Part shown: one piece after another, positions 1-64,000 of the stretch | Layout of the letters: each line of letters opens with the position of its first letter | Numbering within the stretch: the first letter of the stretch is position 1 | NCBI RefSeq assembly: GCF_000701685.1 | Contig: NZ_JNJO01000005.1 | Location: 1 to 64,000, forward strand | Length of the DNA: 64,000 nt | DNA from: Gemella sanguinis ATCC 700632 | GTDB taxonomy: Bacteria; Bacillota; Bacilli; Staphylococcales; Gemellaceae | Reading direction: 5' to 3' | Notes under the pieces: model-generated | The model's database searches: none | What the model saw: the letters and a program-made list of their open reading frames with translations, nothing else | Told to the model about the DNA's origin: nothing | Position numbers and translations under genes: made by a program

Positions 1-185
1 AAAGCCAAAGTACAGTCGTACGCTTGGCTGTCTTGTTGCGTTCAAAATATGAAAACAATAGCATTAAGAGAGGTATAAAACCTCTTAATACTACTAAATT
101 TTTGCCTTAAGGCTTATTTTTTTTGAAAAAAAATACCATAACATCAATACTAGCTTGATATTTCGGTATTTTTGTCAACAATCTG
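1..185. other. Intergenic tail with small hairpins, no gene seen
   Basis: I see no coding frame here. Hairpins are visible at about 3-30 (AGCCAA and TTGGCT arms), 67-88 (AAGAGG and CCTCTT arms) and 127-172 (AAATACC and GGTATTT arms followed by TTTTTG). The GCCTTAAGGC palindrome near 104-113 is followed by a T run. These could be terminators of a rightward gene lying before the window, or the end of an RNA gene; the sequence alone does not decide. Confidence 0.35.
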
Positions 186-218
186 AAAAAAGAAGTTGTT
201 TATATCAACTTCTTTTTT
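186..218. terminator. Terminator of the metE-yitJ operon
   Basis: A perfect 7-bp stem (GAAGTTG and CAACTTC) flanked by A6 and T6 tracts can act in both directions. It lies 25 bp past the stop of the leftward yitJ-type gene. Confidence 0.75.
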
Positions 219-242
219 ATATTTTAAGAGGTAAGTTTGCAA

Positions 243-2084
243 TTATTTAGTTTTAACTGTTTCAATATAATCGATTAACTCAACAGTTAAATCTGCTCTA
301 GTAAATGGAGTGATTAAGTAAATTCCATTAAAGTGTTTTAAAGCAACATCAATTAATTTTTTACTTTCATCTAAAGCAATCTTTTGACAAAGTTCTTTGT
401 CATCTTTAACTTCTTCCAATCTAGATAAAAATTCTTCTGATAATTTAATTCCTGGAACTTCATTGTGTAAGAATATGGCATTATTATAACTAGTAATTGG
501 CATTATTCCTACAAAAAATGGAGTATCAGGATAGTTTGAAGCTAATTCTGATAATTTAACAATTTTTTCTTCTTCGAATACTGGTTGAGTGATAAAGTAA
601 TCTGCTCCAGATTTGATTTTCTTCTCAACTAAGCGTTTTGTTTTACTTATATCGCGAACATTTGGGTTATAGGCTGCAGCAACAGTAAAGTTAGTAGTCT
701 TTTTAAGTGATGCTCCATTATATCCAAGTCCTTCATTAAGTTGTTTTATAAATGGTATTAGTTTAAAACTTGTAACATCAAAAACACTTGTTGCACCTGG
801 GAAATCCCCGAGGTTGCTAGGATCACCTGTAACTGCTAGAATGTTGTTAATACCAAGTAGATCAAGACCCATTAGTCGAGATTGTAATCCAATAAGATTG
901 TGATCGCGACAAGCTAGATGTAATAGAGTAGGCGTAGTTATATGTTCTTTCAATAAAACTGCAGCCGTTAAATTACAAATTCTAGTACTTGCTAATGAAT
1001 TATCAGCTAAAGTAATAGCTTCAATATTCTTTTTATCAATAGTTTTAGCAGCTTCAATAAATTTCTCAATATTTAAATGCTTAGGTGGATCTAATTCTGC
1101 TATTATTGTAACTTGTTTTTTTACTTTATCAACTATAGTAGGTTTATTAGACGCTACACGAATAAGTTCTTCTTCAGCAGGTAGAGGAGTTATTGTTTTT
1201 CTTTTTACTGGTTTTAAACCTTTTATTCCTTTTTTTATAGCGCGAATATGCTCTGGTGTAGTTCCACAACACCCACCAATTAGTCTTACTCCTTCTTCTA
1301 CTAATAGTTTTGCACTTTGTTCAAAGTAAGATGAATTTTTTCTAAAACGATATTCATTTCCATTAATAGTTTGAGTAAGTTGCATTAAACTAGCATTAGG
1401 ATATGCTGATAAATAGCTTTGAGCAAATAAAGGAACTTGTTTAAAGCTCTTTATCATATGATAAGGTCCAAGATGGCAGTTTAAGCCGACAATATCTGCA
1501 CCTAAATTTACAAGAGCACTTAGTGCATCAGTTACTTTCTCCCCATTTTGAGTAATACCAGCTTCTAATAATGAAATATTAGTAATTATAGGTAAGTCAG
1601 TAAGTTTTCTTACTTCAGATAAAATAGTACGAATTTCTTCTTGATCATAATATGTTTCAAATAATAAGCCATCAATTTTTTCTGTAGATAAAAGAACCTT
1701 AACTTGATCTAGTGTTTCATTAACTATAGATTCTAAAGTTAGCTCACATTCACGAAGCCCTCTTATAGCCCCAATAGTACCTAGAACAAATGTTTTTTCT
1801 CCTGCAGCAGAACGTGCGATTTCAGCTGCGCGAATATTAATTTCTTCAAACTTATCTTCATATCCATAAGTTTTTAATTGACACTTTTTGGCAGCATAGG
1901 TATTAGTCTGAATTATATCAGCTCCGGCTTCGATATAAGCTCTATGGATTTCTTCTACAGCACTAGGATTTGAAATATTGTTATATTCATGACAACTTTC
2001 TAATCCATTACTGTAGAGAGTTGTACCCATAGCCCCATCGGCTACGAGTACATTATTTTCTAATCTCTCTAGTAGGTTTCTCAT
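243..2084 (-). CDS. Bifunctional homocysteine S-methyltransferase / methylenetetrahydrofolate reductase (YitJ type)
   Basis: This 613-residue protein fuses two cytoplasmic methionine-pathway enzymes. The N-terminal ~290 residues are a homocysteine S-methyltransferase barrel: DGAMGTTLYS near the start, a zinc-ligand Cys in GLNCHLG and the Cys pair in GGCCGTTPEHI. Residues ~310-600 are a 5,10-methylenetetrahydrofolate reductase barrel (AELDPPKH, LAVTGDPSN, DYFITQPVF). No cobalamin domain is present, so it is not MetH. The reductase half should supply 5-methyl-THF to MetE, encoded 16 bp upstream on the same transcript. The methyl donor of the first half cannot be read from sequence. Start is supported by a GGAGGGAGA ribosome site. 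Confidence 0.93.
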   Translation of the reverse strand: MRNLLERLENNVLVADGAMGTTLYSNGLESCHEYNNISNPSAVEEIHRAYIEAGADIIQTNTYAAKKCQLKTYGYEDKFEEINIRAAEIARSAAGEKTFVLGTIGAIRGLRECELTLESIVNETLDQVKVLLSTEKIDGLLFETYYDQEEIRTILSEVRKLTDLPIITNISLLEAGITQNGEKVTDALSALVNLGADIVGLNCHLGPYHMIKSFKQVPLFAQSYLSAYPNASLMQLTQTINGNEYRFRKNSSYFEQSAKLLVEEGVRLIGGCCGTTPEHIRAIKKGIKGLKPVKRKTITPLPAEEELIRVASNKPTIVDKVKKQVTIIAELDPPKHLNIEKFIEAAKTIDKKNIEAITLADNSLASTRICNLTAAVLLKEHITTPTLLHLACRDHNLIGLQSRLMGLDLLGINNILAVTGDPSNLGDFPGATSVFDVTSFKLIPFIKQLNEGLGYNGASLKKTTNFTVAAAYNPNVRDISKTKRLVEKKIKSGADYFITQPVFEEEKIVKLSELASNYPDTPFFVGIMPITSYNNAIFLHNEVPGIKLSEEFLSRLEEVKDDKELCQKIALDESKKLIDVALKHFNGIYLITPFTRADLTVELIDYIETVKTK

Positions 2085-2100
2085 AAATCTCCCTCCAATA

Positions 2101-4338
2101 CTATTTTTTTAGTTCAGAGCGGATTTCTTTTGTTACCTCAACTAAAACTTCTAGTGCTTCGATTGTTTCTTTTTCTGCACGTGTTTTTAGACCACAGTCA
2201 GGGTTAATCCAGAATTGTTCTGTAGATAATTTTTGAAGTGGACGTAAGATATTAGTACGAACTTCTTCTTTTGTAGGTACACGAGGAGAGTGGATATCAT
2301 AAACTCCAAGACCAATACCTAGAGGGTAGATTGCTGTCTCAAATGCAGAGATTAATTCTCCGTGACTTCTACTTGTTTCGATAGAAATAACGTCTGCATC
2401 TAATGCTCTAATAGAATCGATAATTTCATCGAAGTTAGAGTAACACATATGAGTGTGAATTTGTGTTTCATCATTTACTGATGAAGTAGCAAGACGGAAT
2501 GCAAATACTGCTTCTTCAAGATATTTTTCTTTTTTACTATCTCTAAGTGGTAAACCTTCACGAAGAGCAGGTTCATCAACTTGGATAATTCCAATACCAG
2601 CTTTTTCAAGTAGTTCAATTTCATTTTTAAGAGCTATAGCAATTTGGTTAAAGATTTCTGCTTTAGGAATATCACTACGTTCAAATGACCAGTTTAGGAT
2701 TGTTACTGGTCCAGTTAACATACCTTTAACAGGACGGTTAGTTAAGCTTTGAGCATAAGCAGTTTCTTTAACTGTAACAGCTTCAATATGTTTTACATCT
2801 CCGTAAATGATTGGTGGTTTAACCCCACGAGAACCATATGATTGAACCCAACCAAATTTAGTTGATGCAAATCCAGCGAAACGTTGACCAAAGAATTCAA
2901 CCATGTCTGTACGTTCAAACTCACCATGAACTAATACATCAATGTCAAGGTCTTCTTGGATTTTAATCCAACGAGCGATTTCTTCTTCAATGAATTTTTC
3001 ATAGTCTTCATTAGATAATTCACCTTTTTTCCATAACGCACGTTGAAGACGTACTTGTTTAGATTGAGGGAATGATCCAATTGTTGTAGTTGGTAATAAT
3101 GGTAAGTTGAATTTTTTGTTTTGAACTTCACGACGTACTTTGTAATCAGAAGGGCGAGTAGAACGAACATTTTCACTTGATTCTAATTCTAGATTTCTGA
3201 AGTCAGCATTTTGTAATTTGTGGAAGTCTTCAACATGTTTTTTATATGCATCAGATTCATTTCCATCTAATTTATCAGCTAATAAATTAAGTTCTACAAG
3301 TTTTTCATCAGCAAATGCTAATCCATTAAGAAGAGTTTCTTCAAGTTCAGTTTCATGTTTTGTTGTAACAGGAACATGTAATAGAGAACATGAAGGTTGG
3401 ATTACTAACTCAGCAACATTTTGTTTAATCTCTTCTAGTAATTTTGAACTATCTTCAAAGTCGTTACTCCAAACATTACGTCCATCAACAACACCAGCAA
3501 ATACTTCTTTATCTTTAAATAATCCAGCTTTAACATTAGCTAGGTTTTCTTCTCTACCATGAACGAAATCTAATCCGAATGTTACTGGTAAATCAGCAAG
3601 TTTTTCAGCTTCTACTAAAGCTTCAAAGTAAGTTTGGAAGATGAATTTAGCATTTACTTCATTATTGAAATGGTTATATACTTTATGAGCTAATTCCACA
3701 TAATTTTTACCTTCGTCAGTTACAAAGATTGGTTCATCTACTTGGATGTATGAAGCACCAGCTTCTACTAGTTCTTTAAATACTTGTGTGTATAGTGGAA
3801 CTAATTTGTCTACAGCTTTTTCAAATTCTCCTTCTTCTAAGCCACTAGATAGAGCAACATAAGTTATAGGCCCAGTAATAACTGGTTTAGCTTTATCACC
3901 AACTATTTCACGTGCTTCTTTATATAAATCAAGTAGGCGAGTATTATTTAACTTAGGTTCAACATTTTGCCACTCAGGTACGATGTAGTGGTAGTTAGTG
4001 TTAAACCATTTTTTAAGTGCAGATGCAACATTATCTTTGTTACCACGAGCGATATCAAAGAATAAATCTACGTCAACTTCTCTTCCTTCAAAACGTTGTG
4101 GAATAACGTTGAATTGAACTGATAAATCTAAAATGTGATCATATAGTGAGAAATCTCCTACAGGGATTAAATCTAATCCAGAGTCATATTGTTTTTGTAA
4201 GAAATCTCTTCTTAATTTTCCAGCTTCTTCAAATAACTCGTTTTGACGAACTGTACGAGCCCAGTATCCTTCAATTAATTTTTTCCATTCTCTCTTTTCC
4301 CCTAAACGAGGGTATCCTAAACTTGAAATTTTTGTCAT
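2101..4338 (-). CDS. metE: 5-methyltetrahydropteroyltriglutamate-homocysteine methyltransferase (cobalamin-independent methionine synthase)
   Basis: MetE makes methionine from homocysteine and 5-methyl-THF-polyglutamate. At 745 residues it is close to the family's usual ~755. The C-terminal zinc site is visible as HTHMCYSNF and NPDCGLKTR, and TTTIGSFPQ opens the second barrel. The open frame extends upstream to 4449, but that would run through T-box sequence. The ATG at 4338 ([13 protein letters not shown]) has AGGAGG 9 bp upstream and matches the family N terminus. It is the first gene of an operon with the YitJ-type gene and lies behind two methionine T-boxes. Confidence 0.97.
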
Positions 4339-4386
4339 TTTTTCTTTCCTCCTAAAATGTAAATATAAATTTCTTAATAATAAAAT

Positions 4387-4665
4387 AAAAACGCCCTTAA
4401 ACAATAAATTAATATTGTCTAAGGACGTGCGTTTCATACGTGGTACCACCTTATTTTATGGAAAATCTAAAATTGTGAATTGAATTTTTTAGTTTTCCAC
4501 CTCATTAAAATTTTAACGCGTTTAATGCGTAATTATTTTACCGAATATTATTCAGCTCAATAATTAAAACTCAAAGACCATTTTCAAAAAAACTCATTAA
4601 TCTCTTTTCAGCTACCGAGATTCTCTGTTGTAAATCCTTTTTTTTACTCATCTTTTCAATGTTAT
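4387..4665 (-). promoter_or_regulatory. T-box riboswitch 2 (gene-proximal, methionine specifier)
   Basis: Read leftward this shows T-box landmarks: an AGAGA segment, the apical GGTAGCTGAAAAGA segment, an ATG triplet in GAAAATGGTC at the expected specifier position, and the antiterminator core AAGGTGGTACCACG (about 4440-4453), whose TGGT can pair with an ACCA tRNA end. A terminator hairpin with a T tail follows (4392-4427). The ATG specifier fits tRNA-Met and the downstream metE. Boundaries are approximate. Confidence 0.88.
4392..4427 (-). terminator. T-box 2 terminator hairpin
   Basis: Leftward, CGTCCTTAGACAAT pairs with ATTGTTTAAGGGCG (two G-T pairs) and is followed by TTTTT. It is the regulated terminator in front of metE, ending about 54 bp before the start codon. 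Confidence 0.85.
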
Positions 4666-4711
4666 ATTATATTAATTTGTAAAAATAATTTGTACTCAGT
4701 CTTAAATACGA

Positions 4712-4953
4712 CAAAAGGGTAGTAACACAAGGGACGAAATGACCGTGTTACCACCCAATTTTATAATCTTAAAATAAACTTTTAATCTTACCTCAATGAT
4801 TATTAACGGTAATCAACCGGAACTAACTCATTAATAGTCATTAGTTCAGCTCTGTGACCATTTACAATACACCCAAATCCTTTTTTTCACCAACCAAAAG
4901 GTCTCTAATAATTAAGTAATATTGCTCTTCACTTCTTCGCTTTTAAAACTGTT
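4712..4953 (-). promoter_or_regulatory. T-box riboswitch 1 (promoter-proximal, methionine specifier)
   Basis: A second, complete T-box lies directly upstream of the first. Leftward it has an AGAGA segment, a GGTTGGTGAAAA apical segment, ATG within AAATGGTC as likely specifier, the antiterminator core GGGTGGTAACACGG (about 4743-4756) and a terminator at 4717-4756. TGGT again fits a tRNA with discriminator A, as tRNA-Met has. Both leaders are in one transcript, so readthrough of metE needs both switches to be open. Confidence 0.86.
4717..4756 (-). terminator. T-box 1 terminator hairpin
   Basis: GGGTGGTAACAC pairs with GTGTTACTACCC (one G-T pair), followed leftward by only four T residues. The short T tract suggests a leakier terminator than that of T-box 2. 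Confidence 0.75.
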
Positions 4954-4959
4954 AAAGAA

Positions 4960-4988
4960 ATAGTAACATAAGTCTTTTTCTTTGTCAA
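4960..4988 (-). promoter_or_regulatory. Sigma-A promoter of metE operon
   Basis: On the minus strand a perfect -35 TTGACA (4988-4983) is separated by 17 bp from TACTAT (4965-4960). Transcription should start near 4953, just ahead of T-box 1. No equally good promoter is seen between the two T-boxes. Confidence 0.82.
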
Positions 4989-5206
4989 CACTTTCTAGTG
5001 AAAAAATTAAAAACTTTTTCCGGAATTGTCAGAAATCTAAGGAAGACCATATATATTAATATATTTTAAAGATAATATTTTAATAATAACTATTTAAGAA
5101 ATATTTTAACTTTTACTAATAGTTAGTTAATATCCATAAGGTATACTGTATTCATCAAACAAAAAGTTTTGGTAATAAAGTATTAAATAAGAGGAGAGAA
5201 ATACAA

Positions 5207-7321
5207 ATGAAAAATAACTTTATTAAATCAGAAAATTTTACAAAATGGGCAATCAGAAAAGTTAGTGTTGGTGTGGTGTCAGCTGCAATTGCTAGCGGAA
5301 TTTTTATAGTTGTTGGCAGTGGAGAAGCTCATGCGAGTGATTTACAAGATAAAGCTCCTGTAGTTCAAAATGTAGAAAATAAACAATTAGATGATTCAAC
5401 TGAATCTAAAGTAATTGAAAACAAAGTAAATACTGTAGGAAAAGAAACAAAACAAGTTGAGAAAAGTACAGTTGAAGCAAAAAATGTTGTAAGTGCTGAG
5501 AAACAACCTGAAGTAAAATCAGAAAAAGAAGTAAGTATTGAATCAAAAGAAACTGATGTGAATAATTTAATAAAACAGGCAAAAGATGTAGCAGAACCAC
5601 AAACAACTCCAGTTGAAGTAAAAAAAGCAGTAATGGAGAATACAAAAGATACAGTAGATGTACAAGCTAAATACTTAGATAAAGCAAACTTCCCAGGGCC
5701 ATTCACAGCGGGAGTGAACCAAGTAATTCCTTATGAATTCTTCGGTGGAGATGGAATGTTAACAAGATTAATCTTGAAATCATCAGACAAAGCACCATGG
5801 TCAGATAACGGATCAGCGAAAAATCCAGCATTATTACCATTAGAAAAACTAGGAAAAGGATTATACTTCTATGAAGTAGACCTAGAAGGAATAAAAGGAA
5901 AATCAGATAAAGAATTACTAGATTTATTGAAAGCTAATGGAACACAAAGCTACAAAGCAACAATCAAAGTATACGGTGAAAAAGACGGAAAAGCAGATCT
6001 AACAAACGTAGTGGCAACAAAAGATGTAAATGTAAATCTAAATGGCCTTACAAGTGTTAACGAAGTTAAAAAAGCAGTAATGGAGAACACAAAAGATATA
6101 GTCGATGTACCAGCTAAATACTTAGACAAAGCAAACTTCCCAGGACCATTTACAGCAGGAGTAAACCAAGTAATTCCTTATGAATTCTTTGGTGGAGATG
6201 GAATGTTAACAAGATTAATCTTGAAATCATCAGATAAAGCACCATGGTCAGATAACGGATCAGCGAAAAATCCAGCGCTTCCTCCAGTAGAGAAATTAGG
6301 ACATGGATTATATTTCTATGAAGTAGACCTAGAAGGAACAAAAGGAAAATCAGATAAAGAATTACTAGATTTATTAAAAGCTAATGGAACACAAAGCTAC
6401 AAAGCAACAATCAAAGTATACGGTGAAAAAGATGGAAAAGCGGATCTAACAAACGTAGTGGCAACAAAAGATATTGATGTAAATCTAAATGGATTAACAA
6501 GTGTTCAAGAAGTTAAAAAAGCAGTAATGAAGAACACAAAAGATACAGTAGATGTACCAGCTAAATACTTAGACAAAGCAAACTTCCCAGGACCATTTAC
6601 AGCAGGAGTAAACCAAGTAATTCCTTATGAATTCTTCGGTGGAGATGGAATGTTAACAAGATTAATTTTGAAATCATCAGACAAAGCACCATGGTCAGAT
6701 AACGGATCAGCGAAAAATCCAGCGCTTCCTCCAGTAGAGAAATTAGGACATGGATTATATTTCTATGAAGTAGATTTAGCAGGAACACAAGGAAAACAAG
6801 ATAAAGAACTATTAGACTTATTAAAAGCTAATGGAACACAAAGCTACAAAGCAACAATCAAAGTATACAGTGAAAAAGATGGAAAGGCAGATCTAACAAA
6901 CGTAGTGGCAACAAAAGAAGTGACTATAAATCTACATAAAGAAACTAAGCAAATGGATATGAAACCAGGAGAAGATATGATGCAAAATAATACAGCTACT
7001 GGTTCAATGAATTCAAATGTAAGTGGAAAAGTAATGAATATGAGTAAATCTGATAGTATGTCTATGAAATCTAGTATGAATAAAGCTATGATGCCAGAAA
7101 ATATGACTATGGATTCTCATATGAATAAAGATATGATGCAAGATAATATGGCTATGAATACTCATATGAGTAATGGAATGACGAAAAAAGGTATGCTACC
7201 AAAAACAAGTGCGGCACCTGAAGGAACAATGAGTTCAACAAATTCATCAAATACTGGAATACTAGGATTAATCATTGCAAGCTTCTTAGGTATATTAGGA
7301 TTCAGAAGAAAAAATAATTAA
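5207..7321 (+). CDS. Cell-wall anchored SSURE-repeat adhesin with methionine-rich stalk (PavB-like)
   Basis: This 704-residue protein begins with a YSIRK-like export signal (AIRKVSVGVVSAA, residues ~19-31) and an acidic/Lys-rich linker. Three near-identical 149-residue repeats start at about residues 137, 286 and 435. Their signature (GPFTAGVNQVIPYEFFGGDG, SDKAPWSDNGSAKNPAL) matches the SSURE repeat of the pneumococcal fibronectin/plasminogen-binding protein PavB, so adhesion to host matrix is inferred. Residues ~583-663 hold 22 methionines plus two His (SHM, THM). The C terminus has a sortase motif LPKTS (variant of LPXTG), a hydrophobic segment and RRKNN. A good AGGAGAG site precedes the ATG. 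Confidence 0.92.
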   Translation: MKNNFIKSENFTKWAIRKVSVGVVSAAIASGIFIVVGSGEAHASDLQDKAPVVQNVENKQLDDSTESKVIENKVNTVGKETKQVEKSTVEAKNVVSAEKQPEVKSEKEVSIESKETDVNNLIKQAKDVAEPQTTPVEVKKAVMENTKDTVDVQAKYLDKANFPGPFTAGVNQVIPYEFFGGDGMLTRLILKSSDKAPWSDNGSAKNPALLPLEKLGKGLYFYEVDLEGIKGKSDKELLDLLKANGTQSYKATIKVYGEKDGKADLTNVVATKDVNVNLNGLTSVNEVKKAVMENTKDIVDVPAKYLDKANFPGPFTAGVNQVIPYEFFGGDGMLTRLILKSSDKAPWSDNGSAKNPALPPVEKLGHGLYFYEVDLEGTKGKSDKELLDLLKANGTQSYKATIKVYGEKDGKADLTNVVATKDIDVNLNGLTSVQEVKKAVMKNTKDTVDVPAKYLDKANFPGPFTAGVNQVIPYEFFGGDGMLTRLILKSSDKAPWSDNGSAKNPALPPVEKLGHGLYFYEVDLAGTQGKQDKELLDLLKANGTQSYKATIKVYSEKDGKADLTNVVATKEVTINLHKETKQMDMKPGEDMMQNNTATGSMNSNVSGKVMNMSKSDSMSMKSSMNKAMMPENMTMDSHMNKDMMQDNMAMNTHMSNGMTKKGMLPKTSAAPEGTMSSTNSSNTGILGLIIASFLGILGFRRKNN
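5615..6940 (+). repeat. Three tandem 447-bp SSURE-coding repeats
   Basis: Units begin at 5615, 6062 and 6509, each with GAAGT(A/T)AAAAAAGCAGTAATG, giving an exact 447-bp period. Long stretches are identical at the DNA level, so copy number could change by recombination. The last unit is followed directly by the methionine-rich region. Confidence 0.93.
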
Positions 7322-7350
7322 TAAATAAAATAAACTTGTATATTTTATCG

Positions 7351-7385
7351 AAATAGTGCTATACTTTTATTGTATAGTACTATTT
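7351..7385. repeat. 14-bp inverted repeat before the SaeRS-like genes
   Basis: AAATAGTGCTATAC (7351-7364) and GTATAGTACTATTT (7372-7385) form a near-perfect inverted repeat (one G-T pair) with a 7-nt loop. It could terminate the adhesin transcript, although the T tract is only TTTT, or be an operator: TATACT within it is a possible -10 with TTGTAT 18 bp upstream. I cannot tell which. Confidence 0.55.
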
Positions 7386-7403
7386 TGATAAGAGGAGTTA
7401 AGT

Positions 7404-8093
7404 ATGGTTAATAAAATTTTATTAGTAGATGATGAAATAGAAATAACGGAGATAAATAAACGATATTTAGAGCAAGGTGGATATGGTGTTGATATCGCTA
7501 ATGATGGTAAAGAAGCTTTAGAGAAATACAAGAAAAATAAATATTCTTTAATAATTACAGATATAATGATGCCCAATATAGATGGCTATGATTTAATCAG
7601 CGAAGTACAGTATTTAGATGAGGAACAACCATTTTTATTCATAACAGCGAAAACAACAGAACCAGATAAAATCTACGCTTTAAGTTTGGGGGCAGATGAC
7701 TATATAGTAAAACCATTTAGTCCAAGAGAATTAGTTTTAAGAGTTAGAAATATACTACGTAGAATCGAGAAAAATAGTAGTGAAAATATTTTAACTTTAG
7801 GTGATTTGAAAATTAACTATAATAGTAGAATTGCTATGGTAAATGATAGACAATTAGAACTAACCGTGAAATCTTTTGAATTATTATGGCTACTGGCTAA
7901 TAATCCGGATCGTGTTTTTTCTAAAACAGAATTGTATGAAAAAATTTGGCAAGGTGAATATGTAGAAGATGCAAATACGCTAAATGTGCATATACACTCA
8001 TTAAGGAGAATCTTAACAAAATATTCAACAGAAAAAACACCGAGTATAAAAACGGTATGGGGTCTAGGATACAAAATGGAAAAACAAGTTTAA
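7404..8093 (+). CDS. SaeR-like OmpR-family response regulator
   Basis: A 229-residue two-domain regulator. The receiver domain has the acidic pair VDDE near residue 10, phospho-acceptor Asp in IITDIMMPN (about residue 53), the switch Thr/Ser region ITAKT and the conserved Lys in IVKPFSPRELVLR. The C-terminal winged helix ends WGLGYKMEKQV. The stretch AKTTEPDKIYALSLGADDY and the DANTLNVHIHSLRR segment resemble staphylococcal SaeR closely, so it may control exported adhesins and virulence-type factors. It lies directly after the adhesin gene. I found no classic GTTAA-N6-GTTAA SaeR box nearby. The kinase gene follows 20 bp downstream. Confidence 0.9.
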   Translation: MVNKILLVDDEIEITEINKRYLEQGGYGVDIANDGKEALEKYKKNKYSLIITDIMMPNIDGYDLISEVQYLDEEQPFLFITAKTTEPDKIYALSLGADDYIVKPFSPRELVLRVRNILRRIEKNSSENILTLGDLKINYNSRIAMVNDRQLELTVKSFELLWLLANNPDRVFSKTELYEKIWQGEYVEDANTLNVHIHSLRRILTKYSTEKTPSIKTVWGLGYKMEKQV

Positions 8094-8113
8094 AAATGGA
8101 AAGGAAATATAGA

Positions 8114-9142
8114 ATGAAATTAAGAGATTATATTATTGTTGGATATATTTTGTCATTTTTAATAACTATTATGGCTGTTTTTTGGGCTTCAAATTTAATG
8201 TTAATTGAAAAAAAAGATACATATTTTATAGTTGCGATTACAATAATTGCAGGACTAATTGGAGCTACGATTAGCATTATATTACTAAAAGGTGTATTTA
8301 AGTCATTACATGTATTAAAAAGACAAATGATTAGTATAAGTGAGAAAAATTTTGATTTTAGCAATACTGTAGAAGGTCCTACTGAGTTTAGAGAATTATC
8401 ATTATCATTCAATGAAATGGCAAAACATTTAAAAGAAAGTTTTGATTCATTAGAAGAAAGTGAAAAAGAAAAATCTCTTATGATAGCCCAGTTATCTCAT
8501 GATATAAAAACTCCTATAACTTCAATTCAATCAACTGCGGAAGGAATGTTAGACGGAATAATAAAGGAAGAAGAATATAAATATTATCTAGAAACAATTT
8601 GTCGACAAACGACAAGATTGAATAAACTTGTTGAAGAATTAAATTATTTAACATTAAGTGTAAAAGACACTAGTGAAGATGATAAAAATGAAACAATATT
8701 TTTAGATAAATTATTGATTGACTGCATGTCAGAGTTTAAGTTGAGAGCAGAAAAAGAAAAAAGAGATATCTATATTAAAGTTATTCCTGAGAATGCTAAG
8801 ATAGTAAGTAATTACAATAAAATTCAAAGAATTATCGTGAATTTAATAGGTAATGCATTTAAGTATTCACCAAGCGGTACAAAAATAGAAATAGTTGCCG
8901 AAATAAAAAATCAAGAATTATCTATTTCTATAATTGATGAAGGTTGCGGTATAAAAGAAGAAGAGATTGATAATATTTTTAAAAGATTATATCGTGTTGA
9001 AGCATCAAGAAATATGAAAACAGGTGGTTATGGCTTAGGTTTAGCAATAGCGAAACAGTTAGCCTTACAAATAAATGGAGACATATTAGTAGAAAGTGAA
9101 TATGGTAAAGGAAGTAAATTTACTTTAAAAATTAATTGTTAA
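8114..9142 (+). CDS. SaeS-like sensor histidine kinase
   Basis: The kinase partner of the upstream regulator, 342 residues from the chosen start (MKLRDYIIVGYIL). Two N-terminal membrane helices (about 7-28 and 38-60) are separated by a very short loop, the layout of intramembrane-sensing kinases such as SaeS. A HAMP-like segment is followed by the phospho-acceptor His in SHDIKTPITS and ATPase boxes NLIGNAFKYS, DEGCGI and GGYGLGLAIAK. Longer starts at 8057 and 8096 exist, but 8057 lies inside the regulator gene and an AAAGGA site sits just before 8114. Confidence 0.88.
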   Translation: MKLRDYIIVGYILSFLITIMAVFWASNLMLIEKKDTYFIVAITIIAGLIGATISIILLKGVFKSLHVLKRQMISISEKNFDFSNTVEGPTEFRELSLSFNEMAKHLKESFDSLEESEKEKSLMIAQLSHDIKTPITSIQSTAEGMLDGIIKEEEYKYYLETICRQTTRLNKLVEELNYLTLSVKDTSEDDKNETIFLDKLLIDCMSEFKLRAEKEKRDIYIKVIPENAKIVSNYNKIQRIIVNLIGNAFKYSPSGTKIEIVAEIKNQELSISIIDEGCGIKEEEIDNIFKRLYRVEASRNMKTGGYGLGLAIAKQLALQINGDILVESEYGKGSKFTLKINC

Positions 9143-9252
9143 TACACTGAGTATACAAGGAAATCTTTGAATCAGATTTATTATTTTGAAAGAATAATTG
9201 GAATTAGATTTTTAAGAATTTTCAATATAAAAACATAAAAATTTTTTAAATT

Positions 9253-9281
9253 TTGACAAAATAAATTTTTCACGGTATAAT
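9253..9281 (+). promoter_or_regulatory. Sigma-A promoter of cstR
   Basis: TTGACA (9253-9258), 17 bp, TATAAT (9276-9281): a consensus promoter. Its -10 overlaps the first in-frame ATG at 9280, which rules that ATG out as the start of translation. Confidence 0.85.
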
Positions 9282-9309
9282 GAAAAAAAATCTACTGAGG
9301 AAAATAAAT

Positions 9310-9567
9310 ATGGCAAATTCAAAGTATATTACACGTCTTAAGCGCTCAGAAGGGCAACTAAGAGGGATTCAAAAAATGATAGAAGAAGAGAGAGATTGTA
9401 TTGATATAATAACTCAATTAAGTGCAGTTCGTTCAAGTGTTGATCGTGTTATTGAGTTACTAATAACAGAAAATCTTATGGAATGTATTAATAATCCTCT
9501 AGAAAATCCTGTAGAACAGAAAGAAAAAATAGAAAAAGCTATAAAATATATAGTAAAGAGTAAATAG
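9310..9567 (+). CDS. cstR: CsoR/RcnR-family repressor, persulfide-sensing CstR type
   Basis: An 85-residue all-helical DNA-binding repressor. SKYITRLKRSEGQLRGIQKM is the family N terminus. The sensing residues look like CstR rather than copper CsoR: one Cys in ERDCIDI and one in NLMECIN, with Glu where CsoR has its copper-binding His. CstR proteins release DNA when the Cys pair reacts with persulfides. The neighbouring rhodanese pair on the opposite strand, preceded by a matching operator, supports this. Translation starts at 9310, because the ATG at 9280 lies in the promoter -10. Confidence 0.88.
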   Translation: MANSKYITRLKRSEGQLRGIQKMIEEERDCIDIITQLSAVRSSVDRVIELLITENLMECINNPLENPVEQKEKIEKAIKYIVKSK

Positions 9568-9581
9568 TTTAAAAAAATAAT

Positions 9582-9625
9582 AAAAAAGCCTTGTTCCTGA
9601 ATAATCTTAGAAACAAGGCTTTTTT
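9582..9625. terminator. Bidirectional terminator between cstR and the rhodanese genes
   Basis: AAAAAAGCCTTGTT and AACAAGGCTTTTTT arms are perfectly complementary, with A and T tracts on both sides, so the hairpin serves the converging transcripts. Confidence 0.88.
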
Positions 9626-9696
9626 GATGATGTATTAATTTTATATTAAAGAGAATTTAATAGAGTAAAAATTGGTTGTTTTTATTGTTTAATATT

Positions 9697-9993
9697 TTAC
9701 TTTGTTTCTCCAGGCCAATTATTCATACCACCTTCGATATTTATTATATCGAATCCTTGAGCCTCTAAAAAATCATATGCCTTAGCTGAACGTCCACCTG
9801 CTTGACATATTACATAGTATTTTTGATTTTTATCTAATTTAGTGAAATCTATACCAAGACTACTCAAAGGAAAATTTTTAGCAGAAGGTATATGACCTAC
9901 TTCGTACTCGTGATTTTCTCTTACATCGAGAATCGTAAGTTCCTCATTATTATACTTTTCATAAAAATCTTGCATTGAAATATTATTTTTCAT
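9697..9993 (-). CDS. Single-domain rhodanese (sulfurtransferase)
   Basis: A 98-residue rhodanese domain. The active-site Cys lies in the loop CQAGGRS, preceded by YYVI, and ILDVRENHEYEVGHI and INIEGGMNNW are family landmarks. Such proteins carry sulfane sulfur as a Cys persulfide. It is the second gene of a pair, 27 bp after the other rhodanese, and should be co-repressed by the CstR-type protein through the operator at 10343-10365. No membrane or signal segment is present, so it is cytoplasmic. Confidence 0.92.
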   Translation of the reverse strand: MKNNISMQDFYEKYNNEELTILDVRENHEYEVGHIPSAKNFPLSSLGIDFTKLDKNQKYYVICQAGGRSAKAYDFLEAQGFDIINIEGGMNNWPGETK

Positions 9994-10020
9994 GATCTCT
10001 TCCTTTCAATATTAGTAATA

Positions 10021-10326
10021 TTAGACTATTTTTCCTCTCCATGCATGCATACCGCCTTGGATATTAATAACATCGTAGCCTTTCTTTTTTAGTTTTTTTG
10101 CTGCAAGTTTGCTTCTAGCTCCAGAGTGACAAATAACATATACTGTTTTATCTGTTATTGGAGTAAATTGACCAATCACATTAAGTGGAACATTTTTTGC
10201 ATTTTTTATATGTCCTTTTCGAAATTCATCGGGTGTTCTTACATCTATTAATTGAATATTTTCTTTAAGTTTTTGTTCTAGTTCGATAGTAGAAATACTA
10301 GCTACTTTTGTGAATAAATAAAACAT
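10021..10326 (-). CDS. Single-domain rhodanese (sulfurtransferase)
   Basis: A 101-residue rhodanese domain with active-site loop CHSGARS, LIDVRTPDEFRKGHI and INIQGGMHAW. The first ~14 residues are mildly hydrophobic but too short to be a clear membrane anchor. The start at 10326 has AGGAGG (10342-10337) 10 bp upstream. The operator-like inverted repeat abuts this ribosome site. It differs clearly from the downstream rhodanese, so the two are not a recent duplication. Confidence 0.92.
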   Translation of the reverse strand: MFYLFTKVASISTIELEQKLKENIQLIDVRTPDEFRKGHIKNAKNVPLNVIGQFTPITDKTVYVICHSGARSKLAAKKLKKKGYDVINIQGGMHAWRGKIV

Positions 10327-10342
10327 ATATAATATACCTCCT

Positions 10343-10365
10343 AATATACCCTTATAGGGTATATT
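10343..10365. promoter_or_regulatory. Perfect inverted-repeat operator, probable CstR site
   Basis: AATATACCCT-TAT-AGGGTATATT is a perfect 10-bp inverted repeat. The TACCC/GGGTA core is the sort of site bound by CsoR-family repressors. It overlaps the -10 of the rhodanese promoter and lies about 17 bp before the start codon, where a bound repressor would block transcription. Confidence 0.8.
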
Positions 10366-10391
10366 AAATCATGAGGTAGATGAATTGTCAA
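10363..10391 (-). promoter_or_regulatory. Promoter of the rhodanese pair
   Basis: On the minus strand TTGACA (10391-10386), 17 bp, TTTAAT (10368-10363). The -10 overlaps the inverted repeat at 10343-10365 by three bases. Confidence 0.75.
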
Positions 10392-10513
10392 GAATGTTGA
10401 TTATAATCAGAAAATCAAAACTAGCTTATGAATTATTTTAAAACAAAGATGATTTAGAAATTTAATTTATAGTTCCTAACTTCTAACTAGAATAATATTT
10501 CTGTAATTTTAGT

Positions 10514-10542
10514 TTGAAATTTTTATTAACAGCTAGTAAAAT
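10514..10542 (+). promoter_or_regulatory. Likely promoter of yhaM
   Basis: TTGAAA (10514-10519), 17 bp, TAAAAT (10537-10542), about 50 bp ahead of the yhaM start. Confidence 0.5.
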
Positions 10543-10594
10543 AGTATATGAGCAGTTAGTATTAAATATATAAGAAAATTTTAGGAGGGATAAG

Positions 10595-11545
10595 ATGTAT
10601 ATAAATGAGTTTAAAACCGATCAAGAAGTACGTATGTTTTTCTTGTTGGATAATGTAGTAAGAGGAATAGCTACTAGTGGTAAACCTTACTTAACATTAT
10701 ATTTAAAAGATAAAACCGGATCCATCGATGGAAAAATTTGGGAAGTTAAAGAAGAAGACACTGAAAATTTAAAAGCTGGAATTATGGTATTTATAGAAGG
10801 AACGGTTTTAGATTATAGAGGGAAATTGCAGCTTAAAATAAAGAATTATAGATTAGCAAATGATAATGATTCAATAGATATTCAAGACTATATTCAAACA
10901 GCGCCATTATCAAAAGAAATTATGATTAGCGAATTAAATGATTTTTTAAAGGAAATCAGTAATCAAAAATTAAAAGCAGTTACGATAGAATTATTAAATA
11001 AATATAAAAAACAATTTGTAAGTTATCCAGCTGCAAAATCAATGCACCATGACTTCTATTCTGGATTAATCTATCATACAATAACAATGTTAAAAATTGC
11101 TAAAGCATTATTGAAAATTTATCCATCTTTAAATAAAGATTTATTATATAGTGGAATAATTTTACATGATTTAGGAAAAACTATAGAGCTAAGTGGTCCG
11201 ATAGGTACTTCATATACTTTAGAAGGGGAATTATTAGGGCATATCGTTATTATGAGCGATGAAGTTTCTAAAGTAGCGGAAAAATTAGGTATAGAAGGGG
11301 AAGAGATTATACTACTTCGACACATTATACTTGCTCATCATGGGAAATATGAATTTGGTTCACCAAAATTACCTATGGTAAAAGAGGCAGAAATTATTAA
11401 TTTTATAGATAATATTGATGCTCGTATGATGATGTTCGATAAAAACTTATCAAATGTAGAACCAGGAACTTTTAGTGATAAGTTATTTGGTTTAGAAGGT
11501 CGACATTTCTATGTACCTACATTCGATGTTAATGAAAATAAATAA
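10595..11545 (+). CDS. yhaM: 3'-5' exoribonuclease YhaM
   Basis: The 316-residue protein has the YhaM layout: an N-terminal OB-fold (residues ~10-95, [19 protein letters not shown]) and a C-terminal HD-type metal-dependent domain ([37 protein letters not shown]). YhaM trims single-stranded RNA ends in the cytoplasm. It starts a likely operon: the next gene follows after 24 bp and the third after 1 bp, although neither is an obvious RNA-metabolism protein. AGGAGGG precedes the ATG. Confidence 0.94.
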
Positions 11546-11569
11546 TTAGGAGAATTTAAGGAAAATATT

Positions 11570-12631
11570 ATGAATAAAACAGTTAAATATATATTAGGTT
11601 TTGTAGCTATTTTTGTGGCTGCAGTAATTTGTGTTTTTGGTATTATTAAGTATGAGGAATCAAAGGAAACTACAACTACTAATAATAGTGAAAATTTAGG
11701 CAGTGTAGATGGTAAAAATTTAGATAAGGAAACTACAGTAGTTGTAGAGAAAATACGTACTATTACAGATTTAGATGCGTTAAAATCTGAATTGAATTTA
11801 TCTCAAGAAACTATAGCTGAACTGAAAAACTTTGCTCCGACGGTTAGTTATTCAGTAGATAGCAGCAATGGAGGAACTAAAATCTACCTAAGACAAGGTG
11901 GACATATTTCAAATAATAAAATTGTAGGTAAAAATGAACTAATAGGTGCATATGATGTAAAAGATGGAAAGTTAACACCTGTTAGTGAAGATATTAAAAA
12001 AGTTTCATCTAATATAGATGCTAGTAAGCTAAAATGGACGGACCTAAATTTAAAAAATACAGAGCATAATAAATCTGCGGCGAAAGAAATTCTTAAAAAG
12101 TATTTCTTCGTAACTCATGGAGGAAGAAAATTAGAGCCAGTAGCATTATTTGGCTATTTAGTTGATATAGATAAAAACGTCACTGTAAGTGGTAAGGATT
12201 ATCATGTAACTAAAATGTCATTGGCTGAATTAACAGATGTTTATAATACTGCATACAAAAGTACATATAGTGCAGATGATGTTTACAAAGATATACCGTC
12301 ACTGAAAAATATAAAATATAGAGAAGTAGATGATAGTTATTCAGGTAATGAAGATAAGTATAATAATTCTCTTGTGTTAGGAGAAACAGTATTCTTTAAA
12401 AAAGATAAAGTTTATATAACAGGAATGGGAGGAATTGGAGGAGCAACTCAATATACACCTTCTGAGGAAAGTAGCTGGACTATCGAAGGGGATAGATTAA
12501 TAATTCCAATTAAGGATGCATCTAAAGATAATAAAATTGTAGGAAAATATATATTACGTTTAAATAATAAACAATATAAAGGTGGAGAATCTCGTTCTAA
12601 ATACTATATAGAGAGTATGGAACTAAACTAA
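11570..12631 (+). CDS. Membrane-anchored extracytoplasmic protein, unknown function
   Basis: I do not recognise this 353-residue protein. A short basic start and one hydrophobic helix (about residues 7-27, YILGFVAIFVAAVICVFGII) would anchor it, with the rest outside. A Thr/Asn/Ser-rich linker (to ~residue 60) leads to a mixed alpha/beta domain with no Cys. Near the end a Gly-rich segment (TGMGGIGGATQYTP) and a basic/Tyr-rich tail are visible. It sits between yhaM and an LD-carboxypeptidase gene whose start is 1 bp past its stop, so a cell-envelope role is an inference. Confidence 0.85.
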   Translation: MNKTVKYILGFVAIFVAAVICVFGIIKYEESKETTTTNNSENLGSVDGKNLDKETTVVVEKIRTITDLDALKSELNLSQETIAELKNFAPTVSYSVDSSNGGTKIYLRQGGHISNNKIVGKNELIGAYDVKDGKLTPVSEDIKKVSSNIDASKLKWTDLNLKNTEHNKSAAKEILKKYFFVTHGGRKLEPVALFGYLVDIDKNVTVSGKDYHVTKMSLAELTDVYNTAYKSTYSADDVYKDIPSLKNIKYREVDDSYSGNEDKYNNSLVLGETVFFKKDKVYITGMGGIGGATQYTPSEESSWTIEGDRLIIPIKDASKDNKIVGKYILRLNNKQYKGGESRSKYYIESMELN

Positions 12632-12632
12632 T

Positions 12633-13490
12633 ATGTTAGAGAAAAATAATAAAGTAGCTTTAGTAGTTTGTTCTAACGGCAAAGCTAGGGAAGATAAAAT
12701 TAAATTAGATAAATTAGAAGAAATATTAAAAAGTCTAGGCTTAGTTCCTGTTTATAGTAACTATTTATATAAAGATAAATTTGGAAGAAGTGCTAATGCT
12801 AAAATACGTAGTGAAGAACTGATGAAATTTTTTAGTGATAAAAGTATAAAGGCAATTTTTGATATTTCTGGTGGAGATCTTTCTAATGAAATATTAGATT
12901 ATTTAGACTATGATATTATTAAAAAGAATATTAAACCATTTTTTGGATATAGTGATCTAAGTGTAGTATTAAATGCAATAACGGTTAAAACAGGAGAACC
13001 TACATATTTATACCAAGTATTGAATATTATTGGAAATGAAAATATAAGAGATAGTTTTAAGAAAACAGTGATGTATAATGAACCAGATTTAACAAATATA
13101 TCATGGAACTTTTTTCAAGGTGAAGAAATTAGCGGGATAGTTGCAGGTGGAAACATTAGGTGTTTTCTTAAACTAGCAGGCACTCAGTATTTTCCAGATT
13201 TAGAAAATAGAGTATTATTTTTAGAAGGACTAGGTACAACAGTAGAATCATTAATTACTCATCTAACTCAATTAAAACAAATGGGTGTTTTTGATAAAAT
13301 TTCAGGTTTATTACTTGGAACTTTTACTAATATTGAAAAAATATATAATAAAAATGATATTTATAGTATAGTCAAAGATTTTATAGATAAAGATTTACCA
13401 GTAGTTAAGACAAGTGAAGTAGGGCATGATATAAATTCTAAAATGATTACTATAGGTGGTAGAATAAATATAAAAAAACTTTCAGAGTAG
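12633..13490 (+). CDS. LD-carboxypeptidase / MccF-like peptidase, family S66
   Basis: At 285 residues it has the S66 layout. The nucleophile Ser is in FGYSDLS (about residue 109), ISGGD comes before it, and the Glu/His pair lies in LFLEGLGTT and EVGHDINS. Family members remove the terminal D-Ala from muropeptide tetrapeptides or inactivate microcin C-like compounds; sequence alone does not separate these. It lacks a signal peptide, so it acts in the cytoplasm, as in wall recycling. It begins 1 bp after the unknown anchored protein, so the two are probably translationally coupled. Confidence 0.88.
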   Translation: MLEKNNKVALVVCSNGKAREDKIKLDKLEEILKSLGLVPVYSNYLYKDKFGRSANAKIRSEELMKFFSDKSIKAIFDISGGDLSNEILDYLDYDIIKKNIKPFFGYSDLSVVLNAITVKTGEPTYLYQVLNIIGNENIRDSFKKTVMYNEPDLTNISWNFFQGEEISGIVAGGNIRCFLKLAGTQYFPDLENRVLFLEGLGTTVESLITHLTQLKQMGVFDKISGLLLGTFTNIEKIYNKNDIYSIVKDFIDKDLPVVKTSEVGHDINSKMITIGGRINIKKLSE

Positions 13491-13513
13491 ATAAATTACT
13501 CTGAAAGTTTTTC
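13475..13513. terminator. Terminator overlapping the end of the S66 peptidase gene
   Basis: AAAAACTTTCAGAGTA pairs perfectly with TACTCTGAAAGTTTTT around a 7-nt loop. The 5' arm contains the last codons and stop of the peptidase gene, and the hairpin ends 7 bp from the converging dehydrogenase gene. Confidence 0.88.
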
Positions 13514-13519
13514 TATTAA

Positions 13520-14383
13520 TTATAGGTTATACCATTTAGAAATAGCTTGAGTACCATTAGTATTTCTTACTTCTTCTTCTAATTCATTATATAGTTTATA
13601 AGCTACTTCTAATCCTGGTAGTGTAATATTCATTTTTTCACATTCTTCAAGTGCTAGACGCATATCTTTTATAAAGTGATGAACAAAGAAACCAGGTTTA
13701 AAATCATTTTTAAGAATTCTTGGTCCGTAAGATGTCATCGAGAAGCTTCCTCCTGAACCTGTTGAAACAGTTTTGAAGAAATCTTCTAAATCAAGACCCA
13801 CCTCTTTAGCAAATTTAAAGCTTTCAGCAACAGAAATCATAGTAGTGGCAATAGCTATTTGGTTGGCAAGTTTTGCATATTGTCCTTTTCCAGCTTCTCC
13901 GAAATAAGTAATATTTTTTCCTAAGTGTTGAACAAGTGGTAGAACTTTTTCCTCATAAACTTTTTTGTTGCCACCAGCCATTATAGATAAAGTACCATTT
14001 TTTGCACCAATATCTCCACCTGTTACGGGTAGGTCTAATGCGCTAGCACCAACTTTAGCAAATTCTTCACTGATTTTTTTTGCAATAGTAGGTGAAGAAG
14101 TAGTCATATCAACAAATACTTGTCCTTCTTTAGCAGTAGTAATTAAACCGTCATGCCCTAGATAAACACCTTCAACATCTTTAGGATATCCAACCATTGT
14201 AAATACAACATCTGCATTAAGTGGAGCATCTTTTATCTCAGTAAGGAGTTTAGCCCCTCTATTAACTAGATTTTCTGTTTTTGATACTGTACGATTATAT
14301 ACATAAAGTTCATGCCCTGCATCTAGTAGATGACCAGCCATACTTTCTCCCATAACACCTGTACCAATCCATGCAATTTTCAT
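13520..14383 (-). CDS. NAD(P)-dependent beta-hydroxyacid dehydrogenase (3-hydroxyisobutyrate dehydrogenase family)
   Basis: A 287-residue cytoplasmic oxidoreductase. The Rossmann motif IGTGVMGESMAGHL opens the protein, followed by DLPVTGGDIGAKNGTLSIMAGG (substrate-binding region) and the catalytic Lys in GKGQYAKLANQ (about residue 171). Family members oxidise 3-hydroxyisobutyrate, tartronate semialdehyde-type acids or similar beta-hydroxy acids; I cannot choose the substrate. It resembles Bacillus YkwC in length. It is a single gene, divergent from menA. Confidence 0.88.
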   Translation of the reverse strand: MKIAWIGTGVMGESMAGHLLDAGHELYVYNRTVSKTENLVNRGAKLLTEIKDAPLNADVVFTMVGYPKDVEGVYLGHDGLITTAKEGQVFVDMTTSSPTIAKKISEEFAKVGASALDLPVTGGDIGAKNGTLSIMAGGNKKVYEEKVLPLVQHLGKNITYFGEAGKGQYAKLANQIAIATTMISVAESFKFAKEVGLDLEDFFKTVSTGSGGSFSMTSYGPRILKNDFKPGFFVHHFIKDMRLALEECEKMNITLPGLEVAYKLYNELEEEVRNTNGTQAISKWYNL

Positions 14384-14483
14384 AATGAAATCCTCCGATT
14401 ATTTATATTATATTTTTAATTATATCATATGTTGTAAAATATGTTATAATAATCTAGATAATAAAGATATTTAGGAGGTAGCT

Positions 14484-15386
14484 TTGAATAAAGGTAAAAT
14501 AAAAGAATTCTTTTTATGTACTAGACCACACAGTTTTCCAGCAGCAATAGCGCCCGTGTTATTTGGAACAACATATGGATTGGTATATAGTAATGGTGTT
14601 TCATATTTGAAGTTTTCTTTATTTCTTATAGCGTGTTTACTTATACAAGCAGCAACTAATTTATTTAATGAGTTTTTTGATTATAAACATGGATTAGATA
14701 AAATTGATTCTGAAGGTATTTCAGGTTCAATTGTAAAAGGTAAGTTAAGTGCAAAAGAAGTGATGAACGGAGCGATAGTACTTTATGCGGTTTCATTAAT
14801 TCTTGGTATAATTTTAACATTAATGACAAGTTATTATATTTTTTTAGTAGGTATAATATGCATGTTGACAGGATATTTTTATACAGGCGGTAAGTATCCT
14901 ATAGCGTATTCTCCTTTTGGAGAAATTGTTTCTGGATTGTTTATGGGTACAATTATTATTGCACTAGCTTTTTATTTTCAAACAGGTTATATTAATATTG
15001 ATATTATATTAGTATCTTTACCGATATTTTTAATGATAGCAGCTATATTATTGGCTAACAACATCCGAGATATAGAAAATGATAAAGAATCGGGGAGAAG
15101 AACTTATGCCATATTAGTAGGAAGAGAGAATGCTATTAAGACATTAGCTGCTAGTTTTGTTTTAGTGTATTTATTAAATATATTTTTTTCAATTACTAAA
15201 TATGGATCGATATCATATTTATTAGTACTTGTCACAATACCGTTAGCTATAAAAATAATAAAAGGCTTTAAAGCTAACACTAATAATAAAACAATGGCAC
15301 CATATATGCTACTGACAGCAAATTTAACAATTTTCATAGGATTTATAATGTCATTAGCAAATATAATAAATATAATTTTAAAATAA
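14484..15386 (+). CDS. menA: 1,4-dihydroxy-2-naphthoate polyprenyltransferase (UbiA family)
   Basis: A 300-residue membrane prenyltransferase with about eight helices. CTRPHSFPAAIAPVLFGT matches the MenA start, and the two Asp-rich Mg-diphosphate sites are seen as NLFNEFFDYKHGLDKID and NNIRDIENDKESGRRT. MenA attaches the isoprenoid tail in menaquinone synthesis. The start is TTG at 14484 with AGGAGG 5 bp before it. No other men gene is in the window, so whether menaquinone is made de novo, or a scavenged precursor such as DHNA is prenylated, stays open. Confidence 0.9.
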   Translation: MNKGKIKEFFLCTRPHSFPAAIAPVLFGTTYGLVYSNGVSYLKFSLFLIACLLIQAATNLFNEFFDYKHGLDKIDSEGISGSIVKGKLSAKEVMNGAIVLYAVSLILGIILTLMTSYYIFLVGIICMLTGYFYTGGKYPIAYSPFGEIVSGLFMGTIIIALAFYFQTGYINIDIILVSLPIFLMIAAILLANNIRDIENDKESGRRTYAILVGRENAIKTLAASFVLVYLLNIFFSITKYGSISYLLVLVTIPLAIKIIKGFKANTNNKTMAPYMLLTANLTIFIGFIMSLANIINIILK

Positions 15387-15409
15387 ATTAAACTTGTCAA
15401 CTTTTTTTG

Positions 15410-15438
15410 TTGACACCAGGCGATAAAAGATATATAAT
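15410..15438 (+). promoter_or_regulatory. Promoter of yceD-rpmF
   Basis: TTGACA (15410-15415), 17 bp, TATAAT (15433-15438): a consensus promoter. The -35 is part of a TGTCAAC-T7-GTTGACA inverted repeat (about 15395-15415) just after menA. Confidence 0.82.
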
Positions 15439-15466
15439 AAATAATGTGTTTATGAGGTGATATTTA

Positions 15467-15976
15467 ATGAAATGGTTAAGATCTTCGTTATTCAAAAATA
15501 ATAGTGATACTTTTGTTTTTGAAGAAAAAATAAATGTTAATGTAGGACACTACGATAATTCTCTTAAAGATATTAGAGATGTTGTTGTTAGTGGTAAATT
15601 AACTCGAGGTGGCCAAGATAAAATATATGCCGATCTATTAATTAAAGGAAATTTCGAAATGATTTCAGGGAAAACATTAAAAAATGTTATAGTACCTTTT
15701 GAAATCGAAGAGAGAGAAGAATATGTCGATAAATCTCTTTTTATGGGAGAAGATGTATTCGATGTTAATTTAATGGATATGTATATAGATCTTACATCTT
15801 TAGTACATGAGCTTATAATTTTAAATATTCCAATTACAACTTCACAAGATGAAGAAGAGTTGGAGATGGTTTCCGGTAATGACTGGGAGTTGGTTTCTGA
15901 AACTGATTTAACAGAAGTTAAAGAGAAGAAGGAATCACCATTTGCAGCCCTTAATGGTTTATTTAAAGAAGAATAA
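15467..15976 (+). CDS. YceD/DUF177 family protein
   Basis: A 169-residue acidic protein of the DUF177 family, which is nearly always encoded just before rpmF as here (32 bp gap). The C-terminal SPFAALNGLF segment is typical. In other bacteria and plastids relatives take part in 23S rRNA accumulation or ribosome assembly; the exact role here is unknown. The zinc-type Cys pair found in some members is absent. Start ATG follows GAGGTGAT. Confidence 0.88.
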   Translation: MKWLRSSLFKNNSDTFVFEEKINVNVGHYDNSLKDIRDVVVSGKLTRGGQDKIYADLLIKGNFEMISGKTLKNVIVPFEIEEREEYVDKSLFMGEDVFDVNLMDMYIDLTSLVHELIILNIPITTSQDEEELEMVSGNDWELVSETDLTEVKEKKESPFAALNGLFKEE

Positions 15977-16008
15977 GAATTATTTAAAATAATTGGAGGA
16001 AATTAACT

Positions 16009-16185
16009 ATGGCAGTTCCTTTTAGAAGAACATCAAAAACAGCTAAAAGAAAAAGAAGAACTCACAAAAAACTATCTGCACCATCAATTTCTATCGATGC
16101 AACAAGCGGTAACTATGTAATGGGTCACCGTGTTGATAGAAAAACTGGTATGTACAAAGGTAGACAAGTTCTAGACGTTAAATAA
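16009..16185 (+). CDS. rpmF: 50S ribosomal protein L32, zinc-free form
   Basis: A 58-residue protein: [20 protein letters not shown] is the L32 start, and [17 protein letters not shown] the end. The four zinc-ligand Cys of the C+ form are all replaced (IDATS and VDRKT where CPNC and CKNC occur), making it the C-minus variant, common in lactic-type cocci. TGGAGGAAAT precedes the start. It shares the promoter at 15410-15438 with yceD. Confidence 0.96.
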
Positions 16186-16198
16186 TTTAAATATTACC

Positions 16199-16230
16199 AA
16201 AGCTTAAGGAGGTGTCCTTAAGCTTTTTTT
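16199..16230 (+). terminator. rpmF terminator
   Basis: AAAGCTTAAGGA pairs perfectly with TCCTTAAGCTTT around GGTG, followed by a T run. Confidence 0.92.
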
Positions 16231-16238
16231 ATAACTAA

Positions 16239-16270
16239 AAAAGAGGTATGGTTAAGGCCATACCTCTTTT
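16239..16270. terminator. Terminator of the thrC-thrB-asd strand
   Basis: AAAAGAGGTATGG and CCATACCTCTTTT arms with a 6-nt loop lie 6 bp past the asd stop; on the minus strand a T6 run follows. Confidence 0.87.
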
Positions 16271-16275
16271 GCTTA

Positions 16276-17352
16276 TTAATCTAAGTATCCTAATTTTTTG
16301 ATTAATTCTGCAGTTAATACTGCTCCTCCAGCTGCCCCGCGTAGTGTATTGTGAGAAAGTCCTACAAATTTGTAATCAAATAGGTTATCCTCACGAAGAC
16401 GACCTACAGTAATTTGCATTCCTTTTTCATTATCACGATCTAGAACTGGTTGTGGACGATCATTTTCTTCATAGTATTTAATGAATGGTGTTGGAGCTAG
16501 TGGTAGTTCATATTTAGAAATTTCTGGAACATGGTTTTTAATTTTTTCAACTAAAGTTTCTAGTCCTGGGTTATTTTCTAAATTGAATGATACACAAGCA
16601 AGGTGTCCATCAAGTACTGGAACACGAATACATTGAGCAGAAAGGTTCATAGAATCTGTTGGAACAATTTTTCCATCTTTTACTTCACCGAAAATTTTAA
16701 GTGGTTCTTTTTCACTTTTCTCTTCTTCTCCACCAATGTAAGGAATGATGTTTTCTACCATTTCTGGCCATTCGTTGAATGTTTTACCACTTCCTGAGAT
16801 AGCCTGGTAAGTACAAATAGATGCTTCTTTAATACCATATTCTTTAATTGCTTCAAATATTGGTACATAACTTTGGATAGAGCAGTTAGGTTTAGTAACA
16901 ATAAATCCTTTTTTTGTACCAAGACGTTCTCTTTGAGAAGGAATAACATCTAAGTGAGCTGAGTTAATTTCAGGGATAATCATAGGAATATCCTCTTTAT
17001 TCCTATTTGCTGAGTTGTTAGAAACAACTACAACTTCATGTTTAGCATAATCTTCTTCAAGTTTAACTAATGCTTCTTTGTCTAAGTTTATAGCACAAAA
17101 TACCATATCGATATCTTTTGATACTTCATCTATTTTATATAAGTCTTCTACTACTAATTCCTTAGTATATTCTGGGATAGGTTGATCTAATTTCCAACGG
17201 TTTTCCATTAAGTCTGCATATTTTTTTCCAGCAGAACGAGGTGATGCAGCTAGTTTAACTACATCAAAATATGGGTGGTTTTCTAATAATACTAATAAAC
17301 GTTGTCCTACCATTCCTGTTGCACCTAATACGGCTACTCTTGATTTTTGCAT
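16276..17352 (-). CDS. asd: Aspartate-semialdehyde dehydrogenase (archaeal/fungal-type subfamily)
   Basis: Reduces aspartyl phosphate to aspartate semialdehyde, the branch point to threonine, methionine and lysine. The 358-residue protein has the NADP motif LGATGMVGQRL, catalytic Cys in KPNCSIQSYV, and the substrate/His region LDGHLACVSF. Its length and the SGSGKTFNEWPEMVENI insertion look like the archaeal/fungal branch rather than the ~330-residue type of most Firmicutes; this is a judgement by eye. It is 83 bp downstream of thrB and probably co-transcribed. Confidence 0.93.
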   Translation of the reverse strand: MQKSRVAVLGATGMVGQRLLVLLENHPYFDVVKLAASPRSAGKKYADLMENRWKLDQPIPEYTKELVVEDLYKIDEVSKDIDMVFCAINLDKEALVKLEEDYAKHEVVVVSNNSANRNKEDIPMIIPEINSAHLDVIPSQRERLGTKKGFIVTKPNCSIQSYVPIFEAIKEYGIKEASICTYQAISGSGKTFNEWPEMVENIIPYIGGEEEKSEKEPLKIFGEVKDGKIVPTDSMNLSAQCIRVPVLDGHLACVSFNLENNPGLETLVEKIKNHVPEISKYELPLAPTPFIKYYEENDRPQPVLDRDNEKGMQITVGRLREDNLFDYKFVGLSHNTLRGAAGGAVLTAELIKKLGYLD

Positions 17353-17435
17353 AATTTTTCTCTCCTTGTATTTGTATAATATTTTATTTAATCTAATAAC
17401 TCTGTGAGCTAAGTTAATTTTCTTATTTTAAAAAA

Positions 17436-18317
17436 TTAATTTAGAACAACTGTTCCTTCTTTATCTACTTTAAGTAGAATAGCTTTCCAATTATAATTTA
17501 ACTTATCTAATTCTGATTGGATTTTCTCAATATTTTTTTCATCACTTACAATATTCATAAGTGTTGAACCACTACCTGAAATAAAGAATGCTGCACTATC
17601 TATACTTTCACAGATATTCTTAACTTCTTCATATTCATGGATGATTACTTTTCTATAAGGTTCATGTATTTTATCACCCATAACTTTTTTTAGAAGTGTT
17701 AAATCATAAGTTTCAAATGCCTTAATAACTGAACCAAGACGAGATAATGAGTAAATAGCATCTTGCAGTTTAATATTTTCAGGCATAACTTTTCGTGCTT
17801 CTTCTGTTGATGTTTCGAAGTCTGGTATAAGAGCTAAGAAGTTAAATCTTTCATCAACATCATATTTTACCGTTACTGCTTCTTTATTGTCTGTAGTACA
17901 AGAAGAACTTAAACTACCAAAGATTGCAGGTGACACATTGTCTGGATGACCTTCAATATCATTAGCAATTGTAAATATTTCTTGTTTGTCTACAGGGGTA
18001 TCAGTTAATAAATAAGCTCCATATATTCCAGCAACAACACATGTAGAACTACTACCTAAACCACGACAAATTGGAACATCGTTTTTTATAGAAATTCTAA
18101 CACCTGAAATAGTTTTATTTAATTTTTTTAATGTTGTTAGTAATGTTTGATACACTAAGTTGTCTTCGTTAGAAAAACGTTCTTCAAATCCAACAAATTC
18201 TACACCTTTATCTAACTTTTCAAATCCAAAAGTAGTGTAGAGTGTAAGTGCGATACCTAAACTATCAAAACCACAACCAACATTAGCAGAAGTTGCAGGT
18301 ACGCGAACATTAACCAT
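17436..18317 (-). CDS. thrB: Homoserine kinase
   Basis: A 293-residue GHMP-family kinase that makes O-phosphohomoserine for ThrC. VPATSANVGCGFDSLG is the first family motif, PICRGLGSSSTCVVAG the ATP loop, and FISGSGSTLM the third motif. The start overlaps the thrC stop by one base (TAATG), so the two are translationally coupled. Confidence 0.96.
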   Translation of the reverse strand: MVNVRVPATSANVGCGFDSLGIALTLYTTFGFEKLDKGVEFVGFEERFSNEDNLVYQTLLTTLKKLNKTISGVRISIKNDVPICRGLGSSSTCVVAGIYGAYLLTDTPVDKQEIFTIANDIEGHPDNVSPAIFGSLSSSCTTDNKEAVTVKYDVDERFNFLALIPDFETSTEEARKVMPENIKLQDAIYSLSRLGSVIKAFETYDLTLLKKVMGDKIHEPYRKVIIHEYEEVKNICESIDSAAFFISGSGSTLMNIVSDEKNIEKIQSELDKLNYNWKAILLKVDKEGTVVLN

Positions 18318-19789
18318 TATAAATCACCTAATTTCTCTAAAATATATTTTTTCATTTCTGTTTTATTAATGACATCTTTATGTCTAATTTCTTTTTTATC
18401 TAAGTCTTTTAAGTTTTCTGGTATAGCTACTTTAGTTTGTTCATGAAGTTTATTCATAAGAGTAAACTCATCTTCATTAGTAGCTTCATTTAAAGAGGTA
18501 TAGACACTTTCTGTAAATTTATATGGTGATGCAGTAGATAAAACAACATTAACATGTTCTTTATCTAAGTTATCTAATAACACCTTATAGGCTACTGCAG
18601 TATGTGTATCTAATAAGTAAGAATCTTTTTCGTAGATTTTCTTAATAGTTTCTTTAGTATCAAGATCATTAGCGAAACCAGTTTGGAATTTTTCTTGAAT
18701 TCTAGTAAGTATTTCTTTTGTCACTTCAAAACGTCCAGTTTCTTTTAAGTCTTTCATTAGACTAGCTACATAAGCATTATCACAACCACTTACATAGTAT
18801 AGTAATCTTTCTAAATTACTAGAGATAAGAATATCCATACTAGGAGAAACAGTTTTTAGAAAATCTCTATTTTTATCATATACACCAGTTTGTAAGAAAT
18901 CATATAAAACATTGTTATTGTTACTAGCACAAATAAGTTTATTAACAGGCAAGCCTATTTGTTCAGCGTAGTAACCTGCTAGAATATTTCCAAAGTTACC
19001 AGTAGGTACAACGAAATTTACTTTATCTCCTAATTTAATTTTATCAGTAGTTACTAATTCTAAATATGAAACTACGTAATAAACTACTTGAGGAATTAAT
19101 CGTCCAATATTTATAGAGTTAGCACTTGATAACTTAATATTTTTAGAAAGTAATTCTTTTTTAAACTCTTCATCAACAAATAATTCTTTAATTCCACTTT
19201 GAGCATCATCAAAATTTCCATGTATTGCGCAAACTTTTGTATTTTTTCCTTCTTGAGTTTGCATTTGAGTTTTCTGAACAGTACTTACACCATCATTTGG
19301 ATAAAATACCATTATTTTTGTTCTATCAACATCTTTGAATCCTTCTAATGCAGCTTTTCCAGTATCACCACTAGTAGCTGTTAAAATTAAAATATCATTT
19401 TTATCATTAACTTTAGTAAGTGCTGTTTTTGTAAGTTGAGGTAGAAGTGAAAGTCCTACATCTTTAAAAGCACTAGTAGGGCCATTAAATAATTCTAGAA
19501 CATAGCTATCGTTAAGCTCAACAAGGGGAGTGATTTTCTCATTAGAGAATTTCCCTTTATATGCATTTTCAACACATGCTTTGATTTCTTGTTCACTAAA
19601 ATCAACGAATAGTTTTAATACTTCTTCTGCAACTTCATAATAATTTTTTCCAACTAAATTTTTTAAATCTAATTTATTTTTTCCTAAATCTCTTAAGACG
19701 AAAAGCCCACCTTCTTCACTTAAACCTTGAAGAATAGCTTCACTCGGATTTATTTTTCTATTTATATCACGTGTACTTTCGTAAATCAT
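18317..19789 (-). CDS. thrC: Threonine synthase
   Basis: A PLP enzyme that turns O-phosphohomoserine into threonine. At 490 residues it belongs to the long class: YESTRDINRKINPSEAIL at the N terminus, PLP Lys in GPTSAFKDVGLSL (about residue 106), and ILTATSGDTGKAALEGF for the phosphate-binding part. The open frame extends to 19828, but the ATG at 19789 has AAGGAG 8 bp upstream and gives the family N terminus. First gene of thrC-thrB-asd. Confidence 0.96.
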   Translation of the reverse strand: MIYESTRDINRKINPSEAILQGLSEEGGLFVLRDLGKNKLDLKNLVGKNYYEVAEEVLKLFVDFSEQEIKACVENAYKGKFSNEKITPLVELNDSYVLELFNGPTSAFKDVGLSLLPQLTKTALTKVNDKNDILILTATSGDTGKAALEGFKDVDRTKIMVFYPNDGVSTVQKTQMQTQEGKNTKVCAIHGNFDDAQSGIKELFVDEEFKKELLSKNIKLSSANSINIGRLIPQVVYYVVSYLELVTTDKIKLGDKVNFVVPTGNFGNILAGYYAEQIGLPVNKLICASNNNNVLYDFLQTGVYDKNRDFLKTVSPSMDILISSNLERLLYYVSGCDNAYVASLMKDLKETGRFEVTKEILTRIQEKFQTGFANDLDTKETIKKIYEKDSYLLDTHTAVAYKVLLDNLDKEHVNVVLSTASPYKFTESVYTSLNEATNEDEFTLMNKLHEQTKVAIPENLKDLDKKEIRHKDVINKTEMKKYILEKLGDL

Positions 19790-19819
19790 GTAAAATCTCC
19801 TTGCTTTATCGTTGTATAT

Positions 19820-19848
19820 ATGATACAATGTTCTCTATAAAAATACAA
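19820..19848 (-). promoter_or_regulatory. Possible promoter of thrC-thrB-asd
   Basis: On the minus strand TTGTAT (19848-19843), 17 bp, TATCAT (19825-19820), giving a short untranslated leader of about 25 bases. No T-box or leader peptide is seen here. Confidence 0.5.
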
Positions 19849-19872
19849 GTGTTTTTTACAAAAAGAACATAA

Positions 19873-19894
19873 AAAATTATACAACTATAATTTT
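19873..19894. repeat. Palindrome in the divergent thr control region
   Basis: AAAATTATA-CAAC-TATAATTTT is a perfect 9-bp inverted repeat between the divergent thrC and hom transcripts, 25 bp upstream of the likely thrC -35. A second small one, CTGT-AAAA-ACAG, follows at about 19909-19920. Both could be operators, but AT-rich palindromes also occur by chance. Confidence 0.45.
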
Positions 19895-20034
19895 ACAACA
19901 AAATTTGCTGTAAAAACAGTGTAAATTAAAAAAAATCTACTTTTTTCAAAAAATTATGATAAATATAGATAAAAAGAAGATATATATAAATTATTAAACA
20001 TACTTAAAAATAAAAAATGATAGGAGAAAAGTGT

Positions 20035-21186
20035 ATGAAAGTAGCAATTTTAGGATACGGAACTGTTGGAAGTGGAGTTTATGAAATTATTACAAATGGT
20101 AAGAGTGAAGAATTAAAGAATATAGAAGTAAAAAGTGTTTTTGCTAGAAGTCGTGACAAAATGCACCTTGCTACTGATGATATAAATGAAATTATTAATG
20201 ATGATGAAATATCAGTAGTAGTTGAGTGTTTAGGAGGATTAAATCCTGCGTATGAATTTATTAAAAGAAGTCTAGAGAGTGGGAAACATGTTGTTACTGC
20301 CAATAAGGCTGTTGCTGCAAAATATTTAGATGAATTCGTTTCTTTAGCTAAGGAAAACAATGTTAAGTTTATTTTTGAAGCTAGTGTTGGTGGTGGTATC
20401 CCATGGTTAGTTAATTTAGAAAGAACTAGACGTGTTGATGAGATTAATAGAGTATATGGAATATTTAATGGAACTAGTAATTATATTTTAGATAATATGT
20501 ATAGAAATGAACAAGAATTTGATTCTACTTTAAAAACAGCTCAAGATTTAGGATATGCAGAAGCGGATCCAAGTGCTGATATTGATGGTGGAGATGTTAT
20601 TAATAAAATAATATTAAGTAATGCTTTAGCGTTTGATATTCATATTGAGCCAAACTTCCCAACATATTCTATGAGAAATATAACAAAAAATGATATTGAT
20701 TACTTGAAAAAATATGATTATGCTGTGAAATATATTGGTGAAACTAATGTTGCGGATGGTAAGTATGAAACTTCAGTAATGTTATCTATTTTTGATAAAG
20801 GTTCACAAGAAGCGGCTGTTGAATTAAATAATAATATAATTACTTTAGATGGTTCGTTTATTGGAGAACTTAAGTTTTATGGGCAAGGAGCTGGGAAGCT
20901 ACCAACAGGTAATGCGATAGTTCAAGACATAGTAGATATATACTCAAATATTCCAAGAAAAGATGTAGTAATAAAAAATGAATTAGTTCAATCAAATGAA
21001 TTAACTAGTAAGAAATATTTACTTCGCTCATCTTCTGAACTAGCAGGAGAATTAATTGAATCTATTGAAAAATATGAAAATGAGTTTTACATTAAAACTA
21101 AAGAAATCTCATTAAATCAATTAAGAGAGTTAACTAAAGAATTAGAAGAAAAAGATGATAAGTACTTAGTGGCTAAATTCCATTAA
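20035..21186 (+). CDS. hom: Homoserine dehydrogenase
   Basis: Reduces aspartate semialdehyde to homoserine. The 383-residue protein has the Rossmann motif LGYGTVGSGVYEI, FNGTSNYILDNM, and the catalytic Lys in DIDGGDVINKI. It is shorter than the ~430-residue enzymes with a full C-terminal ACT domain, so threonine feedback through ACT may be absent or altered. The open frame starts at 20017, but the ATG at 20035 has TAGGAG 8 bp upstream and gives the family start MKVAILGYG. It is divergent from thrC. Confidence 0.95.
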   Translation: MKVAILGYGTVGSGVYEIITNGKSEELKNIEVKSVFARSRDKMHLATDDINEIINDDEISVVVECLGGLNPAYEFIKRSLESGKHVVTANKAVAAKYLDEFVSLAKENNVKFIFEASVGGGIPWLVNLERTRRVDEINRVYGIFNGTSNYILDNMYRNEQEFDSTLKTAQDLGYAEADPSADIDGGDVINKIILSNALAFDIHIEPNFPTYSMRNITKNDIDYLKKYDYAVKYIGETNVADGKYETSVMLSIFDKGSQEAAVELNNNIITLDGSFIGELKFYGQGAGKLPTGNAIVQDIVDIYSNIPRKDVVIKNELVQSNELTSKKYLLRSSSELAGELIESIEKYENEFYIKTKEISLNQLRELTKELEEKDDKYLVAKFH

Positions 21187-21277
21187 TATTGGTAATAATT
21201 TTGGAAATACATTGAAATATTTTCATATTAGATGTAATATATAACTAAGTAAAAATAATTATGGAAGAGGACAAATA

Positions 21278-22585
21278 ATGGTTAGAGTAGCTAAGTTTGG
21301 TGGTAGTTCAGTAGCGAGTGCTGAACAATTTAGAAAAGTTAAAAATATAGTTGAGCTTGATGATTCAAGACGTTTTGTTGTAGTTAGTGCTGTAGGTAAA
21401 GCAGATAAAGATGATAATAAAGTTACGGATTTACTGTATCTTTGTTATGCACACATTAAGTATAATATTAATTTTGATAATATCTTTAAGATGATTGAAG
21501 ACAAATTCATTAATATAAAAAATGAATTGGGATTAAATTATGATATAGAAGGTGAGCTTGCTAAATTAAAAAGTGAGATAAAAAAAGGTATAGATGAAGA
21601 ATACTTAGTAAGTCGTGGGGAGTATCTAACTGGTTTATTAATGGCAGAATACTTAGGATATCATTTTGTAGATGCAAAAGATTTAATTTTCTATAATTAT
21701 AATGGAAAAATAGATTATTTAAAAACACAAAATGCATTTGATAATATTATTAAAGAACATGATAGATTAATAATTCCAGGTTTCTATGGAAGTCGTCCAA
21801 CAGGTGAAGTTAAAATTATGACACGTGGTGGGGGAGATGTTAGTGGAGCAATTGTAGCGAATATAGCTGATGCAAGTGTTTATGAAAACTGGACAGATGT
21901 TTCAGGAATATTAATGGCTGATCCTCGTATTATTGATAATCCTCGTGAGATAAAAGTAATTAGCTATACAGAATTACGAGAATTATCATATATGGGAGCT
22001 AGTGTATTACACGAAGAGGCTATTTTCCCTGTTCGTGATAAAGATATCCCAATTCAAATACGTAATACTAATAACCCAACTGCTGAAGGAACTATAATTA
22101 GTGATAAAAAATGTGCTAGTTCAGATCAGATTGTAACTGGAATAGCAGGTAAGAAAGATTTTTCTATTATTACAATAAAAAAACGTCATATGGCAAACGA
22201 AGTTGGATTAATAGCTAAAGCGCTAAAAATCTTTGCAGCATTTAATGTGAGTATTGAACATATCCCTAGTGGTATTGATTCGTTCTCTGTCGTTGTGGAA
22301 ACTAATAATGTAAAACCATTTATCCATGAGCTTGTTGCCAAAATTAAAGAAGAAATTGGTGCTGATGAAATAAATGTTACGAATGAAATAGCTCTTATCG
22401 CTACAGTAGGTGAAGCTATGAAGAATACTTTAGGTGTTTCTGCAAGATTATTTGGTGCCCTAGGAAAAGTAGGTGTTAATATAGCGTTAATTTCACAAAC
22501 AAATGATGAAATAAATATCATTGTTGGTGTGAACAATAGAGATTATGAAAAAACTATAAATACACTATATGATGAATTTAAATAG
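21278..22585 (+). CDS. Aspartate kinase (monofunctional)
   Basis: Phosphorylates aspartate, the first step of the threonine/methionine/lysine pathway. The 435-residue enzyme opens with VAKFGGSSVAS, has the catalytic-region VSAVGKADKDDNKVTDL and MTRGGGDVSGA, and ends with two ACT-type regulatory regions (from about residue 290; SIEHIPSGIDSFSVVVE and GKVGVNIALISQ). Which amino acid inhibits it cannot be read directly, although its position next to hom and thrCB suggests threonine. It lies 91 bp after hom, with GGAAGAGG before the ATG. Confidence 0.94.
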   Translation: MVRVAKFGGSSVASAEQFRKVKNIVELDDSRRFVVVSAVGKADKDDNKVTDLLYLCYAHIKYNINFDNIFKMIEDKFINIKNELGLNYDIEGELAKLKSEIKKGIDEEYLVSRGEYLTGLLMAEYLGYHFVDAKDLIFYNYNGKIDYLKTQNAFDNIIKEHDRLIIPGFYGSRPTGEVKIMTRGGGDVSGAIVANIADASVYENWTDVSGILMADPRIIDNPREIKVISYTELRELSYMGASVLHEEAIFPVRDKDIPIQIRNTNNPTAEGTIISDKKCASSDQIVTGIAGKKDFSIITIKKRHMANEVGLIAKALKIFAAFNVSIEHIPSGIDSFSVVVETNNVKPFIHELVAKIKEEIGADEINVTNEIALIATVGEAMKNTLGVSARLFGALGKVGVNIALISQTNDEINIIVGVNNRDYEKTINTLYDEFK

Positions 22586-22590
22586 TTAAT

Positions 22591-22632
22591 AAAAAACTTT
22601 CTAACATTACTAATGTGTTAGGAAGTTTTTTA
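22591..22632 (+). terminator. Aspartate kinase terminator
   Basis: AAAAAACTTTCTAACA pairs with TGTTAGGAAGTTTTTT (small mismatches), T run at the end, just after the stop codon. Confidence 0.85.
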
Positions 22633-22667
22633 AGAAACTTTATTTTACTGAAAATAAGGAGAAGATA

Positions 22668-23285
22668 ATGAAGATATTACAGATTTTAGCCCATCCAGAT
22701 TATGATAATAAAAATAGAATTTCAAATCTATTAGCAGAATTAGGAGAAGAAGAGTTAAGGAAAAAATATAATAATATTACAACATTAAATCTATATGATC
22801 CTAAATGTTATATTCCTGTAATGGACAAACATATGTTTAATTATGATGATAAAGAATTAACTAAGCAGGAAGAAGCTGATAAGACAAGACAAGAAGAACT
22901 ACTTAATATTTGGAAAAAGTCTGATTGTGTATTTATTTATATGCCATTGCATAATTTTAATGTTGTTTCAAAGTTTAAAGATTTCATAGATAATATTGTT
23001 ATTGTTAATGAAACATTTAAGTGTGAAATAGAAACAATGGTAGGTTTGGATAATACAAATAAACAAGTTACTTTTGTTATAACTAGCGGTGGAGAATTTG
23101 ATAGCCATATTCAATATGTAAATTTAGACTTTGCTGTTCAGTATGTTAGGGGAGTCTTTAGTGTAATAGGAATTGATAAAGTTAAAATTATTCGTTCTCA
23201 AGGATTAGACTTAGTTCATAATGATAAACAAGCAATAGTAGAAAATACAAAAGAAGAACTAATAAAGCATATTAACTCATTATAA
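22668..23285 (+). CDS. azoR: FMN-dependent NADH-azoreductase-like flavodoxin-fold oxidoreductase
   Basis: A 205-residue AzoR/AcpD-type protein. The FMN-phosphate region is ILAHPDYDNKNRIS, the isoalloxazine region YMPLHNFNVVSKFKDFID, and VITSGGEFDS is the third FMN segment. Family members reduce quinones or azo compounds with NAD(P)H; the natural substrate is unknown. It stands alone with its own AAGGAGA ribosome site. Confidence 0.85.
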   Translation: MKILQILAHPDYDNKNRISNLLAELGEEELRKKYNNITTLNLYDPKCYIPVMDKHMFNYDDKELTKQEEADKTRQEELLNIWKKSDCVFIYMPLHNFNVVSKFKDFIDNIVIVNETFKCEIETMVGLDNTNKQVTFVITSGGEFDSHIQYVNLDFAVQYVRGVFSVIGIDKVKIIRSQGLDLVHNDKQAIVENTKEELIKHINSL

Positions 23286-23290
23286 AAATA

Positions 23291-23327
23291 AAAAAAGTGA
23301 TCAAGTACGTAACTTGTTCACTTTTTT
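23291..23327. terminator. Bidirectional terminator between azoR and yigZ
   Basis: AAAAAAGTGA-CAAGT and ACTTG-TCACTTTTTT arms with A and T tracts on both sides. It overlaps the first two bases of the converging gene's stop codon. Confidence 0.88.
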
Positions 23328-23961
23328 ACTGAATATCAAACTCAAGTTGTTTTTCACGAGAAGAAATAATCTTAAATTGACCATTAGTCAGGTTTGCAAT
23401 CCACGTTTCAAAATTATTATAGTCTTCCTGCATTACATATATTGTATATATAAGTTTATCAGTATAATCAATATTATTAACAATAAAATTAGTTTTATCT
23501 ATTTCATATTCTATTTTTCCGTTTAAACTATAATCTATTTCTAACTTTATTTCAAAAGCATCTTTTCTTTCGACTAATGTAGCATTCTTTAATGCATTAA
23601 TAACTCCACCGCCATAAGCACGTACTAGCCCACCTGTTCCTAATTTTGTACCACCATAATAACGTATCACAGTAGCACAGACATTTTTTATATTATTTTT
23701 AACAAGGACATCAAGCATAGGTGCTCCTGCTGTACCACTAGGTTCACCATCATCATTTGCTCTAGTTATTTCATTATTGTCTCCTATAACATAACAAGAA
23801 CAAACATGAGTCGCATCGTAGTGTTTCTTCTTCATTTTTTGTATAAAGTCTCGAGCTTCTTCTTCGCTATTAATTCTAATAAGATGAGTAATAAAAGTAG
23901 ATTTTTTTTCTACAAATTCATCATAAGAATCTTCTTTAATTGTAATAAAATTCTTTGCCAT
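23326..23961 (-). CDS. YigZ/IMPACT family protein
   Basis: The 211-residue protein is a UPF0029/IMPACT member: the signature ANDDGEPSGTAGAPMLDVL and TKLGTGGLVRAYGGG lie in the N-terminal domain, followed by a ferredoxin-like C-terminal domain. Bacterial members (YigZ, YvyE) have been crystallised, but their function is not settled; a link to translation or stress control is suggested by eukaryotic IMPACT. Single gene. Confidence 0.92.
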   Translation of the reverse strand: MAKNFITIKEDSYDEFVEKKSTFITHLIRINSEEEARDFIQKMKKKHYDATHVCSCYVIGDNNEITRANDDGEPSGTAGAPMLDVLVKNNIKNVCATVIRYYGGTKLGTGGLVRAYGGGVINALKNATLVERKDAFEIKLEIDYSLNGKIEYEIDKTNFIVNNIDYTDKLIYTIYVMQEDYNNFETWIANLTNGQFKIISSREKQLEFDIQ

Positions 23962-24064
23962 ATACTCTCCTTAAAAATTTGAAAATTTAACATGTATTAA
24001 TAATTATTATATAGGTTATGGAAAAAGTCAATAAGTAAGTAAACTTAACTAGGAGAAAAAGAAA

Positions 24065-24097
24065 AAGAACTTAGAGAAATTTTATCTCTAAGTTCTT
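24065..24097. terminator. Terminator of the LCP ligase gene
   Basis: AAGAACTTAGAGA and TCTCTAAGTTCTT form a perfect 13-bp stem; on the minus strand a T-rich tract follows. Confidence 0.85.
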
Positions 24098-24102
24098 GTT
24101 TT

Positions 24103-25359
24103 TTAATTATTTTTATTGTTGTTATCATTACCGTCTGGTCTATTTTCATTACTTACTGTTGGATCATTATTTAGATCTGATTCAGAGAGTCTATCAGGAA
24201 GATTAGTTAGTTGATCATCTGAATCAAAGTGAACTAATGAAGATAAGCCATACTGACGTCTAGGAAGTAGATTTTTAATCTTATATTCTTTTTCTAAGAT
24301 TTGAATATGATTTTGATAGTAAATATTCAGTAAGTCAGTAGCTTTAGGTAATTCTAAATCTAAGTTATTTCGTAAAGCAGATGACGTATAAAGTAGAGAG
24401 CTTGGTTTTGGATAATAATAGTATACGCCGTTATGCATTACATTGTAACCATCTATTCTATGAGAAACAATTTTCATATCGTTGTTGATAAACATTTTAA
24501 TCGCAGAAGCGATTTGTGTTGAAGTAAGGTTGTGTTCTGTATTATCTCCAGCTATATTTATAACTTCATTAATTTTAGTTAGTGCATTTAAACTTTTAGC
24601 TTTATCAATTAATGCATGAATAGCTTGTAGTTGTCGTTGACCTCGCTCAATATCGCTATCATAATATCTACTACGTACGAAAGCAAGCGCCTGTTCTCCG
24701 TTAAGTGTATGCCAACCTTTAGTTAATTTAATAGTATTCATTTCTCCATTAGCATTTTGTTCATCCATATCAAATGGAACATAAAGATCAATTCCACCAA
24801 AAGAATCAACAGCTTGTTCAAAGGCTTTGAAATTAATTAATACATAGAAGTTTATAGGTGTATCAAGTAAGTTTTCTACTGCATTAACAGTACCTTTTAC
24901 ATCGTTATAAGAGTGAGCATGAGTAATTTTGTCAAAGAAATATGCACTATTATCACCTTCATCTTCTTTTTTACGCATTAACGTAAGTGAGTCACGAGGG
25001 ATACTTACCATGTCCATACGATTTTTTTGTTTGTTAACTGTAGCAAGAATCATTGAATCGGTTCTACTATTTTCTCTTGTCTGTCCTTCAGCTGCACGTG
25101 AATCATTTTCATCAATACCTAGCATAAGAATAGAAAACTTATTGAAGTTTGGATCAACTTCTGCAAGATAATCTACTTTTTTATAGCCTTTATTAGTAGA
25201 GTTGTTGAAATTATATATTGTATATAATGCAAATGCTCCTGTTGCTAATAAAATTATAGTAATTATAGAAATAATTATAGGTTTTAATTTTCCTTTTTTC
25301 TTTCTTTGTTGTTCTTGTTCTTGTCTCTTTCTATCTCTTCGTGATATTCTTTCATCCAT
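24103..25359 (-). CDS. LytR-CpsA-Psr (LCP) family wall glycopolymer ligase
   Basis: A 418-residue type II membrane protein: a basic cytoplasmic head (ERISRRDRKRQEQEQQRKK), one helix (about residues 27-47) and an outer LCP domain. Family residues are visible in LMLGIDEND, ENSRTDSMILATVN, SIPRDSLT and FVRSRYYDSDIERGQRQ; the Arg and Asp residues bind the polyprenyl-diphosphate substrate. LCP enzymes attach teichoic acids or capsule to peptidoglycan. The C-terminal tail is Asn/Asp-rich and low in complexity. Single gene. Confidence 0.93.
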   Translation of the reverse strand: MDERISRRDRKRQEQEQQRKKKGKLKPIIISIITIILLATGAFALYTIYNFNNSTNKGYKKVDYLAEVDPNFNKFSILMLGIDENDSRAAEGQTRENSRTDSMILATVNKQKNRMDMVSIPRDSLTLMRKKEDEGDNSAYFFDKITHAHSYNDVKGTVNAVENLLDTPINFYVLINFKAFEQAVDSFGGIDLYVPFDMDEQNANGEMNTIKLTKGWHTLNGEQALAFVRSRYYDSDIERGQRQLQAIHALIDKAKSLNALTKINEVINIAGDNTEHNLTSTQIASAIKMFINNDMKIVSHRIDGYNVMHNGVYYYYPKPSSLLYTSSALRNNLDLELPKATDLLNIYYQNHIQILEKEYKIKNLLPRRQYGLSSLVHFDSDDQLTNLPDRLSESDLNNDPTVSNENRPDGNDNNNKNN

Positions 25360-25457
25360 TTTTGAAATAACCTCTTTAATAATTTACATTTGATTTTCTT
25401 ATTATACTACAATTTATTCTGTATTACCATAAAAAATTTAATTTTAAGGGAAAATCT

Positions 25458-25486
25458 TTGATAAAATTTAGTCTATATATTAAAAT
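25458..25486 (+). promoter_or_regulatory. Likely promoter of mutM
   Basis: TTGATA (25458-25463), 17 bp, TAAAAT (25481-25486), about 34 bp ahead of the mutM start. Confidence 0.55.
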
Positions 25487-25519
25487 AAAAGTAGTAATAT
25501 TGATATATAGGAGCTTATT

Positions 25520-26380
25520 ATGCCAGAATTACCTGAGGTTGAAAATATAAAACTAGGTTTAGAAGATAGTTTAAAAAATAAAAAAATTTTAAGTGTTACT
25601 TTTTCGAATACAGTGAAAGAAGGACATGATTTAAATAAAATGCCAATAGTTAAACAAAGTCTTATTGATTTTTCGAATAATGTAGTAGGTAAAAAAATTA
25701 AAGAATTGTCTAGAAGAGGTAAGTATTTATACTTGGCTTTGAATAAAGGATATATTATTACGCATTTTGGTATGACAGGAGCATTTTTCTTGGTAAATGA
25801 CATAGCTGAAATTACAAATGAAAATTATTATAAACATAGACATGTAATATTTGAATTAGATACTAACGAAAAGCTAGTTTTTAGCGATATTAGACGCTTT
25901 GGTGAATTAAGGTATGTTGAAAAAATTGGTGAATTCAAACCATTTGTGAATTTAGCCCCAGAACCATTTGAAAAAAAAGCTAAACAGTATTTTTTAGATA
26001 AATTATTAGAGAAAAAATATAAAGATCAATCTATTAAGGCACTATTATTAGATGGAAATGTATTTTGTGGATGTGGAAATATATATGACTGTGAAGTTCT
26101 ATATAGAAAAAGAATTCATCCACTAACTAAACCTTGTGAATTGACACTAAAGGAAAAAGAAGATTTATTTGATGAGTTAGTTTTTATATTAGAATGGGCT
26201 ATAAAGGAGGGAGGCTCTACTATATCTGATTATGTACATGCTGATGGAGGCGAAGGTAATATGCAGAATTTCCATCAAATATATGGTAAGAAGAAATGTC
26301 CACTTGGACATGATGTTGAAAATATTAATATCAAAGGCAGATCGAGTCATTATTGTCCAGTTTGTCAAAAAAGAAATTAA
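25520..26380 (+). CDS. mutM: Formamidopyrimidine-DNA glycosylase (Fpg)
   Basis: A 286-residue base-excision repair enzyme that removes 8-oxoguanine and formamidopyrimidines. The N terminus MPELPEVENI carries the catalytic Pro2 and Glu3; the beta-loop Lys is in RRGKYLYL. The helix-two-turn-helix has IKALLLDGNVFCGCGNIYDCE. The C-terminal zinc finger reads KKCPLGHD...HYCPVCQ, so the second ligand is probably His (C-x3-H) rather than the usual Cys. The YitT-type gene follows 18 bp downstream. Confidence 0.95.
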   Translation: MPELPEVENIKLGLEDSLKNKKILSVTFSNTVKEGHDLNKMPIVKQSLIDFSNNVVGKKIKELSRRGKYLYLALNKGYIITHFGMTGAFFLVNDIAEITNENYYKHRHVIFELDTNEKLVFSDIRRFGELRYVEKIGEFKPFVNLAPEPFEKKAKQYFLDKLLEKKYKDQSIKALLLDGNVFCGCGNIYDCEVLYRKRIHPLTKPCELTLKEKEDLFDELVFILEWAIKEGGSTISDYVHADGGEGNMQNFHQIYGKKKCPLGHDVENINIKGRSSHYCPVCQKRN

Positions 26381-26398
26381 TAAACGAAAGGGGATTGT

Positions 26399-27247
26399 AT
26401 GGAGAATACAATAGAATTTTCGAAAAAATACATAAGTATTATAATAGGATCGCTTATTTTTGCAGCAGGATTAGAATTTTTCCTAATTCCAAATAATATA
26501 TTGGATGGAGGAGTAATAGGTGTATCAATTATTGCTCGTCATTACATTGGATTGCCGCTAGGGGTGTTTATATTTCTATTTAATATTCCATTTTTATTTT
26601 TAGGTTATAAACAGATAGGGAGAGGATTTTCAGTAGCTTCAGTATTTGGAATTATCGTACTATCTGTAGCTACTTCATATTTACATAAGTTTCCTCCGTT
26701 AATAACAGACCCATTTTTAGCGTGTGTCTTTGGGGGAATAATACTTGGAATTGGAGTAGGGCTTGTTATTAGAAATGGTGGTACTTTGGATGGTAGTGAG
26801 ATGTTCTCAATATATGCTACAAAAAAATTACCTATATCAGTAGGTGAGATGGTATTAGGAATAAATGTAATAATATTTATTGCTTCTGGCTTTGTTTTCT
26901 CATGGGAAGCAGCACTATATTCGATGATCAGTTATTTCATTGCATCAAAAGTAATGGATATTGTAATTGAAGGGCTTAATGACTCTAAATCGGTAATGAT
27001 TATAAGTAGTAATTACCAAGTTATAAGTCAAGAAATTCAAGATAGACTAGGACGTGGAGTTACACTTCTTCATGGAGAAGGTGGTTACACAGGACATGAA
27101 ACAAAAATTATATTTTGTGTAATTACTCGTATAGAGGAGTCTAAGCTTAAGAAAATTGTCTTTAAAAATGATAGAGGTGCATTCTTATCTATCGGTACAG
27201 TTAGTGAAGTAAGTGGTGGTAACTTTAAGAAAAAAGATATTCACTAA
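26399..27247 (+). CDS. YitT family membrane protein (DUF161/DUF2179)
   Basis: A 282-residue protein with about five N-terminal membrane helices rich in Gly-Ile motifs (GLEFFLIPNNILDGGVIGVS, NGGTLDGSEM) and a cytoplasmic DUF2179 domain (residues ~200-275, GRGVTLLHGEGGYTGHE). No transport substrate is established for this family. It follows mutM by 18 bp and probably shares its promoter. GAAAGGGGAT precedes the ATG. Confidence 0.92.
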   Translation: MENTIEFSKKYISIIIGSLIFAAGLEFFLIPNNILDGGVIGVSIIARHYIGLPLGVFIFLFNIPFLFLGYKQIGRGFSVASVFGIIVLSVATSYLHKFPPLITDPFLACVFGGIILGIGVGLVIRNGGTLDGSEMFSIYATKKLPISVGEMVLGINVIIFIASGFVFSWEAALYSMISYFIASKVMDIVIEGLNDSKSVMIISSNYQVISQEIQDRLGRGVTLLHGEGGYTGHETKIIFCVITRIEESKLKKIVFKNDRGAFLSIGTVSEVSGGNFKKKDIH

Positions 27248-27248
27248 T

Positions 27249-27288
27249 AAAAAATCTCGTAGACTATATGTATTCTACGAGATTTTTT
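27249..27288 (+). terminator. Terminator after the YitT-type gene
   Basis: AAAAATCTCGTAGA and TCTACGAGATTTTTT form a perfect stem with a T run. Confidence 0.9.
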
Positions 27289-27405
27289 ATTTTTAGTTGA
27301 GACTGTTTAAAAAGCTTGGGTTTCTTCTTAGCGATATTAAAAAAATAAGCAAAAATAGATTAAATATGATATAATATACTGATGGAAATTTTAAAGGATA
27401 AAAAG

Positions 27406-27957
27406 ATGAAGATAAAAGAGATTATAGTAGTAGAGGGAAGAGACGATACAAATAGAGTGAAGGAAGCTATTGATTGTGATACTTTTGAAACTAATGGTTC
27501 TGCTCTTACTAAGAAGAAAATAGAAAGATTAATTTTCTTGGAGAAAACACGTGGATTAATAGTATTAACTGATCCTGATTACGCAGGTAAAAGGATTAGA
27601 AATATTATAGAAAAAAATATACCAACAGCTAAACATGCTTATATTTCTAATAAAAAAGCAGTGGATAGCAAAGGAAAAATAGGAATTGAAGCAGCGAGTA
27701 AAGAGGATATAATTGCTGCAATAAAAAATCATTATACACCTATGGATGAAGTCAAAAATGATATTACAAATGAATTATTAATAGAGTTAGGTTTAGTAGG
27801 TGGTGCTACATCAAAAATATTAAGAGAGCAGTTATGTGAAAGAATCAATATAGGATATACCAATGCTAAGCAACTCTTAAATAAGTTGAATATGTATAAT
27901 ATATCTAAAGATAGATTAATTAATGAAATGAAAAAAATAAGTAAAGGACAAAAATAA
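27406..27957 (+). CDS. rnmV: Ribonuclease M5
   Basis: RNase M5 makes the final cuts in 5S rRNA precursors. The 183-residue protein begins MKIKEIIVVEGRDD, the TOPRIM Glu motif, followed by VLTDPDYAGKRIR, the TOPRIM DxD motif, then a C-terminal rRNA/L18-recognition part. A longer frame begins at 27382, but that ATG lies about where transcription would start from TATAAT at 27370-27375; the ATG at 27406 has AAAGGA 7 bp upstream. Its stop overlaps the rsmA start by one base. Confidence 0.95.
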   Translation: MKIKEIIVVEGRDDTNRVKEAIDCDTFETNGSALTKKKIERLIFLEKTRGLIVLTDPDYAGKRIRNIIEKNIPTAKHAYISNKKAVDSKGKIGIEAASKEDIIAAIKNHYTPMDEVKNDITNELLIELGLVGGATSKILREQLCERINIGYTNAKQLLNKLNMYNISKDRLINEMKKISKGQK

Positions 27958-28817
27958 TGATAGGAACACCAAAGAAAACTTTTGAGATTCTAAAGAAACA
28001 TGGTTTTACATTTAAAAAGAGTTTAGGACAAAATTTCTTAATAGATGCAAATATATTAAATAGGATAGTAGATGGTGCAGGAATTAACGATAAGGTTGGA
28101 GTAATTGAAATTGGTCCAGGTATAGGTTCGTTAACAGAAGCTGTAGCCAAAAGAGCAAAAAGAGTAATTTCGTTTGAAATAGATGGAAGATTATTACCGA
28201 TTTTATCTGAGACACTAGCTGATTATTCAAATGTAGAAATAATAAACAACGATATTTTAAAAGTAGATGTTGATAAAATAATTGAAGAGAAGATGTCTGA
28301 CTGTGAGAAAATTATGGTAGTTGCGAATTTACCATACTATATTACTACACCAATATTAACTCATTTAATTGAAAATACTAAAAGAATAGATGGATATGTA
28401 GTAATGATGCAGCGTGAAGTAGCTAATAGATTAAATGCAAAAGTAGGAACAAAAGACTATAATTCATTGACAATACTTTTAAACTACTATACAAATGTGG
28501 AATATTTATTTACAGTACCTAAAAAAGTATTTGTGCCAGCACCTAATGTAGAAAGTGCGGTAGTTAAAATAATGACAAAAGATGAAAAAGAGTTTGAAGC
28601 AGATAGTAAATTCTTTAAATTTGTTCGTTCTTGCTTTGTTCAACGTAGAAAAACATTGTTGAATAATTTAATTTCAAGTTACGGTAAGGATAAAAAACAA
28701 GATCTTCAGAATTCTTGTTTAGATAGTGAAATAGATTCGACAAGAAGAAGTGAAACTCTATCTTTAAGAGAATTTTATAATTTATATAATAATTTGAAAA
28801 ATAATGATTTGATTTAA
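27957..28817 (+). CDS. rsmA: 16S rRNA (adenine1518/1519-N6)-dimethyltransferase
   Basis: RsmA (KsgA) dimethylates two adenines near the 3' end of 16S rRNA during 30S maturation; loss gives kasugamycin resistance. The 286-residue enzyme has KKSLGQNFLID, the SAM motif VIEIGPGIGSLTEAV and the catalytic NLPYYITTPIL. It overlaps rnmV by one base (TAATG), the usual Firmicute pairing of two rRNA-maturation genes. Confidence 0.97.
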   Translation: MIGTPKKTFEILKKHGFTFKKSLGQNFLIDANILNRIVDGAGINDKVGVIEIGPGIGSLTEAVAKRAKRVISFEIDGRLLPILSETLADYSNVEIINNDILKVDVDKIIEEKMSDCEKIMVVANLPYYITTPILTHLIENTKRIDGYVVMMQREVANRLNAKVGTKDYNSLTILLNYYTNVEYLFTVPKKVFVPAPNVESAVVKIMTKDEKEFEADSKFFKFVRSCFVQRRKTLLNNLISSYGKDKKQDLQNSCLDSEIDSTRRSETLSLREFYNLYNNLKNNDLI

Positions 28818-28828
28818 AGGAATTTTTT

Positions 28829-29113
28829 ATGGAAGAAGTTAAAGAAATTATTACTAGTTTTAGAAAAAAGAGAGATTGGAATAAATATGACAGTGAAAGT
28901 AATTTAGCAAAAAGTATAATTATTGAAGCAGCTGAACTACTAGAACATTTTCAATGGAACGAAAATGATTTTAATAAGAAAGAAGTAAGTTATGAAATAG
29001 CAGATATACTAATATACTCATTAGCCATGTGCTATCATATGGATATTGATCCAAAAGAATTAATAAAAGAAAAATTAGAAGATGTAGCGAAACGCTATCC
29101 AGAAGAAAAATAA
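28829..29113 (+). CDS. MazG-like nucleotide pyrophosphohydrolase
   Basis: A 94-residue all-alpha NTP pyrophosphohydrolase of the MazG/dCTPase (RS21-C6) type. Metal-binding acidic residues are visible in IIEAAELLEHFQW (E-x2-E) and EIADILIYSL (E-x2-D). Small members of this kind clean non-canonical or oxidised dNTPs from the pool. It follows rsmA after 11 bp and is probably the last gene of the rnmV operon. Confidence 0.88.
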   Translation: MEEVKEIITSFRKKRDWNKYDSESNLAKSIIIEAAELLEHFQWNENDFNKKEVSYEIADILIYSLAMCYHMDIDPKELIKEKLEDVAKRYPEEK

Positions 29114-29143
29114 AAGTACAAAGGAAATTACCTTTGTACTTTT
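29112..29143. terminator. Bidirectional terminator between the MazG-like and MFS genes
   Basis: AAAAGTACAAAGG and CCTTTGTACTTTT form a perfect 13-bp stem. It overlaps the last base of the MazG-like stop codon. Confidence 0.87.
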
Positions 29144-29151
29144 CGTTTTTA

Positions 29152-30351
29152 TTAATTTAAGGCTTTAGCATCTTTTCCTTTGTAGAAAATAGCGTATAGA
29201 ATGGCTACTCCTACAGTTAGTACTGCGCAAAGTACATAAATACCACTGTATGATAAGAATGAATGAACAGTACCTAATGCATAAGGACCAAAACCAAGAC
29301 CTAAGTCTAATCCAATAAAGTAAGTTGAAAGTGCAATACTTACTTTAGAAGGTTCAACAAGTTTTAAACACACAGCTTGTCCATTTGACATAAATGTTCC
29401 GTAACCAAGACCGATTAATGCACCAGATAATAATAGCATAAAGCTAGTAGTAGTATAACTTAGTGTTAATAATCCAATTGCAAGAAAAATAAAACTTGGA
29501 TACATAACGGCATTTTCTCCTTTTGCATCAAAAATTTGTCCTGCAAATGGTCTAGTGAAAGTTATGATTAAGGCATATACTACAAAGAAGAATGCTCCTG
29601 CAGTAGAAAGTCCTAAGTTATCTGCATATATTGATAAGAATCCAAGTACACTTGAGTAAGATAGACCGATAAGGAATGCTACAATAGAAATAAATAATAC
29701 TTTATATTCTATGAAAGTATTTAATGACCAGCTATTAAGTAATTTTTTGTGATCATCAGTTAGTTCAATATTTTGAACAGGGAATAAATAACAAGCTACA
29801 GTTACTAATACTGATAAAACAATTGCAAGAATGATTACTGATTTAAAACCAACAATTGGTAATAATAATATCCCAATAAATGGACCTATTGCAGCTGCTA
29901 AACTTGTGCTTAGACCATAATAGTTAATTCCTTCACCGTTGCGTGATTTTGGAATATATGCTGTTACAATAGCGTTAGCCGCTGTAGAAATAGTACCGTA
30001 TGCAAATCCATTAAGGAATCTAACAGTATCTAAAATAATAATATTAGTTGAAATAAGGTAAGCAATTGTAGTTATTAAATAAATAATAGCACCAAATCGT
30101 AACATTTGTTTGCGTCCGATTAGTTCCAATTTTTTACCGATATAAAGACGGGCAATTAGTGTACCAATAATATAAATACCTGCAGCAAATCCGGCTTGAG
30201 CTGGACTAGCACCAAGTTCTGATGTTGCGAATTTAGCGGTAATTACTACGAAACAGTAATATATTAAAAATACAATAAAGTTAATTGTTGTTATTGTTAT
30301 AAAGCCTGTGTTGAATAATTTTTCTTTTTGAATATTTATCTGACTATCCAT
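29152..30351 (-). CDS. Major facilitator superfamily transporter
   Basis: A 399-residue protein with about twelve membrane helices. The loop 2-3 motif is visible in LIARLYIGKKLELIGRKQML, and the proton-coupling region in GFAYGTISTAANAIVTAYIP. This looks like a drug/arabinose-efflux-type MFS exporter, but substrate cannot be assigned. Single gene; AGGAGA lies just upstream of the start on the minus strand. Confidence 0.88.
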   Translation of the reverse strand: MDSQINIQKEKLFNTGFITITTINFIVFLIYYCFVVITAKFATSELGASPAQAGFAAGIYIIGTLIARLYIGKKLELIGRKQMLRFGAIIYLITTIAYLISTNIIILDTVRFLNGFAYGTISTAANAIVTAYIPKSRNGEGINYYGLSTSLAAAIGPFIGILLLPIVGFKSVIILAIVLSVLVTVACYLFPVQNIELTDDHKKLLNSWSLNTFIEYKVLFISIVAFLIGLSYSSVLGFLSIYADNLGLSTAGAFFFVVYALIITFTRPFAGQIFDAKGENAVMYPSFIFLAIGLLTLSYTTTSFMLLLSGALIGLGYGTFMSNGQAVCLKLVEPSKVSIALSTYFIGLDLGLGFGPYALGTVHSFLSYSGIYVLCAVLTVGVAILYAIFYKGKDAKALN

Positions 30352-30360
30352 TAAAGTTCT

Positions 30361-30788
30361 CCTAGTTAAAATATAGTTTAAAAATCACATAATATCTATA
30401 ATACTCCTATGAAAATAGTTTTGCAATAGGGAAAAATTTTCAAAAATGATAGATATTAAATTTTATTTACATGATTTAGATTAAAAAATAGTACTAATTA
30501 TAAAGCTTGATAAATCAACGATTTTGTTCTGGTTTTAGATGAGTAATACACCTTATATGCCAAGTTATGCAAATGAAAACGAATTATTTTCAATAATATT
30601 AATATAGTAGCAAGAGCATATTTAAGAAAGTATATTGTTCAAAAAATTCATATAAAATCTAATTAATATATTTTTAAAAAAAAATTTATAAAAAAAATAA
30701 TATGAATTGAATAAATAGATAAAACAAGATATTTAAATAAAGTGATTTAGAATTTTCAGAATTTTTTTAATTAAATTCAATAAATATA
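30361..30788. other. 428-bp very AT-rich spacer, nothing recognised
   Basis: No open frame, clear hairpin or tRNA is visible. It should contain the promoter of the leftward MFS gene; I did not find a convincing -35/-10 pair. Confidence 0.4.
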
Positions 30789-30817
30789 TTGACAATAAAA
30801 AAAACTGTTGTTATAAT
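30789..30817 (+). promoter_or_regulatory. Promoter of the tryptophan-type ABC importer leader
   Basis: Consensus TTGACA (30789-30794), 17 bp, TATAAT (30812-30817). Transcription from here produces a leader of about 325 bases before the first transporter gene. Confidence 0.87.
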
Positions 30818-30853
30818 GTAGTCAAGAATTAAAAGTAAGGAAAAAAAAGATTA

Positions 30854-30910
30854 ATGAAACTGTATCGTGTTGACATATTACAACTAAATATTCGTTGGCA
30901 AAGCCACTAG
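30854..30910 (+). CDS. Putative 18-residue leader peptide with a Trp codon
   Basis: ATG-AAA-CTG opens a short frame encoding MKLYRVDILQLNIRWQSH, stop TAG at 30908-30910. AAGGA (30837-30841) is a ribosome site, with a somewhat long 12-bp spacing. The single Trp codon (30896-30898) is three sense codons from the end. Its place, between promoter and a set of mutually exclusive hairpins, fits a leader peptide whose translation senses charged tRNA-Trp. Length is too short for coding statistics, so it rests on architecture. Confidence 0.6.
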   Translation: MKLYRVDILQLNIRWQSH

Positions 30911-31036
30911 ATACAGAGTCGATCTTGTTTCTTTATTATAAAGCATAGATACGACTCTCAGTGAGAAGTTAGTATCTATGTGGATTATTTGTGATGATAT
31001 AATTAAGACCACATAGAGTTATCTAGGTGGTTTTTT
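30911..31036 (+). promoter_or_regulatory. Putative ribosome-mediated attenuator (alternative hairpins)
   Basis: Four pairings exclude one another in order. Segment 0 AGAGTCG (30915-30921) pairs with CGACTCT (30952-30958). CATAGATAC (30944-30952) pairs with GTATCTATG (30972-30980). TCTATGTGG (30975-30983) pairs with CCACATAGA (31009-31017). The last arm also forms the terminator with 31022-31031. A ribosome finishing at the TAG would cover segment 0 and favour termination; one stalled at the Trp codon would leave it free and favour the antiterminator. No T-box core is present. Confidence 0.65.
31008..31036 (+). terminator. Attenuator terminator
   Basis: ACCACATAGA (31008-31017), GTTA loop, TCTAGGTGGT (31022-31031) with one mismatch, then six T residues. 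Confidence 0.8.
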
Positions 31037-31060
31037 GTTTTATATTTTATAGGATGTAAA

Positions 31061-31090
31061 GACCACTAGATAGTAACTAGTGGTCTTTTT
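31061..31090 (+). terminator. Second leader terminator
   Basis: GACCACTAG (31061-31069) and CTAGTGGTC (31077-31085) pair perfectly, followed by TTTTT. It lies between the attenuator and the substrate-binding gene. Confidence 0.78.
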
Positions 31091-31150
31091 ATATGGATAC
31101 GCTTCTTAAAAATATAAAATTTTATTATTAACAAAAAAGGAGATAGGAAA

Positions 31151-32155
31151 ATGAAATTAAATAAAATTTTTATAGCATTCGCATTATTATTAGTTTGTGT
31201 TTTAGGTTATGGAGTATATTCAAGCAATAAAGGAGAAGATACTAATAAAACACAAAATAAAGAGGTAAAAGTAGGAGTTCTTCAATTATTAAGTCATCCA
31301 GCATTAGATCAGATTTATAAAGGTTTAGAGGATGGACTTGCTAAAGAAGGATATAAAGTAGGAGAAAACTTAAAAATAGATCTTCAAAATGCTCAAGGTG
31401 ACCAAAGTAACCTAGCGAGTATGGGGCAAAAGTTAGTTACTGATAACAATGATATATTAGTAGGTATAACAACACCAGCAACTTTATCATTATCAAACGC
31501 AACAAAAGATAAACCTATTATAATGGCAGGTATTACTTATCCAGTTGAGGCAGGACTTATAAAATCAGAAGATAAACCTGGAAATAATATTACTGGTGTA
31601 AGTGATAGAACTCCAATAAAACAACAATTAGAAATTATGAAAAAAGTATTACCTAAAATGAAAAAAGTGGGTATCTTATATACAGCAAGTGAGGATAATT
31701 CAGTAAAACAAGCACAAGAAGCTGAAAAACTAGCTAAAGAATTGGGATTAGAAGTTAAAGTATCTAGTATTGCAAATACAAATGATATTCAACAAGTAAC
31801 AGAAAGCCTTGCTTCAGAAACAGATGCGATTTTCGTACCAATCGATAATACAATAGCAAGTGCAATGTCAACAGTTGTAAAAGTTACTGATGCTAAAAAA
31901 ATTCCAGTATTCCCTTCAGCAGATACAATGGTAGCAGATGGTGGGGTATTAGGAATTGGTGTTGACCAATATCAAATAGGTGTTGAAACAGCAAAAGTTG
32001 TAGCAAAAGTATTAAAAGGTGAAGATACTAAAAATATGCCAATAGTACTTGCTAATGAGGGTGTTATCTACTTAAACGAAGCTAAAGCAAAACAATTAGG
32101 AATAGAAATTCCAAATGAAGTTAAAGAAAAAGCAAAAGTTGTAGATAAAAAATAG
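31151..32155 (+). CDS. ABC transporter substrate-binding protein, TrpX-like (PF04392 type)
   Basis: A 334-residue exported binding protein. After a signal/anchor helix (residues ~5-23) comes a two-lobed domain: VKVGVLQLLSHPALDQIYKG, GITTPATLSL and IFVPIDNTIASAM are typical of the ABC_sub_bind family, which includes tryptophan/tyrosine-type importers of streptococci. The Cys at residue 16 is preceded by Val, so there is no good lipobox; it may stay anchored by its N-terminal helix. The upstream leader with its Trp codon supports tryptophan or a related compound as substrate (inference). AAGGAGATAGG precedes the ATG. Confidence 0.88.
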   Translation: MKLNKIFIAFALLLVCVLGYGVYSSNKGEDTNKTQNKEVKVGVLQLLSHPALDQIYKGLEDGLAKEGYKVGENLKIDLQNAQGDQSNLASMGQKLVTDNNDILVGITTPATLSLSNATKDKPIIMAGITYPVEAGLIKSEDKPGNNITGVSDRTPIKQQLEIMKKVLPKMKKVGILYTASEDNSVKQAQEAEKLAKELGLEVKVSSIANTNDIQQVTESLASETDAIFVPIDNTIASAMSTVVKVTDAKKIPVFPSADTMVADGGVLGIGVDQYQIGVETAKVVAKVLKGEDTKNMPIVLANEGVIYLNEAKAKQLGIEIPNEVKEKAKVVDKK

Positions 32156-32171
32156 TTAATTTGTTATGATA

Positions 32172-32209
32172 TTTGGAGAGTAAGTTTTTTGAAGAACTTT
32201 CTCTCCAAA
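32172..32209 (+). other. Intercistronic stem-loop between binding protein and permease genes
   Basis: TTTGGAGAG (32172-32180) pairs with CTCTCCAAA (32201-32209), extended by AAGTT/AACTT inside. No T run follows, so it is more likely an RNA-stabilising or partly attenuating element that keeps binding-protein mRNA in excess over the permease. Confidence 0.6.
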
Positions 32210-32271
32210 ATAATTAGGTATTAAGAGTCAATATTACAAAATTTTTTAAATAAGTATTAAAGAGGTAGAGG

Positions 32272-33147
32272 ATGGATTTAATTATTTCAGCGATTTCTCA
32301 AGGTATGCTTTGGGGAATATTGTCGCTTGGATTATTTATAAGTTTTAGAGTTTTAAATATAGCTGATATGACAACTGAAGGAGCGTACCCTTTAGGGGCA
32401 GCAGTTTGTGTTATTTGTATTCATAATGGTATTAATCCGATAATAGCTACGTTGATTTCAATATTAGCAGGTATGATTGCAGGATTAGTAACAGGTTTTT
32501 TAATTACAGTGTGTAAAATACCAAGTTTATTAGCAGGGATTTTGACAATGACTGCTTTACTATCAGTAAATTTAAGAATAATGGGTAGACCAAATTTAAG
32601 TTTAATAAATAAAGAGACTATCTTTAGTAAATTACAGAATTTAAATCTACCAACTCATTATGATACAGTTCTTGTAGGATTTATTCTATCATGTCTTATA
32701 ATTGGGGCAATGTCATTATTTTTTGCAACAGAATTAGGACAAAGTTTAATAGCTACAGGTGATAATGAGAAAATGGCAACAGCATTAGGAATATCTACAA
32801 AAACAATGACTATTTTAGGGCTTATGCTTGCAAATGGAATTATTTCTCTAGCTGGAGCAATTCTTGCACAAAACAATGGATATTCTGATGTAAATAGTGG
32901 TATTGGAGTTATTGTAGTTGCTCTTGCAGCGATTATAATTGGTGAAGTTGTGTTTAAGGATGTTAGCTTTACAACGCGATTAGCGTGTGTAATATTTGGT
33001 GCAATTATATATAGATTATTACTTGTAGGGGTATTAAAATTAAATATTATAGGAGCTAATGATTTTAAATTAGTTTCTGCCTTAGTTATTGCACTATTCC
33101 TTACATTACCACAGTTAAAATTAAAAGCTAAGAGAAAGGATGTATAG
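32272..33147 (+). CDS. ABC transporter permease, TrpY-like
   Basis: A 291-residue membrane protein with about eight helices, of the branched-chain/ribose permease type (PF02653). LSLGLFISFRVLNIADMTTE and NGIISLAGAILAQNNGYSDV are family segments; the latter resembles the ATPase-contact loop. It lies 116 bp after the binding-protein gene and 2 bp before the ATPase gene. AGAGGTAGAGG precedes the ATG. Confidence 0.9.
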   Translation: MDLIISAISQGMLWGILSLGLFISFRVLNIADMTTEGAYPLGAAVCVICIHNGINPIIATLISILAGMIAGLVTGFLITVCKIPSLLAGILTMTALLSVNLRIMGRPNLSLINKETIFSKLQNLNLPTHYDTVLVGFILSCLIIGAMSLFFATELGQSLIATGDNEKMATALGISTKTMTILGLMLANGIISLAGAILAQNNGYSDVNSGIGVIVVALAAIIIGEVVFKDVSFTTRLACVIFGAIIYRLLLVGVLKLNIIGANDFKLVSALVIALFLTLPQLKLKAKRKDV

Positions 33148-33149
33148 AG

Positions 33150-33923
33150 ATGTCATTTATAAAAATAAATAAAATAGATAAAACGTTCTTTCCTGGTACA
33201 ATAAGAGAGCAACATGCTCTAAAAAATATAAGTTTAGAAATAAAAGATGGAGACTTTATTACTATTTTAGGTGGGAATGGAGCAGGGAAATCAACATTTT
33301 TAAATGCTATTGCAGGTTCTTTCTCAGTCGACTCTGGTGAAATTCTTATCGAAGGTAAGGATGTAAGTAATATTGTTGAACATAAAAGGGCAGCATTTAT
33401 TAGTAGAGTATTCCAAAATCCTTTAGATGGAACAGCTCCTCGTATGACGGTTGCTCAAAATATGTCATTGGCTCTTAGACGTGGTAAAACCAGAGGTTTT
33501 AAAATAGGAACTACTAAAGAAGATAGAAAGTTATTTAAAGAATTATTATCAACATTAGACTTAGGTCTAGAAGATAGATTAGATAGTGAAATGGGATTAT
33601 TATCTGGTGGACAACGTCAAGCTATAGCACTTCTAATGGCGACAATGACAACGCCAAAACTTTTGCTTCTAGATGAGCATACGGCTGCATTAGATCCAAA
33701 AACTCAGAAGAAAATAATGGAATTAACTAGAGAAAAGATTGAAGAAAAAAATTTAACAGCTCTTATGATTACTCATAATATTCAAGATGCTGTAAAATAT
33801 GGAAATAGAATAATAGTACTTCATAGAGGAGAGTTAGTTCGAGACATAGGGAAAGAAGAAAAAGAAAAACTAGATGCAAAAGCACTATACGAATTATTAT
33901 ATAACTTAGAAGAAAATGAATAA
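33150..33923 (+). CDS. ABC transporter ATP-binding protein, TrpZ-like
   Basis: A 257-residue ATPase that powers the importer. Walker A is LGGNGAGKSTFL, the signature is LLSGGQRQAIAL, Walker B is LLLLDEHTAALD (the residue after DE is His) and the switch His lies in MITHNIQDA. The gene starts 2 bp after the permease stop, so the two are coupled. Confidence 0.93.
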   Translation: MSFIKINKIDKTFFPGTIREQHALKNISLEIKDGDFITILGGNGAGKSTFLNAIAGSFSVDSGEILIEGKDVSNIVEHKRAAFISRVFQNPLDGTAPRMTVAQNMSLALRRGKTRGFKIGTTKEDRKLFKELLSTLDLGLEDRLDSEMGLLSGGQRQAIALLMATMTTPKLLLLDEHTAALDPKTQKKIMELTREKIEEKNLTALMITHNIQDAVKYGNRIIVLHRGELVRDIGKEEKEKLDAKALYELLYNLEENE

Positions 33924-33930
33924 TTATACT

Positions 33931-33967
33931 AAAACTGATTTCAAAAATATGGAATCAGTTTTATTCA
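33931..33967 (+). terminator. Terminator of the ABC importer operon
   Basis: AAAACTGATT and AATCAGTTTT form a perfect 10-bp stem with a 12-nt loop, a few bases past the ATPase stop. The T tract is short and interrupted. Confidence 0.65.
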
Positions 33968-34146
33968 TCTTATATTCATAATAATCATGTACAGTAGTAA
34001 TTGAATATATGTAGTTTAATATATGTATATTTAAAGATTATATATTTAATGTAAATTGTTAGCTATGATAGAGTTAGATAAGTATTGTTTTACATTTTAA
34101 CGTTAATTAAGTAAAATATAGTTGAAATTCAAGTGAGGAGAATGTT

Positions 34147-34812
34147 ATGAAAATACTTGTTGTGGAAGATGAACGTGATTTAAATAGAATAATTACAAAA
34201 CACTTAAAGAAAAATAACTATAGTGTTGATAGTTGTTTTGATGGACAAGAAGCATTAGATTTTATTAGTTATAGTGAATATGATTTGATTATTACTGATA
34301 TTATGATGCCAAATGTTAATGGTTATGAATTTATAGATAAACTTCGTGCAAATAAAAATAATACACCGGTAATTATGCTTACTGCAAAAGATACATTGGA
34401 AGATAAGATAGTAGGACTTGATAGTGGTGCTGACGACTATATAGTTAAGCCGTTTGAATTTGAAGAATTACTGGCTAGAATTAGGGTTTTAATGAGAAGA
34501 AATTATGGGCTAGCAACAAATATTATTCAAATAGAAGAAGTTACTTTAGATATAGCAAAAAAACAAGTTGTAAAAAGTGGTGAAATTATCGACTTGACAG
34601 GGAAAGAATATGAAGTGCTGGAATACTTAATGAAGAATAAAGGTAGTATATTAAGTCGTGACCAAATCCTTAATCATGTATGGGATTATGAATATGTGGG
34701 AGCTTCTAACATAGTTGATGTAATTATAAAAAACATTAGAAAAAAACTAGATAGAGGAGAAGGAAATACAATTATTTATACAAAAAGGGGGTTAGGATAT
34801 TTTGTTAAATAA
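34147..34812 (+). CDS. OmpR-family response regulator
   Basis: A 221-residue regulator: VVEDERDLNR, phospho-acceptor in IITDIMMPN (about residue 51), MLTAKD and IVKPFEFEELLAR, then a winged helix with RDQILNHVWDYEY. It is a different lineage from the SaeR-like protein at 7.4 kb. The kinase gene overlaps its end by 11 bases. A palindrome TTAACGTTAA lies 40 bp upstream (34097-34106). The target genes are unknown; the PepSY protein downstream is a candidate partner. Confidence 0.93.
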   Translation: MKILVVEDERDLNRIITKHLKKNNYSVDSCFDGQEALDFISYSEYDLIITDIMMPNVNGYEFIDKLRANKNNTPVIMLTAKDTLEDKIVGLDSGADDYIVKPFEFEELLARIRVLMRRNYGLATNIIQIEEVTLDIAKKQVVKSGEIIDLTGKEYEVLEYLMKNKGSILSRDQILNHVWDYEYVGASNIVDVIIKNIRKKLDRGEGNTIIYTKRGLGYFVK

Positions 34813-36145
34813 AATAAAAAGAATAAAGTTTTACCCACATAAAAAAGTGTCATTAACTTTTAAAATTACTTTATGGTATACAACATTTATTGTGTTACTA
34901 ATTGGCTCGCTTGTGGCAGGTGCATTTTTTGTAGGAGATAATGTTATTGAAAAAAATAGTAAGAAAAAGCTAATTGAAGAAGTAACAGAAATAGCAAATG
35001 GTTCGGATAGCTTTACAGCCTATGAGGATGGAATTACCTTGTCTGTATATGATAAAGATGGGAATTTGATTGCAGGTACTGTTCCAAAAAAATTTAAAGT
35101 TAATGATTTTAGTATAGGAGTCGCTACAGAATATAAAGATACAAGTAATAATAGATATATATATTATGATTTAGAATCAAGTTCAAATAAATTAGGAAAC
35201 GGGAAATATGTTAGAGGTGTAGTACAAGTTTCTAAAAATATTACAGGATGGATTTTACCACTTATTATCATTCTAGGGAGTTTAATTGTGATAGTTATAA
35301 TTATGTATGGAGGTTATTTAATTATTAAAAATTCTTTAAAACCTGTAAGAGATATGACAGAAACAGCAGCGACAATAGCTACTAGCAATGATTTAAGTAA
35401 AAGAATAAATATTGATAAAGGATCTGATGAGATTCATAAACTAGGTTCAGTATTTAATGAAATGTTAGATTCATTAGAAAAATCTTCAAAAAGAGAGCGT
35501 CAATTTAGTTCGGATGTTTCTCATGAACTTAGAACACCAATTTCAGTTATTATGGCAGAAAGTGAATATGGTAAAAAACATACAGACTCTTTAGAAGAAG
35601 CAAAAGAATCTTTTGAGGTTATTGATAGGCAAAGTAAGAGAATGACAGTTATGATAAACCAAATTCTGGAGTTAGCAAGATTAGATAGTAAAATTGAAAT
35701 AACTAAGGAAGAAATTTTATTTTCAGATAAACTTAAGAAGACACTTAAAGATTATGAAATACTATTTAATAATAAGAATATTAAATTAACACAAGATATT
35801 GAAGATAACATTAAGGTATTTGGAAATGAGATATTGATAATGAGAATGATAGATAATTTATTATCTAATGCTTTAAAATATGCTAAATCAGAGGTAAATA
35901 TAGTTTTGGCAAAGAAAAATAGTATAATTCTTGAGGTTGCTGATGACGGTATTGGTATAAGTGATGAGGAAAAAGTTAATATTTGGAATAGATTTTATAA
36001 AGTAGATAAATCAAGGACTACAACTGAAGATAATTCTTCAGGATTAGGTTTATCAATCACCAAAAAAATTATAGATTTACACAATTGGAAAATAGGGGTA
36101 CTTGACAATAATCCTAATGGAGCAAAATTTGTGGTAAATTTATAA
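34802..36145 (+). CDS. Sensor histidine kinase
   Basis: A 447-residue kinase with two membrane helices (about 22-42 and 150-172) around a ~105-residue outer sensor domain, then HAMP (to ~235). The phospho-acceptor His lies in SDVSHELRTPIS, and ATPase boxes are NLLSNALKYA, DDGIGI and SSGLGLSITKKI. The start is TTG at 34802, 11 bases inside the regulator gene, with TTAGGA nearby, so the two genes are coupled. The domain order fits the CiaH/ArlS-like class; the signal is unknown. Confidence 0.9.
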   Translation: MLNKIKRIKFYPHKKVSLTFKITLWYTTFIVLLIGSLVAGAFFVGDNVIEKNSKKKLIEEVTEIANGSDSFTAYEDGITLSVYDKDGNLIAGTVPKKFKVNDFSIGVATEYKDTSNNRYIYYDLESSSNKLGNGKYVRGVVQVSKNITGWILPLIIILGSLIVIVIIMYGGYLIIKNSLKPVRDMTETAATIATSNDLSKRINIDKGSDEIHKLGSVFNEMLDSLEKSSKRERQFSSDVSHELRTPISVIMAESEYGKKHTDSLEEAKESFEVIDRQSKRMTVMINQILELARLDSKIEITKEEILFSDKLKKTLKDYEILFNNKNIKLTQDIEDNIKVFGNEILIMRMIDNLLSNALKYAKSEVNIVLAKKNSIILEVADDGIGISDEEKVNIWNRFYKVDKSRTTTEDNSSGLGLSITKKIIDLHNWKIGVLDNNPNGAKFVVNL

Positions 36146-36154
36146 AAATTAGAG

Positions 36155-36194
36155 GACATACAAAATATGATGTATGTCTTTTTTTTTTTTTTTT
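36155..36194 (+). terminator. Terminator of the second two-component system
   Basis: GACATACA and TGTATGTC form a perfect 8-bp stem, followed by an uninterrupted run of 16 T residues. Confidence 0.85.
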
Positions 36195-36329
36195 ACAAAA
36201 AAAATAGAATCTTCATTTTATATTCATAATACATAGATATAATAAAAATACAAATAAAAGATGTGGACTTTTATTTTACATTAGCCAATAAAATAAATAA
36301 ATAATACAAAAGAATGGAGAGAAATAAAA

Positions 36330-36893
36330 ATGGTAAACAAAATTAATAACAATGAAATTGAAACAACTGAAGGTGTAGATACAGAAAATACAAGCTATAC
36401 AGAAAATGAATTTAAGGAAGAATCGCAGAAAAATAGAAGGAGATTCTTAAAACCAATTATCATCGGAGCATTATCTACTTTAGTGGTTGGAGGAGCAGGA
36501 GTCTACGCTTACGATAAGTATGAAACTACACAAAAAGCAAAAATAGAAGAAGCTTATTCTAAAATTAAGATGAATGTTGGTACACAAACGAATTCTGAAA
36601 ATAATAATAACACTGATGAAAGTAATTCAAATTCAAATGTTACTCAACAAAATCTACAAGATATGAAATCACAAGAGGATATTCGTAAAATAATTTCAGA
36701 AGCAATATCAACGTCTGAACAAGATATTAATTTTACTAAAGTTAGACCTAAGTATAAAGATGACCATTCTTATAAAAACAATGGATCATCGTTATATATT
36801 TATGATGTAGAAGCACGAGCTAACGGTCTTGAATATGATATAAAAGTTGATGCAGTTACTGGTAAAATTTTAAAAGTAGAAATAGATAATTAG
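36330..36893 (+). CDS. Membrane-anchored PepSY-domain protein
   Basis: A 187-residue protein. An acidic cytoplasmic head (about 40 residues) and a basic KNRRRFLKP stretch precede one helix (residues ~46-64). Outside, an Asn/Ser/Thr-rich linker leads to a C-terminal PepSY-like unit (about 110-187), ending in VDAVTGKILKVEIDN. PepSY proteins are often encoded next to two-component systems and are thought to modulate proteases or kinases outside the cell. It follows the kinase gene by 184 bp, past a terminator. GGAGAG precedes the ATG. Confidence 0.82.
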   Translation: MVNKINNNEIETTEGVDTENTSYTENEFKEESQKNRRRFLKPIIIGALSTLVVGGAGVYAYDKYETTQKAKIEEAYSKIKMNVGTQTNSENNNNTDESNSNSNVTQQNLQDMKSQEDIRKIISEAISTSEQDINFTKVRPKYKDDHSYKNNGSSLYIYDVEARANGLEYDIKVDAVTGKILKVEIDN

Positions 36894-36896
36894 AAT

Positions 36897-36932
36897 AATA
36901 GACCTAAAACTTAATGTTTTAGGTCTATTTAT
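36897..36932. terminator. Terminator between the PepSY and DUF819 genes
   Basis: AATAGACCTAAAAC and GTTTTAGGTCTATT form a perfect 14-bp stem, T-rich on the right. It ends 2 bp from the converging gene. Confidence 0.88.
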
Positions 36933-36933
36933 T

Positions 36934-38085
36934 TTATCCTAGATACTGTCCAATTAGTATTCCTATATAAGTACCTATAATATAACCTAGAGTTCCAACT
37001 AACATACTTGGAGCTACTAGTTTTTGCCATCCTTTAGAAATGGCCATAGCAGCTGCTGTGGTTGGACCACCAATATTTGCATTTGATGCAAGAATAGCTT
37101 CTTCTAAGGTGAAACCAAATATTTTTGCCGCAATAAATGTTACAAGCATATTAATTAATACCATAATTCCACAAAACAGAAGTAATAAAGGTGACTTCTC
37201 AATAATTGCTTCTATAGAAGCTGGAATTCCTATAACAACAAAGAAAATGTATATTAAGAATGTACCTATTTCGTTTGCTCCGTTAAATGAATTAAAATAT
37301 TTTGGAAATATTGATGCAAATCCAACAGTTAATGTAGTTACTAGTAAGTATTTATTTGAAATAAATGTAATTAAAGATGAGTCTCCTAAATTGCCTATAT
37401 ATTTAGAAAGGGTAAAACTAATTGCTACAATAACTACAGCTGTAGCAAAAGTAAATGCAATATCAGTAACACCTACTGTGGCTTTTGAAGAACTACTTTG
37501 CTCTTTGATTTCTACGTCATTAGAATATGAAGTCTTAAAATACTTTTTAAAGAAAGTTATGTTAGGAATTAATATTAATACGAAGAAATATAATACCATA
37601 AGTAAATTATCGCTGACTGTTGCAGCAGATATTAAATCTCCAGGGACTTCAAATGCAGAAGAGACTGCAACAAAATTCACGCCACCGCCTATATAAGATC
37701 CTGTCATCATTCCAGCTATTTTGTTTAAAACTGGTATAAAGTTATGTAATGCTAAGTAACCTATGGCAGCACCTATGATTGTTCCAACAGAACTTATAAG
37801 GAAAATAATAGTCATCCTTCCACTATCTTGCCAAATTTTTCTTAGGTCACATTGGAAGAGAAGCATGGCAACAGCTATAGGAACAACATATCCCCAAATA
37901 CTATCATAAACCGGTGATTCAAGTGGGATAACTTTAAGATTACTAAGTGTTGCAGCTATTACAAGTCCAATTATGGCCCCGCTAACTTTAGCCGCCCACT
38001 TATATTTTCCTTCTAAATAAATACTAAGTGTAGCTATAAAAATGATAATAGCCCAAAGAGCCCATATATTGTCTTTATCTATCAT
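36934..38085 (-). CDS. DUF819 family membrane protein (YjcL-like)
   Basis: A 383-residue protein with about ten membrane helices. GSYIGGGVNFVAVSSAFEVP and ASNANIGGPTTAAAMAISKG are conserved Gly/Asn-rich segments at pseudo-symmetric positions, as in inverted-repeat transporters of the DUF819 family. The substrate is not established. Single gene. Confidence 0.87.
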   Translation of the reverse strand: MIDKDNIWALWAIIIFIATLSIYLEGKYKWAAKVSGAIIGLVIAATLSNLKVIPLESPVYDSIWGYVVPIAVAMLLFQCDLRKIWQDSGRMTIIFLISSVGTIIGAAIGYLALHNFIPVLNKIAGMMTGSYIGGGVNFVAVSSAFEVPGDLISAATVSDNLLMVLYFFVLILIPNITFFKKYFKTSYSNDVEIKEQSSSSKATVGVTDIAFTFATAVVIVAISFTLSKYIGNLGDSSLITFISNKYLLVTTLTVGFASIFPKYFNSFNGANEIGTFLIYIFFVVIGIPASIEAIIEKSPLLLLFCGIMVLINMLVTFIAAKIFGFTLEEAILASNANIGGPTTAAAMAISKGWQKLVAPSMLVGTLGYIIGTYIGILIGQYLG

Positions 38086-38145
38086 AAATTTATTCTCCCC
38101 ATATATTATTTTTAATTATAATTATATCAAAAAATGAGAAAAAAA

Positions 38146-38186
38146 AAAAGATTTAGTAATAGTTTTCAATTATTACTAAATCTTTT
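38146..38186 (-). terminator. Terminator of the two small membrane-protein genes
   Basis: AAAAGATTTAGTAATA and TATTACTAAATCTTTT form a perfect 16-bp stem; on the minus strand a long T run follows. Confidence 0.88.
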
Positions 38187-38190
38187 ATAA

Positions 38191-38721
38191 TTATTTATTT
38201 TTTCTACCATTATATATATAGTATCCAAATAGGATAGCTAATATAATATATATATTAAAATTAGGATTGTTAACATAAAAAATAGTGGCACTATATGAAG
38301 TTCTCATTAATATTCCTTGTATAATTTGTGGACTAAATAATAGAAAAAATACAAACGAGCTTTTAATTTTTCTAGCAAAAAATATTAATAATCCGAGTAA
38401 TAAAACTAATAAAATAACCGCAAGATATCTATTGATTATAATATTGAAAATTACAGGGAACTTAATAAAATCAAAGTAAATCATTGCCGCAATAAGCAAG
38501 ACAATAATAGTGATAATTGTATTTTTCGTTTGAATTGATAATTTACTTTTTGTAGTATAAAAGTAAATATAATGTAAGTAAGAACACCCATAAACTAATA
38601 ATGCTAATACAGCAGCTTCCATTATGTTTAAATAGGCAAATGGATTGGCTAGTATTGGCGAGAAGTAAAATAAAACATAAATAAGTGTTGCTACAAAGTT
38701 ATTTCTTTTTAGTATTGTCAT
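38191..38721 (-). CDS. Polytopic membrane protein, unknown function
   Basis: I do not recognise this 176-residue protein. About five to six hydrophobic helices cover nearly its whole length, with few charged residues and a basic C terminus (YNGRKNK). It follows the smaller membrane-protein gene by 17 bp on the same strand and ends at a strong terminator, so the two form an operon. AGGAGG-like GGAGGTTT lies just upstream of the start. No conserved motif suggests an activity. Confidence 0.75.
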   Translation of the reverse strand: MTILKRNNFVATLIYVLFYFSPILANPFAYLNIMEAAVLALLVYGCSYLHYIYFYTTKSKLSIQTKNTIITIIVLLIAAMIYFDFIKFPVIFNIIINRYLAVILLVLLLGLLIFFARKIKSSFVFFLLFSPQIIQGILMRTSYSATIFYVNNPNFNIYIILAILFGYYIYNGRKNK

Positions 38722-38738
38722 ATAAAACCTCCGAACTT

Positions 38739-39056
38739 CTATGTAAATAGACCAGATATTAAATATGAGATAAATGAAAATACAACAATTATTATTATGA
38801 CAACTATAGCGCTTGTATTAAATATTAACAATAGTGGTAATGAAATTATGATACTTAATATAGGTGTATAGATTTTTCTTTCGCAAAAATATGATATTAA
38901 TAAGGTAATAGCAAAAGAAGAAAAAGTATACATTAATATTAAAGTAAATCCTGCTTTATCACTGGCACCATTATAATATTTTATAAATAATAAGGGTATA
39001 AGATAGTACAGTCCAATTGATAACGCAAAATTGTAAAATAAAGTTCTTTTGTCCAT
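38739..39056 (-). CDS. Small four-helix membrane protein, unknown function
   Basis: A 105-residue protein made almost entirely of about four hydrophobic helices (ALSIGLYYLIPLLFI, LILMYTFSSFAITLLISYF, ILSIIISLPLLLIF, AIVVIIIIVVFSFISYLI). I recognise no family. It is the first gene of a pair with the 176-residue membrane protein. A partner complex is plausible but not shown. Confidence 0.7.
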   Translation of the reverse strand: MDKRTLFYNFALSIGLYYLIPLLFIKYYNGASDKAGFTLILMYTFSSFAITLLISYFCERKIYTPILSIIISLPLLLIFNTSAIVVIIIIVVFSFISYLISGLFT

Positions 39057-39244
39057 AATTTAACTCCAAAATGTTATTTTACATATAATTGTAATATTTT
39101 ATTTATTTCAAGTCTAGTAATTTGTATAAGATAATATAATAATATTTTTTTGAAAGTATAATAGCGTTTTAATTTACACTTGTGAAAATCTTATAATTAG
39201 AGTAAAATAATTATAATAATACAATAAAAGGAGAGAATAAAATA

Positions 39245-39874
39245 ATGGCAAAAGTTCATGTATTTGATCATCCGTTGATTCAACATAAATTATCATTTAT
39301 AAGGGATAAAAAGACTGGATCTAAAGATTTTAGACAGCTAACTAATGAAGTAGGCTCACTTATGGCTTACGAAATTACTAGAGATTTACCTTTAGAAGAT
39401 GTAGTAGTTGAAACACCGATTCAAAAAACAACTTGTAAGAGATTAGCAGGGAAGAAAGTTGTGTTTGTTCCAATTTTACGTGCTGGACTAGGAATGGTAG
39501 ATGGATTAATGAATTTAATACCTTCAGCAAGAGTTGGACACGTTGGATTATATCGTGATCCAGAAACACTTCAACCACATGAGTACTTTGTAAAAATACC
39601 AAGTAATCCAGAAGAACGTTTATTCATTGTAGTAGATCCGATGTTAGCAACTGGTGGATCAGCGATTTCCGCTATAGATTCATTAAAACAAAGAGGTGTT
39701 AGTGACATTAAATTTATGTGTTTAATAGCAGCTCCAGAAGGGGTTGAAGCATTACACACTGCCCACCCAGATGTTGAAATATTTATTGCAGGTTTAGATG
39801 AAAAACTTAATGACCACGGTTACATCGTGCCTGGATTAGGGGATGCCGGCGACAGAATATTTGGAACTAAGTAA
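39245..39874 (+). CDS. upp: Uracil phosphoribosyltransferase
   Basis: Salvages uracil to UMP with PRPP. The 209-residue protein is of usual length; the PRPP loop is [12 protein letters not shown] and the uracil-binding C terminus is [32 protein letters not shown] opens the protein. AGGAGAG precedes the ATG. It sits directly before the ATP synthase operon, a common Firmicute arrangement. Confidence 0.97.
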
Positions 39875-40037
39875 AAAATAAAAATATTTTCAAAAAGTTG
39901 TATAAAATTTAAGAAATAACTAGTAAATTGAAAAAAAAAGTAATATAATTATTATATATTTCTTATAATTTATGAAAATAAACATTTTTGAAATATAGTA
40001 ATAATAATTTCCAAGCGAAAAGAGGTGAGGGGAATAT

Positions 40038-40766
40038 ATGGAAGAGCATACTTACCTTATTACCAAATTATTTGGTTATGATATTACAGTCAATATTCCT
40101 AGTGTAATAACAACCTTATTAACAGTTATTTTAACCTTTATATTTGTAATGTTTTTAACTAGCAGAGTAAAGTTAAGACCAGATAGCAAGCGTCAAAATG
40201 CTGCAGAGCTACTAGCTGTTTTTGTTAGTGATAATGTTATTAAAGGTAATGTGGACTGGAAAAAATATGGTAAAGGTTTATGGGCAACTGCTTTAACATT
40301 AATTACATTTATAGCTGTTGCAAATACCATAGGGGTGCTAATTGAGGTGAGCTATGATGGAGTTATATATGTTAACTCTATTACTGCAGATCCAACATTT
40401 ACGTTTACAATGGCTGTTTTAGTTATTGTGTTTACCCATTATGCTGGACTTAAGTATAAAGGGCCAAAGCATTATGTAGGAACTTATACATCATCAGGTA
40501 TAGGTATTACACCATTTAAAATTATTGAAGAGTTTACAAACTTAATGACTTTTTCAATGCGTTTATACGGTAATATCTATGCAGGTGAAATATTATTAGC
40601 ACTATTAGCTACACTTACAACAGCAGGGTTCTTTGGTGCAATAGCTGGAATGGCAGGTTTAGTAGTATGGAAAGGATTCTCGCTATTTATTGGATTTATC
40701 CAAGCATACATCTTTACTGTATTAACATTCATTTATTTATCACATAAAATTAGTGATGAACATTAA
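40038..40766 (+). CDS. atpB: F1Fo ATP synthase subunit a
   Basis: The 242-residue membrane subunit forms the proton half-channels against the c-ring. The essential Arg is in SMRLYGNIYAGE (about residue 176), and the last helices carry GFIQAYIFTVLTFIYL. First gene of atpBEFHAGDC; no atpI precedes it. GAGGTGAGGGGA lies before the ATG. A weak promoter (TTGAAA at 39928, TATTAT at 39950) is possible between upp and atpB. Confidence 0.96.
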   Translation: MEEHTYLITKLFGYDITVNIPSVITTLLTVILTFIFVMFLTSRVKLRPDSKRQNAAELLAVFVSDNVIKGNVDWKKYGKGLWATALTLITFIAVANTIGVLIEVSYDGVIYVNSITADPTFTFTMAVLVIVFTHYAGLKYKGPKHYVGTYTSSGIGITPFKIIEEFTNLMTFSMRLYGNIYAGEILLALLATLTTAGFFGAIAGMAGLVVWKGFSLFIGFIQAYIFTVLTFIYLSHKISDEH

Positions 40767-40783
40767 TTTAAAAAACGCACTAA

Positions 40784-41059
<276 letters not shown>

Positions 41060-41111
41060 TTAATTTTAGTATTAAAATAAAATAACTAAGAAGAATAGGA
41101 GCAGTTAGTAA

Positions 41112-41636
41112 ATGGAAAATTTAGTATTTTTAGCTACTGAACACTCTTCTCATCAAGGTTTTAATCTAGGAAATATGGCTATTAACATTGTAGCTGTATT
41201 AATCTTATTAGTATTACTGAAAAAATTTGCTTGGGACAAACTTATTGATATGTTAGATGAGCGTCAAAAATTAGTTGAAGGTCAACTAGATGATGCTGCT
41301 AAAAATCAAAAAGAAGCGTTGAATTTACTTGAAGAAAATCAGGAAAAATTAAGAAATGCGCAACAAGAAATCAAAGTTATGATGGAAGATGCTCGTGAAC
41401 AATCTAAGGTTGAAAAACAAGCTATTCTTGAAGAAGCGCGTAAACAAGCAGAACAATTAAAAGTAAATGCTCAAAGAGATATTGAGGATGAGAAGAAAAG
41501 AGCACTTGAAGAAATCAATAAACAAATTGCTGATTTATCTGTGCTTGTAGCTTCGAAAATTTTAGAAAAAGAATTAGATGGCTCAACACAAAGTGAATAT
41601 GTTGATAAAGTCATTAAAGAGGTAGGGGTGAAATAA
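41112..41636 (+). CDS. atpF: F1Fo ATP synthase subunit b
   Basis: The 174-residue stator subunit: one N-terminal helix (residues ~20-40, MAINIVAVLILLVLLKKFAW) followed by a long charged coiled coil that binds delta. The ending overlaps atpH (TAATG). Confidence 0.95.
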   Translation: MENLVFLATEHSSHQGFNLGNMAINIVAVLILLVLLKKFAWDKLIDMLDERQKLVEGQLDDAAKNQKEALNLLEENQEKLRNAQQEIKVMMEDAREQSKVEKQAILEEARKQAEQLKVNAQRDIEDEKKRALEEINKQIADLSVLVASKILEKELDGSTQSEYVDKVIKEVGVK

Positions 41637-42175
41637 TGAGTAAATCAGTATTAGCTAATAAAATTGGATATTCATTATTTGAAGTTGCAAAAGAAAATAA
41701 TTCTTTGAAAGAAGTTTCATATGAATTAAATGAAGTTGCAAAAGTAATAAATGAAAATTCGGATTTTGTTACATTGATGAACAACCCTAATATAGAAAGA
41801 ATAAAAAAAATCAATTTGATAGATGCTTCATTTGTTGGTGTGAATAAACACATAATAAATGTAGTAAAAATTTTAGCAGATAATCTGCAAATCTCATTAA
41901 TAAATTTTGTCTTAGAACAATTTGATGAATTGTATAGTAGATATTCAAATAGCGTTGTTGTTAAAGTTGAATCAGCTTCGCCATTAACTGAAATTCAGTT
42001 AGAAAATCTAAAAGAGAAACTTAAGAATGAGTTAGAATTAGATAAAGTAGAAATTAATAATTTAGTTGATGAAAGTCTTATAGGTGGCTTAAAAATAACT
42101 TATAATAATAAAGTTGTTGATGCTAGTATTAAGGCTAGATTAAATGCTTTGAAATCAAAAATTTCTGCTGTCTAA
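41636..42175 (+). CDS. atpH: F1Fo ATP synthase subunit delta
   Basis: The 179-residue stator subunit linking b to the top of F1. The N-terminal helical domain (ANKIGYSLFEVAKENNSL) and the C-terminal ESLIGGLKITYNNKVVDASI segment are typical. It starts on the last base of atpF and is followed 27 bp later by atpA. Confidence 0.94.
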   Translation: MSKSVLANKIGYSLFEVAKENNSLKEVSYELNEVAKVINENSDFVTLMNNPNIERIKKINLIDASFVGVNKHIINVVKILADNLQISLINFVLEQFDELYSRYSNSVVVKVESASPLTEIQLENLKEKLKNELELDKVEINNLVDESLIGGLKITYNNKVVDASIKARLNALKSKISAV

Positions 42176-42202
42176 AAGAAGTTGAAACAAGGAGGGACAT
42201 AA

Positions 42203-43705
<1,503 letters not shown>

Positions 43706-43737
43706 AATCCAAAAGTAGAGAAAAGGTGGTGAACTAA

Positions 43738-44607
<870 letters not shown>

Positions 44608-44632
44608 TAAATAAGAAAGGAGAAGCTATTAA

Positions 44633-46063
<1,431 letters not shown>

Positions 46064-46082
46064 TACAACAGGAGGTAAATAA

Positions 46083-46487
46083 ATGAATACTTTAAATGTA
46101 AGTATTGTTACTCCTAATGGAGAAGCTTACAGAGCTGAGGAAGCTTCTATGGTTGTATTAGGGACTACAAGTGGACAAGTAGGGATAATGGCTAACCATG
46201 TTCCTATGGTTGCTTCATTAAAAATTGGTCCATTAAAAGTGGTTTTTCCTGATGGAAAAGAAGAAATATTAGCAGTAAGCGAAGGTTTCGTAGAAACACA
46301 TAAAGATAAAATAACTGTAATTGTCCAAACGGCTGAATTGGACAAAGATATAGATGTAGAGCGTGCAAAACGTGCTAAAGAGAGAGCAGAGAAAAGAATT
46401 GCTGAAAATCAAGAAGGTTTAGATGTTCGTCGAGCTCAACTTGCACTTGCGAAGGCTCTTACTCGTATAAAAGTTGCAGAAAATTAA
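46083..46487 (+). CDS. atpC: F1Fo ATP synthase subunit epsilon
   Basis: The 134-residue regulatory rotor subunit with an N-terminal beta-sandwich (SIVTPNGEAYRAEEASMV, GQVGIMANHVPMVA) and a C-terminal two-helix arm (ERAKRAKERAEKRI). Last gene of the operon, 19 bp after atpD, with AGGAGGT before the ATG. Confidence 0.96.
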   Translation: MNTLNVSIVTPNGEAYRAEEASMVVLGTTSGQVGIMANHVPMVASLKIGPLKVVFPDGKEEILAVSEGFVETHKDKITVIVQTAELDKDIDVERAKRAKERAEKRIAENQEGLDVRRAQLALAKALTRIKVAEN

Positions 46488-46491
46488 TTTT

Positions 46492-46533
46492 AAAAGATAT
46501 ACGTTAGATAATCATTTAATGTATATCTTTTTT
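46492..46533 (+). terminator. ATP synthase operon terminator
   Basis: AAAAGATATAC and GTATATCTTTT arms with an 18-nt loop and T run, directly after atpC. Confidence 0.82.
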
Positions 46534-46618
46534 TACTTTCATAATATTTGAAAATCTTTTAAAAATATAGTAAAATTATTTAATTAATACATAAAAGAAA
46601 GAGGTTAAATTAAACCAT

Positions 46619-47920
46619 ATGGATCTCAGTATCTTAATTAAAATTACAGTAATAATATTATTATTAGCAGCATCAGCGGTGTTTGTAATGTTCGAATTTG
46701 CATTAGTAAAGTTACGACCTACAAGAATTAAAGAAATAGCTGAGGATGGAAATAAAACGGCTAAAATACTCCTAAAAATGGTTGATCAATTAGATCACTA
46801 TTTATCAGCCACACAATTAGGTATTACTATTGTGTCTTTAGGACTAGGTTGGCTTGGTGAATCAACATTTCATGCATTGTTCAATCCTATATTTGAAGTG
46901 TTTAAGTTAAATGAAACATTAACTCATACTATCTCATTAGTTGTTTCGTTTGGATTTATGACGTTACTTCATGTTGTATTAGGTGAATTAGTACCTAAAA
47001 CAATAGCGATTCAGTCTGCAGAAAAAACTTGTTTTAAAGTTGCTTGGCCAATGTATTGGTTTGATAAAGTAATGCGTCCACTAGTATGGATATTAAATTC
47101 ATTAGCAAATATAATTGCAAAATTATTTGGATTTGAACCTGCATCTGAACATGATGATATACACAGTGAGCAAGAACTTAGAACTATTATGAAGTTATCT
47201 CGTGCTCACGGACAAATCAATGATATAGAGTATCGTTATGTAGAAAGAGTATTTGAGTTTGATAATAAAATAGCAAAAGAAATAATGACACCAAGAACAG
47301 AAGTGGAAGCTATTGACCTGAGCGACTCATTAGGAATCATAACGAGACAAATGAAGCAAGAAGAATATACACGTTATCCAGTTATTGAGAATGGAGATAA
47401 AGACCAAATAATAGGGATATTAAATGTAAAAAAATTATTATTTACAGATAAAAAAATTGAATCAACAGAAGATTTAGAGGAATATATAACACCAGCTATT
47501 AAGGTGTTCGAACATACTCCAATCTCACAAGTATTAGCTATTATTAAACAAAATCGTGAACATATGATTGTTATTACAGATGAGTATGGTGGAACAAGTG
47601 GAGTAGTTACACTTGAAGATATAGTAGAGGAACTAACTGGGGAAATTCGTGATGAGTTTGATGAAGATGAACAAAGTTTAGTTAAAAAACTAAAAAATGG
47701 TCATTACCTAGTAGATGGCTGGGTTCCTATCCAAGATGTAAATGCACTATTTAAAGTGCAATTGCCGCATGAGGAAGTCGATACAATAGGTGCATATGTT
47801 TATATGCAAAAATATGAGGCTAAAGTCGGAGCTGTATATTCAATAGATAAATTAACTTTTGTTGTTAGAAAAGTTGAAGAACACCAAATCAGAACGTTAG
47901 AGGTTTGGAAAGAAAAATAA
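46619..47920 (+). CDS. CNNM/HlyC-CorC family membrane protein (hemolysin-like)
   Basis: A 433-residue protein with an N-terminal DUF21/CNNM membrane domain (to ~residue 190; FVMFEFALVKLRPTRIKE, ATQLGITIVSLGLGWLGE), a CBS pair (about 215-340; IMTPRTEVEAIDL, MIVITDEYGGTSGVVTLEDI) and a C-terminal CorC/HlyC domain (LVDGWVPIQDVNALF). Members are linked to magnesium or cobalt efflux; the old name hemolysin is historical. Single gene. Confidence 0.93.
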   Translation: MDLSILIKITVIILLLAASAVFVMFEFALVKLRPTRIKEIAEDGNKTAKILLKMVDQLDHYLSATQLGITIVSLGLGWLGESTFHALFNPIFEVFKLNETLTHTISLVVSFGFMTLLHVVLGELVPKTIAIQSAEKTCFKVAWPMYWFDKVMRPLVWILNSLANIIAKLFGFEPASEHDDIHSEQELRTIMKLSRAHGQINDIEYRYVERVFEFDNKIAKEIMTPRTEVEAIDLSDSLGIITRQMKQEEYTRYPVIENGDKDQIIGILNVKKLLFTDKKIESTEDLEEYITPAIKVFEHTPISQVLAIIKQNREHMIVITDEYGGTSGVVTLEDIVEELTGEIRDEFDEDEQSLVKKLKNGHYLVDGWVPIQDVNALFKVQLPHEEVDTIGAYVYMQKYEAKVGAVYSIDKLTFVVRKVEEHQIRTLEVWKEK

Positions 47921-47922
47921 TA

Positions 47923-47959
47923 AAGAAACGATTGGAAATTTTCAATCGTTTCTTTTTTT
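47923..47959 (+). terminator. Terminator after the CNNM-type gene
   Basis: AAGAAACGATTG and CAATCGTTTCTT form a perfect 12-bp stem, followed by a T run. Confidence 0.9.
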
Positions 47960-48096
47960 CGTTATTTTTATTTTATATTTACACAGAAATATCCGGTATT
48001 AGTTAAATTAATAAATAATAATATAGAAAATATTAAATTAATACGTTTTAAATATTATTGTAAACAGATTGTAATGGCTTAATAAATTAATTTCCC

Positions 48097-48125
48097 TTTA
48101 CTAATCCGAACAATAATGGTATTAT
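48097..48125 (+). promoter_or_regulatory. Promoter of purR-glmU
   Basis: TTTACT (48097-48102), 17 bp, TATTAT (48120-48125). The spacer contains the PurBox. Confidence 0.6.
48102..48114 (+). promoter_or_regulatory. PurBox (PurR operator)
   Basis: TAATCCGAACAAT matches the PurBox consensus AWWWCCGAACWWT at 12 of 13 positions. It lies in the spacer of the purR promoter, which would give autoregulation. No second, oppositely oriented box is seen nearby. Confidence 0.75.
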
Positions 48126-48164
48126 ATACTTATAATATACGAATTGAGGAGTATGAAGTATAAA

Positions 48165-49019
48165 ATGAAATTAAAACGAAGTGAAAGAATAGTAGTAATG
48201 ACGGAATATTTATTAAATAATCCTAATAAACTAATTCCTTTAACTTACTTTGTGACGAAATTTAATCAAGCAAAATCGTCAATAAGTGAAGATATTCATA
48301 TTATAAAAACAGGTTTTAAAGAAGAGAATATTGGAGAAGTAAAAACTCTTGCTGGAGTGAGTGGTGGTGTAATTTTCACACCTACATTAGTAGAAGAAGA
48401 TGCAAGAAAAATACTTGACGAATTCATTGAAAAAATATCAGAGGGTGATCGACTTTTAGCTGGTGGATATATATTTATGTCGGATATAGTAGGGAATCCA
48501 AGTTTAATGAACAAACTTGGAAGAGTTATAGCTACTGTGTATAAAAATAAAGAAATTGATGCAGTAGTTACAGTGGCTACTAAAGGTATTCCGGTAGCAT
48601 ACGCAATAGCATCTATATTAAATAAACCAGTTATTACAATAAGACGAGATAATAAAGTTACGGAAGGAACTACTGTTGCGATAAACTATGTTTCTGGCTC
48701 GACAAAGAAAATTGAAACAATGATTTTATCTAAGAGAAGCTTAAACAATCATTCTAAAGTATTATTAGTAGATGATTTTATGCGTGGTGGTGGCGTACTT
48801 ACAGGTATGGAAAGTTTGATGAATGAATTTGATGTGGAAGTTATAGGAAAAGTTATACTAACACAATGTTATGACTCACCTAGAGAGCATGAAAATGATT
48901 ATTTATATTTATCAAAAATAGAAAATATTGATGAGTACAATGGTTCATTTGATGTCAAAATAGGTAATGTAATAGAAAAACTAAAAGAAGCAGAGAAAGA
49001 GGATTTAACTAATGAGTAA
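48165..49019 (+). CDS. purR: Purine operon repressor PurR
   Basis: The 284-residue Bacillus-type PurR has an N-terminal winged helix (KRSERIVVMTEYLLNNPNK, SSISEDIHIIK) and a phosphoribosyltransferase-like effector domain whose PRPP site is LLVDDFMRGGGVLTGM. PRPP relieves DNA binding. The frame opens earlier (TTG 48144, ATG 48153), but MKLKRSERIV at 48165 matches the family start; the spacing from GAGGAG is then 13 bp, so 48153 remains possible. The end overlaps glmU by 8 bases. Confidence 0.93.
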   Translation: MKLKRSERIVVMTEYLLNNPNKLIPLTYFVTKFNQAKSSISEDIHIIKTGFKEENIGEVKTLAGVSGGVIFTPTLVEEDARKILDEFIEKISEGDRLLAGGYIFMSDIVGNPSLMNKLGRVIATVYKNKEIDAVVTVATKGIPVAYAIASILNKPVITIRRDNKVTEGTTVAINYVSGSTKKIETMILSKRSLNNHSKVLLVDDFMRGGGVLTGMESLMNEFDVEVIGKVILTQCYDSPREHENDYLYLSKIENIDEYNGSFDVKIGNVIEKLKEAEKEDLTNE

Positions 49020-50391
49020 TAAAAGATATGCAGTAATTTTGGCAGCTGGTAAAGGAACAAGAATGCAGTCTAAGTTGTATAAAGTATTACACAAAGTATG
49101 TGATAGAACGATGGTTGAACTTGTTCTAGATAGTTTAAATGATTTAGAGATGGAAGATGTAATTACAGTTGTTGGTCATGGAGCTGAAAAAGTAAAAGAA
49201 GTTTTAGGTGAAAGAACAAAATTTGTACTTCAAGAAGAACAATTAGGTACAGCTCATGCAGTTAAAATGGCAAAAGAAGAATTACAGGATAAAGAGGGTA
49301 CTACTATTGTAATGTATGGAGATACTCCTCTAATTCGTCCTGAAACTATTAATAACATGTTAGACCATCATGAAAGAACAAACGCTAAAGCAACAGTTCT
49401 TACTGCGATAGCAGATGATCCTTTTGCGTATGGAAGAATTATTCGTGATGTTAATGGAAGACTTGTTAAAATTGTAGAAGAAAAAGATGCTACTGAAAAA
49501 GAAAAACAAATAAAAGAAATCAATTCAGGTATATATTGTTTTGACAATAAGCTTTTATTTGAAATGTTAGAGAAAGTGAAAAATGACAATAAACAAGGTG
49601 AGTATTATCTACCAGATGTATTGGCATTAGTTCGTGAGCAAAAAGAAATAATCGAAACTTATTTATGTGATGATTTTGATGAAACTTTTGGAGTTAATGA
49701 TAGAGTAGCACTGGCATATGCAGAAAATGTAATGAGAAATAGAATTAACACTAAACATATGCTTGCTGGAGTAACGTTAGTTGATCCTAATAATACATAT
49801 ATTGCTCCAAATGCTGTTATTGGACGTGATACAACAATTTATCCAAATGTTACTATTAAATCAAACACAGTAATTGGTGAAGATTGTCAAATTAAACCTA
49901 ATTCGTTCTTAGAAAATGTTGTAATAGGAAATGGAGTTAAAGTATTATCTTCAACAATTAGTGATTCTAAAGTAGGAGACCATACGACAGTAGGACCATA
50001 TGCACATATTAGAAATAACTGTGAGCTTGGTGAAAATGTAAGAATTGGTAACTTTGTTGAACTGAAAAATACAACATATGGAAATGGTTCTAAGACAGCT
50101 CATTTAAGTTATTTAGGTGATGCTACTGTAGGTAATAATACAAACATTGGTTGTGGTACAATAACAGTTAACTATGATGGAAAAAATAAATTTAAAACAA
50201 AAGTAGGTAGTGATACTTTTGTTGGATGTAATTCTAACTTGATAGCACCACTTGAGATCGGTGATGGAGTTGTTGTTGCTGCAGGTACTACGGTAACTGA
50301 AAATGTTCCAGATGATGCATTAGTAATTGCTAGAATGAAACAAGAGAATAAAGTAGGATATGCTAAAAAATTACCTGCTGGAAGAAAATAA
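49012..50391 (+). CDS. glmU: Bifunctional glucosamine-1-phosphate acetyltransferase / N-acetylglucosamine-1-phosphate uridyltransferase
   Basis: Makes UDP-GlcNAc for wall polymers. The 459-residue enzyme has the uridyltransferase loop LAAGKGTRMQSKLYKVLHK, YGDTPLIRP for the active site, and a C-terminal left-handed beta-helix of hexapeptide repeats (from about residue 250) with the acetyl-transfer region KTAHLSYLGDA. The 8-base overlap with purR suggests translational coupling. Confidence 0.97.
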   Translation: MSNKRYAVILAAGKGTRMQSKLYKVLHKVCDRTMVELVLDSLNDLEMEDVITVVGHGAEKVKEVLGERTKFVLQEEQLGTAHAVKMAKEELQDKEGTTIVMYGDTPLIRPETINNMLDHHERTNAKATVLTAIADDPFAYGRIIRDVNGRLVKIVEEKDATEKEKQIKEINSGIYCFDNKLLFEMLEKVKNDNKQGEYYLPDVLALVREQKEIIETYLCDDFDETFGVNDRVALAYAENVMRNRINTKHMLAGVTLVDPNNTYIAPNAVIGRDTTIYPNVTIKSNTVIGEDCQIKPNSFLENVVIGNGVKVLSSTISDSKVGDHTTVGPYAHIRNNCELGENVRIGNFVELKNTTYGNGSKTAHLSYLGDATVGNNTNIGCGTITVNYDGKNKFKTKVGSDTFVGCNSNLIAPLEIGDGVVVAAGTTVTENVPDDALVIARMKQENKVGYAKKLPAGRK

Positions 50392-50508
50392 CAATATATT
50401 TTGCTAAAGGAAATGAATAATTGTTATACAAAAAAATAATTTATTAATCTGTAGTAGTAAAAGAAAGAATTATTTTTAATTTATATATACAAGAAAATAT
50501 AAAAAGGA

Positions 50509-50556
50509 AAAGAGTGAATTATAAGTGAAATAACTATAATTTCACTCTTTTTTAAC
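50509..50556 (+). terminator. glmU terminator
   Basis: AAAAGAGTGAATTATA pairs with TATAATTTCACTCTTTT (one bulge), T run at the end. Confidence 0.8.
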
Positions 50557-50651
50557 TTGAAATAAAAAGATGAAAAGTATATAATTACTATAAAGAGAAA
50601 GTGTACTAGAAAAAATAATTGTATTATAATAATAAATGAGGAGGCAAAGCA

Positions 50652-51959
50652 GTGAAATCAAAACATCAAAAAATATTAGAATATATTAAAAGCTTACCGA
50701 TTGGTAGTAAAATTTCAGTACGACAAGTAGCCAAAGAATTAAAAGTGAGCGAAGGAACAGCATATAGAGCTATTAAGGAATCGGAAAACCGCGGTTTTGT
50801 GTCTTCAATCGAACGTGTTGGAACTGTAAGAATCCAGAAGAAAGAACGAGATAATGTAGAAAAACTATCTTATTCTGAAATAGTAAATATTGTTAGTGGT
50901 CAGCTAGTTGCAGGTCGTGGTGGAGTTCATGAAATCGTTCAAGACTTTGCAATTGGGGCCATGGATTATGAACAAGTTGGTCAGCATATTAGACAGGGTA
51001 CGTTATTAATAATCGGGAATCGTCCAAAAATAATAGAAATGTCGCTAGAAAAAGGATGTGCAATTCTAGTTACTGGTGGATATATGCCAAGTGATAGTAT
51101 TAAAGCAATAGCTGATAAAAAGAATTTACCACTTATTGTAACACCACATGATACTTTTTCAGTGACACATTTAATAAACCGTGTTACAAATGACCAAATT
51201 ATTAAGAGAGATATTATTGCAGTAGATAGTATCTATATTAAAGCAGAGAGACTATATACAATAAATCTAAACAGTACTGTTAAAGATTGGTATGATTTGC
51301 AGTTAGAAGTTGGTCATACTAGATATCCAGTTGTGAATGAATATGGAAAATTAGTCGGTATAGTTACAGCGCGTGATGTATTTTTACAAGAAAAAGATAC
51401 ATTAATAAAAGAGGTTATGGAAAGAAAAGTTGCTACAACTACTCTAGATACTCCAATATCTTCTGTAGCTAATACTATGTTATCAGAAGGGTATGAGCTA
51501 ATGCCTGTAATAGATAATAAAAATACATTACTAGGAGTTGTTACTAGAAAAATAGTAATAAACTCATTATTAACGAACAATAGATATCAAGAAGGACATA
51601 ATAATGATACGTTTGATGAAATAATGAGAAAAGGTATTGTACCTCGTGCTGATGGACTACAGGTAAAAGTAATTCCTCAGATGTTAGATCAATTTGGTAC
51701 TTTTTCTAGTTCTGCTTTATTAAGTATTATTGATGAATCTATTCATATTACAAGTTACAATTACAATAGAAGTGAAGTGTTAATGCAGAATAGTACATTA
51801 TACTTCTTAAAATCAGTACCTTTAGATAGAACAGTAACTACAAAAGTTACAATTTTAGATATCGGTAGAAAAACAGCAAAATTTGATGTTGAAGTATTTG
51901 ATAAAACAGAATTAGTAGCAAAAGCTATGGTTACATGTCAAGTATTCCAAAGAAACTAA
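50652..51959 (+). CDS. HTH-DRTGG-CBS-hotdog multidomain protein (YtoI-like)
   Basis: A 435-residue cytoplasmic protein. Domains in order: winged-helix HTH (residues ~1-65, SVRQVAKELKVSEGTAYRAI), DRTGG-like domain (about 75-185), CBS pair (about 195-305; TRYPVVNEYGKLVGIVTARD, LMPVIDNKNTLLGVVTRK) and a C-terminal thioesterase-like hotdog (about 320-435). The order matches Bacillus YtoI, whose role is unknown. A ligand-sensing regulator is the likely type. The start is GTG at 50652, with GAGGAGG upstream; nrnA follows after 17 bp. Confidence 0.88.
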   Translation: MKSKHQKILEYIKSLPIGSKISVRQVAKELKVSEGTAYRAIKESENRGFVSSIERVGTVRIQKKERDNVEKLSYSEIVNIVSGQLVAGRGGVHEIVQDFAIGAMDYEQVGQHIRQGTLLIIGNRPKIIEMSLEKGCAILVTGGYMPSDSIKAIADKKNLPLIVTPHDTFSVTHLINRVTNDQIIKRDIIAVDSIYIKAERLYTINLNSTVKDWYDLQLEVGHTRYPVVNEYGKLVGIVTARDVFLQEKDTLIKEVMERKVATTTLDTPISSVANTMLSEGYELMPVIDNKNTLLGVVTRKIVINSLLTNNRYQEGHNNDTFDEIMRKGIVPRADGLQVKVIPQMLDQFGTFSSSALLSIIDESIHITSYNYNRSEVLMQNSTLYFLKSVPLDRTVTTKVTILDIGRKTAKFDVEVFDKTELVAKAMVTCQVFQRN

Positions 51960-51976
51960 TAGAAAGAAGAAATTAA

Positions 51977-52954
51977 ATGACTACAATTTATGAGAACTTA
52001 TACGAAGAAATCTTTCTTAAAATAAAAGAAAATGATAAGATTATTATTCATAGACATGAAAGACCAGATCCTGATGCATATGGATCACAGGGTGCTATGT
52101 ATCAACTAATTAGAGAAAACTTTCCTGAGAAAGAATTAATAACAGTAGGAAAAGATTCACCTTCTCTTAACTTCTTATTTACAAATACAGAAGTTAGTGA
52201 AGAAGATTATAAAGATGCTTTAGTAATAGTAACAGACACAGCTAATTTTCCTAGAATTGATGGCAAGTTATTTACAAAAAACAATTTCTTAATTAAGATT
52301 GACCACCATCCACCATTAGATGACTATGGAAATATTAATTTAGTAGATACAGAAGTATCATCTTGTAGTGAATTAATTTATAATTTTTATACATATTTAA
52401 ATAAGAAATATGGTATAAGATTAAATGATGAAGCGGCAAAATTATTGTACTTAGGTATCGTAGGTGATACAGGAAGATTTTTATTCCCAAACACATCTAA
52501 TAATACACTTCAAGTTGCATCAGAACTTATAAAATATAATTTTAATATGAGTGAATTATTAGATAAGCTTGAAATAACAAGTGAAAATCTTATGCGTTTT
52601 AGAGCATTTATATTTGAAAAATATGATGTTTATCAAGATGGAGTAGCGTATTTAAAAATAACTAAAGAAGATATGGATAAATATGGAGTTGATCCAGGTG
52701 AAGTATCTACAGGTGTTAATTTACTTAGAAGTTTAGAAGGTCTATATGCATGGTGTTTTGCTATAGACGAGGGGAATAAAGTTAGAGTTAGAATACGATC
52801 AAAAGGTCCAGTTATTAACACTTTAGCAGAAAAATATGCTGGTGGAGGTCACCCATTAGCTAGTGGAGCAACTGTTAAAAATTGGGAAGAACTAGATGAT
52901 CTTCTTGATGATATGGCTAGAGTTGTAGCAGAATATATTAGAGAGAATGAGTAA
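51977..52954 (+). CDS. nrnA: Bifunctional oligoribonuclease / PAP phosphatase (DHH family)
   Basis: A 325-residue DHH-DHHA1 phosphoesterase. Metal sites are HERPDPDAYGSQ, VTDTAN and IDHHPPLDDYG; the DHHA1 motif is YAGGGHPLASGA near the end. NrnA finishes RNA decay by degrading nano-RNAs and hydrolyses 3'-phosphoadenosine 5'-phosphate. It pairs with the YtoI-like gene 17 bp upstream, as in other Firmicutes. Confidence 0.95.
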   Translation: MTTIYENLYEEIFLKIKENDKIIIHRHERPDPDAYGSQGAMYQLIRENFPEKELITVGKDSPSLNFLFTNTEVSEEDYKDALVIVTDTANFPRIDGKLFTKNNFLIKIDHHPPLDDYGNINLVDTEVSSCSELIYNFYTYLNKKYGIRLNDEAAKLLYLGIVGDTGRFLFPNTSNNTLQVASELIKYNFNMSELLDKLEITSENLMRFRAFIFEKYDVYQDGVAYLKITKEDMDKYGVDPGEVSTGVNLLRSLEGLYAWCFAIDEGNKVRVRIRSKGPVINTLAEKYAGGGHPLASGATVKNWEELDDLLDDMARVVAEYIRENE

Positions 52955-53015
52955 TAAATTATTTAAATAACTGTATATTCAGAAATTTTAAGAATATATT
53001 CAAAAAAAAAACGTC

Positions 53016-53044
53016 TTGACAGTTAAAAAATATAATGCTATACT
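53016..53044 (+). promoter_or_regulatory. Promoter of metNI
   Basis: TTGACA (53016-53021), 17 bp, TATACT (53039-53044), directly ahead of the T-box. Confidence 0.85.
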
Positions 53045-53054
53045 AAAAAAAGTT

Positions 53055-53298
53055 ATAATAAAAACCAATACTCTTATAAGTACTAGGTGAAATAATCAAA
53101 GAGAGTGCAGTAGGCTGAGAATGCATATTATGTAATCTAGGAAAATGGTTTGAGTGGTTAATGAAGTAAACAATGATTGTAAACTTTATTCGGGTATCCA
53201 CGTTATAGGATAAGCTATGTTAGTAGTATAAGTAAAAAAGTAAGGTGGTACCGCGTAAAACGCCCTTATTCTGTATAGCAGAGTAAGGGTGTTTTTTT
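53055..53298 (+). promoter_or_regulatory. T-box riboswitch (methionine specifier) of metNI
   Basis: The leader shows an AGAGAG segment, an ATG triplet in GGAAAATGGTTTGAGTGG as probable specifier, and the antiterminator core AAGGTGGTACCGCG (53242-53255), followed by a terminator (53261-53298). TGGT fits the ACCA end of tRNA-Met. Uncharged tRNA-Met should let transcription continue into the methionine importer genes. Confidence 0.9.
53261..53298 (+). terminator. T-box terminator of metNI
   Basis: CGCCCTTATTCTG pairs with CAGAGTAAGGGTG (wobble and one mismatch), then seven T residues. Confidence 0.9.
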
Positions 53299-53326
53299 AA
53301 ATAATAAAAAAGAGAAAGGATATACT

Positions 53327-54340
53327 ATGATTGAATTAAAAAATGTAAATAAGATTTATAATAACAAAGTTCATGCATTAAAAAATATTAATCTAAAAGT
53401 AGAAGAAGGGGATATTTACGGTATAATCGGATATTCTGGTGCTGGGAAAAGTACATTAGTAAGATTACTGAATGGATTAGAGATTGCTACAGATGGAGAA
53501 GTTATTATTGAAGGAGATGACTTTAATAAGATTACTGAATCAGAACGTCGTTTAAAACGTCAAAGAATAGGAATGATATTCCAACATTTTAATTTGTTAT
53601 GGAGTAGAACTGTTGCAGAAAATATTGCATTTCCATTAGAAATTTTAGGTAAACCGAAAAATGAGATAAAAGAAAGAGTAGAGGAATTAGCTAAATTAGT
53701 TGGTTTAGAAGATAGACTAAATGCTTACCCTTCACAACTTTCTGGTGGACAAAAACAAAGAGTAGGGATTGCTCGCGCATTAGCAGGTAAACCTTCAATC
53801 TTACTTTGTGACGAAGCAACAAGTGCTTTAGACCCAGAAACAACAGCTGAAGTATTAAACTTGATTAAAGAAATTCATAGAAAAACAAATATAACAGTAG
53901 TACTTATAACTCATGAAATGAATGTAATTAAATCAATTTGTACTAAAGTAGCTGTTATCGATGGTGGTACAATAGCTGAAAATGGATTAGTATCTGAAGT
54001 ATTCTATCACCCAACGCAAGAAGTAACTAAAAAATTCTTAAGTCAAACTTCATTTGCTTCTGAAATAGAAGAGCGCGAAAATATTGAAGAATGGAAAAAA
54101 GTATTTGCAGATGGTATTATTATTAAATTTACATTTGATAACAATACATCTAAGAAACCTATCTTAAGCATGCTATTAAAAGAAATTGAGTTTGATTTCA
54201 CTATCATCAACGGTCATATTGATAAAACAGCGGATGCCAATATAGGAACATTATTTGTTCAATTACTAGGAACAGATGAAAATATTAAGAAAGTAATATC
54301 TAGATTGAATGAATTAGGTATTTTAACGGAGGTGTTATAA
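53327..54340 (+). CDS. metN: Methionine ABC transporter ATP-binding protein
   Basis: The 337-residue ATPase has Walker A GYSGAGKSTLVRL, signature LSGGQKQRVGIARAL, Walker B ILLCDEATSALD, and a C-terminal ferredoxin-like NIL domain (from about residue 260) that lets methionine inhibit transport from inside. The preceding methionine T-box confirms substrate. Its stop overlaps metI by one base. Confidence 0.95.
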   Translation: MIELKNVNKIYNNKVHALKNINLKVEEGDIYGIIGYSGAGKSTLVRLLNGLEIATDGEVIIEGDDFNKITESERRLKRQRIGMIFQHFNLLWSRTVAENIAFPLEILGKPKNEIKERVEELAKLVGLEDRLNAYPSQLSGGQKQRVGIARALAGKPSILLCDEATSALDPETTAEVLNLIKEIHRKTNITVVLITHEMNVIKSICTKVAVIDGGTIAENGLVSEVFYHPTQEVTKKFLSQTSFASEIEERENIEEWKKVFADGIIIKFTFDNNTSKKPILSMLLKEIEFDFTIINGHIDKTADANIGTLFVQLLGTDENIKKVISRLNELGILTEVL

Positions 54341-55002
54341 TGTTTGATTTTTCTCGTGTTAGTTGGGTAAAAGTACAAAGTAAAACAATAGAAACATTAG
54401 TGATGACTTTTGAATCACTGGCAGCAGTAGTTATTATTGGGATATGTTTAGGTCTATTACTATACCTTAGCTCTAATAGTAATGGAGCATTTGGACGTAT
54501 TTTTTATGCAGTTGTTTCAGCAATAGTTAATATTTTCAGAGCAATTCCATTTATTATTTTAATTGTTCTATTATTACCGTTCACAAAAACTTTAGTTGGT
54601 TCTATAAGTGGACCTCAAGCAGCAATGCCAGCATTAATTCTTTCTGCAGCTCCATTTTACGCTCGTCTTGTAGAAATTGGACTTCGTGAAGTGGATAAAG
54701 GTGTTATTGAAGCAGCTAGAGCTATGGGTGCTAAAAAAATTACAATTGTTACTAAAGTATTAATTCCAGAAAGTTTACCAGCAATCGTTTCTGGATTAAC
54801 AGTAACGGCAATTGCACTTGTTGGATCAACAGCGATGGCGGGTGTTATTGGAGCAGGTGGATTAGGAAATCTTGCTTATTTAGATGGTTTCCAAAGAAAC
54901 AATAATACATTAACATTTGTAGCTACAGTATTAATATTAGTAATAGTATTTGCTATTCAAATACTAGGAGACTTTGTAGTTAAGAGAATAGATAAGAGAT
55001 AA
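54340..55002 (+). CDS. metI: Methionine ABC transporter permease
   Basis: A 220-residue inner-membrane component with about five helices. The ATPase-contact EAA motif is visible in GVIEAARAMGAKKITIVTKV, followed by GSTAMAGVIGAGGLGNLAY, the usual MetI segment. It overlaps metN by one base. No metQ binding-protein gene follows; a terminator lies directly after. Confidence 0.95.
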   Translation: MFDFSRVSWVKVQSKTIETLVMTFESLAAVVIIGICLGLLLYLSSNSNGAFGRIFYAVVSAIVNIFRAIPFIILIVLLLPFTKTLVGSISGPQAAMPALILSAAPFYARLVEIGLREVDKGVIEAARAMGAKKITIVTKVLIPESLPAIVSGLTVTAIALVGSTAMAGVIGAGGLGNLAYLDGFQRNNNTLTFVATVLILVIVFAIQILGDFVVKRIDKR

Positions 55003-55017
55003 TAAATCAAAAAAATG

Positions 55018-55058
55018 AGATAGTTTGTGATTTGGTAATCAAACTATCTTTTTTTTAT
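55018..55058 (+). terminator. metNI terminator
   Basis: AGATAGTTTG and CAAACTATC arms, extended by GATT/AATC, then a T8 run. Confidence 0.88.
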
Positions 55059-55160
55059 TTTTTTTATTTATTTTTACCAAAATACGTTAAAAATAGCTGA
55101 AAATATGATAAAATAGTTAAGATGTTAAAACAATAGTAAATTAGAAAAAGGAGGTTATTT

Positions 55161-56039
55161 ATGGTTATTCAATGGTTTCCAGGTCATATGGCCAAGGCAA
55201 CAAGAGAAGTTAAAGAAAAGTTGAAGCTAGTAGATATAGTTTTTGAGTTAGTAGATGCCCGTTGTCCTTTGTCTTCTCATAATATGTATTTAGATGAAGT
55301 AGTTAAAGATAAGAAAAAAATAATTATATTTAATAAAATAGATTTATGTGATAGAAAAGAAACTGCAAAGTGGAAAAATTATTTTGAAAACAAAGGCTAT
55401 GTAGTAGTATATACTGACGCAAAAAATAGTAATAATCTTAATAAAGTCATAGATAAAGCAAAAGAAGAGTTAGCGGAGAAAATAGCAAGACAAGTAGCTA
55501 AAGGAATAAAACCTAGAGCGATTAGATCAATGGTAATAGGTGTACCGAATGTTGGAAAATCGACATTTATAAATAAACTTATAAAGAAAAATGTGGCTAA
55601 TACGGCCAATAAACCAGGTGTAACAAAGAAACAACAGTGGTTAAAATTAAATAAAGACATAGAACTTTTAGATACTCCGGGAATACTTATGCCTAAATTT
55701 GATAATCAAGAAATTGGGAAAAAGCTCAGTTTAATTGGTTCTATTAAGGATGATATAACTCCTTTAGATGATGTATGTTTGTACTTAATTGAATTATTAA
55801 AAAATAATTATCTTGAAAACTTAAATAATCATTATAAATTAAATGTTAAAGCCGAAGATGAAAATCTAACAATTATGGAAAAAATAGCAGAAAAAAGATT
55901 TAAAAAAATAGGCGGAGATTATGATTATGATTCAACTATTAAGCTATTAATTCAAGATTTTAGAACACAAAAATTTGGATTAATAACATTAGATAATTAT
56001 GATGAAATAGTTAATAATGAGGAAAATAATGAAGATTAA
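55161..56039 (+). CDS. rbgA: Ribosome biogenesis GTPase RbgA (YlqF)
   Basis: A 292-residue circularly permuted GTPase needed late in 50S assembly. G motifs occur in permuted order: IIIFNKIDL (G4) near residue 58, GVPNVGKSTFINKL (G1) near 130, DTPGIL (G3) near 174. MVIQWFPGHMAKATREV is the family start. AAGGAGG precedes it. rnhB begins 11 bases before its end. Confidence 0.96.
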   Translation: MVIQWFPGHMAKATREVKEKLKLVDIVFELVDARCPLSSHNMYLDEVVKDKKKIIIFNKIDLCDRKETAKWKNYFENKGYVVVYTDAKNSNNLNKVIDKAKEELAEKIARQVAKGIKPRAIRSMVIGVPNVGKSTFINKLIKKNVANTANKPGVTKKQQWLKLNKDIELLDTPGILMPKFDNQEIGKKLSLIGSIKDDITPLDDVCLYLIELLKNNYLENLNNHYKLNVKAEDENLTIMEKIAEKRFKKIGGDYDYDSTIKLLIQDFRTQKFGLITLDNYDEIVNNEENNED

Positions 56040-56811
56040 TGAAATTAAAGAGTTGCTTCAGCAAGATGAAATATCTAAAGAAGTACTAGAAGAATTACGC
56101 AATGATGAACGAAGTGGTGTAAAAAAATTATTGTCTAGCTACGATAAAATGCAAGAAAAAAAACTTTTTTATAAAAAAGAGTACGAAAAAAAATCATTTT
56201 ATGAAAATAAATGTTATAATAGAGGATGTAAATACATCTGTGGTATAGATGAGGTAGGACGTGGTCCGCTAGCAGGTCCCGTAGTGGCGGCAGCGGTAAT
56301 TTTAAAGAAAGATAGTTATTTTGAAGGATTAAATGATTCTAAGAAACTATCAGAAAAAAAACGTGAAGAGCTATATGATAAAATTACAAATGAAGCAATT
56401 GCTTATGCTATTTGTGAAGTAAATAATGAAGAAATTGAAAAATATAACATATACAATGCTGCAAGAATAGCTATGCAACGAGCAGTTGAAAAGCTAGATG
56501 TAAAACCAGACTTTTTACTAATTGATGCAATGCCTTTTGAAAATTATCCTATCCCTAATTATAGTATGGTTAAAGGTGATGAAAAAAGTGTTTCGATTGC
56601 AGCTGCTTCAGTAATAGCAAAAGTATACCGAGATAATTTAATGAAAAAATATGCTAGTAAATATCCGTATTATGATTTTGAAAATAATGCCGGTTATGGA
56701 ACAAAAAAACATTTAGAAGGTTTAAGAAAACATGGAATAACGCCTATACATAGACGAGATTTCGAGCCTATTAAATCTATGATAAAAAGAGGAGGCAATA
56801 ATGGACAATAA
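56029..56811 (+). CDS. rnhB: Ribonuclease HII
   Basis: Removes RNA, including single ribonucleotides, from DNA. The 260-residue enzyme has the D/E catalytic residues in CGIDEVGRGPLAGPVVAAAV, LNDSKKLSEKKREELYDKI and LLIDAMP. The ATG at 56029 (MKINEIKEL) with GAGGA upstream is preferred over 56017. It overlaps rbgA by 11 bases and rnjB by 11 bases, so the three genes are tightly coupled. Confidence 0.95.
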   Translation: MKINEIKELLQQDEISKEVLEELRNDERSGVKKLLSSYDKMQEKKLFYKKEYEKKSFYENKCYNRGCKYICGIDEVGRGPLAGPVVAAAVILKKDSYFEGLNDSKKLSEKKREELYDKITNEAIAYAICEVNNEEIEKYNIYNAARIAMQRAVEKLDVKPDFLLIDAMPFENYPIPNYSMVKGDEKSVSIAAASVIAKVYRDNLMKKYASKYPYYDFENNAGYGTKKHLEGLRKHGITPIHRRDFEPIKSMIKRGGNNGQ

Positions 56812-58696
56812 CAATAATATTAGTATTGCAAAGAATCTGCAATCTAGTAAGAGAAAAAATACTCAATCTAAGCAACGAAATAATAAAAAAATAGATAAGA
56901 ATAAAAACACAAAAGTAGTTGCTAAGAAAAAAGCTAATGAGAGAGTAATTACTAAACAGTCTGAAATAAAGAATATAAAAAGTAATAAAAAAGATTCAAA
57001 CTCAATAATAAATTCTAAAGAAAATAGAAGTAAAAAAAATATAGCAAAAATTCGTATTACACCATTAGGTGGTGTTGAAGAAGTCGCAAAAAACATGTAT
57101 ATGGTTGAAATAGCTGATGAAATATTTGTTTTAGATGCTGGTCTAATGTTCCCTGAGACGGAGATGATCGGTATTGACGCCGTAATTCCTGATATAAGTT
57201 ACCTTGTGCGTAACAAACAAAAAGTAAAAGGTATTTTTCTATCAAATGGACATGTTAGTTCTATGGGGGCAATACCTTATATAATTGATAAATTAAAATG
57301 TCCTGTTTATGGTTCAAAACTAACTATTGACTTATTAAAAAATCATTTGAAACATTTAGGAATAAAACGTAGAATTAAGTTCTACTATGTAAAAGAAAAT
57401 AACAAGTATGAATTTAATAATGCTAATGTTACATTTTTCAAAACTACATATTCAATGCCCGATTCGTTAGGAATATGTATTGAAACTAGTCAAGGGAATA
57501 TTGTTTACACAGGTGAATTTAAATTCGATCAATCAGTAAGTAAAGAATACAAATCAGATATTGTTAAAATAAGTACGTTGGGACAAAAAGGTGTTTTAGC
57601 ATTACTGAGTGATTCTAGTAATGCAAATGTTAAAGGGTATAATGTACCAGAAAATGAGGCTGCAGAACAGATAGATAATGCTTTTTATAAAGCTAATAAA
57701 CGTATAATAGTAACTTGTTATGCATCTAACTTCCTTACTATTTCTCACATAGTGAAAGCTGCATTAACACAAAATAGAAAAATTCTATTATTAGGTGAGG
57801 CTATTCAAGATTCAATCAATACTGCTAGAGATATGAAATATTTAAATATAGAAGATGAGAATTTAATAAGTATTGAAAACTTGAAAGACTATCCTCAAAA
57901 TGAAATTTGTATTTTATCATCTGGTGATCAAGGTGAGCCGATTGAGGCTATGAAAAATATGGCTGAGAAAAAAATCAAGGGTATTCAAATTGATGAAGGG
58001 GATACTATTATGATTGCAGCAACTCCGTCACCTAATATGGAGGTCATGTTATTCCAAACACTAAATCTATTGGTGAAATTAGGTGCTCATGTTGTTACTG
58101 CATCTAAGAGACTTCATGCTGCGAGTCATGCTACTCGTGAAGAGTTGAAGATGATGCTAAATATGCTTATGCCTAAACACTTTATTCCTGTTCAAGGTGA
58201 GTTTAGAAATCTAAGAAAACATGCAGAGATTGCTGAGGAGACAGGAGTTTCTAAAGAAAATATCCATATACTACAAAAAGGAACAACTTTAGAAATAAGT
58301 GGTAATAAAACAAAAACTATCCCTAATAATGTGCCTATAGGAAACGTACTTGTTGATGGGCGAGGAATTGGAGATGTAGAGGATAGTGTTCTAAAAGATA
58401 GAAAAGTACTGTCAAATGATGGAATATTTGTTACTTCATACGCTATAAGTAGAAAAGAAAAAACATTAGTAGGAAGACCATGTATACAAACAAAAGGTTT
58501 TGTATATGTTAAGAAAAGTGCAGAGCTTATAAAAGATGCAGAAGAAAAAGTTATTGATTATCTAGAAAATAATCCAATTAAAAATATAAGAGAGTGTGCT
58601 GCAGTAAAAGCAGAAATTAGAAATATGCTAGCAAGCTTATTATATGATAATACAAAGAGAAGACCTATTATTATTGTTAACTTTTCTTTAGTTTAA
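56801..58696 (+). CDS. rnjB: Ribonuclease J2-like protein with degenerate active site
   Basis: A 631-residue metallo-beta-lactamase/beta-CASP protein of the RNase J family. The usual catalytic motif HGHxDH is replaced by NGHVSS (in LSNGHVSSMGAIPY), the usual THSIPDS His by Tyr (TYSMPDS), and the late VHGEYR His by Gln (VQGEFR). Hydrolytic activity is therefore probably lost, and it likely acts as the J2 partner of an active RNase J1 encoded elsewhere. The first ~85 residues are a Lys/Asn-rich extension before IRITPLGGVEEVAKN. The C-terminal domain is intact. It overlaps rnhB by 11 bases. Confidence 0.88.
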   Translation: MDNNNNISIAKNLQSSKRKNTQSKQRNNKKIDKNKNTKVVAKKKANERVITKQSEIKNIKSNKKDSNSIINSKENRSKKNIAKIRITPLGGVEEVAKNMYMVEIADEIFVLDAGLMFPETEMIGIDAVIPDISYLVRNKQKVKGIFLSNGHVSSMGAIPYIIDKLKCPVYGSKLTIDLLKNHLKHLGIKRRIKFYYVKENNKYEFNNANVTFFKTTYSMPDSLGICIETSQGNIVYTGEFKFDQSVSKEYKSDIVKISTLGQKGVLALLSDSSNANVKGYNVPENEAAEQIDNAFYKANKRIIVTCYASNFLTISHIVKAALTQNRKILLLGEAIQDSINTARDMKYLNIEDENLISIENLKDYPQNEICILSSGDQGEPIEAMKNMAEKKIKGIQIDEGDTIMIAATPSPNMEVMLFQTLNLLVKLGAHVVTASKRLHAASHATREELKMMLNMLMPKHFIPVQGEFRNLRKHAEIAEETGVSKENIHILQKGTTLEISGNKTKTIPNNVPIGNVLVDGRGIGDVEDSVLKDRKVLSNDGIFVTSYAISRKEKTLVGRPCIQTKGFVYVKKSAELIKDAEEKVIDYLENNPIKNIRECAAVKAEIRNMLASLLYDNTKRRPIIIVNFSLV

Positions 58697-58765
58697 AGTA
58701 ATTTAGTAACTAAAATAGTTTAACAGTTTATATTTATGAATAATCTTTAAAGTAGATTATATTTG

Positions 58766-58822
58766 TGGGAGTAATTCAATATAATTGATTTCTATTGAAA
58801 TCATGATTTTGAATTGCTCCCA
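58766..58822. repeat. 57-bp nested hairpin between rnjB and dinB
   Basis: TGGGAGTAATTCAA (58766-58779) pairs with TTGAATTGCTCCCA (58809-58822; one G-T), enclosing a second hairpin TGATTTC-TATT-GAAATCA (58786-58103 is not meant; the inner arms are 58786-58792 and 58797-58803). No T run follows, so it is not a standard terminator. It might be an RNA element, a small palindromic repeat or an rnjB 3' processing site. Confidence 0.6.
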
Positions 58823-58855
58823 ATCTTAATATAAAATAAGTGGAGGTGAAGTGAT

Positions 58856-60067
58856 ATGTCTAGGGTTATAGCTCATATAGATATGAATTGTTTTTATGCT
58901 AGTGTCGAAGAAAAATATAATCCAGAATTACGAGGAAAACCGTTAGCTATAGCTGGAACAGTAAAAACTAGGCATGGTATAATAGTCACTTCTAATTATG
59001 AAGCAAGAAAATTAGGTATAAAAACAACAATGCGAGTTGGAGATGCAAGAAAGATTTGTCCAACTATAAAATTTCTTCAACCAGATATGGAAAAATATCA
59101 AAGAGAGTCTAAGTTGATTTTTGATTTAATAAGAGAATATACTGCTAAGGTTGAGGTAGTTTCAGTAGATGAAGCATATATTGATCTTAGTGAATTTGAA
59201 GAGCCGATAAAAGTAATAGCAACTATACAAAGAAGAATCTATAAACAACTAGGGATGCCATCTAGTGTTGGAGTTTCATTTAATAAATTTTTCGCTAAAA
59301 TGGGTTCTGATTTTAAAAAACCGTTAGGTTTTACTATTATTAATAAGAAGAATTATAAGACTATATTATGGAATATGGATATAGGTGAAATGCATGGTTG
59401 TGGAAAATCTGCAACAAAGAAATTAAAAAAAATGGGTATATCAACTATTGGAGATTTGGCAAATGCTAATGAAGTAGTATTACATAGTATATTAGGAATT
59501 CAAGGCTTACGATTAAAAAAATGTGCTAATGGTGAAGATAATAGAGAATTAAAATTTACTGTGGAACGAAAATCAATTGGTAATTCAAAAACTTTTTCAG
59601 AAGATTTGGTAGAAGAAATCGAGATAAAAAACCAACTAAAGAAATTAAGTGAAAAAGTTAGTAATAGGGCAAAATCAAGGAACTATGTAGGGAATAATAT
59701 CTCAATAGTTATTAGGTCTTCGGATTTTAAGAATATTACACGTTCGAAAAAGATATCCGAATATATTGATACCACTGATGATATATATAACAATGCGTTA
59801 GAGCTGGTTCTAGAAAATTATGATTTTACTTATCCAATAAGATTATTGGGGGTATCACTTAATGATATTAAGAAAAAAGATAACTTAAAAGTACAACTGG
59901 ATATTTTTGATAAAAAGAGTTATAAGAAAGAAGAAGAGTTTAGAAAATTATCAAAAAGATTGAAAATGGAATTTGGAGATAATATAATTACAGAATTTGA
60001 TAGTCTTGATGATAAAAAAGGTAAGACAATTATTACTACAAGTTTTAGCAAAGATTTTTTAGAATAA
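58856..60067 (+). CDS. dinB: DNA polymerase IV (Y family)
   Basis: A 403-residue translesion polymerase. Catalytic residues lie in AHIDMNCFYASVEE and VVSVDEAYIDLSEF; the steric region VTSNYEARKLGIKT follows. The C-terminal little-finger domain ends with QLDIFDKKSYKK, which contains a QLxxF-like clamp-binding motif (QLDIF). GTGGAGGTGA precedes the ATG. No LexA box is obvious upstream. Confidence 0.95.
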   Translation: MSRVIAHIDMNCFYASVEEKYNPELRGKPLAIAGTVKTRHGIIVTSNYEARKLGIKTTMRVGDARKICPTIKFLQPDMEKYQRESKLIFDLIREYTAKVEVVSVDEAYIDLSEFEEPIKVIATIQRRIYKQLGMPSSVGVSFNKFFAKMGSDFKKPLGFTIINKKNYKTILWNMDIGEMHGCGKSATKKLKKMGISTIGDLANANEVVLHSILGIQGLRLKKCANGEDNRELKFTVERKSIGNSKTFSEDLVEEIEIKNQLKKLSEKVSNRAKSRNYVGNNISIVIRSSDFKNITRSKKISEYIDTTDDIYNNALELVLENYDFTYPIRLLGVSLNDIKKKDNLKVQLDIFDKKSYKKEEEFRKLSKRLKMEFGDNIITEFDSLDDKKGKTIITTSFSKDFLE

Positions 60068-60092
60068 GAGTTTAATTAAGTAAGGAGATAAA

Positions 60093-60776
60093 ATGTTAGC
60101 AATCAATAAAAGATTAGAGTTAGTAGCAAGTTATGTGGAAAATAAAAGATTAGCAGATATAGGTAGTGATCATGCGTATTTACCTATTTTTTTAGCAAAA
60201 AAAGGAATAATAGATTTTGCTGTTGCAGGGGAGATAGTAGAAGGTCCACATAAGGTATCTATTAAAAATGTAAAAGAAGAAGGTTTATCTGATATTATAG
60301 AGTGTAGAAAAGCAGCTGGGTTAGATGCGATTACTTTAGAAGATAATATAGAGGTAATTACTATTTGTGGTATGGGTGGAAAATTAATTTCTGACATATT
60401 AGAAGATGGAAAAGATAAATTAATTAATAAACCCAATTTGATATTGCAACCAAATGTTGGTGAAAGCTTTGTTAGGGAAAAATTACAGCAATTAGGGTAT
60501 AATATTGTAGCAGAAAATATTATAGAAGAAGATGGTCATATTTATGAAATTATAGTTGCTAAAGTTGGAGAAATGAAGCTTACAGAAGAAGAAAAAGTCT
60601 TTGGCAAATATTTACTAAAAGAAAAAAATGATTTTTTTATTAAAAAACAGAAACTAGAACTGAATAAAATAGAATATATTTTATCACAACTGCAAAAAGC
60701 AAAAGAAATTCAACAAGATAAAGTTGAAGAATTAGAGAAAAGATATAAAGAAATACAAAATATAATTTCTGTGTAA
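60093..60776 (+). CDS. trmK: tRNA (adenine22-N1)-methyltransferase
   Basis: A 227-residue SAM-dependent methyltransferase with motif I LADIGSDHAYLPIFL, ITICGMGGKLISDIL as the TrmK signature, LQPNVGESFVREKL, and a C-terminal coiled coil (about 170-225). It methylates A22 in tRNA. It lies between dinB (25 bp) and the ThrE-type genes (19 bp). Confidence 0.93.
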   Translation: MLAINKRLELVASYVENKRLADIGSDHAYLPIFLAKKGIIDFAVAGEIVEGPHKVSIKNVKEEGLSDIIECRKAAGLDAITLEDNIEVITICGMGGKLISDILEDGKDKLINKPNLILQPNVGESFVREKLQQLGYNIVAENIIEEDGHIYEIIVAKVGEMKLTEEEKVFGKYLLKEKNDFFIKKQKLELNKIEYILSQLQKAKEIQQDKVEELEKRYKEIQNIISV

Positions 60777-60795
60777 AAAAGAAAAGGAGGAGATT

Positions 60796-61566
60796 ATGAT
60801 ACAAAGCTTACAAAACGAACAAGAAGCAAAAAAGCTATTATACTTGAGTGTGAAAATGGCTAAAAATATGCTTTCTTATGGTGCTGAAGTATATAGAGTA
60901 GAAGATACAATTAATAGAATATATAAATCTTTTGATAATATTAGAGCTGCTAATAGTCTGGTTACCTATAACTTTATAATAGTATCGTTTATTTATGATG
61001 ATACTACATATACAACAATGAGAAGAGTAGTTTTAGGAGATAGAAATCTTGAGAAAATTTCTCTAATAAATGACTTATCTAGAAAAATGGTTATGGGTGG
61101 TTGCTCTTTAGATTATGCTTTTAAAAAATTAAAAGAAATAAAAAATAAAGATAGATATTCTAATCTTGCGGTAGTATCATCTATGACATTATCTGCACCA
61201 TTTTTCGCTATAATGTTTGGTGGTACTTTTAAGGATAGTCTAATTGCATTTGCAGTAATGGCTATAGAAACATTGTTCTTATTAATTGCAGCAAAATTCA
61301 AAATTACTTACTTTTTAAGTAATTTTTTAGGTGCATTTATTGCAACAGTATTAGTAATGACATTGGCGAAATTAATTGTGATTCATAATCCATTTAGTAT
61401 TATTATTGTTAGCTTAATGCCACTTGTTCCAGGGGTTCAAATAACAAACTCGGTTCGAGATTTTATGGCTGGAGATTATTTATCAGGTATTATAGGTGCC
61501 CAAGCTGCAGTATTTGTTTCAACCGCTATAGCTATTGGCGTAGTATTAGGGTTAAAGATTGTTTAA
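60796..61566 (+). CDS. ThrE-type threonine/serine exporter, large subunit (PF06738)
   Basis: A 256-residue protein with a soluble N-terminal domain (KMAKNMLSYGAEVYRVEDTI) and five membrane helices from about residue 115. In Corynebacterium ThrE the two halves are one protein; here the second half is the next gene (9 bp gap). Export of threonine or serine is inferred from the family. AAGGAGGAG precedes the ATG. Confidence 0.9.
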   Translation: MIQSLQNEQEAKKLLYLSVKMAKNMLSYGAEVYRVEDTINRIYKSFDNIRAANSLVTYNFIIVSFIYDDTTYTTMRRVVLGDRNLEKISLINDLSRKMVMGGCSLDYAFKKLKEIKNKDRYSNLAVVSSMTLSAPFFAIMFGGTFKDSLIAFAVMAIETLFLLIAAKFKITYFLSNFLGAFIATVLVMTLAKLIVIHNPFSIIIVSLMPLVPGVQITNSVRDFMAGDYLSGIIGAQAAVFVSTAIAIGVVLGLKIV

Positions 61567-61575
61567 GGAGGAAAA

Positions 61576-62022
61576 ATGGAATATAATATAATAATTCAAT
61601 TTGTGGCAGGTTTTGTAGTTTCATTTGCCTTTGCTATATTTTTTAATGCTCCTAAAAAATCATTATTATCATGTGGTATAGTCGGTGCAGTAGGTTGGTT
61701 AGCGTATGTATTAACTAAATTAGTATCGGATGTTGTAGTAGGAAGTTTCGTAGGAGCGTTATGTGTTGGAATCTTATCTACTAGTGCTTCTAAACGATTA
61801 CGTATGCCTGCAACAATATTTATTTATACTGGTATTATTCCCTTAGTTCCTGGGTATGGAATGTATAATACTATGCAAAATATAGTTACAAAAAACTATA
61901 ATATTGCTTTAAAAGTTGGTTTAGAAACATTGCTTCAGGCGGGAGCTATAGCAATGGGAATTTTACTAGCATCAGTATTTTCAGATTCAATAAAAAGGGT
62001 AAAAATACAAAGAAGAAGATAA
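61576..62022 (+). CDS. ThrE-type threonine/serine exporter, small subunit (PF12821)
   Basis: A 148-residue protein with about five membrane helices. GAVGWLAYVLTKLVSDVVVG and FIYTGIIPLVPGYGMYNTMQ match the C-terminal half of ThrE. The Pro-Gly motif here parallels LMPLVPGVQITN in the larger partner. It starts 9 bp after that gene and has a basic C terminus (KRVKIQRRR). Confidence 0.9.
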   Translation: MEYNIIIQFVAGFVVSFAFAIFFNAPKKSLLSCGIVGAVGWLAYVLTKLVSDVVVGSFVGALCVGILSTSASKRLRMPATIFIYTGIIPLVPGYGMYNTMQNIVTKNYNIALKVGLETLLQAGAIAMGILLASVFSDSIKRVKIQRRR

Positions 62023-62023
62023 A

Positions 62024-62070
62024 AAATAATAGCTCTGAAAAACATATGAATAGAGCTATTATTTTTTTTA
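62024..62070 (+). terminator. Terminator after the ThrE pair
   Basis: AAATAATAGCTCT and AGAGCTATTATTT form a perfect 13-bp stem with a T run. Confidence 0.9.
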
Positions 62071-62109
62071 TGATAGAATTAGCTTAAAGATATAATTAGG
62101 AGGGCAATT

Positions 62110-62364
62110 ATGAAACCAATTTTATACTATGCAAAAGACTGTCCAGATACAAAACCATTCGTTGATAAATTAAATGAATTAGGGATTGTTTATGAAGAAG
62201 TAGAAGTATTTACGTCTTTAAAAGATTTAAAACAGTTTTTATTTGTAAGAGATACTTATAAAGTATTTGATAAGATTAAAGGGAATATGCAGATAGGAAT
62301 TCCTTGTTTAGTAGTAAGTGAATCTGAATGTATTTTAGATATAGATAAATTAAATGAATTATAA
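62110..62364 (+). CDS. Glutaredoxin-like protein (CPDT motif)
   Basis: An 84-residue thioredoxin-fold protein. The active-site region KDCPDTKPFVDKL has one Cys (C-x2-T, monothiol form), and GIPCLVVSE supplies the cis-Pro. The family is common in Firmicutes lacking glutathione, and its partner is not known. GGAGGGCAATT precedes the ATG. Confidence 0.82.
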   Translation: MKPILYYAKDCPDTKPFVDKLNELGIVYEEVEVFTSLKDLKQFLFVRDTYKVFDKIKGNMQIGIPCLVVSESECILDIDKLNEL

Positions 62365-62395
62365 AAAAGGATAATTTTAAAAATTATCCTTTTTT
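62363..62395. terminator. Bidirectional terminator before the wall-protein gene
   Basis: AAAAAAGGATAATTT and AAATTATCCTTTTTT form a perfect stem with A and T tracts on both sides, serving converging genes. The first base pair overlaps the glutaredoxin-like stop. Confidence 0.88.
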
Positions 62396-62404
62396 GATTT
62401 TTTA

Positions 62405-64000
62405 TTAATCTTGATTTTGTTTTCTTCTTAACGCAGCACCTGCAAGTGTAAGTAAACCTAATCCTGCTAACGCAGAATTTGTACTAGTTTCACCAGTATT
62501 TGGTAAATGTTTAGCTTTAACTTTGTTAGGTTTTACAGGTTTGTTTGGTTTGTTTGGTTTGTTTGGTTTGTTTGGTTTATTTGGTGGAGTTACTGGAGGT
62601 GTTTGTGGTGTTGTTTTTTCAACTTCAATAACATTCTCATGCCATTTTATTTCTGGTTTTGTTGGCTCCACTGGTTTATTTGGAACTTCTACAACTTTAG
62701 GAGTTGGAGGAGTAGGTTTAGTTGGTTCTGTTGGTGCAACTGGAGGAGTAGGTTTAGTTGGTTCTACTGGTTCTTTTCCAGGTTTTTGTGGAAGACCAAC
62801 TTGTGAGTTTATTGCAAACCAATAAACTGTAGGTTGTCCAGAAGCATTTGCTCCGTTAGCAGTAAATACTAAATGACCATCAGTCATTTTTAATCCGGCA
62901 CCACCATAGTATAAGTATTTAGAATTTGGATTATCCCATCCTTCTAATGTAGAAGAAGACTCACCATTGAAAACAGAACCATGTTCAATATATTGGTTAT
63001 CTTTAAGTGAAGTTACTTCTTTAGTGTTAGCATCATAAGTTACACTTGAATTTGGAATTGGAATAAATTTATTATTACCAACATTAACAAATTCTTGGTG
63101 TTCAATGTTTTCGAATTTTTTCTTAGGAGTAAATGTAATTTCTCCTGTGATTGAATTAATAGAATATGTACCAATTACATCATCTTTATCTTCGAATTTA
63201 TATTCTTCAGTTCCGATAGAGTGTCCGTTACCTCCTCCAGAAGCGTTCACTGAAGTAGCTGATGTTACTGATTCTTCGCTAACAGCAAATTCACTACCAT
63301 TCCATGTTGCTTTTTGAGTAACTACTTTTAGAGGGTTATCTGCAGAGATATTAACAGTTACTCCTGATCCAAAGTTTGCAGTTCCTGATTTTGTAACTAC
63401 AGCATTATTTTCAATACTCATTGAAGAACCGTCTGCATAAGGATTCCACGTACCACGTACAATATTTCCATTTGTATCTTTAGCTTCAACTGTTAATTCT
63501 CTTGGTTTATCACCGCTGTCTACATAAGAAGCACCAGTCCAGTGGTTAAGTGAGTTTAAAGCAACAATAGCATTATATTTTTGAAGGTCAAATTTATTCC
63601 CGGCATTATCATAAAACTCAACATCAACTGCTACTTTAACAGGTTTATCTTTATCTGTAGAAGCACCGACAGTTAGTGTTACAGTTGGATCGTTATTAAC
63701 TGCAGCGATTCCTTTTCCATCATTAGAAGGCAGGCTAAGTATTTCATAGCGGTAAATAACTCTTGTTATATCATTTTTAGATTTATCTTTTTCATTCATA
63801 TGAGATTGGTTTAATCCATCATAAGTTACAACGAATTTATCACCTTCTTTAATTTGAACGTATTCAACTTCATTATTAGCCCATGGACTTGTAGAAACTA
63901 TATCGTCACTAGTTAATTTATTAGAGTCGTATTGAGCTACGTTACTTGTGTTTAATCTAGCTTGAGCTTCACGAGTTAAATATGTGCTTATTCCATCAAT
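62405..64000 (-). CDS. LPXTG wall-anchored protein with antigen I/II-like (GbpC) domain, 5' end outside window
   Basis: The frame is open from the window end, so the N terminus is missing; 531 residues are visible. The first ~370 resemble the V region (glucan-binding protein C domain) of streptococcal antigen I/II: WANNEVEYVQIKEGDKFVVT, ITRVIYRYEIL, VDVEFYDNAGNKFDL and YYGGAGLKM. Next come a Pro-rich stalk (EPTKPTPP units), five NKP-type units and the sortase signal LPNTGETSTNS, a hydrophobic helix and RRKQNQD. Adhesion to host or salivary glycoprotein is inferred from the family. An internal Met at 63799 is not the real start. Confidence 0.9.
   Translation of the reverse strand: MDGISTYLTREAQARLNTSNVAQYDSNKLTSDDIVSTSPWANNEVEYVQIKEGDKFVVTYDGLNQSHMNEKDKSKNDITRVIYRYEILSLPSNDGKGIAAVNNDPTVTLTVGASTDKDKPVKVAVDVEFYDNAGNKFDLQKYNAIVALNSLNHWTGASYVDSGDKPRELTVEAKDTNGNIVRGTWNPYADGSSMSIENNAVVTKSGTANFGSGVTVNISADNPLKVVTQKATWNGSEFAVSEESVTSATSVNASGGGNGHSIGTEEYKFEDKDDVIGTYSINSITGEITFTPKKKFENIEHQEFVNVGNNKFIPIPNSSVTYDANTKEVTSLKDNQYIEHGSVFNGESSSTLEGWDNPNSKYLYYGGAGLKMTDGHLVFTANGANASGQPTVYWFAINSQVGLPQKPGKEPVEPTKPTPPVAPTEPTKPTPPTPKVVEVPNKPVEPTKPEIKWHENVIEVEKTTPQTPPVTPPNKPNKPNKPNKPNKPVKPNKVKAKHLPNTGETSTNSALAGLGLLTLAGAALRRKQNQD
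62538..62582. repeat. Five 9-bp tandem repeats in the wall-protein stalk
   Basis: Four exact GGTTTGTTT units and one GGTTTATTT, encoding Asn-Lys-Pro on the minus strand. Repeats of three codons can change in number without shifting the frame, so the stalk length may vary. Confidence 0.92.

What the first reader, a model, noticed from the sequence alone, without database searches (positions are those of the whole stretch)
30789..31036. Candidate leader-peptide attenuator with a Trp codon ahead of a TrpX-type ABC importer
Seen: consensus promoter, ribosome site, an 18-codon ORF with one Trp codon (30896-30898) and stop at 30908-30910, then four mutually exclusive pairings (30915-30921 with 30952-30958; 30944-30952 with 30972-30980; 30975-30983 with 31009-31017; 31008-31017 with 31022-31031 plus T6). 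Model: a ribosome at the stop covers the first segment, so the second hairpin and terminator form; a ribosome stalled at the Trp codon leaves it free, shifting to the antiterminator. Distances fit a normal ribosome footprint. Importers of this kind in Firmicutes are usually under T-boxes, and I see no T-box core. A ribosome-driven switch here would be unusual.
Basis: partly seen in the sequence, partly recalled or inferred. Interest (0 to 1): 0.8.

Follow-up and report, generated by a model that had tools for sequence, protein, structure and literature searches.

The report
Trp leader-peptide attenuator, widespread in Lactobacillales
Ahead of a tryptophan importer lies a tiny gene whose translating ribosome acts as the tryptophan sensor and decides whether the importer is transcribed; the same device, with its codons swapped for tyrosine, phenylalanine or histidine, sits ahead of matching genes across lactic-acid bacteria and explains an RNA family that had been listed as a riboswitch of unknown ligand.

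Summary
Its proposed test passes: ORF, Trp codon and stems are conserved in all 13 Gemellaceae relatives with trpX. Bases 30942-31042 match Rfam RF04312, the orphan "trpB motif" riboswitch candidate (PMC11109978). All 20 RF04312 hits of at least 44 bits that I examined have a short ORF ending close by, which the Rfam model omits. Leader codons switch with the downstream gene: Trp before trpX/trpB; Tyr/Phe before aroE, a DAHP synthase and a separate importer clade; His before hisZ and an amino-acid permease. Segment 1:2 covaries strongly. I add two unreported pairings: the last leader codons (S0) with S3, and the terminator's 3' arm with a second terminator. The model occurs in 217 of 295 Lactobacillales genomes. 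Best reading: ribosome-mediated transcription attenuation in which a ribosome stalled at the regulatory codons gives readthrough. TnaC-like, riboswitch, T-box or TRAP mechanisms fit less well. Nothing was tested experimentally.

The parts
30789..30817 (+). Promoter: TTGACA (30789-30794), 17-nt spacer, TATAAT (30812-30817)
   Evidence: sequence; box retained in relatives
30854..30910 (+). Leader ORF MKLYRVDILQLNIRWQSH*, Trp codon 30896-30898, stop 30908-30910
   Evidence: C-terminus LN(I/T)RWQSH* in all 13 Gemellaceae trpX leaders
30904..30914 (+). Segment S0 (CCACTAGATAC): end of the ORF, can pair with S3 (11 bp, one bulge)
   Evidence: cognate S0:S3 pairing beats permuted partners, 0/3000 overall and 0/2000 within each group
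30915..30921 (+). Segment S1 (AGAGTCG), pairs with 30952-30958
   Evidence: homologous helix 89.2% paired, 7 of 9 pairs with two-sided changes, against 33-49% when slid
30944..30958 (+). Segment S2: 5' arm of hairpin 2:3 and partner of S1
30972..30983 (+). Segment S3: 3' arm of 2:3, 5' arm of antiterminator 3:4, partner of S0
31008..31017 (+). Segment S4: 5' arm of terminator 1, partner of S3
31022..31036 (+). Segment S5 and U-run: 3' arm of terminator 1; 31026-31035 can pair with S6
31058..31090 (+). Terminator 2: S6 (31061-31069) : S7 (31077-31085) plus T-run 31086-31090
   Evidence: a second terminator present in most trpX-type leaders
30942..31042 (+). Match to Rfam RF04312 (trpB motif), 56.4 bits, gathering 59
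31151..32155 (+). trpX, Trp ABC importer substrate-binding protein
   Evidence: NCBIfam NF041285 456.5 bits, cut-off 390; PDB 3lft E 4.5e-82
32272..33147 (+). ABC importer permease
33150..33923 (+). ABC importer ATPase

Best explanation
A ribosome-mediated transcription attenuator for tryptophan. RNA polymerase starts at the promoter 30789-30817 and a ribosome translates the 18-codon leader. When charged tRNA-Trp is scarce, the ribosome stalls at the Trp codon; it covers S0 but leaves S1 free. S1 pairs with S2, S3 pairs with S4 (antiterminator), terminator 1 cannot form, S5 is free to pair with S6 so terminator 2 is disarmed too, and the trpX operon is transcribed. When Trp is plentiful the ribosome reaches the stop and covers S1; S2 pairs with S3, S4 with S5 and S6 with S7, and transcription stops. 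Without a ribosome, S0:S3 plus S1:S2 again leaves S4 for the terminator (predicted for most relatives, less clearly for Gemella). Shown by comparison: ORF, Trp codon, the pairings, codon-gene matching. Inferred: stalling, readthrough and sign of the response.
For: Conserved ORF and stems in 13 Gemellaceae. 1:2 covariation, 48 cells changed on both sides against 14.8 shuffled, 0/500; 2:3 and 4:5. Cognate S1:S2 duplexes -17.2 against -13.65 kcal/mol permuted, 0/5000. Codon content follows the gene: W leaders before trpX (101, plus L335 which the regex missed) or trpB (6); Tyr/Phe leaders before a COG2984 importer (20), aroE (11) or DAHP synthase (1); Tyr/Phe-led importers in the tree form one clade, 100/100. 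In one genome near-identical leaders differ by TAT TAT TAT against CAT CAT CAT, before an importer and an amino-acid permease. First regulatory codon to the invariant S1 G is 23-27 nt in 47/47, while stop to G varies from -3 to +13. Ribosome-mask folding: S3:S4 forms in 136/145 when masked at the first regulatory codon, 42/145 unmasked, 43/145 masked at the stop.
Against: No experiment. Gemella has a single Trp codon and a weak, distant Shine-Dalgarno in the window copy. S3:S4 shows little two-sided covariation. Over the whole leader the equilibrium fold of the window is the terminated one whether S1 is free or not, so the switch must be kinetic. Without a ribosome, 16 of 26 single-Trp leaders are predicted ON, so default OFF is not general. 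LN before the regulatory codon is kept in 82/144 leaders with varied Leu codons, hinting at some peptide-level role. Sequences are related, so counts are not independent.
Confidence: 0.88

Rival explanations
1. TnaC-like arrest: free L-Trp, sensed by the nascent peptide, holds the ribosome at the stop codon, covers S1 and so favours termination. The sign is the same as in the best explanation.
For: The C-terminus is conserved (RWQSH*, WQxWRR*) and Q follows W in 100/110 leaders; LN is kept in 82/144 with varied Leu codons. High Trp with the ribosome at the stop fits the wiring.
Against: Codons swap to Tyr, Phe or His with the gene while the RNA is kept, which would need a new ligand pocket each time. 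Spacing is set by the regulatory codon, not by the stop. N, H, K or R replaces Q in some leaders. C-terminal nucleotide conservation is explained by S0:S3.
Confidence: 0.06
2. A metabolite riboswitch, as first proposed for the trpB motif: the RNA from S2 onward binds an amino acid directly.
For: Conserved two-hairpin motif, listed as a strong riboswitch candidate (PMC11109978).
Against: All 20 examined hits of at least 44 bits carry an abutting leader ORF; its codons, not a conserved aptamer core, track the gene. The same authors leave a classic attenuator open.
Confidence: 0.02
3. TRAP protein binding to the leader controls termination; the genome encodes a TrpBP-like protein beside hup and folE.
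For: PF02081 hit of 27.1 bits, cut-off 21.3, at C5:104451-104636.
Against: No (G/U)AG array in the leader: longest run with 2-3 nt spacers is 1, and shuffled leaders reach as much or more.
Confidence: 0.01
4. T-box riboswitch, as for trpX in Streptococcus suis.
For: trpX is T-box regulated in S. suis (PMC9382623) and T-boxes precede several streptococcal trpX loci.
Against: None in this leader, though 18 T-box matches occur elsewhere in the genome. In the trpX loci scanned, T-box and the motif never co-occur.
Confidence: 0.005

Closest known systems
trpB motif, Rfam RF04312 / SRC-39-1 (Narunsky et al. 2024, PMC11109978)
   Same: Same RNA: hairpin 2:3 and terminator 4:5 in the 5' UTR of trpB or an amino-acid ABC importer; the window scores 56.4 bits (gathering 59).
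   Different: The published model starts at S2 and lacks the leader ORF, S0, S1 and terminator 2; it was classed as a riboswitch candidate with no ligand and no ORF reported.
E. coli trp operon attenuator (trpL)
   Same: Leader peptide with Trp codons, ribosome position chooses terminator or antiterminator (general knowledge).
   Different: Different wiring: stalling leaves S1 free to pair with S2 (in E. coli it masks segment 1); an extra hairpin in the relay; single or spaced Trp codons; a second coupled terminator; Firmicutes.
Histidine leader peptides in Bacillus (PMC2965389) and in B. cereus group, Peptostreptococcaceae, Erysipelotrichales (PMC9413887)
   Same: Leader-peptide attenuators in Firmicutes with runs of His codons, including before hisZ.
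   Different: Those papers describe His only; whether their RNA shares this fold was not tested here. PMC9413887 reports T-boxes, not attenuators, for Lactobacillales his genes.
trpX T-box of Streptococcus suis (PMC9382623)
   Same: Same operon, same presumed physiological input (Trp-tRNA charging).
   Different: Senses tRNA directly by RNA; no ribosome. Here no T-box is present.
TnaC of E. coli (PMC8429421)
   Same: Trp-containing leader peptide governing a Trp-related operon.
   Different: TnaC senses free Trp and induces; here codons are exchangeable with the gene.

Membership tests
Ribosome-mediated (leader-peptide) transcription attenuator | Short translatable ORF with codons of the regulated amino acid, conserved | tested here: met
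   13 Gemellaceae leaders; 145 unique leaders overall, 110 of the Trp type all with TGG at the regulatory position by definition of the class
Ribosome-mediated (leader-peptide) transcription attenuator | Mutually exclusive terminator and antiterminator with covariation | tested here: met
   strong; 3:4 conserved but with little two-sided change
Ribosome-mediated (leader-peptide) transcription attenuator | Codon identity matches the gene function | tested here: met
   W: trpX, trpB; Tyr/Phe: aroE, DAHP synthase, importer clade; His: hisZ, amino-acid permease. One W leader precedes an oligopeptide-binding protein and two in Vagococcus-family genomes precede no nearby gene
Ribosome-mediated (leader-peptide) transcription attenuator | Ribosome stalls at the codon and readthrough rises on starvation | not testable with these tools
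   needs reporter or ribosome profiling; footprint geometry fits
RF04312 trpB motif | Covariance-model score at or above gathering | tested here: inconclusive
   window copy 56.4 bits against 59; two other copies in this genome score 68.6 and 68.1; aligned over the full model length
T-box | Rfam RF00230 match in the leader | tested here: not met
TRAP-regulated leader | Array of (G/U)AG repeats | tested here: not met
TnaC-type arrest peptide | Arrest by free Trp at the stop with required peptide residues | tested here: inconclusive
   spacing set by codon, not stop, and codon swaps speak against; arrest itself not testable
TrpX importer | NF041285 equivalog cut-off | tested here: met
   456.5 bits against 390

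The most novel reading that the evidence does not exclude
A modular domino attenuator: the ribosome's position at one codon is passed through a chain of eight alternately pairing segments (S0-S7) to two terminators in series, with a swappable codon cassette for Trp, Tyr, Phe or His, and serves as a general aromatic and His control system across Lactobacillales and Gemellaceae in place of T-boxes. In some streptococcal Tyr/Phe leaders the first hairpin seems to have lost its U-run, so only the relayed second terminator can act.
Probability: 0.6. Interest if true: 0.8.

Novelty: new variant of a known kind. Interest (0 to 1): 0.72.

Why it matters
It gives a specific, testable function to an orphan RNA family with more than 900 reported members, by adding the leader ORF and two segments that the published model leaves out. 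It shows leader-peptide attenuation for Trp, Tyr/Phe and His in a group where T-boxes are taken as the rule, found in 217 of 295 sampled Lactobacillales genomes. The codon cassette appears exchangeable in nature, which makes reprogramming by codon swap a direct test.

Tried and rejected
T-box in the leader: none. TRAP: a TrpBP-like gene exists but the leader has no (G/U)AG array. Exact Gemella-type peptide pattern RWQSH* over 399 Bacilli: apart from the window itself only scattered hits that I judged chance from their letters and did not follow up, so the peptide alone is a poor probe; RF04312 and model R1 worked. RF04312 hits under 44 bits are mixed: about a dozen I read lie in or after coding genes and lack such a leader, while real Tyr/Phe leaders also score only 30-40 bits. 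Of 80 loci of the scan for TGGCAANNYTGGCGTAGATA, 61 have an SD-ATG ORF and 19 do not, the latter nearly all from unrelated groups; that scan is circular for WQxWRR, so the argument rests on the Tyr/Phe and His classes found by structure. A leader unique to this window: rejected. S0:S5 pairing: weaker and not cognate within the Tyr/Phe or two-Trp groups, so S0:S3 is preferred. No paper was found that names these peptides.

Full report
CHECK. The downstream gene is trpX by a curated equivalog model (456.5 bits, cut-off 390), nearest solved relative 3lft, followed by permease and ATPase genes. Rfam finds no T-box in the leader. The window lies in a Gemella-like genome (two trpB leaders of the same kind, found by name, belong to Gemella haemolysans).

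CONSERVATION IN RELATIVES. trpX with this leader occurs in 13 Gemellaceae genomes, the window's included. The peptide start varies, the end LN(I/T)RWQSH* does not, and all stems are kept. One should not read too much into identity among close relatives, so I looked further out.

A KNOWN ORPHAN. A permissive Rfam scan aligns 30942-31042 over the full length of RF04312, "trpB ncRNA motif", at 56.4 bits, just under its gathering score of 59. The same genome has two further copies over the threshold, one ahead of trpB with leader MKQTTTLNSWQNWRR* and one ahead of an oligopeptide-binding protein with MKQNINIQSWQSWRR*. The founding paper (PMC11109978) lists the motif as a strong riboswitch candidate, more than 900 members in Firmicutes and Fusobacteria, ligand unknown; it says a protein factor or a classic attenuator cannot be ruled out, and reports no ORF for it. 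The published model starts at segment S2, so the ORF and S1 fall outside it.

THE LEADER ORF IS GENERAL. I read the flanks of the 20 hits of at least 44 bits found among 399 Bacilli genomes. All 20 have a short ORF that ends near the motif: WQxWRR* and variants, RWQSH*, RWQGQ*, RWQSRHRRVV*, YFSYFR* or an HHHH leader. Weak hits that lie in or after coding genes do not. A DNA scan of the collection of 84,980 species genomes for TGGCAANNYTGGCGTAGATA gave 97 stretches, of which I read the 80 listed: 61 carry an SD-ATG ORF; 55 of these are followed by trpX, 2 by trpB, and 4 run off the stretch. They are Enterococcus, Vagococcus, Streptococcus, Ruoffia, Gemella and others.

CODONS FOLLOW THE GENE. 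This is the strongest argument. Leaders ending YFSYFR* precede aroE (L279, L283 and others), a DAHP synthase (L359) and importers related to TrpX. On a tree of 109 importer proteins the Tyr/Phe-led ones form a single clade with 100/100 support. Trp leaders precede trpX (101, plus L335) or trpB (6) and, in this set, never aro genes. His leaders precede hisZ (L139) and a polar amino-acid ABC permease (L391). In Gemellaceae genome G012 two leaders read ...NNYYYSHS* and ...NRHHHSHS*, ahead of an importer and that permease, with the following RNA nearly the same: the codons and the gene changed together. The loci were taken from the best scores of model R1, and substrates of the Tyr/Phe importers are inferred from the codons alone.

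PAIRINGS. On an alignment of 47 diverse leaders (A2), helix 1:2 is 89.2% paired with 48 cells changed on both sides (14.8 expected by shuffling, 0/500; slid controls pair 33-49%). 2:3 and 4:5 are equally clear (92.8%, 55 two-sided cells). 3:4 is conserved (87.4% against 25-57% slid) but has little two-sided change. Alignment-free, cognate S1:S2 duplexes are stronger than permuted ones (-17.2 against -13.65, sd 0.25, 0/5000).

TWO ADDITIONS. First, the end of the coding region (S0; 30904-30914 in the window) is complementary to S3. Cognate S0:S3 pairing beats permuted partners overall (0/3000) and within each of the three groups (0/2000 each). S0:S3 can enclose S1:S2. This also offers a reason for fixed third codon positions in that stretch (CAA for all 100 Gln codons after the Trp). 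Second, most trpX-type and Tyr/Phe importer leaders have a second terminator, whose 5' arm can pair with the 3' arm and U-run of the first (cognate -9.84 against -7.20, sd 0.24, 0/5000). In the window this is 31026-31035 with 31058-31067. Antitermination at the first would then disarm the second.

LOGIC. The distance from the first regulatory codon to the invariant G of S1 is 23-27 nt in all 47 leaders of all four codon classes, while the stop lies anywhere from 3 nt after to 13 nt before that G. So the ruler is set by the codon. Folding 145 leaders up to S4 with the ribosome's footprint masked gives the antiterminator in 136 when stalled at the first regulatory codon, 42 with no ribosome and 43 at the stop. 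For the window, with S1 free the fold up to 31018 is 1:2 plus 3:4, and with S1 masked it is 2:3; over the full leader the terminated state is the equilibrium in both cases, so the choice must be made during transcription. In the single-Trp group, which includes Gemella, 16 of 26 are predicted ON without a ribosome, so default OFF is only safe to claim for the others.

BREADTH. Covariance model R1, which includes S0 and S1, finds matches in 217 of 295 Lactobacillales genomes and 64 of 74 genera (E up to 0.01; E-values are rough), and in 15 of 15 Gemellaceae.

ALTERNATIVES. TnaC-like sensing has the same sign and cannot be fully excluded; codon swapping and the codon-set ruler make it unlikely. 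A riboswitch would not need the ORF. TRAP: a TrpBP-like gene follows hup and folE, as in B. subtilis from general knowledge, but the leader has no binding array. T-box: absent here; of the trpX loci scanned none had both a T-box and this motif, and a T-box was reported absent for S. pyogenes (PMC9382623).

PRIOR ART. Leader peptides for His in Firmicutes are known (PMC2965389, PMC9413887). I found no paper describing Trp or Tyr/Phe leader-peptide attenuators in Lactobacillales, nor these peptides, within an open-access library that lacks most subscription papers.

VERDICT. Known kind (leader-peptide attenuation), new variant: new wiring, second terminator, swappable codons, and an explanation for RF04312. 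All of it is comparative; none of it is measured.

Noticed in passing
G000:C17:30852-31010 (L135) and G000:C21:13557-13732 (L136): Two further Trp attenuators in the same genome: one ahead of trpB, one ahead of an Opp4A-like oligopeptide-binding protein, suggesting peptide uptake is also under Trp control. No other same-strand ORF of 90 codons or more was seen downstream of trpB in two G. haemolysans loci of 6.5-8 kb.
   Followed up: partly
L137 and L138 (genomes G172, G205): Trp attenuators with terminator but no same-strand gene start found within 800 nt downstream; in G172 the next genes lie on the opposite strand. Orphan remnants or Trp-responsive small RNAs.
   Followed up: partly
L058, L064, L070, L078, L084, L086, about 100-150 nt before trpX: Streptococcal trpX loci, most with a T-box, keep a short ORF with SD, M..KRWRR.. 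(AAACGATGGCG), one Trp codon, between the T-box position and trpX; function unknown.
   Followed up: no
window 4418-4668 and 4727-4946, minus strand: Two adjacent T-box matches (91.4 and 101.1 bits), apparently a tandem T-box.
   Followed up: no
window 53059-53270, plus strand: A T-box match of 74.5 bits, below gathering.
   Followed up: no
L405 (G000:C5:104451-104636): A divergent TRAP-like (TrpBP) gene after hup and folE; its targets in this genome are unknown.
   Followed up: partly
leader peptides, residues just before the first regulatory codon: LN (often QLN) is kept in 82 of 144 leaders of both Trp and Tyr/Phe types with varied Leu codons, so possibly a peptide-level signal.
   Followed up: partly
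L257, L259, L262 (streptococcal Tyr/Phe importer leaders): Hairpin S4:S5 is not followed by a U-run; only the second, relayed terminator has one.
   Followed up: partly
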